Below, piece by piece: positions 1 through 64,000 of a stretch of 64,000 nt of DNA (within the stretch, counting starts at the first letter, position 1; every line of letters begins with the position of its first letter). The notes below the pieces were generated by a model, which was given only the letters and a program-made list of their open reading frames with translations, was not told the origin of the DNA and ran no database searches. Source of the stretch: Astrocystis sublimbata (lineage: Eukaryota; Ascomycota; Sordariomycetes; Xylariales; Xylariaceae); the NCBI GenBank assembly GCA_022453515.1, contig JAJNNY010000008.1, forward strand, positions 868,001 through 932,000. Reading direction: 5' to 3'. The position numbers and the translations under genes are program-made.

Positions 1-677
1 GATGATGGGTACTTTCTGATGCCTCTCACCTGGATATGGAGTGACGCAAAGTTTGATGATCATGAGTTAACATTTCGGCTTCTTGGAGTGAGTTATGGGA
101 TTTGGGCCATGTAATACGACCTTCGTTTCTTTGACACAATAGCGGTTATGATAGGGTGCGAGTAAACAATATAATGAGATGTCACCCAACCACATTCGCG
201 CTGAACCATGCAACGAGAATCTATGGTCAATAAGTTTGCATGTTTGTGATACCCAACGGAATCAGGAGAAGTGTGGACTGGACACCGTGACTTTGTGAAA
301 ATGGAACATAATTCGAGAGAGTCATGTTAGAAAGGTCACATACATATGGTTAGGTACATAGGCCCTCGATAGCTTGCACGTGGAATTATACATCTCGTCC
401 GTGCAAAGAATCGCAGCTTCGCGGAGCGAGTAATAAAATATGCTGGAACAGGATGGCTCGCCGACCACCCGGATAACGCGGTTCTTTTAGACCTTGGCCA
501 ACCTTTCCTTTCCGAGGAATCAAATGCCTGCTGCCCCCAATGCCTTGCTTCCAATATCAAGCCCGTGGTCTAATGACTTTAGATTATGACCATTGATGTT
601 ACCTGATCGGATAACGCTGCCTTTCGAAGCAGAGGATATAAAAACGAAATCTATAGTCGAATCAACGCATTCGTACA
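1..677. other. gene-free left edge
   Basis: No convincing coding region, RNA gene or repeat is visible. The right end is expected to hold the 3' untranslated region of the leftward SGNH hydrolase gene whose stop codon lies at 678. Short open frames here have no recognisable motif. Confidence 0.6.
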
Positions 678-1888
678 TCACGCATGCCTTCTTCTCCGGG
701 AATTGGGCTTCGCCTCCGCTTTGGAGCCTTCCGGCGGCGTCTCGGGGGTCTGAGCATGGCTCTTGGCCTCCTCGGCGTGTCGCTCGGCCTCGCCGTCGTT
801 GGCGATGCCGTTGTTGACAGGAGGCTTTAACCAGCCCCTCTCCTCGACGTCCAGTATGCTCTCGATGAAGATGTCGCCCATGAGGAAGTAGCCAGCATCA
901 ATAGGGTGCATATTGTCCTTGCCGATGTGCTTCTTTTCTACTCGGTTTGGGAGGCCCTGGTCCCAGTGCATCTCGGCGAGCACGACAGGCTTACCCTCTC
1001 GGATCAGGTCGTTCGCAGCCTGGCGGATCTGTGCATTTGCCGACGTGACACACTCCTCGACGTTGTCCCAGGGGCTCATGATGATGGTGGACATGATTAT
1101 GGTCGCGCGCGGCGAAGCTTCGAAAAGGTAATCGACGAGTGCGCGCATCTTCTGCAGAATCAGGGCGGGTCCCCAGTGGTCTTGCTGGAAGCAGTCGCTG
1201 GAGCCGGCGTTGATGAGGATCAGGTTCGGCTGAGTCTGGGGCACGATCTCCTTGCAACGGTCGAGAGTCGGCTTGATGGGCTGTGCGCCGAAGGCTTGGA
1301 CGTCATTGTCGAGGAAGTCGCCGTATCGGTTCTGCCGGGAGAAATAAAAGTCAGCATCGGGCAAGGACGCGAGGGCGATAGAGTCCATGTGCGAGACATA
1401 CCTGGCCGACGAAGTTCACCTCATTGCCTTGTGAGACCATCCAGTCCCGGAGCTGCTTGCGATAGCCCCTTTCGCCTGTCGAGTGCTCGCCAAGGGTCAT
1501 GGACGCGCCGATGAACATCACTAGATCACACCCGTACGTCAGCTATGGGCAGGAGAAACGGCAGGCTGGAGGACAACTCACCGCGCAGCGGGATGCCATC
1601 AGCAAGGCCATTCTTCTTGGGCTTCCGGAGCTTGTCCCAGTGTTCCCGAAAGTCGACGGGGCCGGTCTGAAGTGTGGCTGTGATAGGGCACACATGTTAG
1701 CAGCAGGCCACTTCTTTCTTTCCCCACGCCTCCGAGATTCGATGATGATGAAGATGCCAGGCTGTCGCGTGCCTGGCTCGCCGGGGCCAACACTCACCGA
1801 TGAGGATCAGGAACAGAACACCGACAACGGTGATTTTGTAGAAGACCGGGAGCTGGGAGCAGCGTCCAAACACAGAGAGCACCTTCAT
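678..1888 (-). CDS. membrane-anchored SGNH/GDSL hydrolase-like protein
   Basis: Four exons on the minus strand: 1888-1798, 1677-1582, 1520-1402 and 1331-678, giving 319 residues; all phases close and introns are 59-120 bases. Seen: an uncharged segment at about residues 18-31 after a short basic head (signal anchor or signal peptide); SGNH block I GASMTLGE with candidate nucleophile Ser69; block III region NAGSSDC at 143-149; block V KDNMHP with Asp241 and His244 as the rest of the triad. The C-terminal 40 residues are charged and disordered. The family is mostly lipolytic or carbohydrate esterases; the substrate cannot be inferred. Oddity: block III reads G-S-S-D, so the usual oxyanion Asn of GxND is Ser147. 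An upstream in-frame ATG at 1903 would add five residues. Confidence 0.85.
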
Positions 1889-3099
1889 GGTTGGGCTGGA
1901 CACTGTCGCATGGCAGTGTCGTGATGCGATGGGAAGGTTGTCTGGATGAGGACCGAGGATGACAGCACAACCGACGACAGGATGTTTCGGTTTCTTTGTT
2001 TCGCCGGGCCCAGCTCTCTCAACTCTACACGTATACGCACGCGGGCGGGTACGGTACGGCTGGGAACCTGGCTAAACATAGTAATAAATCAGACTCGGAC
2101 GTCGCATCAGCATGCTGCTTGGCGGTCGGCAATGACGGCATCCTGGCGGCGGTTGTGTCTGTTGTGTCTGGGCGACATTCTGCAGGGGCAGCAGCACAGG
2201 CTCGACAGGTCGCACGCAGAAGGATTGGGGCAGCGACTTTTTGGGGGCGGGGCACCCGTTCCATGCCCCAGGGTGCAGGGCTGACGCGGCGTGCACCCGT
2301 CACACTACCAGGTAAGGTACAGTACCTGTCGAGCTGTCACCTGTCAAGTAGGTACCTAAGCCCGCTAAGATACACGGCCTCAGTTTTGAATGCGGCAGAG
2401 GTACTGCCTGCTTGCATTCTGGTCTACCATGGTGTCCGGGAACGGTGAAGCTTTCAATTGTTTGAATTATTGTGTAGCCCCGACTCTCTATAGTAAAACA
2501 AGATAATGCCATCGTAAATGAAATATCACAAAAATACACAATGCAATATCGATGTTCCCTTGATGGTGCAGGTGTACTCGTAGACACGACAATGTCTGTT
2601 GTACGGAGCTCGCGGAGGTCTGGGGTGTGTGTGCTTCACGCCCGCCAGTCAGCTTGCAGGCCCTCACTGGCCAATGACCACTAAGAGCGAAACAAACCTC
2701 AAACTGGGAAGGGGACAAGGTGCAGATAGCTGACGCGCCAAGACCGCCACGACTGTCGCAAAATGAGGATTGACACCTACTGTACGCAATAGTGTAGTAT
2801 AGGACAAGGCTGTCTACCAGATATTTCAATCCTTTCTAGAACTACTACTGTTTATTACCTGATTATATGATTAAGCGAAATACTAGGTAGTCACTGAAGG
2901 GATGTTGAACTTTTTATTTATTTTTCATTCCTCATGCTAGTATCTATCCAGCTTCGATTTCTGTTATTACTTTCTTCGAAAGAAAAGCTATTCAATAGCT
3001 ATGGCTCTTTTAACATATAAACAAAATCCAAGCCGATGATATCGTGCATTGCTCGTCCTTGGCAAGGGCCGACAGCGTGATCCCTCCATTTCTATTTCT
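1889..3099. other. intergenic region between SGNH and BTB genes
   Basis: Holds the promoter of the leftward SGNH gene (right of 1888) and the 3' flank of the leftward BTB gene. Several short words built from TAGGTA/TACCTG occur near 2310-2360. No gene or RNA is recognised. Confidence 0.5.
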
Positions 3100-5088
3100 C
3101 TATGCGTCTAATTTGAGGTTTTCAAGTATGACGTCGATCTTCCGCAGCAACACTTGGTAATTGATGGCGTCTGATACGAATTCGTCTTCGACGAGCTCCC
3201 CGTCGAGCGTTCTGACACCCATGCCCGACTCCGCCGGGCTCTCTTGTGGGGCCGCCGAGACGGCCTGGTCGGAGCCAGTAGGCGCCGATGAGCCGTTCAT
3301 GCCGTTCATGCCCTGAAGCTGCGATGTCAAGGCCTCAACCGTCGAGGCGTCGATCTCGCCTCTCTCGTCTAGCATCTCGTCTAACCCTGCATCCTCGAAC
3401 CGCAGTCTGAATCGGTCGTCTAGGTAATATCGAATATCATCAAGCAACTCTATAGTGTCTGTCTCTTCTCTGTTCTTCACTCTTGCGGCACTTTCTTGTA
3501 TGAGCTCGGCAAACTCCTCCTCGTCGATGTAGTCTTCGAGTCGATAAGCGAGGTACCGGGCGGCGAACGTCTCGAGTCGTTGAACCCGGAGGTCCCATGC
3601 CGCGTGGATAACGTCGTAAACATTGATAGGCTCGACTTCGACTCCTGTCTCGTTATTGTCACCGTGTGTCCGGTCAACCAACACGTTATTATTCCCGCTG
3701 CCGAGCGAGGTGATCAGGACCGCAGCCTTGCTCTTCAGCTTATCGAGAAGGAGCATGTCGGAGGCATAGAGCAGGTCCAGAGCCAGATCCAGGGGGCATT
3801 CCACTTCCTCGGTATACATGAATCGAAGGATGATCTCAAGAACTGCGGGCGAGCAGTCGATCTTGATGATATGCAGGTGTTCTGATTCCTGGGCTTCCAA
3901 GAATTCGCTGGAGAACATCGTTTCGAAATAGGGACTCCGAATGAGCATGGCTTTGTGTGCTGGATAGAGGACGGATTTCCCCCGTTCGGTATTTCCGTTC
4001 TGTACTGGAACGTTGGCACCCGGACCGATGGGGATAGAGCTCGGTTCGTGCTGCTCTTGCCCAGTGTCTCCGACTGCTTCATCTGCCCGTAGTAGACAAT
4101 CTGCAAAGATTGAATTACCGTGCGGCCATTTCACCTCGGACGTTTTCCGCGTGTCGACCGTCATTTTGTGGCCTATCACCTTCTGCTCGAAGAAGTCGCT
4201 GATTTGTTGCTGAGCTCGATTCACCTCATCTTGATGACGCTGACGCGCCAGCCGTCGATCGTTGCCAGACAAGATGACCTCCCACAGTTTAGGTATCTCT
4301 AGTTGCTTGCTGATCTTGTCGATGCCGGTGAGTACTTCCTCCTCTGTGCGAATGCTGCGGGTGTCGACTACCTCCCTTGGGATATCACCAAGGTACAGAT
4401 AACGTAGCACAATGCTGAAGGACTCGACGGGTTTTGACTGGGGTAGTTTCCAGGTAGCTGTTTCAGGAGCTTCCTTGAATTTGTTGTTGAAGTACGGTGA
4501 TCTAGCTGAAAGGATAAACTTGTGGAGTTCGAGGTTCTCTGATCCTTCTGTCAAGGTGATATCTGAGGTTTTGGGCACAGTCCTTGCAAACAATGAGGTA
4601 ATATGGGCAGCCCATGGTTGCAAAGGGTCGGTGGACTTGGAATAGTCATATTTCAGCAGCAGGTTTCGGATTTTGTTATTGAGGGCATTGTAGATGCATC
4701 TTTCGCCTTGAAAGGTATCGCGCTCAGCTAAGGCCCCAGACTCCAGGAGGAGCTCGACCAATTCATAATGTCCACACAAGCTTGCCTGTGTGCAGAGTCA
4801 GCCAACTCCAGACTGGGCAGACTTTCAAATAGCGCCAGCATCTCCACGACGGAAGCACAGGCTTACAATAATGAGCGGGGTGTAATCGAACTTGTCCTTC
4901 CCGTTCAAATTCACACCCGCCGTTATGAGTTCTTGGGACCGTTTCAAGTCTCCTCTCCGGCAAGCCTCAAGTAACTCGTTAAATTCTTGACTTGAATCAA
5001 GAGGGTTTTCTTCTCTCAACACACCACTCTGAACTAACTCTAGATCGTCCTTGAGCTTGGCCTCCAGCTCGTGTTTACGGATGACCAT
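3100..5088 (-). CDS. ankyrin repeat protein with two BTB/POZ domains (ABTB1/BPOZ-like)
   Basis: Two exons, 5088-4867 and 4785-3100, separated by an 81-base phase-0 intron; 635 residues. Residues about 30-110 form ankyrin repeats, with a repeat core spanning the splice junction (DYTPLII joined to ASLCGHYELVELLLESGA). A first BTB domain begins around residue 149 (DITLTEGSENLELHKF) and a second around 346 (PAHKAMLIRSPYFETMF), followed by a helical BACK-like stretch and a disordered tail. Proteins of this architecture (human ABTB1, fission yeast Btb proteins) act as substrate adaptors for cullin-3 ubiquitin ligases or bind elongation factor 1A; the role here is inferred from architecture only. 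The gene is divergent from nimA with about 770 bases between start codons. Confidence 0.9.
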
Positions 5089-5856
5089 TTTTGAGAAGAT
5101 GGATAGGGACAGATAGGAGAGGAAAATCAAGTATAGCTACCTCTGTATGATATATAGTGCTACAATATGACTCAACAATATGGGTAGACAGCAAGCTAAA
5201 GCCGGTAAGTCCGGCTGAACCGTCGGTCGGTAGGGAATCCAAGAACGCAAATTCAATGTACAAGGGGCTCCTATCCGTGGCGACTGACAAGCGACAATGG
5301 AGTGTGCAACTTACTCATGCGACCCAGCCGTGAATATACCCGATGCTAGATAAGTACTGTAAGGATGCCTCCACTTTCAACATTGAATGGAGAGAAGGGT
5401 TCAGGTAGTGACGTGAAGACATGTGAGCGAGAGATGCGCTAACTTTTCCTGGTTAGCGGCTGATGCCGCGCACGGATCACAGGGGGAGCTGAGCGTTAGC
5501 GCGCTGGACAGTTGTCAAAGGCAGGCCTTTCGCGGCCCTCAAAGCCATTGGCCACCATGGCTCTGTCCCCATATTCCGACTGGGCCCCCCTGCTGTTGCC
5601 GTGCCCACGAGCAAGGGAGCTTCAGTTTGTTGATTCACGTAGGCACCTGGTGCATTTTAGCTCCAGCACGTAACCTCAAAAGCCTACCGACAAGCTCCGA
5701 TGGTGTGCACGCAAGGTTGTAACTTGTGACAAACACTCCCACCATCTTACTAACAGCAGCCATCTCCAGCGCTTTCTTTTTCGCATGATCACCTTTCAAT
5801 ATCCTATGGCATAGAAGTTGAATTGCCTTTCATTGCGTTACAGTATTCAACTCACC
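5089..5856. promoter_or_regulatory. shared divergent promoter region of the BTB gene and nimA
   Basis: This 768-base stretch separates two outward-facing start codons, so both promoters must lie in it. It contains an inverted CCAAT core (CCATTGGCC) near 5546-5554. A co-regulated promoter is possible but is inference. No coding motif is seen. Confidence 0.5.
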
Positions 5857-8104
5857 ATGGTGGAATCCGACAAGTACGAGGTCTTGGAGAAGATCGGTAA
5901 GCCTATCCTAACAATCCCACACTCACGACATCTTCTCTCGGCAGCTGCTGACAGCCTGGATGTTAGGACATGGCTCCTTTGGTGTCATCCGGAAGGTCAG
6001 GCGGAAGGTCGATGGCATGGTCGTCTGTCGGAAAGAGATCAGCTACTTGAAGATGTCCCAGAAAGAGCGCGAGCAGCTCCACGCCGAGTTCCAGATCCTG
6101 TCTTCTCTCCGACACCCCAACATCGTCGGCTACTACCACCGCGAACACCTCAAACAATCCCAGGACCTGCATCTGTACATGGAATATTGTGGCAATGGGG
6201 ACCTGGGCCGAGTCATTCGGGACCTCGTGCGCAACGACAAATTTGCTGAGGAGGAGTTTGTATGGACCGTTTTCTCGCAACTGGTGACAGCTCTATACCG
6301 CTGCCACTACGGTGTCGACCCCCCGGAGGTAGGCAACAATGTACTGGTTCAAGGGAAGACCAAGCCGAGAGTCCCTTCTGGCGCTGTCACAATCCTGCAT
6401 CGAGACCTGAAACCCGAGAATGGTGAGTCGTGACTACTAGTATTTTGGTGGTCATGTTACTGATGTGTTGTAGTATTCCTCGGCGAGAACAACTCGGTCA
6501 AACTTGGTGACTTCGGTCTGTCTAAGATGATACAGTCGCATGATTTTGCATCCACATACGTTGGCACTCCATTTTACATGTCCCCCGAGATCTGTGCCGC
6601 AGAGCGATACACCCTCAAATCAGATATCTGGTCTCTGGGCTGCGTTATATATGAGCTCTGCGCAAGAGAACCTCCCTTCAACGCCAAGTCTCACTTCCAA
6701 CTGGTGCAGAGAATCAAGGAGGGCAAGGTTGCGACATTGCCTCGAATCTATTCAGCTGAATTGATGGCCGTTATTAGAGATTGTCTTAACGTGAATCCCG
6801 ATACCCGGCCCGACACAGCAGCTTTGCTGAACCTTCCAATTGTCCGGCTCATGCGCACGCAGCGCGAAGTAGTAGACTTGAAGAGCGAAGTTCTCAAGGA
6901 GAGAGCGGCCCTTGCTGGGAAATTGAAGGAGGCAGAGCGACAGATGGCAAACATCGAATCCGAAAAAGCCATGTTTCGGCAAGAGGTTGACAATTCGATC
7001 AGAAGAGAGTGGGAAGTCAAAGCACGCCTTGAGATTGATCGACTTGTCAGAATGGAGCTCCAGAACCTCCAGAGACGCTTTGAAGCCGAAGTACAGGCAC
7101 GAGTACAGGAAGAGCTGCAAAAGAAGCCTACGTTCGCCAGTGTCGAGACGGAGGAGCCAGCCCCTGTAGTGACCAAACCCGAATATCCTCAGTCACTCGC
7201 CAACACTAGCACCGATGGCGAGTTCCCGTCGACTACTGATATCACCGAGCTCTCTTTCGACTCGTCCGATGATGCACCCCTTAAGAAGGAGCCTCGTGCA
7301 GCATTTGGACGGGCACAGACCATGTTCGAGCGTCATGCCGGTACGCCCATGGATGTTGATATGACTTCCCCATCACCAATTGCAATTGCATCACTGTCCC
7401 TATCGCCTCGACGAGCCAACACTACTAAGCCTCCACCTTCACACCAACCTACCATCTTCGATGATACAAATGAAGAGGCCCGATGGCAGAAAGCCCGAGA
7501 TTCGGATCCTGTGCTCTCGGACTCGGAAGACGACGATACTCCCCCGATTCCCTCGCCCACGCGAGGCCCACGGTCTGGCAAGAATCCGTTCGCCCATCGG
7601 CCCGTACTGGTTGCCACCAAGTCGTCGCCGGCCGATTACCTGAAGACCCAGGCCAGCCTCCAGCCATCGGCTCTCAAGCCTTCACCGAACCTGCCCATTG
7701 GTCTCTCGGTGCCCAACGCCTTGAAGCTTGTACCTCAGCCAAGCAACGGGGCCCTTCGCGAGAGAGGTAACTCACCGAATCGAAGATTGAGCAAGATTCC
7801 GTCTGCGGCCAACCTCACAGGAGAGAACAGCCTGCAGCGCAAGCCCTCGCTTACCAAGAAGGACGGCGGCGAACTCCCTCTCACCAAGACGGCCGTGAAG
7901 AACTATGTCAAGGGTAGAACCCTGGTTGAACTTCAGCAGGCACGGGCCGGGGGTCGTCCCATCGAAAACATGAACACCGGCGCCAAACGCGCGTCCAAGG
8001 AGCGCGTGGCAGACAGATATCTCGAGCCGGCTGTCTGGGACCCGGAGAAGGACGAGATGCCCAGTCCCTTCCTGGTTCGTCAGCGGCCATTGTCTCGTGC
8101 TTAG
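5857..8104 (+). CDS. nimA: NIMA-type G2/M serine/threonine protein kinase
   Basis: Three exons, 5857-5896, 5967-6422 and 6474-8104; 708 residues. All kinase landmarks are present: glycine loop GHGSFG (14-19, split by intron 1), Lys36 in VCRKE, HRDLKPEN (158-165, intron 2 right after it), DFG at 178-180, activation segment ending in MSPE (201-204), then a C-lobe with DIWSLGCVIYEL. An insertion of about 25 residues precedes HRD, as is usual in filamentous fungal NIMA. A coiled coil follows the kinase domain (about 280-370), then a long Ser/Pro-rich tail, matching the known order of NIMA, where coiled coil and tail control dimerisation and turnover. The kinase promotes entry into mitosis; orthologues are A. 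nidulans nimA, N. crassa nim-1 and yeast KIN3. Confidence 0.95.
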
Positions 8105-11100
8105 TGGGTCTGAGGTAATGAGAAACGTGGGGTTATGAAGGGATTGGAATCGTACTGGAAGGGGGTTCTTAATGAAATGGTTCTGGGTGGGCGTTCTGTG
8201 CATGGTATGGCATGAGCAACGGTCGGTCACTGGGGGCTTTTGCGTAAGCATCACTTTGTGCTATGGCTTTCCTCCTCTCTTACTGGATGTTGTTTTATGG
8301 GAAAGGGACACGATGATGTGGCGTTTCTCTTTCAATGGTTCTACTAGACGGAATCGTTACTGCGCAGCATTGTTTCGGTTGTCCGGCGTTGGTCGCCTGG
8401 GGGCATTGACTCATAGCTGTATTGTTGTTTTGTTGTAATTGTTTAGTTGCTCAGGAGTTTGAAATCTGGACACCCGCAAGCCATGCACGATTCTGCGAGC
8501 GTGGCTTTTGTGTTATGCATTGTGTCTTGGACTGGGGAGTCTGGCCAAGCGTTTATATGACAATCAATCTTTGAAAAGTATCCATGCTGTCCTACTGTAA
8601 TTCTTCAGACATCTCATGCAGTACGCTGTGACCTCGCTTGCTGTGGTACGTAAAGACCAGACGAATGACATTGGCCTGAAAGATCGCCTGCTGCCCAAAT
8701 ACTCATTTATTATTCATTTCCTATGTCACACCTGCTAAAGATGAATGGTCTGCTTCATACCGTAATACGTGTACTCTAACATATATTCTGCATTTAAATA
8801 AGCTCTGTATCACCAGCTAATCATCATATAATTAACAGGACATTTTATAGAGTGAAGATATAGATGATGCTGTTTTAAACGGCACTTGTCTTGCCTGTAT
8901 TTAGTTTTTCATATTATATAAAGGTATATAGGCAAGTTCAACGGTAGGCTACTGAGAGGTGCCTTAGTACTACAGTGCATCGGTAGATTCGGATGAGGTG
9001 GTCTAGTCCCTTGGGATGTTTCAGCAATAACAGAAACACACCAGCAGCTAGCGAGACAAGCTAGAGATGTGATCAAAAGGAAACAGTTTTTAAGCACCAA
9101 ACTACGATTGTGTTGTGTGTTTGGTACAATCACGACTTGTTCTACGAACTCGAATGGCAGGACTACTATTAGATCTGTAAGACAATAAAATTAACTAATA
9201 CCCCTCTCGCCCCTCTGGATCCCTCCATGAGAGTATGTAACATTACATTGATTTTGTATGCTAGTCTTGCCAGCGCTCTAATGGTTGCAGTTGAGGTAGT
9301 GTGCTTAGTGCATGTTCGCAGGTTCTCACCCCTTGCATTCATACGTCACTTGTGTGAGCTTGGAAGTTTGTTGGCAGGCTCATCATGCCTTGTTTCGAGT
9401 GTTCTGTAGATCTTGGTGATTTTTTGCCACTGACCGACCAATGGGGCAGGCAAACCCCCATCCATCTAGGTATGTCAGTCAAATATGTGTACTTGGAAGC
9501 TGAAGCTGACCTCCTCCATTCTGCCGAGTCGGTCCCTATTGCGTCCTCAATGATCAACGGTGCATGTGTTTCTTCGAATCAAAGAACAGGAGGTAGCCAA
9601 CGAAATGTCACCTGCTGTAACAATTCTTTGTTCCTGGTGAGGGCTGACACCTATTTTTAGCGGTTGGATTACATAACCTGCGTGCGACCTGACTGAATTT
9701 ATTGTCACCCGTTTGGCCCTTGTTCCATGAAGTGGCTTAGCGTGCCTGGTATACTAGTTCGGCTACTCCTTTATGCTGCACTAGCTTATCCGAGCTGTTG
9801 GATTTGATTCCTTTGTTCTACTCTATCGTGCCTTTTGAGCCCTCAGTTCTAAATGTAGATGTCCGGGACTTCGATATGATCAGAGGATAACAACTTCGCG
9901 ATAAGTGACGAGAGTGATTCGCCCCTCCAGTAACTGGTATGAAATGCCGATTCGTGTCAACCTTGAATACGATGAGCGAGTTAGGCGATCTTAGCTAGCA
10001 TTGACAATGGCAAATAAGGCGCCCAGAAACCTCGGGAAAAACAGGTAAAACCGGGGCGCTGATCGTCAGGGTCTTGGGTTTTGGTACCCACTGCCAGGAG
10101 GCAACAAGTGAAAACACCAGACGACCGAGACGACACTCGCTGGAGTAGACAAATTCGTGACAATGCCAAAGTCGGTATCCAAACTATCATCTCAAGCTGA
10201 AAGATCGGACACACCCACCCGAGCGCCTACCCAACTGATACGTAGCATGCAGCTGGCGAGACGGCAGGTATGAGAGATCTGATCAGAAATCTGATGTGAG
10301 ATCTTCGATGGTGGTGGTCCTTGAAAAAATTTGTGGTTTCTGTTGCCTTGTAAAACTGTCCTACCTGTATGCGTATTCGATGTTTCGTGTGTCTCCAATA
10401 CTGCACAACTTGACAAGAGCTTTGGGGGCATGCATGCCTTTTGACCGGTTTCTATCATCTGAGTCTATCTGCAGGTTGCAATCGAGAGCAGACTCGCTCG
10501 ACTCGGCAGACAGAGCCTTTTCAGGGTCTAGACTCGTTCACGTTCTACCTACCACTACTTATGTAGAACACTAACACCCATATGCATTCGAGGCATTTAC
10601 TTAGGGCAGGTCTAAGGCAAGAAGGGACCTGATGTAACGAATTGACAGTAGAGGTAGTACAGTTAATTGGCACTGGGCTAAGAAAGGGGGCTGATCTACT
10701 GCCGCACTAGGTACCACTAGGTACGAGCCGGGCAACCAGGCACGACGGCAATAGAATTCTAACCTCGAGCTGTCTCTCCCGAGGTCACTATTTGTTTACA
10801 CAGTTCACAAGAGCATTGGACACTTCAAAGACCTTAGATGTCACGATGGTTGCAAAAATAAAAAATAAAAAGGAAAGAAAAAAACAAGCAATTGAAGCAG
10901 GCGAGAGGTGAACAGCTCTGTCGAGAGAGCTGAACGAGTAAGGAGGTTCCACGGTGTAATACGAGGTGACGACGGCGCAGCCCCCGAGCAGGAGCCCCAG
11001 CAGGCCCAGAGCGCCTTCACTGGTCAAAGGACCAGCTCGGGTCCACTTCCCTAATATGATTGTGGAAGTCAATGCAACCATCCGGGCCATGCGAGCCATG

Positions 11101-11636
11101 CGAGCCACGCTGGGGGCGCCGAGGGGCCTACCTAGGCGAGCTAGGTACACTGCTGACCGTCCACCTGCGCAACGGGCGGCCGGGCCTGTTACCTAACCAA
11201 GTCCAAGTGGGTGTGTGTGTTGTGTGCGTGCCAATCTTTCTCTCGCTCCAACGCCTGCTGCTGCCTGCCTCTCTCATCGTCCCATCCCATCCTGTCCCGT
11301 CCCGTCCTTCATCTCCTCATTCTCATCTCACCACCTCTACGGCTTAAGGCCTGTTATTCCACTCGTTTTCGCCAAACTCGTTCCTTGCATTTTTGGCCTT
11401 TCCATACGACTAATATCAATCAACAACACCGTCCTCGGTTGATCCCTCGCATTCCACCACACCGAGGATTGACATTGCTAGCCAGTTGTCGCCCGCTTAC
11501 TTCGAGCTGGGACCGAACCAACGCTGCGAGCAAGGCACCTACCGAGGCACGTGGTTGTTTCTGGGGGTCCTTCAGCACGCCTTCCACCATTCCACCACCG
11601 CACACTAGGTGCATCAGTCCGTGATAGTTCGCCATC
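8105..11636. other. 3.5 kb gene-free region
   Basis: No gene is supported. The part near 8.7-9.0 kb is AT-rich. TAGGTAC-like words cluster at 10708-10730 and 11125-11150. Imperfect copies of a GCGAGCCATGC-like word occur near 11085-11110. The last 400 bases are pyrimidine-rich (CCCATCCCATCC, CCCGTCCCGTCC near 11280-11310), typical of fungal 5' untranslated leaders, and probably belong to the gene starting at 11637. Confidence 0.5.
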
Positions 11637-12554
11637 ATGTATTCGAGACGCTTGATCCAGATATTGATGGTTGCCCTCTCCATCTTGATTGCAACACGGG
11701 CTTCCTTCTTTCATCACCAGGACGTTGCCGCCCGCCAGGTTTCGGCCTCCGCAAGTGGCGACAACGACTCGACTCAAGCCGACGAGACCAGCTCCGCTGC
11801 CTCTCCCACCGACGACCCTGCACCAAGCACAACCGAGAGCCAGACCGAGGCCTCGCCTACGACCTCGGACGAGCCCACCACCACCTCGGCCAACGACGAA
11901 CCTACCACTACAGAAGATGCCCCCCCGACGACTACCGACGACGGCGGTGACGAACCCACCTCGTCCTCGGAAGAGCCGCCGCCGCCTACCACCACCACCA
12001 CTGACGACAACACTACCACCACGCCACCGACATCAGAACCCACCTCGTCTTCTGCCTCGCCGTCTTCGACTTCTGACGACGACACCGCCTCGGAGACCGG
12101 AAGCCCGACGACCACCAAAACTAAGCCTCCGAATGTTACCAAGACCCTTACCCGGATCATTTCCTACACGGGATCGGACGGTCAAGTGCACGTCTCCAGC
12201 TCCGAATCCGTTACTGTGTCTACGCCTGCGTTCTCTAGCGATGATGGCAAGAGCGGCGGCGACGATGGCAATCCCTCCACTATGACCAAGAACGTCATTA
12301 TTGGTGTGACCGTTGGTGTTGGTGGCGCTATTCTCCTCGCCGCTGCTGGCGCTTTATACTGGCGACTACGCAACAAGAGGCGGAGCCAGGAGGAGAACGA
12401 GGAACTGATCAGTTACGGTGCCGGCTTCGGTGGCCCCGGAACAGCGGAGAAGAGTGAAGCGAGCGGCCCCTCCGCCAACGCTCGCAGCCCCTTTCAGAGC
12501 ACCCTCGAGACCTACCACGCCCCAACGCAAACAAACGCCGCTTCCAATTTCTAA
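11637..12554 (+). CDS. mucin-like single-pass membrane protein (Mid2/WSC-sensor-like layout)
   Basis: Single exon, 305 residues. Residues 1-23 form a signal peptide; about 35-215 is an extracellular stalk extremely rich in Ser, Thr, Pro, Asp and Glu (many SSS, TTT and PTTT runs, expected heavy O-mannosylation); residues about 219-243 form one transmembrane helix (VIIGVTVGVGGAILLAAAG), followed by basic stop-transfer residues (RNKRR) and a cytosolic tail of about 60 residues. This layout is that of yeast Mid2/Wsc cell-wall stress sensors and related fungal proteins, although no WSC or cysteine-rich head is present. A plasma membrane role in wall sensing is inference from layout. The start is the first ATG after a pyrimidine-rich leader. 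Confidence 0.85.
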   Translation: MYSRRLIQILMVALSILIATRASFFHHQDVAARQVSASASGDNDSTQADETSSAASPTDDPAPSTTESQTEASPTTSDEPTTTSANDEPTTTEDAPPTTTDDGGDEPTSSSEEPPPPTTTTTDDNTTTTPPTSEPTSSSASPSSTSDDDTASETGSPTTTKTKPPNVTKTLTRIISYTGSDGQVHVSSSESVTVSTPAFSSDDGKSGGDDGNPSTMTKNVIIGVTVGVGGAILLAAAGALYWRLRNKRRSQEENEELISYGAGFGGPGTAEKSEASGPSANARSPFQSTLETYHAPTQTNAASNF

Positions 12555-13831
12555 ACAAATTTGCTTCCCATGTTTGCGCAAGCGATGTGCCCTTTTAGTT
12601 CCGCGATCTCTGATAGTGATCCACCGAACTGGCGTTGGAGTTTAGAGGCGTTGCATAGCACAGCTTGAGCCAGACCGTGTTACTTTGTTCTGGTAGTTGC
12701 GTGCACACCGGCTTGTTGCACGAGTCCCCTGGCCATATTGCCACACGGCATACAGTCCATATAGCCCTACAGCCCCATACGAAGAACGAGAAGCGATGAT
12801 ATGAGGGCCGGGCATGTCTACCGTACTCAATCTCACAGGATACGCCGAATATCGATCTAGCTTAAAAGAGATGTAAGACGTCGAAATGAGGCTCGAAATG
12901 GCTCACGAATAAGGCCAAAATACTAGTTTATCCTCTCATTGGCATCAGGGAACAATCTGTTTGCATAAAGCTCTTCTAATACAATACCCTTTTGTTCTCA
13001 TACCATGTACTTTTTGACTGTAAACCCATGAAAATAGACAATTTTGCTGCGCATATTATTATCGACTTTAGAATTGTTCCCGCCAGAATCACCATGTGAT
13101 TGATATCTGGGTGCTGGGCACAGACGAACAGGCTTGGCTCCGGTCTAGTTCCAGTCCAATCAGATAATCGTGACACGGTTGGACCTGTGGTGCGGTTTTT
13201 AATAATGAATATTAGCAGGAGCCCTGATGGGTATACAGCTACTGCCGGACTGTGACGGCTGTGTCGTGTTTAGTACGTACATAGTATTTCAACGTTGTGG
13301 TGGTGCGTGGTGTTTCGGAATGGTTTCAGCATCCGGCACCTCCTGTGATTGTTCTGCCTGCATCTCCCAGCCATGCACTGACCCCAAACAAGAGTCGAGT
13401 GTGAAAACAGATCTGCAACGTGGGGTCGAGAGCACATGGCAGCTGATTCCCTGTCTCATTCTGTGTTTCTTTTGGACCGAAAACCTGAGGTGTCTGTCTG
13501 TCTGTCTACGAAGCATCGCTTGCTTTGCTGTGAAGAAAACATCCGGGCATCTCGACCTCGTCTCCTCTATTTACGAGGATAATCCGTCGCTGCTTTGTTA
13601 CCAAGCGAACGCAATAATCCGAAATCTCTGGAACCGGCGAGCGAACGAAACGTACTATAAGGAAACATTGTTTTCATCAGCGCATCGATTGGAGCCGTGG
13701 CGTCGACAACAAGTGAACGTGGTGTGCCACTGCAGCTCTGACAGTACCACAAGAATCCCGCAGGAACGTCGCGTGGTGAATCGTTGCGCAGATACCTGCC
13801 GTTTTGCCATAGTGGCCCAAAATCGACAGCC
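12555..13831. other. intergenic region
   Basis: 3' flank of the mucin-like gene and upstream region of the secreted repeat protein. An open frame of 210 codons ends inside this stretch but has no domain, and the recognisable signal peptide starts only at 13832. Nothing else is seen. Confidence 0.5.
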
Positions 13832-15112
13832 ATGCACTACTCGAAATTCACATCTCTAGCCGTGATCGCGGCGTTGGTCCCGCTGGGCGCGTTGGCTGGC
13901 GGGGAGCCGGATCTTGTACACGAGATCCAGCGCAGCTTCAAAGGGGGGGTGTTCGCCCGCCAGGACGCGCCGCCGCCGCCGCCACCGCCAGCATCAGAGG
14001 GGCAGCCGCCGGGGCCGCGAGGGTCGCCGGAAGACGAGCCAGGAAATGGGCCTGACGATGGACCTGAGGACCCACCTTCAGATCAACCTCAAGATCAACC
14101 CCCCCTAGATCAACCACCCCAAGACGGACCCGAAGGCGGGCCTGAGGACGGCCCTCAGGACGGCCCACAAGATGGACCACAAGATGGACCCGAAGGTAAA
14201 CCCGAATATGGACCTGGAGATCAGCCTCGAGAGGAGCCGGGGGAGGGGCTGACGATAGAGTCAGACGATGAGTTCGTGCGTCAGAATCTGAACGTATGTG
14301 CATGCTTGTCTATCCTCGCTATCCTTACATATGGCAGTTAGTTAGTTGCCTTGCTAACCTCTTGATTTGAATAGATCTTTGCCGAAGCATTGGGAGGTGC
14401 CAAAGCACCGCCTGTGAGTCATTCCATCAACTCCAGCAACCGGACGTTGCCGTGGGCTGGTGTTAAACTGATTCGCCTAGATCACGCATTCGGAGGACCC
14501 CGATCACCCGTTTGAGATCAAGGGGGAGCAAGTGGTAGGTTACCTCATCCGCCTCTCGCAGTTTATTTATTTCCCCAGCGCCGCGACGACCTGGGCTTGA
14601 TGTGAGGATAGATTGAGATGAGATGAAATGAACCGAGATTGAATTGGCGGCTAATATGGCGCGACGACGCGCAAACAGTCGGATTTCAATACAGCTGTCG
14701 ACAAGACTTGCGATAATCAGCATAACGAGTGCGCCGACCTTGCAAACGGCCCCATGAAAGGACAGTTTAGTGTCAACGATTGCGACAAGCAAAACGGTAT
14801 GTACTTCTTTCTCTATATCGCCCATTTTCTGGGTCCTTTGAGTGCTTTATGATATGTGATGTGTTGGATCCAGCCGGTGTTCTTGGTGCTCCTTCGTCTG
14901 CTCGTCTTCTCGCCTTCTTTCCATTATTCTCCTGCCCATCCACTCGCAAAGCTGCCCATGGCTTTTATTTTGAATGAGGGGAAGTATGAGAACTGACAAG
15001 GATATCAGATCAATGCAAGAGCTCATTGAGGGCCTCGGCGACCCAGACCGCGTTTTTGTCCCAGGTCACGGTAGCTGGGATGGACGACTTTGAATTTTTC
15101 TGTGAGATTTAG
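13832..15112 (+). CDS. secreted protein with Pro/Asp repeats and a four-cysteine C-terminal domain
   Basis: Five exons, 13832-14293, 14375-14413, 14481-14534, 14679-14796 and 15009-15112; 258 residues, all phases closing. Residues 1-22 are a signal peptide. A poly-proline run near residues 50-57 is followed by about 80 residues of imperfect repeats built on DGPQ, DGPE and DQPP. The C-terminal domain (about 186-230) has cysteines at 196, 203, 220 and 227 (C-x6-C-x16-C-x6-C) within the motifs DKTCDNQ and NDCDKQNDQC. This cysteine-rich module recurs at the C terminus of many fungal secreted, often mucin-like proteins (from memory, not searched). Function is unknown; cell-wall or extracellular matrix is a reasonable location. 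Confidence in the exon chain rests on the intact module spanning exons 4 and 5. Confidence 0.75.
14121..14196 (+). repeat. coding tandem repeat, Gly-Pro-x-Asp units
   Basis: Tandem 12-base units encode DGPQ or DGPE inside the secreted protein starting at 13832. Neighbouring units differ by synonymous and single-base changes, indicating an expanding minisatellite-like tract under coding constraint. Confidence 0.8.
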
Positions 15113-17445
15113 TATTTCCTAGGATTGGGAGAGGGGTCAACGGGAGAAACGAGATTCGAGTGAGCGCGAGGAGCATCTACAGGCCCTCTACCGATCCATA
15201 CTTGGAACATTGAGCCACATACGACATGTCGTGATCTTGGGGCGAGCCACTGCAGTTAATTTAAATTGGCTGATGATATATATACCGACCTAGTAAGAAT
15301 AATGATTGCAATATACATAAGTCCAATCTGATGATCATACTTCTTTCTGGCTGGGCTGAAGGTTTTCATGCTCTAACTTGTTCCACGTCAATTCCCGGGG
15401 TCATACGAATATGAATATACCTGCTGTATCGCAGAGGACCTGTCATCTCAATAAGATCATGCCGGTATGAGAAAGTATAACTAGTCATGTTTACACTCTA
15501 ATTTTCCAGAAAGTCACTAGAGCTACGGCTCCTCTCTCGGCGCTGGCAGTCCGATATCGATTTATTGTTACGTTGGGCCTTCGTCAGGTCACGGTCCACA
15601 TAGCCATACTTGGTGGGAAAGCATGTAATCTGCGAGTATTGCGTTTTTCCTAGGTAGTCTAGGACACAGTATATCCAATATCCGTGGCTTCGATGATGGT
15701 TGCCAGCTCGCCAGGCTTGTGGGACGATTTCTTCAACCAACACGGACAAATACTATTCCTATTCATCGCAATGGTCCATACTTTTTCAAGGTTGTAGTTT
15801 ACTATATACTTAGGTGTTTACTCTCATTACATAAGGTAAAGCCAACCTGTGAGGTGGGCGCGTACCTACATCTGCATGTACCTTGGGTACCACGGGCAGT
15901 GGCCACTGACGACCTGCATACAGCCAACATCCTCATGTGCAATGCTCCGATGCCTCCCACATACCCGCCCTCTCGCAATAGCAGTTAGGTAGTAGCGATT
16001 CGTTGATAGGTCCCGGTCCCGGCTTGGTCGGCCCTTGGTGTGGTTGTATCTGGATGGTATTGGGCTCGCTCGCGATAGCCACTCAATTCTGCAATCAGTG
16101 CACTCCACGTGGTCTTGACTCACCAAGTCACCGACCGCCACTGCTCGAGTGAGGGTTACCTATTCGTGTATGTGCTTGAGTGGTGGTCGAGGCCAGAATG
16201 AATTGCATCACGAATCGGGCAATGCGCTAGACCAGTGCTTTGATGGTAGCGCTGCACACTACCGCTGCTAGCTGGGCCGCAATTTGGTCGCTTGGCGGAC
16301 GTTCTAAGCTTGTTCCAGCAGACAGCTCCTGGACGGGACAGACGACAGGACCGGAGTGGCAGGAGCGGCAGGAGTGGCACGCTGACAGCACCCAAGGGAA
16401 ATTGGCAGCGGGCAGAACGCAAGTATGACACCCGCGATGGGCTAGTCAGCCATCGGCTGGCCCACTCCCGCCAATTTGGAGCCAATTTGGAGCCAATTTG
16501 GAGCCAATTTGGAGCCGGTGGGGGGCTGGTGTAGGCATGTACCCTCTGGCACGGGGGCGATAGCAGCTACCCGCGCTGCTGCGACGCTGTGCGCTGCTGC
16601 GAGGTATTTCCCATCACGGTGCCGCCTGGTCGACTTCCGCCCCCCATCTCCGCAGATTGCAGGCCCCATCCCGGCCCAGCAGTGACAGTGGGAGATGTGG
16701 TTTTTTGCACTTTTTGGCCTGACTGGTGCTGGACGGCCCTTGGACTGGTGGATGGTTGATTGCAGGTGGGCAGGTGCTTGCTTGACCCTTTCTCCTGCCT
16801 GTCCCGACACAGAGCACCTGGGGCATAGAGCAAGGGCAGAGCTGCCACCGAATGATTTCGATTTTCTTTCTCCTTCACGCCTCTCTCTCCAACGACGCGC
16901 TGCATCCTCTCGTCGTCTGTTGCCATCGCCTCCCTCTCCCTTCTCTCCCGCCCAGCCTGCGTGTGCATGCGTGTGAGTGTGCGTGTTGCCAACCCGTTTC
17001 CTCTGCAACGCCCCCAGCGCCGACTTACACTGAACTTAGACTTACTTACTTACTTAGTGAGCAAGACGCGATACCTAAGCACATTACCTACCCGATGCAT
17101 GCATCAACGTCTCTCCTTTCCAACTTCCCTTTCTTGTATCAACTTTAATTGAACGAACCGCCCAGCCATCCGCTGTCTGTCTGGCTTGCAGTCGCCCTCG
17201 GCACCGCCCGCGTCTAATAATTATCCTCATCTGCATCCTGTGCATTATCCCGTGCTTCTGCATACCCGAGCAGGACCCGAGCATATCGTCGAAGCAGATA
17301 TATCTTGGTATTGATACCGACGCTTTGGCTGGTTCAGTTGGCAACCGAAACGAGCCGAGACAACCCGAGACATCACGCACGCCTTCGGAGATCAGAGTAG
17401 CAGGCGACTTGCTCCTCGTCTGCTGTTTTGACCCCCCGTTTCTGT
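15113..17445. other. 2.3 kb gene-free region with tandem repeats
   Basis: No gene is supported. It contains an 11-base tandem repeat at 16470-16513 and four copies of CTTA at 17041-17056. The last 600 bases are pyrimidine-rich (CTCTCTCTCC, CTCCCTCTCCC) and look like a leader of the giant coiled-coil gene that begins at 17446. Confidence 0.5.
16470..16513 (+). repeat. four 11-base tandem units, each with a CCAAT core
   Basis: Four exact copies of GCCAATTTGGA in a row. Each contains CCAAT followed by TTGG, and the 11-base period is close to one helical turn, so all cores face the same side of the helix. CCAAT is the site of the fungal Hap/NF-Y complex. The tract lies about 930 bases upstream of the giant coiled-coil gene. 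A regulatory role is inference. Confidence 0.8.
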
Positions 17446-20400
17446 ATGCGACCCGGCCACTGCAAGCCCCCTGCATCACCCGCCGTGGGTCTCTGGCGCT
17501 GACTTGCATTTCTGTTCTACAACGCCAGGTTAGCCCAAAACGTCGTCTCCAAGGTCAACGGCTTCTCCGCCGAGTGCGTCGGTACCGGGCGGCATCCCAA
17601 CGCCAGCCCCTGTCCCTCGTCAGGCCTCGCCCCCGTCCTCGCCACTCTCGAGCGCCTCAACCGTCGACGACGGAGAGCTGTCGTCACCCATACTCCCGCC
17701 GCTGCGAGCGCCACAGCTGCCCGAGAGAGCCTCGAGTTACTTGAGGACCCCTCCGCATTCGAACCGCCGCATCGACGGGACTCAGTACGTGACCACGAGC
17801 TGGGGCTCCCCCTATCCCGAGGAAGAGGGTCACCACCTTCGGCGCCTGAGTTTCAGTAGCGGCACGTCCGACGGTTCACCGCTGCATCAGCTGGAGATTG
17901 ACACGCCGTTCCTACGCCCAGCGCCTTCGAGTTCCGACAGCCAGCTAACCCCTTTACCGCCTAATTCGAACTCTTTGCTTTCTGGCAGTGCTGCTGTTCT
18001 TGCGAACCGTGCCAGACGGCCGCTCAGCGGTATTACGGAAGAGTGGATTCGCCAGCACACGACCGACGACCCGAGCTCGGAACAACGGCACTGGTTTAGC
18101 GACGGCACCGACGGAAGCGAGCACTCTTCACTGAGCGGCTCCGTGGCGAGTGACGACGCAGGTTGGTTCGAGGAAGCCGACCCCCGTACGCCTCGTCCTA
18201 CCATTCACCTTCCCCCGGCTTCGGGCTCGACACTTCGACGCCATCGGAACCGTTCGAGCATTGAAACTCCACTACGAGCGCGCTCGCAGCGTCGTGCTGC
18301 TAACAACTCAGACAAGATGGATTTCTTAGACGTGGAAAAGATGTCATCACATGACGCCGCCAGTATCCATACAATCGATTCCAACTCAGACGTGGCACCC
18401 AGACCAACAACACCAGTCAACAATGAGCTGATTGGGTTAAATGGATCGAATAACGGCGAGGACGCTGACTCTGCCCTCCCTGCGACCCCCGCGAAGCCTA
18501 CGAAACCGCTACCGTCGCAGACGCCCAGGCTGAAGAAGAAGGTGCCATGGAAGGGTAAGAACATTTTGGTTCTGCTTCCTCGCGACCAAGAACGTGGGCG
18601 GCCTGGCGGTCCTCCCATGCCCCTAGATGCTACGAGCACCGAGTCTATGTTCCGCTCATGGGAACAGCTAGGCTACGATATCAGCGGGTTCGACCTGGAT
18701 GCACACCAACTGGAAGAAACGCGGGCCAACGATTCTCGTAGTCGTGACGAATGGCCTCTTGCGGATGATGTTGTAAAAGAACGATCACTTCGTCAATACC
18801 GCGTTACTCTACCGGATCTCAACGGTAAGCTTTCCCTGCCCGCTATAAAGACAGAACACACACTGACTGCATTCTAGCGTGGAGAGATTACGTGAACGAA
18901 CTGGCAGAAGCCAAGCTTAGGGCGCTTGGTGTCACATTTGCGGAGGACGAACCGGCGCCTCCACCGTCAGTATCTCCTGGCATTGCTAATATGAGCCGGC
19001 AAGCTTCAAATCAGTTTTCGCCGTTCCCATTTTCGCCACCATTGCCTACATCGTCTGCTGCAAGCAATGGGCAGCAAGGCTTCCCATTTCAGCCACCTTT
19101 CTTCTCAGGTGCTCCATCTGCGTCGCACAGCCCGGGGATTCCTGCTGTCGCTTCGCCAGTCCACTTCGGCCTCCCAACTCCGAATCTGCCAGGACCGAAC
19201 TTACCTGGCCCGAATCTACCTGGGCCAAATCTTTCAGGGCCAAATCTGCCGGGTCCGAATCTCCCACACCCAAGCAGATTTGCTCGCGCATCAATTTCCA
19301 TATCGCCGCACGAGCTTCCGTACGACCTGAACATACGAGCGCAACAGGGCCTTCCGTTCGACCTCAGTGGCCAGCGGTCGCCTAATGGGCTTCCGTTCGA
19401 TCTGAATGGTCAGCGGTCGCCGCTTAGATGGCCTTCGCAAATGTCACACCATCAGCAGCGGATGGGTCGCGGCGGAGGATCGCCATTCAATCTGATGTCC
19501 CCGAAGTCGCCCTTCACACCGGAAGGCATGTCCCCTATGGGCATGCACCAGAGACACCAGTCCCTGCAGTTTCCCATGCTACCTCATCAATTTGTCCAAA
19601 GACAAGACTCCTCGAGAGCATCCCCACGATTGCAAGAAGTACGAGAGGATGAAGAAGAGACTCTGACGAATCCTTATGACAAGAGCCCATCTAAAACACC
19701 GGAGCCCTCGCAGTTCATTCAACACAATGCTAGCAATAGCCTGCAGAAAGAAATCGACGAGGCAGAGTACCATCTGGAAGAACAATTCCGCTCCCAGCTG
19801 GAGCATGAGGACTACAGCCCTCACAACGAGGCTGCGTCCGCGAAGGCCAATATTCCTAGTGATGATTTTGCGGCGACCGAGCCCATGCATGCGAGAGGCC
19901 CATCAGTGCATTTCAGTGGCATTGGTACAGATTCCGATGAAGGACCTAAGCTGCATCACCCACAACCTCATAGTCGGGGTCACTCGCTGTCTCAAAAACC
20001 ATTCTACGACAATGATGAAGTACGAGATAGCGCGGACGAAGGCAGCATTCCCAAGCCGCAGACCAATGGTAACACATATGTGAAGGATGATGATGTCTCC
20101 GAGATCGAAACAAATCCAAGCAATCTTGGTACGCCAGCGCAGACGTTTGACTTTCCCCATCAGTCCCATCCAAGGTCGCCTTCCGTGGCGAGCAACCCTT
20201 GGGCCGAGTCGACGATGTTGCCCCCAAGCAAGGTTCATTCGCGTCATGGCAGTCACCAAAGCAAGCCATCTCTTTCAAAACTGAACGCTGGTGCAGCGGA
20301 ATTCAAGTTCAACCCTCAAGCCAATTCCACGCCTGGCCAGTTTGTATTCGGCAGCACGAACCCACAAGCCTCGTCATTCACACCTGCATCGATTCAGGCC

Positions 20401-23400
20401 CCAGCCTTTGTACCTACCATGCCTCAATCTGCAACTTCGAGCCACTTCAGTGTACCTTCTACCGCCTCATCCGCGATAGGAAAGATCAACCCCGCTGCTC
20501 CTGCCTTCTCGCCTCACAAGAGCGACTTCAGCTTTTCTACAACAGGCCCGAAGTTCAATCCGGATGCTAGGGCCTTCCAGCCTAAGGGCTCTTTCGCTCC
20601 ATCTCTCGCCAGCGCTGGTTTATCGGGCAATGAAAGTGCCGGGACTCAGCCCCATTCGATCTTCGGTAAGATCGAGCTCAGCGGATCCGAGTACGATAAA
20701 CCGGGCAAGAAGTCCAAGGCTATCCCTATCGTGCGTCCTTCCAGTGCGCAGTCCCGTGCTCCAACACCTGACGCTGTTACTTCTGCCGAAGCAGTGTCCG
20801 GTGGTGATGAGCGTGTCGACGGCGGCGCTAGCCGTGCGAAGAAGCTTCAGTTCCGAAACGGGGATAATGAAGACGGCGATGATGTTCCACAATTTGCAGA
20901 GCCCACTCCAGAGCCTGAACCTCTTCCTCAGACGCAATCTGAGGTGTTTGTGTCTAATGAGCAGGAATCCATCAAGAGCACGGATTCCATTGCCAATGCC
21001 ATCGATGAGAAGGATGATGACGACGAGATTACCCATGCGGCTGATGTCACATTGGCTTCTACAGTTGTATCTGAATCTACGGATGGCAAGATTCCATCTG
21101 AATCGAATGATACGAAAACCACGACTAGTCCGTCCGCAACATCTCCCGATCCAGAGAAAGCGAATTGGAGGCCGATTGAATTCACGAACGAGTCAGAAAT
21201 TCAAGATTTCAACAACGCCAGGCCGTTTGGTGATCACCAACCTGCATTTGACGAGCCAGAGAAACCTCATTTCTCTGCCAATGCTCGGCCATTTGTTCCT
21301 GGCAGCTTTACTTTTGGGGCTGCCGATGTGGTTGATACTCCATTCGAACCTGACTTTACAACGCAACCGGAACAGCTGGTTGAGCCTCCATACGAGTCGG
21401 AAGAAGATGGTGGTGGTTCGCCAACTCCTGGTCCTGATTTCCCTCAAACAACTGGCATACCGAAATCGCAAGACTTACTCGAGGATGGCGAATTATCTCC
21501 GGAGCCAGCCCACGTATCGTCTAGGGGACTGCTTTCCTCTCGGTTTGCATTACCCCCGCAACCTAAGGGCTTAAAGGCATCACGATATGCTACCAGCCCT
21601 TCGGCATCTCCTGAACCTGCCCATGGCTACGAGCAGCTTCCTGTCAGCCCGCCTTCAGATGCTGGTGCCCAACCCGAGAATGACGCAACACATGAGCTTA
21701 CCTTTGAAGAGATTGATGCCGTTATGAAGCAGATCAACGAAAATGACCCGACCATAGGTGTTAAGAGAACCCTGGAGTCGCCGAAACGGCAGGAGATCAG
21801 CCCTGTGCGGAAAATTCCCATCACCAGCGTTATTGACTCGCCTGCCATTCACCTGCCGCCCCACGTCCCCTCCCAAGGAGTCCAGAGCCCGGATAAGTGG
21901 CAGTATCAGCGTCTCAGTGCGGATAACTTGCAACTCAAGCCCTCAACTGAGGTCGACGATCCTTTCGTCGACCCATTGCATGGCGCGCTCTCTCCGTCGT
22001 ACGATGCGCCAGTTCAACGTCTCAACACTGGAGAAGATGTGCCGGAAAGTGAATGGGACGATGCCTTTAGTGCTAGCGAGCAAGGAAAACTTGAACAGCG
22101 TGTCCAATACTTCAACGGACATGTTAACCGCACAGTTGGCCATCTTTTGGCTCACCGTCTTGACCCTCTCGAAAACACATTAAGCAGCATTCAGAAAGCG
22201 TTGACGAAACTGTCTCAAAGCGCTCCTACTGCCCGGCGCGAGATGCGCAGCGTTTCCGCAGAAATTCAAGAAAGTGATGCAGATGATGAAGACGAGGAAT
22301 TGCCTATGCGCCGGTCAGCGAGCCCGAAGAGGGACAGAAGGCTCGAGCAAATCCGTGTCGCTGTTATGGACGCTCTGAACCAACAGCAGACCACTCGTGC
22401 CCTAGAACCTGCACAGTTGGTACCTACCGTGAACGAGGAGCCGAAAGTGGAGTTTAGTATGTTCAAAGCTCTAGAGGAGATGAAGCTGCATTTCACCGAA
22501 AGCATGTCGAATTTCCATGGCGAAAATCTGAAGAACACTGTTGAGGAAGCAGTGAAAAGCCGCATGCCTCCAACACCACCGATGATCGTCGAGGATGATG
22601 AGGAGGTGAACAAGAAGTTTGTTGAGATGCAAGTGAAGATTAACGATCTTGAGGAGCGGCTACACGATGAAGAGGCCAAATACCGTTCGGAAAGGTCGCG
22701 GGCCGAAGACCTCGACGAAAGACTTCGCGTTGGTGAAGCTAGAGTCGAAACTGAAACAGCCACTCGACGTTCTGCCGAAGATCGCAGCTCCGAACTTCGT
22801 CGACAATTAGAACAAGCCGAGACGAAGGTTGAAGTCGAAATCATGAATCGCAGCATTTTCGATCAGAGGATACATGATCTAGAGGAGAGGCTGAAGACCC
22901 AAGAGAGTAAAACGGAACATGAACTCTCTGCTCGCCGAGAAGCGGAGGACAGACTTTCTGAAATCCAACGACTGCTCCGAATTTCATCTGAAGAGGAAGA
23001 TCGCCTTCGCAATGTTCTCGACGAGCGTGATCAAAGGATAAAGAGCATTGAACAAGCTTCGGGTAAGACTTCCATGCGCCTGGCTCTACTCGATGCAGCA
23101 CAGGCGAATGCCGAGCAGACCCAGGCAGAACTCAAGAATCGCCAGAATGTAACAGACACGGAGCTTCGCGAGGCACGACAAGAGGCTCGTCATTGGCGTT
23201 CCGAAGCTGAGCAAGCAAGAGAGTCGGCGGCCCGACAAGCGGACGACTTTGTTGAGACTGTTACCGAGAACAAACATATTCACAAACTTATTGACACTCT
23301 CGGTGTCCAGCTCGAAGAAAACGAACGGATCAGAGAAAACTGGAGAGCCAAGTTTGTCTCCCTCCAAGCTGACATGGCACATGCAGCTCGGGAAATTACC

Positions 23401-25281
23401 GAAGAGAATTCTCGACGGTCCAAGAAGGAACAGACTCTCCTCGCTCGACAGGAAGTCCTTGACGCCCGCCTTCAAGCCGAAGCACGAACTCGCGAGAGGC
23501 TGGAAGTCGAAGTTGAGAGACTGGAAAATGGAGAACGTGCAGGGATGAGAGCAGTCAGCGAGTGCAAACGTCTCGAAGGCTTGCTCGTCGATATTCGTAA
23601 CGAGAACCACGACCTTCACCAACAAGTCCTTCGTTCTCAACGAGATGCACAAGAAGCTCGTGACGTGGTAGCAAACGAAAGACAGAGTATCCAACTTGAG
23701 GTGGAAGACGCTCGGAACATGGCAGCTAGTGAAGTTCTACGAGCTCAACTTGAAACCCAAGAGACTCGAGAGTCCGTCGAGGTCGAGATTCAGCGTGCTC
23801 AGCTTCAAATACTGGAGGCCAAAGATGCTGCTGCCGCGGAAGTCGCACGCGCCCAACAAGAAGTTGTTGAAGCGAGGAACACTGGATCCATCGAGGCTCA
23901 ACAAGCTCGCGAATCCATTGCAGTTGAATTAGAAGCTGCTCGTGATCAAGTCAATATCATCAAGAGTGATTACGAAGAGGAGGTTGCGAAGCTACGGGCT
24001 TGTCTGGACCAGGTCAAATTGGACGCTGACACTGCCAACGAGCGTCATGAAATGATGATTGAAGAAGCACACTCAACCAAAGAAACCGAACTACAGACCT
24101 TCCAACTCGCCAAGACTGCCGAATTTGAAGATTTGGCACGCAGACATCAGAACGAAATCGAAGATCTTCATGCCCGCTATGAGCGCCAGATCAGTAACAC
24201 GACTGAAGATGCTCAGCGTACAGAACAAAACCTCCTCGAGCGTCTAAGTCTCTCAGCATCCAAGACGGAGCACTTGCAAGACCGTGTCGCCCATCTGGAA
24301 GAAAAAGTACAGATAGCTCAGGAGGCGGCTAAAGCTGCCGCACAAGCCGCATCACAGGCTTCAAAGGCTGTTGTCATGCCAGAGCCTTCTGCCCACACTG
24401 GCCCTGCCGGCCAGACTAAGCAACTCGCGCAAGCAATGCAACTGCCGGAGAAGATCTCACCCCAGGCACTTCGCGAGTCCATCATGGTCCTGCAGGAGCA
24501 GCTACAAGCTCGTGAACAACGAATCGAGGAGCTTGAACAGAAGGTGTCCGACCTCGACCCTGAAGCCGCCACCAAGATTTCTAAGCGGGATGACGAGATT
24601 ACATGGCTACGCGAGCTGCTGGCCGTGAGACATGGCGATTTACAGGACATCATTGCCTCGCTTTCTGGGGACGGGTACGACCGGGAAGCAGTCAAGGATG
24701 CGGCTATCCGTCTCAAGGCCAATTTGCAAATGGAGGAGCAAGAACGCGAGCGTGCCATGAACGGGGGTTCCGCTCTCAATCTTCCTAACATTGCTGCTAC
24801 CATATCAAAAGCAGCAACTCCCAGAGTCGCTCAAGCCGTAGGACCTATTGCCGCTGCCTGGGGCAATTGGCGCCGGTCGAACCAATCTTCCTTGAGCTTG
24901 TCTGGTGCCATGTCATCCCCCTCGGCAGGTAGAAATGCGACTCCCTCCAAATCCAACATAGTGAGCTCTCACGGCAATCGATCCGGTCTGATGACCCCAC
25001 CGACCTCGGGGATCCGTAGCACCCCTTTAGCGGAACCAAGCCAACAGCAGCCCACAGCATTCGGCACAACTGGTCGTCGCTTCACAGCTGAGCAGTTTGC
25101 CAATAGAGGTCGGGGCTCCGGCGTCACAGCTCGGCAGGCCGAGAAGATGCCTCTTGCAAGCACTCCCCCTCCAAAACAAGAGCGCAAAGACCCTCGCACA
25201 CCGCCCATGATGCGACCTAACGCATATGATGATGACGCTCGTATGGAAGAATTCGACGATGCTTCCTTCTTTGACGACTAA
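17446..25281 (+). CDS. giant coiled-coil protein with PAM2-like motifs (Upa2-like layout)
   Basis: Exons 17446-17484 (tentative first exon), 17534-18824 and 18878-25281 give 2577 residues. The second and third exons are certain; the short first exon is chosen because its ATG is in phase and the intron has a good donor and a TTAG acceptor. Residues about 1-450 are disordered, ending in a conserved-looking block (VPWKGKNILVLLPRD). Residues about 545-575 carry NLPGP repeats and 590-620 repeated LPFDL..GQRSP units. PAM2-like motifs occur at about 979 (KINPAAPAFSP), 1002 (KFNPDARAFQP) and 1241 (HFSANARPFVP), with a weaker one near 920. Residues about 1685-2385 form a long coiled coil rich in E, R, A and Q. 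A W-G-N-W motif lies at 2438-2441. Automated pipelines often label such proteins myosin-like, but there is no motor domain. PAM2 motifs bind the MLLE domain of poly(A)-binding protein, so an mRNP scaffold is inferred. Confidence 0.8.
19181..19270 (+). repeat. coding tandem repeat, Asn-Leu-Pro-Gly-Pro units
   Basis: About six 15-base units encode NLPGP with one NLSGP variant inside the giant coiled-coil protein. Third positions vary between units, so the amino-acid pattern is kept while the DNA drifts. Confidence 0.85.
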
Positions 25282-27032
25282 ATCTGGGGGCTGGCCTATG
25301 GGGATGGTGCAACTTGGGTAGTTGAGACCAGTTGTAGTGCTTTGATATTGTTTGCTATTCGTTTGCATCACGCTAGATTGATACCCATAACCAAGACGTC
25401 TTGGTTCTTGTTACCCAGAAACTTAATGATACTTGCAGACTCGAGACCTTCAAAACGACACGGAAGGTTTCCTTAATTTTCCTTTGTATTTTGTATAGCC
25501 TGCTGGCTGTGAGGCCACGCTCTTATCACGAATAGCGAGGTCTAGTTGTATACCTCCTAGCGCAAAAATAAGAATATGGTGGGAGTTTGTATGGTCAGAT
25601 AGTATATAGTACATGGTAATTACTTATCTTTGACTCTATCTCATGTTGCCGTGCAAACTTGTGAAGCCGATGGATACCGAAGCCAAGCAGAAGGGTCGCA
25701 GATGTGCGTACATCTATGTATATCACTTTCTACTCCCAGAACTGTTCATTCTCTCAAGGACCTCGGCACGGGCTCGGACAGCATCTGGCGGGCCTGGCAC
25801 CCTGGCACCAAAACCAAGACGGTGATAAGCCGATTGCAGCATTACCTTACAGTAGCCGCGATAGGCATGCTTTGCCAACCCGAGTGCCCGATGCGCATCT
25901 GGCTGCGAATGGTGGAAGATCTAGATGCTCGATCGATGTCAAGCTAGGAGCCAAGTGGTTGGGCTTTGAGGATGGGGTTGTGGGGCAATGACAGCAAATA
26001 CGAACACCTCCAACGCGGATCAGCAGTGCGCATAGGCCTCAATTCCACAAGTCAGCTGGGCCCAATACGAGCGCTCTGGCGGCTTCCAGGGCAGCTCACG
26101 ATGCTAAGGAAACGGGGCGAGACGGTGCTTGGTTAGCTCCCATTCCTGTGTGGATATATAGCTCGAGAGTATAAGCAAGAGCTAGGGATATCCTGTATTG
26201 TGGGCGTGGGAGCTCGGACGTGTCTTACGACTGTATATGATCGGGTATGTTGTGTTCGCCAATCTTTTGACTTGACTGCTTGGCGCAGACCAGAAGCAGG
26301 CATCTTAAACCTGCTCTGGCTACTCACTCAGACTTGCTATTCGTTGTTCAACCACAACAGAACCGGTCAGAGAAGAGAACAAAAAGACTCACGAGATGCC
26401 ATGCGGACAGTCCAGACACAATTGTATAGCTGTCATTTTTGTTGTACACGGCAGTAGGTCGATCGATGTAGAGTAAGTAGTTCGTGTCAAATTCTGGGGT
26501 TAGTCAGACTTTCACTACGGATATGGATCGCTGCACTTGGCTCAAGTGGCAGCCGAAAGCCACTGGCGTACGCCAACGGCCCTCTCCAATCACAATGGCG
26601 GTAGGGATGTGCTTGCGATGCAGTGTCGCATTGCATGGGGTTGACTTGCGCCCGATGCCCTTCGCTTCACTCTCACAAATACGAGGAGCTGTGGCGCGAT
26701 GCTAACAAAGACGGTGAAGACAGTGGCCCAGTGGGTGGGCGAAGGGCGGGCGTATGACCCATTGAGACAGAGACAGGCTTTGAACACGAGGGAGGATCCG
26801 CAATGGGTTCTATGCGTATAGCTTCTAGGGAGCTAATTATCATATCGATCTTGATTGACATGGCGACAGGAAACGATGAGAAGTTGTATATAAGGGCAGC
26901 ACGGAGACCACTCTCTTGCCCCTTGGAAATAGAGCCATCATCATCAACAGCCTCAAGCATAACCTCATCCTTCAAGCCATCATACAACTCCAAACTCTTC
27001 AGTTTCCAGACATTCAAAGGAAATCCCACAAA
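25282..27032. other. intergenic region with cerato-platanin promoter
   Basis: 3' flank of the giant coiled-coil gene, then upstream DNA of the cerato-platanin gene. No further gene is seen. A TATA-like element near 26886 and a purine/CA-rich leader occupy the last 150 bases. Confidence 0.5.
26886..26893 (+). promoter_or_regulatory. TATA box of the cerato-platanin gene
   Basis: TATATAAG lies 147 bases upstream of the start codon at 27033, followed by a CATCATCA/CAAGCAT-rich leader. Strong TATA elements are common in highly expressed fungal secreted-protein genes. Confidence 0.6.
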
Positions 27033-27645
27033 ATGCAACTCTCCAACATCTTCAGCTTCCTCACATTGGCTTGCGCCACCTCAGCCATAACAGGTACGTA
27101 CGCTCACATCAATTTCACGATGAACATGTTTCTGTCATTCTCCTCCATAAAGCCTTCCATCGCCCTCACGCAGATCCCACACGACCCACTGCCCACTACC
27201 CACCAATAACCCATTACCTACTGCCCCCTCACTGATTCACAATTTGACCTGGCGAAACAAATCAATAAACTAACATGTCCGAACCGCAGTTGCCTATGAC
27301 CAAGGCTACGATGACGCCAGCCGCAGCATGACGGCGGTGTCGTGCTCGGACGGCGCGAACGGGCTGATCACCAAGTACGGCTGGCAGACACAGGGCGCGG
27401 TCAAGAAGTTCCCCAACATCGCGGGCGCGGCGGCCGTGGCCGGGTGGAACTCGGCGCAGTGCGGCACCTGCTGGAAGCTGACGTACAAGGGCAAGAGCGT
27501 CAACGTGCTCGCCGTCGACCACTCGGCCGCCGGCTTCACCCTGTCCCTCAAGGCCATGAACGACCTCACCGGCGGCCAGGCCGTCGCCCTGGGCCGCATC
27601 GACGCCACCTCTGCCCAGGTTGCGAAGAGCGCTTGTGGGCTGTAA
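27033..27645 (+). CDS. cerato-platanin family secreted protein
   Basis: Two exons, 27033-27093 and 27290-27645, 138 residues, typical of the family (about 120 mature residues). Signal peptide of about 20 residues; the mature protein begins near VAYDQGYDD. The four conserved cysteines are at 39 (VSCSDG), 78 and 81 (QCGTCW) and 136 (SACGL), which form the two disulfides of the double-psi-beta-barrel fold. Family members are abundant secreted, surface-active proteins that bind chitin oligomers and are perceived by plants. The second exon is strongly GC-biased at third positions compared with flanking DNA, suggesting high expression. The 196-base intron is long for this window. Confidence 0.95.
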
Positions 27646-28396
27646 AGAGAGAGAGAGAGAGAAGGATGAAGGGTTTTAAGAGTTACGAAATCATTGCAAT
27701 GAGCGTTCATGTCATGAGCTAAAGGAACAAAACTTACTTATTAATGTCTACGACCTTTCTTCGGAAGGATCCCATTCTTCGGGTTTATTCATTTATATGT
27801 GTGAAGTGTGTTGTTTGTTCCGTCCAATCGCAAATTGAGCTGGTTACCGCAGCGAGTTGCGAATATGTCGTGACTATTGGTATATATGACGATATCGTCG
27901 TCGGTTGATATCTCGTGTACTGTAACCACGCATTATCAACACAACGGCTCCGTCCTGTGCCGATTCTAGGGTTACTCTGTTGCTCCTTCGAGTCTTCGTC
28001 ATCGACACCCTCACACACACAAAATGGGTGAGGATGCGATCGTTCATCGCCCTGCTCGATGTTGACGACCCGAACGGTTAGGTAGGTAGCCATATGCACC
28101 CACGTACCAATACTGTGTATAGATATCAATTGGAGAGGTCGACTGAAGTTGGGCCAATTGAATATGTGGTCCTGCGTCTGGGGTGCACTCCTTTCGGAAG
28201 GTGCAATGAGATAAACCACATGTCATGGGGTAAGCCAAGGGCGATCGATAAGGGAAACTGCATCCCAGTCTATCTAGGTATCTACCATCGCAGTTGCTTA
28301 AGTTCGTTGATCCGTACGGGCATGACGTGCCGCATAATTCCACACATGTACCGGCCGTAGTGTGCAAAACCACATCTCACCACCTGCATCTCCGCC
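27646..28396. other. intergenic region with a GA tract
   Basis: A GA-dinucleotide tract (27646-27662) starts immediately after the cerato-platanin stop codon. The rest is the 3' flank and the upstream region of the M64 protease gene. No gene is recognised. Confidence 0.5.
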
Positions 28397-30532
28397 ATGA
28401 AGAGCTTCGTTGCCTTGACCGCTCTCGCGAGCCTTGCTCGGGCACAGTTCTGCGAGCATCAGTGGGAAGGAGACTTCGCGAAACGTAGCAGAGATGACAC
28501 AGCGCATATGAGACGAGCTGTCGCTCCGCCCCCTCTCGATATCCAACCGCTCATCGTGACTGGTCCTTCGCAAAACCGCATCGATTTCATATTCTTCGGT
28601 GATGGATGTAAGTCTAAGCTCCAGCTCCAGCAATGCTGCTCATATGGCGTGTCGTTTTTTTGCTGACGTGATGGCGTAGATACTGAAGATGAGAAGGATA
28701 AGTTCTTCGCGGATGCGATGGCTCTTGCTATGAACGTCACGGATGGGCAGACATTCGCCGACGTGGTCCCGCTCATGAACTTCTGGGCTGGGTTCTCGCC
28801 CAGTGCGGAGGTATGTGTGACTGGTTTGGCCATCTATGGCATAACTCAAGCAAATTTTGACTGATTGATGGGGTTGCAAGAGTGGTGTAGGCGTTAACGG
28901 AGAGCCCTTGGAGTTAGTATAACTCCCATGAAGCACCATCATCGTCTGCTTTCGATACTAAATTCGTGTCTGCAAACAGCACCGTCTATGGCCTCTATCG
29001 CCCCGGCAGTGAGCTCCGTGGCGTCTATTACGAAAAACCGGATGTAGCCCACGCAGCATGCGACTCAACAGAGGCTTGTGACTATGCTATTCTCCTCGGT
29101 AATAGTGAGCTATACGGAGGACTAGGAGGGGAATTTACGTCAGTTGTACCCTTGATCCCTCCTTGTATTCATCTACATGTTCTGGCCGCTGAATATGCTT
29201 CAGGGTCATAACTGCCTCGCCAGTCAACGGCCCGGCAGTCCTGCGTCACGAGCTCGGCCACTCGATCATCGACGTCGGCGAAGAATATGAGGGAGGACAG
29301 GTCTATTCCGGTGTCAACTCGGCCCATAACACAAGCTCTGTGCCGTGGACGCAGTGGTACACTGACCCTGCGAGCGAGCCGATGATCCAGCGCTCCAATA
29401 TGCCGATACAGGCGTATCCATGGACATTTCTGAACACCACGCAGAAGTGGTGTCAGAGCTTCGACTCTGCTGGTATTTATGATTCGTATCTGCTTCAGTT
29501 CAGCTTGAGGTGAGTTAACACGATGTCTAATGAGGGGCTCACATCTCCGCTTTATCTACTTCTGAGGCTTCTGTTACTAATGGAGGCCTGTCGACAGTGG
29601 GATGACGGCAAGCAGTGACTTGCGCGTCGAGCTGGACGGAAAGGACGTGGAGTGGGAGATCAACCAGGAAGTTGGAGTAGATCGATACATCTACAACATG
29701 AAGATGGACTCGGCACTGAGCCCCGGAAAACATGATATAGCGTTCACGCTGCTGAACGAAGCGATACAGGGGGAAGCCCAGCTCTGCAATCTCGAAATCA
29801 TAGAGTACGGTATTGCTGAGGAAGAGTGAGTGGCCTTGACCCTACCTCCGTGTCGCGCCCGGCTTCCTTGAACGATAACTGACTTGGGCGGCGTCGAACA
29901 GATTCCACTTCGAGCCCGGATACGTCGGCTTATATCCCACGTAAGTATTTCGACCCGATCCTGTAGTCAATAGTCGCTGTAGAAACCCGATCGACTCACA
30001 ATATATCCCCTCTGTTTAGATTCTCGGATGTGAATAGGACGACCTACCGCCCCACGAACGACGACTGCACTATGCGCAACATCTACTCGCCGGACTACTG
30101 CAGTGCATGCTTGGAAGGCATGTGGCTGAACCTCCTCGGTATGGTCTCTAATTCTTCTGTTTTGTATCTATGCCTTGAGTGTGAGTGAGGCTTCTTTCTG
30201 ACTTGAGGACTCGTACAGAACCTCTCTCTCTCATCGACAACATCACACAGACGGCACAGACGGCACAGCCAAATGGCTCGACCAAAGTCGACCTTACCCT
30301 CCTCCCGTTGGCGGAATTCAGGAAAATCCCTAACCCGCATCAGGAGGCATACACTATTACGTGGTATGGTAACGAAGAAGACGTTGTCCTAGAGCAGTGG
30401 AGCAATAGTACAAGTGCAACACTTGAGCCGGGTATCGCGGAGTTCACCGTCGAGGTCAGGTTTTCGTCTGAGCAGATTCGAGTTGATAAGAAGGGCACGC
30501 TGGTAGAGAAGAAGAGATACATGGTTATTTAG
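28397..30532 (+). CDS. secreted zinc metalloprotease, peptidase family M64 (IgA-peptidase-like)
   Basis: Nine exons: 28397-28607, 28680-28810, 28881-28912, 28980-29138, 29204-29509, 29598-29825, 29902-29940, 30020-30138 and 30219-30532; 512 residues, every phase consistent. Signal peptide residues 1-16 (ends ARA). Family landmarks: FFGDGYTEDEKDKFF around the first junction, FWAGFSPSAESGVGV, GLYRPGSELRGVYYEKP, CDYAILLGN, and the zinc site HELGH at 193-197 followed by VGEEYEGG, giving HExGH with the downstream acidic ligand region. The C-terminal part (about 310-512) is beta-rich with several NxT/S sites. M64 enzymes are secreted endopeptidases; substrates in fungi are mostly unknown. The 32-base third exon uses a GTTAGT donor, required to give the family sequence across the junction. 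Confidence 0.9.
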
Positions 30533-31394
30533 GTGATACTGTAGTACCTAGAGTGAATATGGGAGAAAAAGAGAGACGAGAGACTAGATACATAAAACAA
30601 GTGAGGCCGAGCTAGAGGCCTTGGACGCTCAAGACTGACAACTCCTGAACACGATTTTCTTATCAGTATCCATAAGTCCTGCCTTTCTACGTATTCCAAA
30701 TGCATGCAGTTAGGAAAGAAACGACCTGAACACGCCCCAATATGATTAGATCAAAGCTGTACGATGGACGTTTCTCGACGGCGCAAGGGGAAAATGGCCG
30801 GGGGAATCAGAGCCCTGCGCATTGCTTATAGGACAGTCCCATCTAGGTCTCCTGAGTGCACTCTGCAATGACAGCAACACCACAGGTGTATGCTGCCATG
30901 TTGCACACGTCAGGGGTTCTTGGGCACACGTGACTCAGTGTGTACGTTGCCGTTGTATTCCTTTGTGTCAAGGTTGTCGCCTTTTCATCCCAATTCCATT
31001 TGGTGGGGGCTTCGCATTCATAGTAGGGATGAGATCTTCCACTGGTCGTTGATTGTGCAGCCATTGCAGTCGCCGGCCCCAGCGAATACCTACCTGGCAG
31101 GAAGAGTAAGTACTGGGAATAATGGACATAAAACCCACCTGGTAAGAAGAACAACATGGTCAGGGGGAGATGCTTGCGGGTCTCTGATAGCAGTCGCCAA
31201 ATTCTCATCTAGAACATGTTCGTCCTCGAAGTTGTCGAGGTCTAGCTCATGTTACTAGAAGCAGCAAGTCACTCCATGACACAAACAAACATGTCCTGAC
31301 TGCGTACTTGGCACCCGTCATATCCGAATTCATCGATTTACTTTTATTTACCTATTCTGTACCTACGGCTCCGCGGCCGAGGATCAAAAAGCAT
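30533..31394. other. intergenic region between convergent genes
   Basis: 3' flanks of the M64 gene (+) and of the D-lactate dehydrogenase-like gene (-). Nothing further is recognised. Confidence 0.5.
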
Positions 31395-32504
31395 TTAAAT
31401 CCGAATGGGGATGGTGTCACCCCTGGCACGCTGAACATGCGAAGCACCCTGCTCCTGACTACCAGGCGAGACCAAAGAATTGGCACAGTCCCGCGCATGA
31501 AGGAAATCAGCCAGGTTCCGGAGCGCGACGTCGGCGATCTCCCGCAATGCCTCCTCGGTGAAGAAGGCCTGGTGGCCACAGACGAGGACGTTGTGGAAGG
31601 TGGTGAGCCGCATGAGGGTGTCGTCCTCGATGACGTGGCCCGAGTGGTCGTCGTAGAAGAAGGCGCTCTCGTGCTCGTAGACGTCGAGCGCGAGCCCGCC
31701 GAGGTGCTTCCGCTTCAGGGCGGCGATGACGGCGGCCGTGTCGACCAGGCCGCCCCTGCTCGTGTTGACGAGCATGGCGCCGGACTTCATCTGGCCCAGC
31801 GTGGTCTCGTTGATGATGTAGCGGTTGCTGGGCAGCAGCGGGCAGTGCAGGCTGACGATGTCGGCGCGCGGCAGCAGGTCCTCGAGCGTCGTGTACGTGC
31901 CGCCGAGCTGGGCGAAGTCGGCGTTGGGGAAGGGGTCGTACGCCAGCAGCTCGCACCCGAACCCCTTCATGATGCGCGCGAAGGCCACGCCGATCTTGCC
32001 CGTGCCGATGACGCCGACGGTGCGGCCGTGCAGCGTGCGGCCGAGCAGGCCGTCGAGGGAGAAGTTGGCCTCGCGCACTCGGTTGTAGGCGCGGTGGGTG
32101 TTGCGATTCAGCGTCTGCACGAGGGCCACGGCGAACTCGGCCACGGCCTCGGGACTGTACGACGGCACGTTGGCCACGAATAGCCCGAGCCGCGACGCCG
32201 CCGGGAGATCGACGTTGTTGTAACCTGCGCAGCGCAGCAGGATGGCGCGCACGCCGAGCGTGTGCAACGATGTGAGCACGTCGTCGGTCAGGCTGTCGTT
32301 CACGAAGACGCAGATGGCGCGGGCGCCGGCGGCGAGAGAGACGGTCTCGGCATTCAGCGCGAACTCGTGGTATGCGATCTCGATATCCCCGTCGTCGCCA
32401 GTGCCGGTGCCATTGCTGTTGCCGGGGTTGAGTATGGCGGCCGCCCGTGCCTGGGTCAGGTAGACCCGGTCGTAGGGCTTGGCTGAAAAGACAGCCAGCT
32501 TCAT
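31395..32504 (-). CDS. D-lactate dehydrogenase-like D-2-hydroxyacid dehydrogenase
   Basis: Single exon, 369 residues. The N-terminal substrate-binding region starts MKLAVFSAKPYDR. The Rossmann NAD loop is GVIGTGKIG, followed by an acidic beta-2 end region (AYDPF). Catalytic residues of the family are present: Arg250 in NTSRGG, the acidic residue at Glu277 in DVYEHE, and His311 in CGHQAFFT. The DVYEHESAFFYDD stretch is typical of bacterial-type LdhA/D-LDH. It reduces pyruvate or another 2-oxoacid with NADH in the cytosol. There is no targeting signal. Third codon positions are almost all G or C, far more than in neighbours, which leaves long meaningless open frames on the opposite strand. Confidence 0.92.
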   Translation of the reverse strand: MKLAVFSAKPYDRVYLTQARAAAILNPGNSNGTGTGDDGDIEIAYHEFALNAETVSLAAGARAICVFVNDSLTDDVLTSLHTLGVRAILLRCAGYNNVDLPAASRLGLFVANVPSYSPEAVAEFAVALVQTLNRNTHRAYNRVREANFSLDGLLGRTLHGRTVGVIGTGKIGVAFARIMKGFGCELLAYDPFPNADFAQLGGTYTTLEDLLPRADIVSLHCPLLPSNRYIINETTLGQMKSGAMLVNTSRGGLVDTAAVIAALKRKHLGGLALDVYEHESAFFYDDHSGHVIEDDTLMRLTTFHNVLVCGHQAFFTEEALREIADVALRNLADFLHARDCANSLVSPGSQEQGASHVQRARGDTIPIRI

Positions 32505-34331
32505 TTTCGGTGATGATACGATGATATGATTCGTGATGCAAGCTTGTGCCGGCTGTGTTTGCGGTATGATGCTTCTATCTCTCTTTGCTCATAATAAATA
32601 GAGCAGGAACAGCTCTGTCAAACTCACAACTCGCCACACGTATACCAGTAGGAGATCAGTTCATATACAGATATTTTTCTCACAAGCCGCGCAGTCATAC
32701 GATACTATGACATGTGCGTATACACCTGGTCGGGGAAAGAGTGCACGTCCATTCTTGGTGTACCTGGCACTTGGGCGCTGAGCCTTGGCAACGGGCATCG
32801 GCACGGCGAGACAGGCTCAGTCAGCTCATAGCGCAGGCAGGTACTTACAAGCTTACATACATGTAGGAAGCTTCTTCGCGCACTGGATGTTCTTGACGCT
32901 CGAGATCTATTGTTGATCTGACCATCTACAGTACTAGGTAGCAAATCCAATTAGTATTGTTAGCCTATTCGTTAGGTGTCGAGTGTTATAGGTCTCCAAG
33001 GGGATGACCTACCTACCCGTTGCGGTTAGTCACCCCTTTGATCTGCAAACGCAGATGAACAGTTGGTTTCCATCTGAATCGAAGTGTTTCGCGAAACGCC
33101 GGTAGTAGTATGTACTACATTCCACTGATTGGGACAAGCTCTCTTATATTGATTGCTTACATAAGCGCAGTATTCATGTCGTCGACATTAATGACGATGG
33201 ATTTCTGGACTGGGACCGGAGATCTAATGTCAGTAAACAGATTACTCACAGACACAGCTCTTCTTGGTCGTGATGACTGAAAGATAGCCAGATCCCCAAA
33301 ACTTGGCTAGTCTAATGATTGATATGTATCCTGTGTATATACATACATGTATCGGGTATGTTGCGTACGAACACACTGGAATGAGGGACCTGTGATGAAC
33401 GTGTATACAGACTTGCTACGAAGGGATGGTGCGATTGGTTTCCAGATAGGTTGCTTTACATTCTTCAAAGTGGTCTGTCTCTTAGGTAGCATTGCAGACG
33501 TTCGTCGGAAAAGATACCATGTCTCCTTAGTGGACGACGTATGCACATCAAAACCGGCCAACTTTTCGATGCAGATCATAGGTCAAGACCTCATATCTAG
33601 AATGGCTGGAAGTCTGCGTTATCAAGTCGGGCGTAAACCTGCAGCATGCAGTATGTCTCACAGGATAATATAGCACTACTAATCCTCAAGCCACCACGAC
33701 AGAAGCATGCAGCTAGTATCCACTTGGATAATTACGACTCCATGGTGGTCGATGACGGCTCGGCACTTTAGCACATACGTGTTTATTGATGTGGCGTTAT
33801 ATAGTCCGGAGACCTGCAGGAACTATTGACGATTGAGTGTAGAGTGGGTTTTTAAGGCGCTCACACTTATTTGTATACTGATATTTGATGATCGATTATC
33901 GATGCGCAATGCTGTGTCAATACGTCCTTCGTGCTAGTAAACTCTCACGAGCCAATACCTCTATTCGCGTCGCTTTGATTGAAGCCTGGGCGTGATCTGA
34001 CTACGTACAGTATTGCATTATGTAGATAATTTCTATCTGTAGGTACCCTTTGATAACGAAAGATCCTCACCTGGTCAGTAAGTACTTACATAATTAAATG
34101 CAGCTACTAGTCGTGGCAGCTCCCGAGTCGGTTCGGCAGGCTATATCGATACAGTCGACAGCAAGTGTCATTTGTGGGCCGTGATTTCCCTTTGATGATG
34201 GCGCTAGATTTTTTTAGTCCACCCTAATATCTGACCGCCGATATGGTCTTGCTCTTACTTCCTTAATTGTAATATTCATCCCTGTATCCTGTTTGAGTCG
34301 GGGATAACTATCCAAAAACACCATCTACACC
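32505..34331. other. 1.8 kb divergent intergenic region
   Basis: Holds the promoters of the leftward D-LDH-like gene and the rightward MATE gene. TAGGTA/TACCTA words occur near 32935, 33005 and 34040. AT-rich around 33.1-34.0 kb. No gene is supported. Confidence 0.5.
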
Positions 34332-36099
34332 ATGGTGCACGACTCTACAGCGGCGGGTGCGGCCCGTGATGAGCCGGTCGACGACATTCAGCCCTCGGAA
34401 TCCACCCCACTGCTGGCCGATCGGTCGTCCGCCGAAGCCCTCGTTTCGTCGTCTTCGGATGACTGGTCCACGGAGCTATGGCTGCTCGTACGCTATTCGG
34501 TGCCGCTGATAGCCACCTACCTGCTCCAGTACTCGTGGTGCATTATTGTCACCTTCATCTGCGGGCATCTCAGCGCCGACGACCTCGCTGCTAGCAGTGT
34601 TGGCATGACTACTATGAACATCTTCGGCTTCGCCGCTTTCGAGGGTATGGCGACGGCCCTGGACACAATGTGCGCCCAAGCTTACGGCTCCGGAAATGCA
34701 ACTGCCGTCGGCTTACACGTTCAGCGCATGTTGGTTCTCATGGCTGTCATTGCGCTGCCAATTGGAGCCGTATGGGCTGCTTCGCCATGGATACTGTCGT
34801 TATTCCTCAAGGAACAACACTTAGCAGTCATGGCAGGGACTTTCTTGCGCATTAGTATCATTGGCATGCCGGGCTATGCGTCGTTCGAGGCTCTAAAGCG
34901 CTTCCTTCAAGCCCAAGGCGATTTCAAAGCCGCCAGTAAGCACATCTAAGGATGCCAGTCTTAATACTTGAGCTGTCTGTCTTGAGAAAACGTCAACTTA
35001 CACAAATCTGATAGTGTTCATACTTGTAATATGTACCCCCGCCAATGCCCTACTGAGCTGGCTGTTCGCCTTCAAGCTAGGGATGGGCCTGGCTGGCGCC
35101 GCTCTGGGTACCGCAATAACTAATAACCTTCGTCCAACTCTGCTGTTGCTCTACATCGTGAGTCCCGCCGGGCGGTGGTCGCATCAATGCTGGGGCGGGT
35201 TCTCCCGCGCCGCCCTGTCAATCTCTAAGGCGGGGCCCATTATCAAACTTTCTGCTGCAGGATTCTTCGTGAACCTGGCTGAGGTAAGTTCACCTCCTGT
35301 CGCTGTTCTCTTCCTACTCAGCTATCGGAGGCTTCATAGTCTACGTTTTGAGGAGTGATGACTGACTCTGAATGCCATAGTGGGCTGCCTTTGAGATTGT
35401 AGCCTTTTCTACGTCGTACTTGAGCACGAAACAGTACGTTACCCCTTCGTATCTAACAGGGTTTATGCGCTGCATGATTCTGCATTCTTTATGTTTCCAG
35501 TCCTTAGTCGCTTTCAGTGTTTCTTACTTTTGGTTTCCAACAGTCTCGCGGCCCAGACGGTCTTGACAACGATTTCCGTCGTATCGTGGCATATTCCTTT
35601 TTCCGTAAGCGTGGGCATCAGCACGCGCATCGGCCATCTCATCGGTGCAGGTCTGCTGGCCCCAGCTCGCCGAGCAGCCATCTTATATGGGTGCATATTC
35701 ACAGCCATCGGCTGCTTCGATGGACTCGTCATCTTCCTTCTACGACACCATTTACCGCCGTTCTTTTCGGATGACCCCACGGTTTGTGCCATGGCTACCA
35801 AGACTATGTTAGCCGTAGGCGTGTTCCAAATCATAGATTCGATTATTTGCTTCACGAATGGCATGCTTCGCGGCCTTGGACGACAGTCCGTTGCCGCGCT
35901 AGTCGTGACGCTTGTGAACTACCTTGCCGCCGTCCCACTTGCCATCTGGCTGGAGCTGGGTTCGTCTGGCTTGCAACTCAACGGGGTGTGGATTGGTTTG
36001 GGAAGTGGAATGGTTGTCATCGCAACCGTCGAATGTGTTTACCTGAAGGTCTTGAGATGGCAAGATTGCGTGGACGGAGTCAAGTCAGAAGAAGGCTAG
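34332..36099 (+). CDS. MATE-family multidrug/organic cation exporter
   Basis: Four exons, 34332-34935, 35015-35283, 35381-35433 and 35544-36099; 493 residues. A hydrophilic N terminus of about 50 residues contains PLLADRSS, then about twelve hydrophobic segments. MATE landmarks: SVPLIATYLLQYS in TM1, ALDTMCAQAYGSGN after TM2, ISIIGMPGY, and LAAQTVLTTI followed by SVGISTRIGHLIGAG in the second half, which mirrors the first half as expected from the duplicated MATE fold. The family exports organic cations and xenobiotics in exchange for H+ or Na+; the yeast relative is ERC1. Location is plasma membrane or vacuole; the substrate is not predictable. Confidence 0.92.
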
Positions 36100-36853
36100 C
36101 CTTTCTCACAGGCAGCCGGAGCAGACGAAACACACCATTGGGCGTCTTTGGGTATACGTAGACAAAATCGAGCACCAAAATAACCATAAATCTCTTTTGA
36201 GCGTAAATCATTCATGTAGTCATTCACAATGCAGTCATGAGTACATGCCGAAAACAGTAAGCTGGTCTATTGAGCATTACCTTCGTTCTTGGGTAATGGG
36301 ATGCAGATTCCCTACCTCGAAAGCGTGGTACCAAGACCGATGGCCAAGTCACATCGCTAATCCACTTACGTAACGCCCATTTGGATCTTCTAGGTTATCC
36401 TCAGAGCAACGGGCAGCTCCATCTCTCCCTAGACGCAAGGGTGAACTCAATTGCCATGTCACGCCTTCGTTCAACTAAATGCTGTGAGTTATTTCACAAG
36501 AGCAGTGCCCACTTAGCTAGTAGCGAATTGGATTTTGCACGCTTACGACTGCTTCCTGAGAAACTATGGCTCTGAGCGGGCATGTTGTCTTCTGTTCTGA
36601 TACGTCTACATGTTTTTTTTTCACGTTATACATTGGCATACATGAACAGAACGGATCTTAGTGGAAAATCAGTTTACGAGCTTTGCTTTGTAATACATAA
36701 ATTACAACTTCTTCATCGTCCATTGCTGACGAAATTTCATGTTCCATGCGTAAAGTAATTGCTTCGTGTGTTGCTCAGAAGACCAGGGGCGCACACGGCT
36801 GCCATCGCGAGGTTGGACTCAACCTATGGGCTCAGATTCTTGAAGCGTGCTGC
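36100..36853. other. intergenic region between convergent genes
   Basis: 3' flanks of the MATE gene (+) and the small cysteine-rich secreted protein (-). No gene seen. A T9 run occurs near 36613. Confidence 0.5.
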
Positions 36854-37376
36854 TCAATCCTCCTCATCGGCATCAGCCTCATCAGCATCAGCCTTATCAT
36901 CCTCATCAAACCCGTCATCGGCTTCCACATCCCGTTCATCTAAGCCACCGTCACTGGAACCGGCGTTCACGTCACAGTAGTCGTCCTTCTTTCCAGCGTC
37001 AATGCAGCCTACTTTGCAGAGCTTCGTGAAACCTATGGCATCACCGTGGAGACACGACCATTCAGAGTTGCGGACGTTAAAATCGTCGGCTGTTATGTTG
37101 TGGGCTGCGAGTTGGTCCTTGATCTTCTCTCTGTACTTATCTGCGTTACGCATTAGTAGCCGTTTCATACTTTTCTGTTTGTCATCGCTGTCGTCGTAGA
37201 TAACGAAACGATCATTCGTGGGAAGGTTTACCGCTGCTGAGCTTCAATAGGTGGTGACCGCAGTAGACTTGGCCGCCCTTGCAGCGGTGACTGTCAATGC
37301 CCTCGTCTGACGCTAGGGCGCCAGTGGCAGCGAGTGCCACCATGAAGGCACTGAGTATGGTATTAATGAAAACCAT
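36854..37376 (-). CDS. small secreted cysteine-rich protein with acidic tail, effector candidate
   Basis: Two exons, 37376-37232 and 37140-36854, 143 residues. The 91-base intron uses donor GTAAAC and acceptor ACGCAG; this acceptor is the only one nearby giving an in-phase product. Signal peptide residues 1-22 (cleavage near ALA-SD). Six cysteines at 32, 39, 78, 90, 94 and 104 lie in HRCKGGQVYCG, EWSC and CKVGCIDAGKKDDYC; an even number fits three disulfides. One N-glycosylation site (NIT at 63-65). Residues 105-143 are almost purely Asp, Glu, Ala and Gly. The C..GGQ.YCG...L and GC.D.G...DYC pattern recurs in small secreted proteins of plant-associated ascomycetes (from memory, not searched). 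Function is unknown. The gene is isolated between the MATE gene and a 2.7 kb gene-free stretch. Confidence 0.75.
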
Positions 37377-40117
37377 TTTGAATTATTGGAGTAATTATGT
37401 GTCGGGGCTAATGATCTAAAACTTGTTGTTATGATACTGAGAGCGAATGCCTGACGTTGGTGTTGTGATAAGAAACTCAAGCGCAAAGAATATTTATGAC
37501 GATTTATGATACTGACGTCCGTATGCTTGTTCTTGTGAAAGATCTTGGTAAATCTCACAACGGTGAAGTTGTGGCCTTCTTATACTCGAGATTCCGTCGC
37601 AAGTCCTCAACATGCGAACCATTGATCGTTATTCAACTCTACCTGTGATGACGACAGCCGTTGTAGCACCACACAAGGTTCATGTACCGCACTTCGTGAT
37701 CAATGGCGGTACCAAAAAGCGCAATATTGCCAGACCTATCAAAGCTGCCTTAACACACGGGATTCCGACTTCATGTGTTCAGTAATCCTTGGACCGGGCC
37801 GGAGGGGAGAGGATCCGTCCGCCTAGATATCAGTGATATTGCCGCGCTTCTTTCTTCGTACGTATTCTGGGATGAGCCTCGGCCCCTTGAACACATAGTA
37901 CTCTGCCGACATGCTGAAGTCTCTGACGCGTCATCACTAGGTACCTCCGAAGAGGTTATCATTTCGAGCAGCTGGCAGGCATCAATAGACTGACTTGCAA
38001 GTTGCAGACCTGGCCCAGTAATGGTGTATCCAGGTGCTCCACGGCAAAAGATGAAACATTCGATGGTTTTCATTAGATGTAACAAAGGAGATCGTTGTCT
38101 TGTGTACTGTGATGACCGCTATCACAAGTCGCGGATTTCTCAGGTCGCGAATGTACCCATGCCCCCAATAAAAATATTCTGTCGTATGAAATCTCACAAA
38201 TATGTTTTCTTTGACCGGCTCGCCGATGGCAATGGTCCAGATCTCATATGAAAGGGTCGCGAGACTCAGCACGCGGAGGTTTAACACGCGGCCCGCGATT
38301 CCTGCATCTGGGAGTTTGACACAACTATCCGATAGCTCGGGATGCGCAGCTACAAGGTCGTGGACAGTGACGAGGGAATCTAGCTCGGATCGGGCCTCGA
38401 GATGGACACGAATTGAATCCAAACCCTACGCGTATATTCAGGTCATATGGTGCCGTAATGGACCCCTATAAGTCGAGCTACGCGCTTTGAAAGGGTATCC
38501 TTGGCTTGCGTGTTGGTGGCCTAAATCGCGCTCTGGTCCGCCGAAACCACGGAATGTGAGCTGGTATACCGGTAAGACGTGGGACTGGAACTAAGTGCCC
38601 CGAGACGCCGGGCATTGCTTCGGAGGTTGATCCTACCTTCACACCGATACCCCGATTCCCTACAGGGTAGATCTCCCTTCGCAGCACCCCCTTTCTCCGG
38701 CGACACGGAAAAAAAGACTTGGCTGTTGATTTATACAAGGACACACGTGCCACCAAGTTGAGAGGATTTGGTGCCGGTTTCCGACGGCATCACCGCGGCG
38801 GCGACGCAGTAAGTGAGCCCTGTTCTTATCACATGTTTGGAGGAACGGAATCCATGGCCAACTAGCCACGCAGCGTTAGAAACACCTGAAACTTTTACAT
38901 CCGCTTCTGACCGATGTAAAGTTTCGAATAAGCTTATTCTAATTTTTAAATCATGAATACCTAATTAAAGTACAGTCACCAACATTTGAATCAGTAACGG
39001 CTGAGCGTGTCTGTGGGGCTACTAGTGTTACGGATTCAATTGGTTTATAGGTGTATGAACTGCTCGTAATCGACTATCTAACCCCTGACGAACAGAGCTG
39101 ACCCCTGAAATCCTCCACAGCCTAGATAATATATTGTCTAAACTTAGCATCAGGGTAGCTATCCAAACATCTATTATATCTAATGGTTTTATGTTCAACA
39201 TGGTGTTTGGTTTACATACTTAGAGGCTTGGAGACACTTTGTATTAATAACAAGACTTCAAGTTTCGTTTTCACACTGCGGGGCGAGGTACTAGCACCCC
39301 TATCCCTGTACAGCCTTTAGCGTAGGAAGAGAGTGGGCTTGGAAGGGGATATCAAGGCCTGTACCTTAGATCACTCCACTCATATCGAACTCACACCAAT
39401 CAAAGTCTATACGCTCAGCCTTACAGGCCTCAAGGATGACGACGAGTACCTACCTAGTATTCCCGCTAGTTCAAGAAGGGTAGGTGGACTGGGAGATCTA
39501 TATCATAATCGGCATATTTTCTATGGAGGACGGGAATAAGGAAATAAGCACGTTAATGTTCGGTTTCGCTCACTGACACGCGCACACCAACGAATCGATG
39601 AGCGTGCAGTCAATCATATGTACAAGTAGGTATTTAGTAGTATGTACGGTGGGGAATAGGATCGCAATTGCAATACTCTCGTTCTAAGTCTTCTGATTTT
39701 CCAAGTGCAAGTAAACAGATTGGAGGGAGTCTGTTTTAAGCGAACTGGCTAAGCTAATGAATTAGAAGAGCTTCTTGCATACAAAAAGTATGTGCTCGCA
39801 TGAACACTCCACGTTTCAAATTAAATGAAGACAAGAATCATATAGCATAGACAAAGCGGTACTAAGGAAATCCATCAATCAATTTGGGGCTTGCTAGAAA
39901 ACGTAAATACAGTCTATATTAGGCAATCAAGAAATAAAATCCACGGGGACAACTGTTGGCGAACCAGCTGAATAGCCTCCCTCTCTCTCCAAAGCTAGTG
40001 CTAGCGAGCTAGCAATTGGCCAAGTCACCCCAAGCACATATTGAAGCAGTCCTATGCACCGAAATCCTCCTCTCCTTCTCTATATAAGCCGGTATGCAGA
40101 TTTTGCCGTGGATGCAT
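37377..40117. other. 2.7 kb gene-free region
   Basis: No gene can be supported. A 146-codon minus-strand frame at 37982-38422 has coding-like third positions in its first half but no domain. The stretch 38.9-39.9 kb is AT-rich, with several direct TA-rich words, and may be an old decayed segment. No terminal repeats or transposase fragments were recognised. Confidence 0.45.
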
Positions 40118-41224
40118 CTAGTTGAAGACGTCGCTGCTGTTGTCAGGGGGCGGGGGGAAGGGGAATGCGGTGTGCTTCTCGATATCACTGTTGAGGATGA
40201 GGTTAGCGATAGTCGCAAATCCATAAGGCCTTCCCGCTCTGTTGGTCATAGGCTAGGCTAGGAGCACCAGAGCAAACGACGGAAGGAAAGGAGAAGTTCA
40301 GGGGTTCGTACTGGAATGTGGTGATAAGATCGTTTAGACTGATCGGCTCCTTTGGTTTGTTCCAGCCAAGCTCATAAGGCAGCTTCTCCTTTGCTGCAGT
40401 GTACATGAACTCGTTAGCGGGTCACGTTGGCGTTTGACCGGGGCCGTTGTGGCGTGTACTTACAGAACAGGAAGTCGACGAAGGCCAGAGGGCAGGTCTG
40501 AGTCTTCTTGTCCCCAAGGATGGAAAGGATAGCCGAGTTCTCGCCCAGACTGAAGCTGTAGCCCAGGTTGGATAGCTTGTAATCGGGGTTGGTGAGGTTC
40601 GAGCGCATTTGGCGCTGCGCGCGGCTGTTGGCAACCATCTGGACATCCAGGATGTCACCAGTGTAAAATGTCTTGGTCCAGTCCCAGACTGTCTGGTTGA
40701 ACCGACTCCATTGACCAAAGAAAGCGTCTTGTCGGCTGTAATATCATATTCCATTAGTTGAAGTCTTGGGGCCACATAGCCAGATGGAGAGTGCTGGGGT
40801 GGAGGGCATATACCTCAAGCTTCCATCGTGTTCGAACAAGTCGTGGCGATCGAGGTGGTTCAGGTCGAAGGTGGTGGCGTTGGGCTTGGGGTTCGATATA
40901 CGAGCTGCTGTCCAGAGGAATTCGCCGAAAGGTCTGTCCAGATTCAGAGCATCTTGTAGAGCATCTACAATTTGCTTTTCGCTGATGTTCCTACCACTGT
41001 GAGGTAGAAAGTTGTGGTTCGAGAGGGCGTTGAGCATGGGGCAAACACCACGAGCTATTACACAGCCAAGTTAGAAAAATTGCGGTTTCAATGAGAATGC
41101 ATCTCAAAAGAAAATCAGAAGCGATTGACATACTGTCGGTGGGCTCCTCGGGTGTAAATTTACCAGCGTATGGGCAAGCAGCGCCCAATACGACGGCAGG
41201 AAACAGGAGAGTAGTGAGCTTCAT
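40118..41224 (-). CDS. secreted heme-thiolate peroxidase (chloroperoxidase / unspecific peroxygenase family)
   Basis: Five exons, 41224-41134, 41054-40814, 40735-40464, 40393-40312 and 40238-40118; 268 residues. Signal peptide of about 16 residues (ends GAA). The heme-ligating cysteine is Cys35 in RGVCPMLNALSNH with the following NFLPH.GR, and the acid-base motif EHDGSLS lies at 105-111, as in Caldariomyces chloroperoxidase and short-type peroxygenases. FNQTVWDW, LPYELGW and GRPYGFATIANL are further family blocks. The last two introns were placed to restore these blocks; without the final one the frame would stop early at 40203. Uses H2O2 to halogenate or oxygenate organic substrates outside the cell. 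Length is that of the short family. Confidence 0.9.
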
Positions 41225-41326
41225 ATTGATTGGCTGGGATATGTTGAAGATCTTGACTTATTGTTGTAGTTGCAGACGACTGATGCTATGAGAAATACGA
41301 CTGTAACACCAGTGGGCTTCCTCATC

Positions 41327-41334
41327 TCTTATAC
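41327..41334 (-). promoter_or_regulatory. candidate TATA box of the peroxygenase gene
   Basis: On the minus strand this reads TATAAGAG, about 105 bases upstream of the start codon at 41224, a usual distance for fungal TATA elements. Confidence 0.4.
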
Positions 41335-42335
41335 CTCTGGCCAACCCTCGACGACAAGTCCCATCATGATTGAGCATGACATCGCCAACCCCTTGCGCAA
41401 TCAAACCAGGAACACAATTCCGGCGAGTCCCTGGCTCAGGGCTGGGGCTCAGCGTGACGGCCGCGTCAAGCAAGCACACAGCAAAGCCATGGCTGTATAC
41501 ACGGACTAGGGACTGCGACAATGGAGGAGATGATTTGGAATCGGTCGGTAGTGTCCTATGCTAGCTCGGCAGACGTTTGAGGCTGGGGCACCTCTCGCGA
41601 AAAACGGCCATGTGGAGCGAAACCCGCTGCCTGCTGTACCGGTTGGCTTACCTAAGCATCGGCTTCGCTTTCGTTCGCGTATCGATTGATCTACAGGCAC
41701 CCTCGCAGCAGCCACCCGTGCGTGCTAGATGCGATGTACGACATGGTTAGGCAGCTCAGAAACAAGCTCAGATATGGAGAGATGGGGACTTTGTTCCACA
41801 ATACCCGCTCTTCCCGTCCTCGGCTCCGTTCCCTGGATCCAATCAGAGATGGAGTTTATGTCATCGCTTTGTGGTCCAGCGAGGGGAGCAGAACTTGGCT
41901 CGTAGTATTGCACTGGCAATCTGCAATGTGGTCTGGGAAAGGGCCGCAATTCGCGCACCCAGAGCGAGTACCGGGAGGTTGACCGGTTTGTTTGGGCTTG
42001 GTATTCCCCCCACGATGAGAGTCACCTACCTATCGAGGCTACTCGAGTCCTGGAGCAGCCAATGGCTGTCGAGCTGTCGTGTGCAGACGGTATCGATATG
42101 TCTACGACGTGATCTTCATCGAGGTCAGTGCGTTGTCACGGCATGGCCGAGCCTGCATTGCATTGTATTGGGATGATGATACCTTGGAGCTAGTCGTCCA
42201 GTGACCTGACATTGGCATAGACCTCCAAGCAAGCAGATAATTACAACGAAGGCAGCGGATATGCGAGACAGATTCGACAGGAGCGAGCTGAGAGTCCTTC
42301 GTCCACCATCTCACCACCCATCTGCTTGCTACGAA

Positions 42336-42655
42336 AGCTGAACAGCCTGGGCAGACCCGCGCTGCCGTTTCGATGTACGAAGTGACCAATGACGGGCTCG
42401 AGGGTGGAACCGACGGCGGGGATAAGCTATAAACCATGTCCGTGGTGGCGGTGACACCCCGGCGGTGATCATGATCAGGCGAGCCAGGCAAGCCAGGTCC
42501 GGCCTACGGTTCGTTTGCAGGCAGCAGGATAAAAGAAAATTGACTGGTACCGGCTGGTGCTCAATTCGAGAAAGTTGAACAGGCCGGGTCTGACGGTCAG
42601 ACCCGGGCTGCCGTTTCATTGTGCGAGGTGACCAATAACCGGCGCGAGGGTGGCT
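42336..42655. repeat. two degenerate direct copies about 240 bases apart
   Basis: A segment from about 42338 (AACAGCCTGGGCAGACCC) is repeated from about 42578 (AACAGGCCGGGTCTGACG). Both continue with GCTGCCGTTTC, then GTGACCAAT and CGAGGGTGG, and both are later followed by a GGCGGGGAT word. The copies differ at many sites and by small indels, so the duplication is old. Confidence 0.75.
42586..42604. repeat. 19-base perfect palindrome
   Basis: GGGTCTGAC, one central G, then GTCAGACCC: nine-base arms with a single-base centre, lying in the second copy of the direct repeat and absent from the first. Confidence 0.85.
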
Positions 42656-43899
42656 CGGGTGGGACGTACACCCGGCGGGGATGGTCACGATGTGGAGTCG
42701 GTCTTGTCGGTCGCTTGTGCGTACCTGCAGGCTGCTCCACACTGCTAGAGCCGACGACTAGAGCAGAAGAACAATAGAACAGAAGCTAGAAGAGAGAAGC
42801 TGTCGCCCCGCATTTCGCACCGGTCGCCGTACCTCGGACTGTTGCTGCGGCCGGCCCTAATCTTACTTCTCGTCTCTCTCCCCTTTCCCTCCTTGCTCCT
42901 TGGAGCTTCTCTTTTGGAGCTTCCACTCTTCGACTCTGGGATGAGTGCTTGGCAAAGCGAAAATAGGTCTTCATCTCCCGCCTCGCCCGCGTTCTGCTTC
43001 GATTGTCGGCCATAAACCATAAATAACCAACCATGTGCTTTGGGCGCTGTCTTATTATGTATGTATGATATGACGTACCGAGTAAGGAGGGTCTTTTAGT
43101 GAATACGAGCCAGCCCAGCTTGCGCTACGGTCGTCGACGAGCCAATTGAAGTCGGTGGGTTGTTCAGCCACCCACGGCGTCTTGCGCCGTGACATGGCGA
43201 TTAAACAAGTGCTGCTCGCCAAGAAGGATTCGGAGCCGACACGGCGGCTGCTTATGTAGGTAGCTGTATGTAGCGGAGGGAGCTAGGAATCCTGCCTCAA
43301 CCTTGCATAAGCGCGAGAGAAAATATCACTCTGATGACAACTTCAAGGTTGGGACTCGGGAGGACCTCAGCGCTCAGTTGCCTACGAGTAGGCTGTGACA
43401 CTGTGGGTGCTCCAAGCAGATACCTACCGCCTACCGAGGTGCCTGCCCAGGCAGCCAGTTACTCGAGTAGGCGAAGCAGACACCACGTGGCTGAGCTAGT
43501 GTGTAGGGAGACGTACCCCTGGTCGCATGTGGCTTGCGTGGCGGACCCTACCTGCAATTCAGTATTCAGTGCATCATCCATGACAGATCGCGTGAAGGTA
43601 CACGCATCATGGAATAGCTTCCCCTTCTTGCATGCATACCTACAGTACTAGATCCGCACAAATCTCGAGCTCTCCATCCTGAGCTCTTCGCAACTGCATT
43701 GCATTCATTTATTGCATTGCATTGACTTACTTCTACTTGCATTTTTCTTTCCTCGGGCCCTTTGTCGTCGCTGACTCCCTCTTCTCTCGCCGTCGCTGTG
43801 GCTTTCGCCCGCCACCACTGGCGCATGTGTCGTCACGACGCACAACCTCGCCCGTTGCCAACATAGTCGTCCCGCCTGCTGGGCCGAGGCTTGTCTACC

Positions 43900-45300
43900 A
43901 TGGCGCCCGTAGACCCGTCGCTGCGGAAGCGGGTGCTCAAGGTCATCTTCGTGTCCCTACTACTAGACCTGGTAGGCGCTCTATCCATCTCGTCGTCGCC
44001 AGCGCCCTCCGTATGCTGATCACGGCCTCGCTCCGCTTCGCAGATATCCTTTACCTTCATACTGCCTCTGTTCCCCAACCTTCTCGAGTTCTACCGCAAT
44101 AGCGAGGCCGGCCCGGGCTCGGGAGACACCATCCTCGCCCGCATACTGAATGGCTTGAATTCCTACAAGTCCGCCTTCTCCCGACCCATCGATTCGAGGT
44201 ACGACATCGTCCTACTCGGAGGCGCCCTCGGCAGCCTCTTCTCTCTCCTGCAAGCCGTCGCCTCTCCTGTCATTGGCCATCTTTCCGACAAATATGGCCG
44301 ACGCACCGCCCTCCTCGCTAGCATGACCGGCAACATCGTGTCAGTACTGCTTTGGGTTGTCGCCATCGACTTCAGGACATTCTTGGCCTCGCGCATTGTT
44401 GGTGGACTATCCGAGGGCAACGTCCAACTGGCCACCGCCATCGCCACGGATATCTCGGACGAGCAGAGCCGCGGGTCAACCATGGCCCTGATCGGCGCAT
44501 GCTTCTCTATCGCCTTCACATTCGGCCCTGCCCTCGGCGCATACTTGAGCACAATCGCAACAGTTGCGGCAAACCCCTTCATTACCGCCGCCGCCGTGTC
44601 GCTATCACTGATCGTTGCTGAGACCCTGTACTTATATATCGCCCTTCCCGAAACCCTACCTCCGAAAACGGACAAGAGCGGCTCCAAAGTACCCAAGGAA
44701 CCCGCGGCACCGACGCGCACCAACTCTCATGCCTTGATCAACGCCACTCACTTCCTGTTTCTCCTCTTCTTCTCCGGCATGGAGTTCTCCCTGCCATTCA
44801 TGACCTACGATCTCTTCGGCTATACCTCCGCCAATAACGGGCGACTGCTGGGTTACATCGGCCTCGTGGCCTCAATCCTTCAGGGAGTGGTTACACGTCG
44901 TCTAGCGCCGCTGGTGACGGTGCGCATGGGCGTTGGCGCTTGCCTGCTTGCCTTCGCTATCCTCGCGCGCGCCAACACCGTCCGCGCACTCTACCTCGCC
45001 GCTACCTGCCTGGCCACAACATCGGCGACCGTCGTCAGTGGTCTGAATGCGCTGGCTAGTTTCGAGGCGAGCGCAGGCGAGCGCGGCGGGAAACTTGGCG
45101 TCATGAGGAGTTGGGGTCAGTTAGGCCGGGGCTTGGGACCCGTCTTGTTCACCAGCGTGTACTGGTGGGCGGGGAGAGAGCTGGCGTACACGATGGGCTG
45201 CGCAGGGCTCACGCTTGTGGCGTTACTCGCCTTTGCGGGGCTCAAGGCGCCCCCTGGCTCTGTGAAGAAGAGGGCGGTTTCCGACAAGAAAGAATTATAA
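43900..45300 (+). CDS. MFS transporter, MFSD10/TetA-like
   Basis: Two exons, 43900-43971 and 44044-45300, with a 72-base phase-0 intron inside the first transmembrane helix; 442 residues. About twelve hydrophobic segments. The cytosolic loop 2-3 signature GHLSDKYGRR lies near residues 102-111, followed by RIVGGLSEGN in TM4. A hydrophilic central loop (about 215-240, KTDKSGSKVPKEPA) divides the two six-helix halves. The best match by motif is the MFSD10/tetracycline-transporter-like (DHA1) subfamily of H+-driven exporters; substrate unknown. The start is the first ATG, in good context (CTACCATGG). Confidence 0.92.
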
Positions 45301-47122
45301 ATGCTGAAATTTCTAGATCCGGTCCTTTGGGACAAGGGGCTGTGAATGTAATACATGCATATACTGGTGGGTGTATTATAGCATAGGATAGATGACGATG
45401 AGCAATGCATATGATTATCTACGTCCACTTGCTTACTATGGAACGTGCGACCCAGAAGGAACAGCAACATGTGAATCATATATTCTCTGAACGAGGTGAA
45501 TTGGGCCTATTGATGGGGCTGGGGTGTTCTTACTCATCTCGTCCCAACAAGACGTTAGTTTGGCAGATAACTTCGTTCCAGCCATACTACAACAGCAATT
45601 TCGAGATGCAAGAGGGACGGGCGCATCCACGCTAGCTGACTGTTGAATAACTAGAGCCTTTACGGATTTCCTTGGCTAACGTCAGTCCAAAGAGCTCGGT
45701 ACTGCTGATATTGACAACCGCAGCTGTGCAGGCTTCGGCCTTCAGCTAATATTGTCGTTCTACCTGTTGAATCCATTTCGTAAGCTTTGCAACCGCGTTG
45801 ATCTATCGCTAGCCAAGCCTACTTGCTGGCTCAAGGGGCAGAATATAGGCTATTTTTTATGTAACCTGGTGATTTGCTTCGTGGTAGAAGCGCCGACTGT
45901 AACTCCTCACCGAGATAGAGCCTTAGCCGAAGGGGAAGAGCAAGCCTAGCCAAACAGTCGACTAATTATAAGCCAGCAGAGTCATTCAAATGCCTGCTTG
46001 TCGCGACTACTCAAAGCATTCCTGCTACTCGATCAGGTATCAATTAAATCGTATTTCAAAAGAGAGTTCCTTCATCATATCTACACAATACAATACTCTG
46101 TTTAGAGCTGTCTGATATGAAGAAGTCATCGTCGAGCTGGGCCGCCTCCTGTGGCTTTATGAAGTACAGGTGCCTTCTCTCCCTGGTGTCTCATAAATTT
46201 GCGACGATTTGTCTGAAATCAGGAAGAAGCCAACTTGTTAGAGCCCAAGGTGTCATGGCTTGGACCAACTAGTTGCGGCTTCATGCCACGGCGCATTTGG
46301 GTAACAAATAGAGGAAGTTGTGATGTTTGTGATGCGCATCAAGGCACTGTTAGCCATACTATAGAGCTAATGATTTCCTAGCCTGGACACGTCAATAGTC
46401 GTCTGTTTCACACGCAATAGGAGACATCGAAAACTCTTACTAACCTTCTTGAGCGCATTACGCGAGCCAATTAGAGCCTGCGCGGGTCTGGTCTGTCATT
46501 GAAAAAGGAAAGGTACTTGTCTAAAAAGAAACTATCTCCAGATTCAACTAGCCTTGGATCATGTTGTTTCCCATTAATTGTCTGTTTCAGAGTTTAAGCT
46601 ATAAACGTTATGCCGGGCCGGCCGTTCTAGGGCATCAATTCTGGCCTGCTCATTGCACCATGACATGACTGGGCGATGTAGTTTTAAGCTTCGTGCGCCA
46701 GCTATTCTATTACTAAATCAGCGTGTTTCTCGACGGGCTTCATGCGTAAAGATGTGAAGGTGAGAACTGTAATATTATAGGTCGTGATGATGGCCTTCCC
46801 CAGGAATAACCACGCTGCCTCCGCGTCGATTGCCTCGTTTAGTTTAGCAGTTTATGGCAGCTTTGAAGGAGCCATGGTACTGAGCAGTCCTTGCAAGGAA
46901 AGGCATTCTTGTTTTCGCATGATTATGGCCATGTCATCGATGATGGCTTTTGAGAGTGTGGTTCATGATTCACAGCTGGTAGGAAAGTAGTATATATATC
47001 AATTGGATTTCGCTTTGAGGACATATTCTCGTACCAGCCCTCTATCGTACTCAAATTGAATCATTCGTTGCGCCCGGATAACTAGAAACCCCCTCAAAGC
47101 TGCAAAGATACCTTTGAACACA
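45301..47122. other. 1.8 kb gene-free region
   Basis: 3' flank of the MFS gene and upstream region of the cutinase-like gene. Rich in A/T from 45.6 kb onward. No gene or RNA recognised; only a TATA element near its right end is called. Confidence 0.5.
46991..46999 (+). promoter_or_regulatory. TATA box of the cutinase-like gene
   Basis: TATATATAT lies about 125 bases upstream of the start codon at 47123. Confidence 0.5.
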
Positions 47123-48115
47123 ATGCGATCCCTTGCTACCATTTCCCTGTTGTCCTTGCTGGCCATGTCGGCCACGGCTGTGCCGGTCGAGGACCAAGTG
47201 ATGAAGCGTGCGACATCGAGCGCGTGCCCAAGATATACCATCATCAATACTCGTGGCACTGGTGAGCGCCAGGGCCAGTCCTCCGGCTTCCGAACCATGA
47301 ACTCGCAAATCACGTCTCAGCTATCGGGCGGCAAGATTTACAACACCGTCTACCCGGCTGGCTTTGACCAGGACTCTGCCTCGGGAACTCAGGACATCAT
47401 CAACAAGATCCAGGGAACACTGCAAACCAACCCCAATGAGTGTTTCATCTTGCAAGGTTACTCTCAGGGCGCCGCTGCCACTGTTAATGCCATGCCACGT
47501 CTCAACAGCGCTCAATTTAATGCTGTAAAGGGTGTCTTCTTGATCGGAGATCCGCAGCGCCAGAAGGGATTGGCTGTAAGTATTGAACGCATGCAGCATC
47601 CTGATGATCGGGCCACACAAGGTAGCAGATCACCTTTCAAAGCTAGATGACTGACTCGAGTGCTATAGTGCAACATTGACAACAATGGAGGGACTACCAC
47701 TAAGAACGTAAGCGGGCTGTCAGCCAGAACGTCCAAGGGCATTCCAGCTGAATGGGTCAGCAAAACCTCCGACGTGTGCATATTTGTAAGTAATCTATGT
47801 GATACCTGAAGAACTGAAGTCAAATGATGACTAACATGCGGATGGCAGGGAGATGGAGTCTGTGACACCACGAACGGCCGGGGGATCAACGCTCAACAGT
47901 TAGTGTTTCCAAGTTATTTTACCACTTTTCGCATGTCATCTGCCACTACAGAGATCTCATGCTCGCGCATGCTCCTATAACAAACGAGTTGGATGCTTCT
48001 TACACGTAACGATCGCTAACTCCTTGTCTCTCACAGTCTCCAATACCCAAGAGACGCCAGCACTCAGAAATTGGGCGCTTCCTTCGCTATCCAGAAACTG
48101 GGGGGCTCCGCCTAA
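47123..48115 (+). CDS. secreted cutinase-family esterase (CE5)
   Basis: Four exons, 47123-47575, 47669-47785, 47849-47898 and 48037-48115; 232 residues, phases consistent. Signal peptide about 1-18, then a short propeptide ending in KR before ATSSACP. The catalytic triad is visible: Ser114 in GYSQG, Asp192 in GDGVCD and His207 at the exon 3/4 junction (AQH joined to LQYPRD), with the Asp-to-His spacing of about 15 seen in cutinases. The RGTGERQGQSSGF stretch forms the oxyanion region. Members hydrolyse cutin or acetylated xylan; the GTGE.QG stretch could fit either a cutinase or an acetylxylan esterase. Confidence 0.92.
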
Positions 48116-48639
48116 TATAGCTTCAATCTATAAATAAAATGTCGTTATGAGCTGGGATGTTTCACGATTATTAGAACTTGGTGGGCCAAACGGTTACTTG
48201 ACATGTATCCTCGAGTTGTGAAAAGACTTTCAAATAGACTGTTATTCTTATTCGTTGAGTACTAAAATTGATGTCTTTCATAGCTTGTTGCCTCCGAGTA
48301 TGGATTCCATCCACTGCATTATCCCCCCCCCCCCTCCCCCTTTATGAGATACGCCAGAAGATCGGGACCACCACACTGCTCCCCTAGCATAATTGATTGA
48401 CAAACGTCTTTGTATGGAATCTTTAAGATCTCCCTTGGTATTGTTACCTTGGTGGCATCCTCCGAACAAAGATTATCATATAGAGCATTGAAGCATTCTT
48501 TCACGATCGAAAGCGGCCGACCGCGTATGATTCTTTGTCATCCTACCTGGGCACAAGTGGCTTCCTAAAACTTGGCTCCTTGGATGCGACTATAGATGCT
48601 AATCCGTGATAACCAACCCTTCTAATTACTCACAGCAAG
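48116..48639. other. intergenic region with a poly-C tract
   Basis: No gene seen. Contains C12 followed by T and C5 at 48323-48340, which may cause sequencing or assembly errors. Confidence 0.5.
48323..48340 (+). repeat. poly-C homopolymer tract
   Basis: Twelve C, one T, five C. Exact length is uncertain in most sequencing technologies. Confidence 0.9.
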
Positions 48640-51069
48640 ATGTCAGCTCGGCAAATTTGGCCGTATAGGCATGTTGGGGTCGTATGTAACCCTTGGAGTC
48701 ATTTATTCCCCCTTATGGCAAGTCTCGGGAGTGTAAATTGCCGTAATAGGTATTTATACTCCCGAGAAGCCTGTAAAGCACTGTTTCATGAGCAATTCCT
48801 TTACTGTAAAAGGCAATTACTAACTCCAGCGGTTGTAGTGGCTACCCTGGTCTACCATAGTATATGACCTCGATGGTGAGTGGTTATTTGAAGAAGAACC
48901 AAATCATTTTGGTTTTCTCTTCCAAACTTCCATCCGGGAAAATATTTTCGTTGTGCAATCGAATCCGAACCCGAGACTTTATGTCAACAAGTTGGTGTAT
49001 CCTCGTATGTTCCATCCACTATCCTAGACTTCAGCTGCTGGACCTGCAATGTGAACCAGCACTAATTTGACAGGAAGGTGGCGAAGACTATGATGATGAT
49101 GGTAATCAACCGGTAGTGGCGGAATTGCGCTTTTCAACAACTCCGAGGGCAGATGTAATGCTTCCGAGAACATTGACTGTTAGGGGTCGGCAGAGGACAT
49201 ATTTTGCTGAGCTCGACATCTGGCAACACTTTGGTGACGAAAGACGTTCTTTGTACTTTAGGTGAGCTCAATTTCGACTTCGAATAAATTCAACACTGAC
49301 CACGGCGCATAGACATTATAACGGCGGCTCACTTGATAAACTCATAGCCCACCATCGTAGTCGGGGTCGAGCGGTTCCCGAACATTTCATATGGCACGTG
49401 CTGTTGACTCTCATAGAAGCGGTGAGATTTCTCAAGTTTGGCGTGTCACCAGACGGAAAGGAAGCCCCTGAGGGCTGGGTTGGTAAGTCAGCGTAGACCC
49501 AATTTCCTATATTGGTGTCAGGTCAAATGTGAGGAGTGCTAACGAATATGTCGCTGAAGCTATCCACCATCGCAAGTTAGTATAGTTGAGTCTTTGGTTC
49601 GCTAATTCGGCAAATGTTCTGCTTGAAAAAACGCTTCATGAAACACCTGATTTATCAATAAAAAGCTCCCCAACGATGGTAGATTCTAACTCTTTTTCTC
49701 TAATAGAATATCAGCCAGTAATAGTACGTTAGATAATGGCCTGTGTTGTTACCCTATCAATGGGGCCGATATAACCTTTGACCCAAATGCTCCAAAAGTT
49801 CTCTAAACCAACCTGGGGGCACACTTACTGACCAAAGTTCAATAAGTCTTCGTTCATTATCCTCCGCAAGCCGAGGACGAGCCCGATCTAGGATTTGAAG
49901 AGAATGCCTTCCCTGAACTGGTACTCGGTGACTTTGGGGATGCGGCACTGCAAACCGATCAAGACACCGAATTAGGTCGGCGTAGGATCTATAATGGTTT
50001 CTGGGACCAGCCCGGCGTGATAGCAGATTGGCATGACACGTATAGCATTTTCGCCACCGCGAAGCATTTGGCATCTCAAATACCACCCGGAGAACTTAGC
50101 CTCGGTATGTCACACCTTTCCAAAAGCTACGATATGAACCAGCAGGCGTACAAGCTGGTATGGTCCCAGGAACTTGGAATAAACACTTGGGTGTGATGTG
50201 TTATCGATGCTAATATTTACATATCAAATCAGCTAGCGAGATAAATGACAACTTGGGGGTGAATGAGCGACCATATTCAGACGAGTTGATTTGGTTGCTC
50301 CAAGAGTTTGAGTGGCCTAACATTGAGCACTTTCCTGCTATCACAGACCAGCAGGAGATCGAGGGCGAGATGGTGCCAAATTATGCACATATTCAAAACA
50401 GTATGCAACCCCTGGAGTTATTTATTCCCCCTTCTGGCAAGTCTCGGGAGCATAAATTGCCCTAACAGGTAGTTATACTTCCCGAGAAAACGCCTGCAAA
50501 CCACTGTTTCCCGGGCAATTATTTTACTGTAAAAGGCAATTACTAACTCCAGCGGTTTTGCAGTGCAATGGGTGATTGACCATTGGCTGGACGATGTGAG
50601 GAGACACGTGCAGTCGTATCGAAACCCTGACGTTAACGCATTACCTGATCGTTGGTGGAGTAAGTGATCGTGATCTCATCTCTGAACAAGATTGTTTCCT
50701 TTTTCACAGTCGAGGCTATGACAAGGCTTCACAAGTTTCTCTATCTGTCAACAGTCACTCACGTCTCTTGTAGGAAGGCTGGACGTATCGTGGACGATAC
50801 CGGACCCCTTTATGCCGTATGACTACAGGGAAACGGTAGTTGATGCGCCGAATCCTCCGGAGGGCCACGAATGTCCCGTGCCGAACCCAATGACCCAAAG
50901 AGCATTACTCGGGCCAATCCTTGAGGCCGCGGATAACCACCCTGAGCGACAAGCACATGTACTTAGATGCGTGGAATATCAGCGGCCAAGAGTCTCGGAG
51001 GTCAGAGTGCCTCCTGATCTACCTATCCCTGGCCCGCCGGGTCTCCCTGACCCCCCCGTCGCCAGTTGA
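48640..51069 (+). CDS. divergent protein-kinase-like protein with HRK in place of HRD
   Basis: Ten exons: 48640-48681, 48839-48875, 49078-49261, 49313-49482, 49560-49575, 49707-49723, 49847-50104, 50233-50400, 50564-50659 and 50774-51069; 427 residues, all phases closing. C-lobe landmarks: NGGSLDKLI, IWHVLLTLIEAVRFL, HHRKISASN (147-155, HRD equivalent with Lys150 where the catalytic Asp should be), LGDFGDA (Asp184-Phe-Gly), DTYSIFATAKHLA, and YSDELIWLLQEFEW. No glycine loop or clear ATP-binding Lys is seen in the N-terminal part, so it is probably a pseudokinase or starting to decay; the C-terminal 100 residues are Pro-rich. The 16- and 17-base exons are short but join into ISASNIFVHYPP, a kinase-like catalytic loop. 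Two introns are introner-like elements. The first two exons are the least certain. Confidence 0.65.
48682..48838 (+). mobile_element. introner-like element, copy 1 (intron 1 of the kinase-like gene)
   Basis: A 157-base intron with GTATGT donor, ACTAAC branch region and GTAG acceptor whose whole length aligns with the 163-base intron at 50401-50563. Conserved blocks: TTTATTCCCCCTT, GGCAAGTCTCGGGAG, TTTACTGTAAAAGGCAATTA and CTAACTCCAGCGGTT. It has a strong internal stem: 48724-48737 pairs with 48753-48766 with one mismatch in 14. Introner-like elements are multiplying, structured, near-identical spliceosomal introns described in Cladosporium fulvum and related fungi. Confidence 0.85.
50401..50563 (+). 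mobile_element. introner-like element, copy 2 (intron 8 of the kinase-like gene)
   Basis: A 163-base phase-1 intron aligned over its full length with copy 1. Splice sites are GTATGC and TTGCAG. The ends carry a perfect nine-base inverted repeat, CTGGAGTTA near the donor and TAACTCCAG at the branch region, and the CTCGGGAG..TTCCCGAG internal stem and TTTTACTGTAAAA palindrome are kept. Removing it joins CAAAACA to TGCAATGG and keeps the kinase C-lobe frame open, so it behaves as a true intron. Confidence 0.9.
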
Positions 51070-53549
51070 GCCTGCTGCTTAGACTTAGAGTCATAGTATC
51101 GGGGAGGTTGCCACTCCCCGCGAGGTCATGATTGGGTAGGCGGGGTTTCGCCATCGGATGTGCATTTTTAAGAGATACGAATATTTGTTGAAAGAGACAG
51201 AAAATGGAGGATACTGTCTGATTCCGAGTCCCTACGGCGCTATATAATTGTGCTTTTTGATTGTTTTATTTATCCTGATGGAGGGATTGTACAAATATAC
51301 TTGACATTAGCTATAACAGTTCAGGTCTACAGCTAGACCACAACACTACCAAAGATAGAACATTGTCAACTCGGAGGAATCGACCGTCTGTAGCCATTTA
51401 TACACGGAACCGTGACGTTGGCCTCGGCAAATGCAGTATTTATCGATTGGCAATTGAACGTTAGAGGCCCTGGATCTGAGACTAGGTACATAGTGGGCTT
51501 ACGTAGGCTTTTATAAAGGCCCTGCTCTGCGATCTTATAGTAGGTAGCATGTGATACGGTACTACCAGTATACTATGAAATTCTCATCAGTTCTCCTGTG
51601 CATTAGAGTTGCCCTCAGAGTATTCAGCTGTCCAACATGTCCTACTGTTTGGATCTACCATGCACCGCAGGTTGGAAGGTTAGTTGGAATAGTATTAGTA
51701 GCTGCAGTAGTAGTCGCAACTAGTAGCTGAGCCTTCTACTGTACTACTGTAGGCTAGGGGATGACGGCGGAAAGATAGAGCGAGGGTGCACTACGGGGTG
51801 GATCTGCTACTGTAGCGTAACGGTCGAGACGGGCCGGACGGTATCGCATACTCGTAATAGTAACAGCTTTAATAAGTAGGCGGGCTAACATCCACGAGAC
51901 AATCCATCGAGGCACTCCTTCGGTACTATGCAGTGGCTGACGACTACAGCCACATGCCGAGGCATCTATACACGAGAGTGAGGAGACGCTTGATTAGCGC
52001 ACCAAGATGACCCGCTCACTGGTAGATCGGCAGTCAGTGGGACGGATCGATGTTACGAGCTGCGCCGTAGGTAAGCTGTCACAAACAAGGTCGGCTCAAC
52101 ATGCAGCAAAGGCAGCTCCCCAGGCACTTAGGCGAGACCTAGGCACATGTGCGTAGATTGAAAAGTGGAGGTAGATCGCCCTCGATCGCCCAAGAAATAC
52201 GCACAACCACGAGGGGCACGGTGGGTGGGGTACTTACAAGGTGTCTCGGGGGTTGGGGAAGCGGGCTACGTAATCTATACTAGTAAATGTAGTGCGGAAA
52301 ATATAACTTGATTTAAGTCCCGACACGAGGGGATGGATGCAGTGACGGATCTCGTCATGGATGCAATCGCCTCTGATTCCAATCGTCATATTCCGACAGC
52401 CGAGCTGCATTCTCTTGGGGCACAGCATGCACAATAGTACATTAGGTACTGTAAGAATCATGGATGGCAATGTTACCCCAGTCGCCAGCTTTAGCCACCC
52501 GTTGGTATCTACTAGGGTGAATAAATCATTTCACGAATCGCAGTGAGTGTTGCCTTGACGGAGGTGCATTATGACTATACTACATAATAGATGGCACCGT
52601 AATTATCGATTCGTCCGAGATGGCCTTGTCTCCCAGATCTACTGTAGCGTTGGAACGCAGCAGCAGCAGCAGCAGCAGTTAACTGTCTTCGAGCACACCT
52701 GAAGATGGTGTCGTATTGCATTTTTCACTCGAGATTCTTCCATTATTGTTGCCAGCTTTGACATTGTGTCGTCATGTGAAGACGGACGGGATTGAACAAC
52801 CTTGTTATGGCCCGCTAGACTTGAACCATCCAAGGTGAAACGGCGCTCTAGCGCATGCAGGATGATGCAAATATTATCAACCGCAGAGCGAGTCTAGACT
52901 CTAGACGGACGCTAATTGGAGCACGAGCGCGCCTCTCGATGCCACCACCCGACTGACAGTCCTACTTACATACCGGGCATGCCGGGATCAAAGTATCCTG
53001 GGGTCAGGTAGCATTACCAAAATATCCACAGTTTCATATAATGATATGATATTATTAAATAGATATTAGATGTTAGCCCGCAAAAGAAGAAAGGTTTGAC
53101 ACTGGCGTGAACGCCATAACGTGTCGTGGATGGGTTGTGCCAATCAGGTGGTCGATGAAACTGCTCCGGCACGATTTGCGAACGACCTCACTGATGGGGG
53201 TGCGGGTGCATGCAGGCGTTGCTGAAGGATTCGCTAGAGGAACTGCTTCGTCAACGTCATAGCGGGGCGTCATTTTGCCCGTCTGTCACAATAACTTGAA
53301 ATGTGCAATCCATACTACTGCTACGTACATAGTATGTGTGAATCTATCATATAGTGCTGCTCGCAGCCGTTGTCACCCATTTCCCACTTCTCTCCAGTTC
53401 TCTCATATAACATAGTATATCATATACTTATATCAGGGGCGTAGGCACATCCACTTCAAGTCCTACTCTAATTACAGGCACGCTCCTTGATAATAAAATA
53501 ACTGCCAGCCAGATCTATTCCTAATTCACGTGGCACTTTACTACACATA
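51070..53549. other. 2.5 kb gene-free region
   Basis: No gene is supported. Around 51.65-51.85 kb words such as TAGTAGCTG and CTACTGTA recur. A (CAG)7 tract lies at 52658-52678. A possible 5' leader of the following gene occupies the last 100 bases. Confidence 0.5.
52658..52678 (+). repeat. CAG trinucleotide microsatellite, seven units
   Basis: Seven perfect CAG units. Read on the minus strand it encodes a run of cysteines in one short frame, which is not taken as a gene. Confidence 0.9.
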
Positions 53550-56500
53550 ATGGAGGTCGAGAGCCTGATACCCACGCTGCAACAGACGTTGTCGGACATC
53601 ATAAACACCGTCAATGGTCTCTCCACCCAGTCCCAAGATGACGAGCTCGACCGATTGGAGCAGGAGCGAGAACGCCGATTGGCAGACCTACACGCCTCCA
53701 ACGAAAGCGACAGGAAAGAAGCAGAATCCAAGCGCCGTTCCAAACTCGAGGAGATACAGAAGAAGCGAAAGCAAGAAGATGAAGAGCGAGAAGCCCGACG
53801 TCGACAAGAGGACCAGGACCTGGAGAAGGCCAATTCCGAACAGGACAAACAACTGCAAGAGAAGCATGACAGTGCCGTCGGCTCTGTTGAAGATGAGACG
53901 GATCAGAAGATGAACGAGATCGAGGAGGCAGCCAGGAAGATCTCCGAGGAAGGAGAGAAGAAGCTGCGCAACCTGGATGAGAAGAGACAGGTGAGGACAT
54001 CAGACATACTCAACATACACGGCTTTCGCGTAATTACAAGCTAACCCTGAGTTCGCAGGAATTGAACCGCCGCATCGACGAGCAGCTGAAACAATCCGTT
54101 CCCACCACTCCTGTGCGCGACAGGCGCAGATCACGGAAGGGATCCCACAACACTCCCAAAAAGGAGTCAGATGACCAACCGAAGAAAGAGTCGGATGATA
54201 CCCAGGGGAAAGATTCGGAAGAAAATCAGAAGAAAGTTTCCGATAACACCCAGAAGGTGTCCAATGATACTCAGAAGGTGTCCGATGATACTCAGAAGAA
54301 GGTGTCCGATAACTCACAGAAGAAGAAATCCGACGACACCCAGCAGGCGTCCGATGATATTCAGAAGGCGTCTGATGATACTCAGAAGAAGAGATCCGAT
54401 GACACCCAGAGGCAATCCAATGACATCCAGAAGGCGTCCGATGACACCCAGAAGAAGGAGTCCGATAACACTCAAAAGGCGTCCGATGATATTCAGAAGA
54501 AGGAGTCTCGCGATGCCGCTAAGAAAGCACCCAATGAGAATCCAAAAGGATCCGATGACACCCAGCAGAAGGAGTCTCGTGATACTGCTAAGAAAACACC
54601 CGATGACAGTTCAAAAGGATCCAATGACAATAATCAGAAGGGATCTGAAAGCAAGCCAAACAAAAACAAAGAAGATACGAAAAAGACTCCTGGGGACCGC
54701 CAGAAGAATAACCCCGACGACCCGTACAAGATTTTCGAAGACTCCAAAGTGATTGAATCCGAAGAGGCTAAGAAGAAAGGATCCAATGATCGCCAGGAAA
54801 ACGGATCCAAAGGTGCCCAGAGCAACGGGTCTGTTGACAAACCAAAGAAGGAATCCAATGGCACTCACCAAGACGAGCGCAATGATTCTTCCAAAAAGAA
54901 TGCCGACGATAATCAGAAGACTAAGTCTGATAAAAGTGAAAAGAAAAAGGACTCAGGTGACAATCAGAAAGAAAAGGCCCACGACAGTCCGAAGAAAGAC
55001 TCCGACAGGAGGCAAAAGAAGGAGTCCGATGACGCCGGAAAGGAAGAGTCTCATCATGCTTCGAAGAACAAGTCCGACGACAGTCGGAAGAATGATTCCG
55101 ACAAGAGGCAAAAGAAAGAGTCCGATGACACCGAGAAGGATGAGTCAGATCATGCTTCGAAGAAAAAGTCTGACAAGAGTCGAAAGAACGGATCCGACAG
55201 TACTCCGAAGAAATCTAGCGACAGCCAGAAATATGACCTGGAGAGTCCCAAATCGAGCTCCAAATCTAGGAGCAGGCACAACACACACTCAGATTCTCGG
55301 CCACCGTCTGCCACAGATTCGCCAGGGAAATCATCCGAGCCCAAGAAAGACGGTGAGCTGCCCTCCCCCCAATGGTCCAACAGTCCTTCGTTAGCAGCGG
55401 AGGATTTCGTTAAGAACTCGGCGATATCACTTGCGGAGGCTCTAAGAGACGACTTGTCTAATGACTCAAAGGGCAAGCCAAAAGTCGGAGAGCTTAGCTC
55501 AGACGAGGCAAAGCGGGCGGGGCCCAACGATGGCGGTAGGTGAGAACTGGGGGGTTGTATTTGTAGCGATCGGGCACTGATATGTTGTGCCAGGGAACGG
55601 TAACGAAGCTTTGAGAACCGACGACCGTGGGCAGTCAGGTCTGCAGGAAGCAACCTGTACACCCATGAAAATGGAGAGTGTAACAACACGAGGTAGTGAT
55701 GAGAATTCTGCTGCAGAATCTGAGACTGTTCTTACAAAGGGGAACGATTCTTTCGAAAATGACGGACTGTTGTCCGAAGTTGATCCGCTAGTACATGCTC
55801 GTCCTAAGGATCATAATGACATGCCAAATGGATGTTCATCGACACTCATCTCCAGACGCAAAACAGATCCAATTCTCTCCCAACAGAGTCAATTGAAGCC
55901 CCAGCCTAGCTCTGCCCAAGACTACAGGCCTAAGAGCTCGAATCTGGAAATGAAACCACGCCCTTCAGCCCCTCTACAAAGCGTCGACACTCGCATTCCT
56001 TTTGCTAAGGGGATAGACAACGGTGAGATGGGTGAAATTTACCCAACTGGTGAGAAATCCAAAGTCTTGGAGATGGAACAAGGGAAATACCATACGTCAC
56101 ATCACTCCAAAGATGACCCAGACACCACTGTTGGTATTTCAACAATTGCTCGAAATTTGTTTGTGCTGCTTCTAACACACAATCAGAAGATGATACCCTC
56201 CACACACTTCAGTCCCCGAGGCTGCCAACTACACCTACAAAGCGAAGCCCAAGGGGACAAGGTCAAAAGACAGACGATCAGATTGGGTCCCAGTGGCCAG
56301 TATCTCCGGATACATTTAAACAAAGCCACCCATCAGGCAGAGATTCTTCGGACTCTTTAAGACGTTTACGTGCTCTAGGGGAGGCGTCGCAGGCCTCATC
56401 CCAAGGCGGCTTCCCAACACCCCAAATTCGCCTGCACGATAGTCCTGTCTCCTTCGATGAAAGGAAGGTGGCCGAACGCTCGCCGCAGTTCGGATCGATC

Positions 56501-57172
56501 GCCCCATCAGATCAAGGCCAAGATACAATTTCAAGCCTCGCCAGAAGGAAAGACTTGGCCTCGCCGTTGCCCGTGGAAAATGAGACTGTTCACGGTGAGG
56601 ATCAGCTCTTCGACGATGTCAAGAGTCCGTCCGACTGGACCGAGTCCTTGAGTGATGATGAACATTCCAGCTTGCCGCCGCCTATGCCTGATAAAGGCCA
56701 AGATTTACCGGTATTGCTTGAGCCAACCTTTGAAGACGCTGTGGATGATCAGGGGTTAACAACATCAATAGGGGGCTCTAGCAGCCGGCAACTCTTGACA
56801 GGTCGAGCGAGCACCAATAGTTCACAAAGATCACTTTCAAGACAAAGGTCTAATCCAGTATTTGAAAGTCGCGACCGAATGGGCTTGAGGATGTCAGCGC
56901 AGGGCATTAGCCCAAGGCGTTATCAAAGCGGCAGGGTGCAGTCGAGAGTCACTCCTAGTCCACAGCTTAGTCGTCAAAGCTCATCGTCTTCATCGGCATC
57001 GACACCACATACGCACATGTCAAATCGTGCGAGACCTCCTGCTCGTTTGCATGTAAAACATCCTCCGAGGGATCCTGGAACATCTCCCGGTCGAGACGCT
57101 TCGCAGTCAAGCAGTCTCCGGTATGAAAAGTCAATTCTCTCGAAATTGGAGCTCTACTACTCACAATCTTAA
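53550..57172 (+). CDS. coiled-coil protein with a long Lys/Ser/Asp/Gln repeat domain
   Basis: Four exons, 53550-53990, 54059-55535, 55594-56133 and 56187-57172; 1147 residues, phases consistent. Residues about 25-160 are a charged coiled coil (DELDRLEQERERRLADL and following heptads). Residues about 180-540 consist of dozens of imperfect six- to nine-residue units such as KKESDDTQ, KASDDIQ and KKVSDNTQ. Residues 540-1147 are disordered and Ser/Pro/Arg-rich, with SRSRHNTHSDSR and SSSSSSASTP patches. The last intron (56134-56186) is needed because the frame before it stops, while the next exon stays open to 57172. I do not recognise the family; an intrinsically disordered scaffold, cytosolic or nuclear, is the most that can be said. 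No signal peptide or transmembrane segment. Confidence 0.8.
54156..55230 (+). repeat. coding repeat array, Lys-Lys-x-Ser-Asp-Asp-x-Gln units
   Basis: Units of 18-27 bases repeat through most of exon 2 of the gene at 53550. The middle part (54240-54520) is the most regular, with units such as TCCGATGATACTCAGAAG repeated with few changes, suggesting recent slippage; toward the 3' end the units drift. Confidence 0.85.
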
Positions 57173-58086
57173 AAGATCTGTCGATCCTACGAAGGCTAGA
57201 GGGCAGCTGTGGGGTATCAGAGCCGAGCAGTGCCCTCGCCATTCGAGACAGCGTGGTAGACCTCGTAAGAAGTCGTCTGGGTCTCCTGGACGAGAGCTCA
57301 ACCCGCGCGAAGTATTATTCTCACGAGCTGTGGATGATGTTGATATTAGGAGGAATTGGTTTAAAAGGTCTAAACGGGGTCTTGGCTAGGTCATCAAAAA
57401 GCTCGGCGTCTGGTGCTTGTGTACCAATTACTATTGCGTCCATCTTCAATTAATGTTTCGTGAATTTCAAATAGTATGGCGGTGTTGAAGTGGCGTTAGG
57501 TCAAGGGGTCACTACACGTAACACAGGCTTATCATGTACATATATAAGGGGTTCTTACTACTGCTCACGCAGTAATAGAATTAATAGTCAGTCAACTGAA
57601 TGTACGCTTTGATACATCATACTTCTTCACTATTAAGCAACAGCCACAGTACAATGGCACACATTATTTCAGTGCATTACTAATAAGTCAATGCTCCGAG
57701 CAACGAAAGCCGATTGACGGAGGGAAAACAGCCGATCAACTGCAAGTAATAGACACATATCACACGACATGACCTCGATGAAGCCATTCGACGGGTGCTC
57801 TGCAGCAATCCATTCCGCCCTCCCCTCCCTTCGGATCCTACCGAAAATACAGGCCCAAGTAGCTGCTGCCACACAGCCAGGTGGCGACAATAAAGTAGCT
57901 CCCGCGGAAAACAATCAGCAAGTTCAGGCACTGACTTGGGTGATGGCAGTAGCCTTTGTTTAATTGTCTTGCGCATCTGCTTGGGTGGCCAAGAGCATAC
58001 ACGTGTTCATCGATCTCTAGACGCAGCGGCGAACAAAGAGGCAAGCGGTGTGGAAGATGTAACTCATCATTATGAGACGGCGCACC
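57173..58086. other. intergenic region between convergent genes
   Basis: 3' flanks of the repeat-protein gene (+) and of the small membrane protein gene (-). Minus-strand frames at 57669-57976 contain hydrophobic stretches but no family motif and are not called. Confidence 0.45.
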
Positions 58087-58652
58087 TCATGAGTCAACAA
58101 GGGGATCTTGGAAGATTGGACAACTGCTAGGACAGGCGATGAAGTGCATCAGCACCGTACAGAGACCCCAGCGGAACTCGAGCTGTGCTACTATCCAGGT
58201 GAAGGTGATGGCCCTGTCCAGGAAACGGCAGATGTGGACGCAGGCACTGTCGGTAAAGTACTTGTGCATGATGCTGAAATGTGCCATGTAGACTGCCAGC
58301 ACGACGGGGAGGCCGAGTTTCATTTCGGGGTTCTGATCTGCCATCGCCACTTTCATCTTGGGAGTTAGTAATTGTCACTTAGTGTTGAGCAATGAATTTC
58401 CTCCTGCTTTGCTCTTGATGCCGATTGAATCTGCTAGAACGTGGAACGGAGAAAGTTACCGAAGGGCCACATACAGAGTCCTTCTTTTGTTAGAACTGCT
58501 CCTGCCAATCCGGTGCAGATAATCCATATCATCCAGATAGTTGTCGCAGTTGGGTTCGTGATTGTAGTGCAGGCATGTTGTAAGAAACGTAAGAAGTGTA
58601 GAGTCTCGAGAGCACCCAGGAGGCAGATGACCCAAACCTCTGTCAGTTCCAT
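58087..58652 (-). CDS. small multi-pass membrane protein, unknown family
   Basis: Two exons, 58652-58460 and 58349-58087, 151 residues. Donor GTAACT and acceptor GAAAG give an in-phase join (WPF to VAMADQNPEMK). Three or four hydrophobic segments are visible: LTEVWVICLLGALETLHFL, TIWMIWIICTGLAGAVL, GLPVVLAVYMAHF, and WIVAQLEFRWGLCTVLMHF. Aromatic residues are frequent. I do not recognise the family. Alternative: the two hydrophobic frames belong to separate remnants, since one acceptor a few bases upstream would give a different, hydrophilic frame. Confidence rests on frame closure plus consistent hydrophobicity. Confidence 0.4.
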
Positions 58653-59496
58653 ATTTTTAAGGGTGAGAGGAGTGTATTTGATGAATGTGTAAGTAAGTAT
58701 CAGTGAGTGTTGAGTGTGCAGGTGTTGAGGTGATGGCACTGGGAAAGGGCACCAGGGTAGGATGTTGGAAATCGCGGCTTATGAAGTACCTCAAATGGTG
58801 CTATCTTTGACCGAGTGATAATCTAGGAGTCTTTTAAGTTCCATAGCCACCCATCACGATCGATAATTGGAATAGTATAGGAGATTCTTGCAAACCCCAT
58901 CCCATAATATTCCATTACTGTCAAAGACTTATTTGTTTACTGGAGAAAAAAGAAAATGAAGTCTCGATGTTCCCTGTTCTCAGAAGAAACGACCGTCATA
59001 TTCAGTGTTCATTAGTGAGACAAATTGAATGTGTGCAACTGAGGTTGACACAATGTTGCTGTCTCTTTGTCCCATGATGTGCGTCGGTTGGCTCATGGCA
59101 GGTGTTCCAACATTCCATACTGACACTAGCTGCATAATGGACAAAAGGAGTAGGAGGACTCCCATGAGCCGGAAGGATTGTAACATGAAGTGTTGCTATG
59201 CATCAGCTAAAGCATGAGCACTTTTCAAGTGGGCTCTATCAATAAGAGAGTGAAAGGCCTCTCTGGCTGAAAAGGTGGGTAGGTGAGGTGGCATACATGT
59301 ATTAGGTGTATGTTGTTAGGCATTAACAACCGTATTTGCAAAGGCTGATGTAATATAAAGCATTAGATTTACATATGTAGGGGGACATATTAAACAATTA
59401 GAGCGTTTCAATAAACATGTGAGAGGAGTGTGACTGCAGGCACAAGAGAGAGGATCACCAGAGGTTGGGAAGCAGAGTAGGAAAAAGAAAGAGAGT
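58653..59496. other. intergenic region
   Basis: Upstream of the small membrane protein gene. A minus-strand frame at 58980-59186 (68 codons) starts with a signal-peptide-like stretch, but nothing else supports it. No other feature is seen. Confidence 0.4.
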
Positions 59497-59567
59497 GCCG
59501 CACCCCGGACTCGAACCGAGAATCTCTGGATTAGGAGTCCAGCGAGTTACCATTTCTCTAGTACGGC
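59497..59567 (-). tRNA. tRNA-Arg (anticodon CCT)
   Basis: The minus strand folds into a cloverleaf: acceptor GCCGTAC with GTGCGGC and discriminator A; D arm GAG..CTC with a GGTAA loop; anticodon stem CTGGA/TCCAG around loop CTCCTAA, so the anticodon is CCT (reads AGG, Arg); T arm CTCGG-TTCGAGT-CCGGG. No intron. A short T-rich run (TTTCTTTTTCC on the minus strand) about 6-16 bases downstream can serve as RNA polymerase III terminator. End coordinates may be off by one. Confidence 0.93.
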
Positions 59568-60548
59568 GGTTGTGATAACAGCTACGGCATAGCTGTGAAG
59601 CTTGCTTGGTTGTTTGCTTCAAGTGTGAACAGGATACTTAAGTGTGAGAGGCAGGAGCAGAAGGGCAACCGGAGACCGGAGACCAAAAACCGGGCAGTGA
59701 TTGGTTGGCTGGCTTTCCCACGGCAGGCCCAGCCCTGGAGCCGTGTTTGCTACCCAGTGGATGCAGCTGTGACACCTGATCCATAGGGTAGGCGCGTTGC
59801 AGACGAGGTGTATTCACTACAGGTAGGGTAGGTACTATGTTACTATGCCCAAGGCAGGGGCGATGCTGGTCCCCACGCAGCAGGCAACCGTGTAGAGTGG
59901 CAAAGACACTTGAGTCTCACCTGCACTCACCCGAGCTAACAAGCAATCACCTACTGTCACCTACCAGTAGGTAGACACGCACCTTCCTACACGTATCGAT
60001 ATACTTACCTAGGATGAAGTACTTGCCCAAACGTTTACATCAACTTCCCAGGTGGTAAATATACCACCGCTAGACTCAATATCCAGTCTAGGCATCTCAG
60101 ACTGCTGCTCTTTACAGGACTCAAGCTCGGGATATGGGGGCAAGATACTTGAGTGTAGGTAGGCATGTTGTGACTGGTTACATCATGAAAGCCTCTCCAA
60201 GGGTAGTTGGGCAGGATTTCGAATTCCAGTCATCATCATTCATCTATCATATTTATCTCTTCAGAGTTCATTTTTGGCTGCGTCTATCTGCCGGCTGGTG
60301 TCCAAAGCTGTTCATCATCTGACGTCTGTGAGTGCAGCAAACACCACCTATTATATTATCACTACCCTCTCGTAATATCTCGAAGGTCTGTTTGTTCAGT
60401 TATCTGATAACCACAGCTGCGGGCTTAGAAGCGGTCTGTGGTCTGCCCATCTCGGAGCACTTTCATCGCATACCTGCAGAGCTACCTAAGCTAACACAAG
60501 TAGATATGATCTAGGGAGAGTCAATCGCTTGCCAATCTCTTCGAGACC
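59568..60548. other. intergenic region
   Basis: Between the tRNA and the 3' end of the epoxide hydrolase-like gene. TAGGTA/TACCTA words are dense at 59825-60020 (GTAGGGTAGGTAC, CTACCAGTAGGTAG, CTTACCTAGG). No gene seen. Confidence 0.5.
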
Positions 60549-62056
60549 CTACAATGTATTGAAAAAGGATAGCACCGCCTCCAACACAGCCTCGGGTTGC
60601 TCTTGCTGCACCCAGTGACCAGCACCGTCCACCAGTGTGACGCCCCTGAAGCAGCCTGCCTTGACCGTTTTCGCATCTTCATAGCTCTCGAGGGCGCCAG
60701 GCTGCTGATAGTTGCCCCAGTCCTGTTTACCGCTCACAAATGCGCACGGAACTTCGATACTCCTGCCAGCATACAGCAGCAAGTCGCGAGCCGACTGTGG
60801 CGTTGTCGCTGTTTGTGCGCGATACCACTATAGCCACTGGGGTCAGCGACTGCCAATGGAAGCCAAGAGTTGCCCAAGATTCGGAAATAGCGATTTTCTC
60901 GAGAACAGAGATGCCCATTAGGGCCGCCCATGCCCCTGAGACGTGCCAGAAGGGGAATGATAACTCTAAGATCACTTACATTCAAGGCGCCCTGGAACCC
61001 CGTTCGTTTCCACTCGTCGCAATACACTTGAAGATCGTCCTTTGAAAGCCACTTCTCTGTTTTGGTGTAGTCTTCACCAGTCACTAGTGCATACAAGGGT
61101 CAGTACATGCCACTTGTGAAAATAGCCTCCTGCTTTGGGGCCTCTGTTTGCGTACTGTTGCGTGCCACGCTATCAGGCATGGAGTCCTCTTTTCGCATGA
61201 CATAGTATTCAGGCATCGCCGCCATTACAGCGGCATTCCACTCCTTGAGCGGATGGGGGTCGTTCTTGGCCCAGTCTGCAGACTTCAGGTGGAAGTATCC
61301 GCGCAAGAACTTCTCTAGGCCCTGGGGTGGGTTATCCCATTCCGGTGCTGCTTCGGGTGTTGAATTGTACCACTTGTAATGCTTGCGTGGGGGTTCCAGC
61401 CTGGCCAGCTCCGCCTGAATGTCAAGCTTTGCATTTGCTGGTTTTCCTTTCGTCTGCGGCATCGGGGGTGGGTGATGTGGGTGTGATAGCTGAATGGTGG
61501 ATTTGAAGACGTCTGGACGTATTAAAGCCGCCATGGCCGAGCTCACGCCGCCGAAGTCGTGGCCGATGATGCTGAAGACCTCCGCGTATCCCAAACCGTA
61601 TACAAGGCAAACCAAATCACGGACAAGGTTAGTAAAGACATAGTCTTGCAACTCGACATCGTGGAATGACTGTTGCTGTTGCCCCTGTCCAGTTGTCCGA
61701 CCATAGCCCCTCTGGTCCATAGCAACACAGTAATAGCCAGCATCGGCGACCCGTGGTAGGATCTTCCGCCAAGAGTACGCAAGTTCTGGATAGCCACTGT
61801 TGGCCCATAGGAGTCAGCAATCGTCATTCCTTGGTAAGGATCAGATTGTCATCTGAAGGCTTGCATATTAGATGGATAGTAAACACCGATCAACTTACTG
61901 GCAGAATAGCACCATCGGCTTCCCTGGCTCTCCAGCCTGCAACACATGCCAATTGAGGCCGCATGATTCTCGGCAGTCAATGTAGTCTTCCGTGACACCG
62001 ACTGGCAGCTTCATCGGTGGAAGCTGCTCAACTGGCTCGTTTCCATCGTTCCCCAT
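60549..62056 (-). CDS. alpha/beta-hydrolase, epoxide hydrolase-like
   Basis: Four exons, 62056-61899, 61796-61156, 61083-60980 and 60827-60549; 393 residues, phases consistent. Landmarks of soluble epoxide hydrolases: oxyanion loop HGYPELAYSW built across intron 1, MDQRGYGRT, nucleophile Asp133 in IIGHDFGG (haloacid-dehalogenase-like Asp rather than Ser), a cap domain with EYYVMRKED and RTGFQGALNWYR, and the charge-relay His372 in GAGHWVQQEQP. It would hydrolyse epoxides to diols in the cytosol; the natural substrate is unknown, and fluoroacetate-dehalogenase-like activity is an alternative for this fold. Intron 2 uses donor GTACGC, chosen because the frame otherwise stops early. It is co-oriented with the adenylate-forming enzyme 760 bases away. 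Confidence 0.9.
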
Positions 62057-62812
62057 CTTGCTCAACAAGTTGACAGCTGTGCGTCAATGTGGGAATCAAG
62101 TCTTGCAAAGTGAGAGTGATGAGTCAAGTGTATCAGGGCCACAAATATGAATATGACAGTGAGTCACTGCCTGTGCTTGAAGGTATTAAGACAGTTCACG
62201 ACGAACAAATAATTGATCGCAGATACAAGTGGAAGTTCAAATATAAGACGGCCCCTGTGTAGCACCTGATAGCTAGCTAACTACCCCGCAGGAGGAGTGG
62301 TACACTCCGAATGAACGCTATTTGTCAGCATGTGATGGACCATCCTTTCTACCTGATCTGTAGATGTTATGGTTCAACACTTGTGACATGTTTGTTGTCA
62401 TGAATTTCTGGGTTTCATGATATATGAATCAACAGCATTAGTTTCACGTATCATAGTAGCAGTGTGTAACAAGGCCAACACGAAATTCACCTTGCTGTAA
62501 AATCAATAAGTGAACAGCTTCTTTACGTCTCAGATGGATGAGCTCACTGAGCCTCAATCTTGCATAATCTACAGCTACTGATCAGCACCGAGCGTGAAAA
62601 CATGCATCCGTTCAAATCGACGTGGAGCCACGTCGCATCCAGCTGTTGCACTCTTCTTCTGCTTAGTGGAACTCGGGACTCGACTCGAGAGGCACACTCT
62701 GCAAGGTAATCATAGTAACCATTTATATAGAGCGTAATCTTATTCGAACTACTACGCTCGACGTTTGCAGGTAATGTTGAGCAGATGGGCCCATGTTGGA
62801 TGAGCTATCCTT
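62057..62812. other. intergenic region
   Basis: Promoter region of the epoxide hydrolase-like gene and 3' flank of the adenylate-forming enzyme. Nothing else recognised. Confidence 0.5.
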
Positions 62813-64000
62813 TTAAGAACCAACAGGAGAGCATGGCTCCAGCTCACTGTAGCGATCAATGAACTTCATGACTTTGCGCCCCGTGCCGCTTCGCTCAAAA
62901 CCATCCATGCTCTCAACGAATTTGAGAGAAAATCTGTGGGCGTTCATATCATAGACATGAAGAAAAGAAGTGATACGATCAGCGATAGCGTGTTGAGTCG
63001 GCATAGCATCCTGCCCTCGCGTGGCACAGAAGACCCGGACTTCTAGCGATGATACCGAGAAAAAGGAAAATGCTATCTTACCGAGGATCACTTGCCATTG
63101 GAGGACGGCAGGTTCCGCGCTCATCAACGACGTAAGGGCTGCAAAGTCGATATACTCTCCGTCCCAGCTGAAACTAAAACGGCGATCACGGCCCGTCAGA
63201 CGGAGGACACGGAGGTAGTGCCGGTCAGTTCCGGATAGCTGATCATGCACTGTATCGGGGAGGTCATGGAGAGATCCGATATCGCCGGTTACGTAGCGCA
63301 CAAGAGGATGCTTCAGGCGCGTAAGAGATGTCTGGACAACGACTCCCCGCTCGCCGTCAGGTAAGGGGTCGCATATGGCATCACGCTCTGTACAATTGGG
63401 CGGGAAGATCTCAACCAGCGAGGTGCGTGTGTCGAATATGAAGTCGACGGAACCTTCAGGGGTACCTGCTTGCGTCAGATCGGCATGACTGGCTGCCCAG
63501 GGCCCAGATTCGGCACTGGCGAACATCGAGCAGATCTTGACTTGGCCAAGGACCCGTGCTATGTATCCCCGCTGTGCTGGAGTGAGTACTTCTGACGTGT
63601 ATATGATCTTGTCCAGTTTAATAAGCTCGCGCTTTTCGAAAGGAAGGCTGGATATGTGGTGCACGATCTCAGTGATCTGGCTGCTGTCGCCCGTCAATAC
63701 GTTGACGTGGTACTTGGTAAGCAACGTGGACACGTCGGCCGCCGACATCCAATTGCCTGCGCTGAGTACAGAGGCTCCGGCATTTTCTAGGACTTCGAGC
63801 ACGAGGTCCAACGACCTAGTAGAAAACATGTCAACACCGACTATCGCGTATAACCTGAGTGGTTCACGGCCTACCTATACAGCTCACCGGCGCTGTGCAC
63901 TGTCAAGACCCACTCGCCCGGGCTGACCACCCCTATTTCTCGCAACAGGCGACCGAAAGTTGCCCTCTGTCTACGATTTTCTACCGCGTCGGTTGCAAAG
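62813..64000 (-). CDS. phenylacetate-CoA-ligase-like adenylate-forming enzyme (5' end outside window)
   Basis: Two exons seen, 64000-63875 (continuing beyond the window) and 63815-62813; about 376 residues of the C-terminal part. Seen: WVLTVHSAGELYRSLDLVLEVLENAGASVLSAG, where the PaaK-type family has its middle substrate/nucleotide region; SMFASAESGPWA as the adenine-binding block; GVVVQTSLTRLKHPLVRYVTGDIG, the conserved PLIRYRTGD-type block; LRLTGRDRRF opening the C-terminal lobe. It would activate a carboxylate with ATP, forming an acyl-adenylate and possibly a CoA thioester; the substrate cannot be told. The 59-base intron is phase 2. Its N-terminal P-loop must lie outside the window. Confidence 0.8.

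Follow-up and report, generated by a model that had tools for sequence, protein, structure and literature searches.

Why do two introns of a single gene resemble each other from end to end? This question is raised by a window of 64,000 nucleotides (contig JAJNNY010000008.1, positions 868,001 to 932,000, forward strand), the host of which is very probably Astrocystis sublimbata (Xylariaceae, Xylariales), a placement with which the nearest proteins of another gene in the window agree. It leads directly to an old and still open question, namely how new spliceosomal introns originate. An RNA-driven mode is assumed for fungal introners, since they come without the marks of transposons. Two questions are therefore addressed here. 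First, do the two introns belong to a mobile family? Second, by which route would such introns have entered their genes? On the first, leaving the route aside, we are highly confident that both are copies of a mobile introner family. The second is answered with much more reserve.

Two alike introns in one host gene

Copy 1 and copy 2 (Table 1) are alike over their whole length, with 83% identity (136 of 163 aligned columns). As the initial annotation had stated, both begin and end exactly at splice sites (GT..AG), and they split the reading frame in different phases, GTC/TGG for copy 1 and AAC A/TG for copy 2 (a slash marks an intron position throughout). The internal stems that it had proposed are borne out by folding, with −55.1 kcal/mol (z −6.2) for copy 1 and −51.7 kcal/mol (z −4.4) for copy 2. 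The nine-base inverted repeat reported for copy 2 is indeed perfect, and its counterpart in copy 1 differs at two of the nine bases. A palindrome, TTTTACTGTAAAA (arms TTTTAC and GTAAAA around T), had been described for both introns; it is exact in copy 2, and copy 1 has CTTTACTGTAAAA instead.

Table 1. Positions of the host gene exons, the family members and their repeat arms within the window
Feature	Position	Strand	Description
Host gene exon 1 (MSARQIWPYRHVGV)	48640..48681	+	hand-made gene model
Introner copy 1, subfamily A	48682..48838	+	157-nt intron, donor GTATGT, acceptor TAG, phase 0, followed by exon TGG
Copy 1, 5′ arm of near-terminal inverted repeat (CTTGGAGTCA)	48692..48701	+	folding, alignment of copies
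Copy 1, central hairpin	48722..48767	+	arms GTCTCGGGAG 48722-48731 and CTCCCGAGA 48759-48767
Copy 1, 3′ arm (TAACTCCAG)	48821..48829	+	overlaps branch-point-like motif TACTAAC 48818-48824
Host gene exon 2, continuing the open frame of exon 1	48839..49004	+	hand-made gene model
Host gene exon 3	49078..49261	+	hand-made gene model
Introner copy 2, subfamily A	50401..50563	+	163-nt intron, donor GTATGC, acceptor CAG, phase 1, followed by exon TGC
Copy 2, 5′ arm of perfect 9-base inverted repeat (CTGGAGTTA)	50412..50420	+	folding, alignment
Copy 2, 3′ arm (TAACTCCAG)	50544..50552	+	overlaps TACTAAC 50541-50547
Third, diverged copy in epoxide hydrolase gene	60828..60979	-	152-nt intron, donor GTAAGT, acceptor TAG, at conserved LN/WYR

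The host gene extends from 48640 to about 51070 (+) and has, by its motifs (VNKLV, HHRK in place of HRD, and DFG), the look of a degenerate protein kinase. Nearly all of its 15 database hits are from Xylariales, some of them named protein kinase domain-containing; no Pfam family was found for this kinase-like protein at E 0.1. A search of Rfam with 47000-52000 gave no match up to E 1. Elsewhere in the window, at 54062-55543 (+), lies a long open frame with lysine/serine/aspartate-rich repeats (SDDTQKK-like).

A large and recently mobile family

The initial annotation had predicted many near-full-length matches lying exactly in introns, and this prediction came true. When BLAST, pattern searches, queries from other subfamilies and extra nhmmer hits in the fetched loci are merged, the family occupies at least about 135 distinct places in the 42.6 Mb genome. 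BLAST with copy 1 accounts for at least 41 matches (40 of 107 first-look candidates scored), and queries from other subfamilies added more places, each from the best 40 of 125-135 candidates. A 23-base pattern of the family, allowed 3 mismatches at most, was found at 72 sites and a 5′-end pattern at 35 sites; written backwards, neither pattern was found at all. Two ordinary introns of the window, with ends set by reading, match only themselves. Since the reversed patterns gave nothing and ordinary introns match only themselves, the similarity within the family is not due to chance. An 18-base core pattern had no exact match in viral contigs.

The boundaries of the element were assessed in 83 near-full-length nhmmer hits, including both L026 and its duplicate L027. 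A GT donor stands at the element end in 82 of them, L044 being the exception. In 78 of the 83, donor and acceptor were located automatically near the ends of the model, the donor in a range from 7 bases before its start to 10 bases after it, and four further GT donors (L018, L019, L029 and L035) were assigned by eye. Inspected by eye, the similarity among copies ends at the splice sites. Left unspliced, the element would bring an in-frame stop in 73 of the 78 copies, and its length is not a multiple of three in 64 of the 78. Among 45 copies in long loci, the open frame across the spliced junction is longer in sense than in antisense in 41 and longer in antisense in 4, with medians of 147 and 75 codons, respectively. 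Random positions, read on the better strand, have a median of 115 codons, only moderately under 147, so that the frame lengths alone are a modest argument and the strand contrast is the stronger one. The copies thus appear to lie mostly in sense orientation within genes, a reading of the sequence that leaves room for some copies between genes. L019 and L029, of 145 nt each, start at GTGAGTCATTTATT, some 12 bases further in than the usual 5′ end, and have a different donor; possibly they form a fifth subfamily.

L009 and L010, which are located in unrelated genes, agree at all 157 nt, so that the movement is recent. The flanks of L010 look, by reading, like an acetyltransferase. Within subfamilies, the closest copies are up to 99% (D) and up to 97% (C) alike. 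Two of the roughly 135 places are apparently due to segmental duplication, because L026/L027 (contig C11) and L105/L106 (contigs C107/C95) have identical flanks. The family is clearly real and recently mobile.

The members are unevenly spread. Contig C107 (538 kb) holds 13 of them against about 1.7 expected for an even spread. Twelve pairs are less than 2.5 kb apart, compared with about one expected by arithmetic under random placement, and in all 12 both members are on the same strand. At L016 (contig C126), two copies at 2818-2673 and 2672-2516 (-) stand back to back (CAG/GTATGC) with an exon of zero length between them; from the sequence, the less diverged copy seems to have entered precisely where the other meets its 3′ exon. 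The initial annotation had taken the different phases of copies 1 and 2 as a sign of independent insertions. Copies of different subfamilies occur within one neighbourhood, and the insertions are therefore independent.

Insertion without gain or loss of codons

In comparisons of proteins, five junctions, which belong to four host genes, show neither gain nor loss of a codon. The protein of the kinase-like host was assembled by hand and aligned with its 15 hits, nearly all of them Xylariales homologues. The junction of copy 1 (PYRH-GV/..) is reached by 13 of the 15, none of them with an indel. There is no indel at the junction of copy 2 either, one row (P0250) having one extra residue three columns away, and the Met at the split codon is present in 8 of 14 hits from other species. 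P0241, an annotated Astrocystis sublimbata protein, is 100% identical over the covered part of the host and reads HIQN/MQWV straight across copy 2; its start lies downstream of copy 1.

L009 interrupts a 6-phosphogluconate dehydrogenase at GIEQG/M, and in an alignment of 121 rows (120 homologues and the query) no row has a gap within six columns of the junction, the Met itself being present in 114. L025 lies in a GH43 enzyme at YP/MGRETV, for which a solved relative has YPMGRETV; likewise, a solved relative of the epoxide hydrolase has LNWYR at the position of the third copy in the window. Because Met and Trp have single codons, the T and G that follow these three insertions must have been there before. 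At a sixth junction, that of L042 in an agmatinase, the two solved relatives that match best belong to the bacterial type and are without 8-10 residues beside it. When ten spliced host fragments were compared with Pfam, six gave a single match across the junction, two matched elsewhere and two matched nothing. The host genes are unrelated and of different families.

Subfamilies and the exon letters beside them

The family can be divided into subfamilies A to D. They have a core in common (CTGGAGTC...GACTCCAG) and are set apart by their two terminal stretches and by the neighbouring exon letters. These letters were counted for 103 introns with assigned ends, the subfamily being set from the intron sequence and not from the flank. 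The count leaves out L027 and L106 (duplicates), L094 (partial), L044 (no donor), L111 and L112 (3′ end not assignable), the truncated or low-scoring nhmmer hits and the places found but not fetched; the ends of seven introns, those of L018 and the 3′ ends in C and D were assigned by eye or from a motif. Subfamily A is followed by T at +1 in 62 of 65 copies and by G at +2 in 42 of 65, B by A at +1 in 7 of 9, and C by GT at +1 and +2 in 12 of 13; D is preceded by AG at −2 and −1 in 13 of 16. If T is expected once in four and the copies are taken as independent, the chance of the T after A is about 1e-33. One of the three exceptions in A, L016_2818, is the diverged member of the back-to-back pair described above, directly followed by the less diverged copy, which on this sequence seems to have entered between the AG of L016_2818 and its T.

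What could set these letters? A target-site duplication was sought in 56 A copies by comparing 30 × 30 pairs of border positions with permuted pairs, and none was found. The best single z was 3.3 among 900 and the best diagonal z 3.4, at offset 21, which would not fit a duplication adjoining the element; both are regarded as noise. In C and D, the GT or AG could equally be a 2-bp duplication or a target preference. Alternatively, the AG in front of D introns may help U1 to recognise the weaker donor GTCAGT.

Priming by homology to the 3′ exon of the parent, for which positions +2 to +6 would be common to nearest relatives, found no support (p = 0.078 for A and 0.129 for C); the best of 32 such tests (C, +4 to +8, p 0.014) is unconvincing after correction, and the exon letters do not follow nearest relatives beyond the level of the subfamily. 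For a single intron position that could pair with this letter in subfamilies A, B and C alike, two candidate columns came up, and inspection by hand gave no consistent register for the second and third letters.

We tentatively propose, as a reading somewhat less probable than an even chance, that each subfamily follows an insertion code of its own, one to three exon letters long, that changes with the termini of the intron: A would enter in front of T or TG, B in front of A, C in front of GT or GTG, and D behind AG. Mobility would then be target-selective, with the target read from the intron ends, and would not be random reverse splicing. If this code were true, C and D would be the first splice-site co-option in an ascomycete introner among the literature compared.

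Folding and complementary ends

Of 96 copies folded, 70 have a z below −2 (median −3.2), and a terminal stem of at least 6 bp is formed in 82. L009, of the youngest group, reaches −62.2 kcal/mol (z −7.0), its ends joined in a terminal stem around a long central hairpin. Near-terminal inverted repeats of 9 bases or more are present in the family, those of A being of the GCAACUC-CUGGAGUCA type. Measured against its own shuffles, the antisense strand is no less stably folded (median z −3.9 vs −3.2 in sense), and the common stem pairs show no strand bias, with 188 sense G-U cells vs 147 A-C cells. RNAalifold found no consensus structure for 70 copies. Selected RNA structure on the sense strand, which we had considered, is thus unsupported. 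The complementary ends are certain and selection at the RNA level is unproven, because antisense folds equally well and stem changes come without strand bias.

Possible routes of movement

In every subfamily the splice sites bound the conserved unit even though the termini differ, from which we infer that the moving unit is the spliced intron. An RNA-mediated route seems to us the most likely, with about an even chance of being right. The introner itself we regard as a spliceosomal intron of about 157 nt that multiplies in the genome and enters coding sequence complete and spliceable. On the RNA-mediated route, the excised intron would fold so that donor and acceptor come to lie side by side; reverse splicing, or a related reaction, would place it seamlessly at a new exon position, and the inserted intron RNA would then be copied into DNA. 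Exon letters specific to each subfamily are not predicted by random reverse splicing.

The main alternative, which is clearly less probable, places the movement at the level of DNA. A non-autonomous, MITE-like transposon with inverted terminal repeats would carry splice sites by chance, and in a co-option version the donor of C would be a duplicated target GT and the acceptor of D a duplicated target AG. It is not hard to see why such an element comes to mind: the near-terminal inverted repeats measure 9 bases or more, the stem pairs vary without strand bias, 13 of the 107 nhmmer hits are copies matched on the opposite strand, and the GT after C and the AG before D are just the pattern expected from co-option by a 2-bp duplication. 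The largest subfamily does not fit this picture. A shows no duplication in the 56 copies scanned; its T could, by our reasoning, be half of a duplication only at the cost of a shift in the frame; and the conserved Met (ATG) and Trp (TGG) codons in homologues indicate that the T preceded the insertion. Moreover, the six extra 5′ ends, inspected by eye, all have a 3′ part within 200 bases and include no longer, possibly autonomous form. Neither the RNA-mediated nor the DNA-level route explains why A inserts before T.

End joining could also capture the excised intron at double-strand breaks, as RNA or as cDNA, and selection would then spare only the seamless and spliceable cases; we consider this unlikely. 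The model was proposed for sister introns of Hypoxylon (PMC8469720). It would account for insertion without duplication and without gain or loss of codons, and the fold does bring both intron ends together; it leaves the T after 62 of 65 A copies without a reason, and in the handful of host genes compared there is no copy with added or lost codons. Finally, it is very improbable that old introns were never inserted and owe their likeness to gene conversion or to duplicated gene segments. Outside the two duplicated pairs with identical flanks, the flanks of the listed copies are, by eye, unrelated and the similarity stops at the splice sites, and members of different subfamilies are close neighbours on one strand (L033, L024).

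Comparison with known introner families

Nearest by kind among published elements are the sister introns and stwintrons of Hypoxylaceae and Xylariaceae. They belong to the same order, and as in the present family introns are repeated in unrelated genes, insertion is seamless, some copies are recent, the complementary ends bring the terminal Gs together and the introns are functional on the coding strand only. For the Hypoxylaceae sister introns, the available part of PMC8469720 reports inverted repeats of 45-55 nt, seamless insertion and no exon pattern, and for 288 stwintrons that of PMC12403724 reports neither duplication nor co-option, with 5′-exon AG and 3′-exon GU at about chance level. 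Here, in contrast, more than 100 copies are found in one genome, and T, GT or AG is nearly fixed in each subfamily. The present element also differs from the stwintrons in being a single canonical intron, with no second intron nested in it and with a different terminal repeat. The GGU start of the [D1,2] sister stwintrons, together with a second intron that splits the donor between nucleotides 1 and 2, does not occur here: in the copy lists A, B and C begin with GTATG after variable exon bases, and D copies are mostly preceded by G and leave no remainder of a donor after their acceptor. Near-terminal repeats of the GUAUAAAAAC type, which the [D1,2] stwintrons carry, are likewise absent when compared by reading.

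The initial annotation had also pointed to the introner-like elements of Cladosporium fulvum. The introner-like nature is supported, and identity with that family is not, the host here being a member of the Xylariaceae. The Dothideomycetes elements (PMC4457414) are many near-identical canonical introns that form several families per species and occur in genes with two copies, and in all these respects the present family is similar. They belong to another fungal class, and the preference for AG/GY sites attributed to them in PMC8469720 is, as described, not the T rule found here. Gozashti et al. (2022) found introners to be similar in sequence and enriched in genes, some groups having inverted repeats or co-option, and treated the ascomycete families as an outlier without inverted repeats (criterion 6 or more) or duplications, as far as the available text of PMC9860276 goes. 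Unlike these surveyed ascomycete introners, the present family carries inverted repeats near its termini, and they measure 9 bases or more. The name Astrocystis is absent from the main text of PMC12403724 and of PMC9860276, two papers retrieved for Astrocystis sublimbata deal, by their titles, with other matters, and the literature on introners and on Xylariales that was covered, with supplements, most subscription journals and preprints outside its scope, does not describe the family.

Implications for intron gain

Introns that copy themselves are a known but poorly understood way to new introns, and a letter preference beside the insertion is unexpected. The family described here is introner-like and has an unusual insertion-site signature that is measurable and unexplained, its route of movement being unproven. 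Its ends are complementary, some of its copies are fresh and identical, and the letter beside the insertion is nearly invariant and specific to the subfamily. With these three features the competing models of intron gain can be told apart: reverse splicing at random would leave no preferred letter, and transposition with co-option would leave a GT or AG in duplicate, whereas a T is expected from neither model in its present form.
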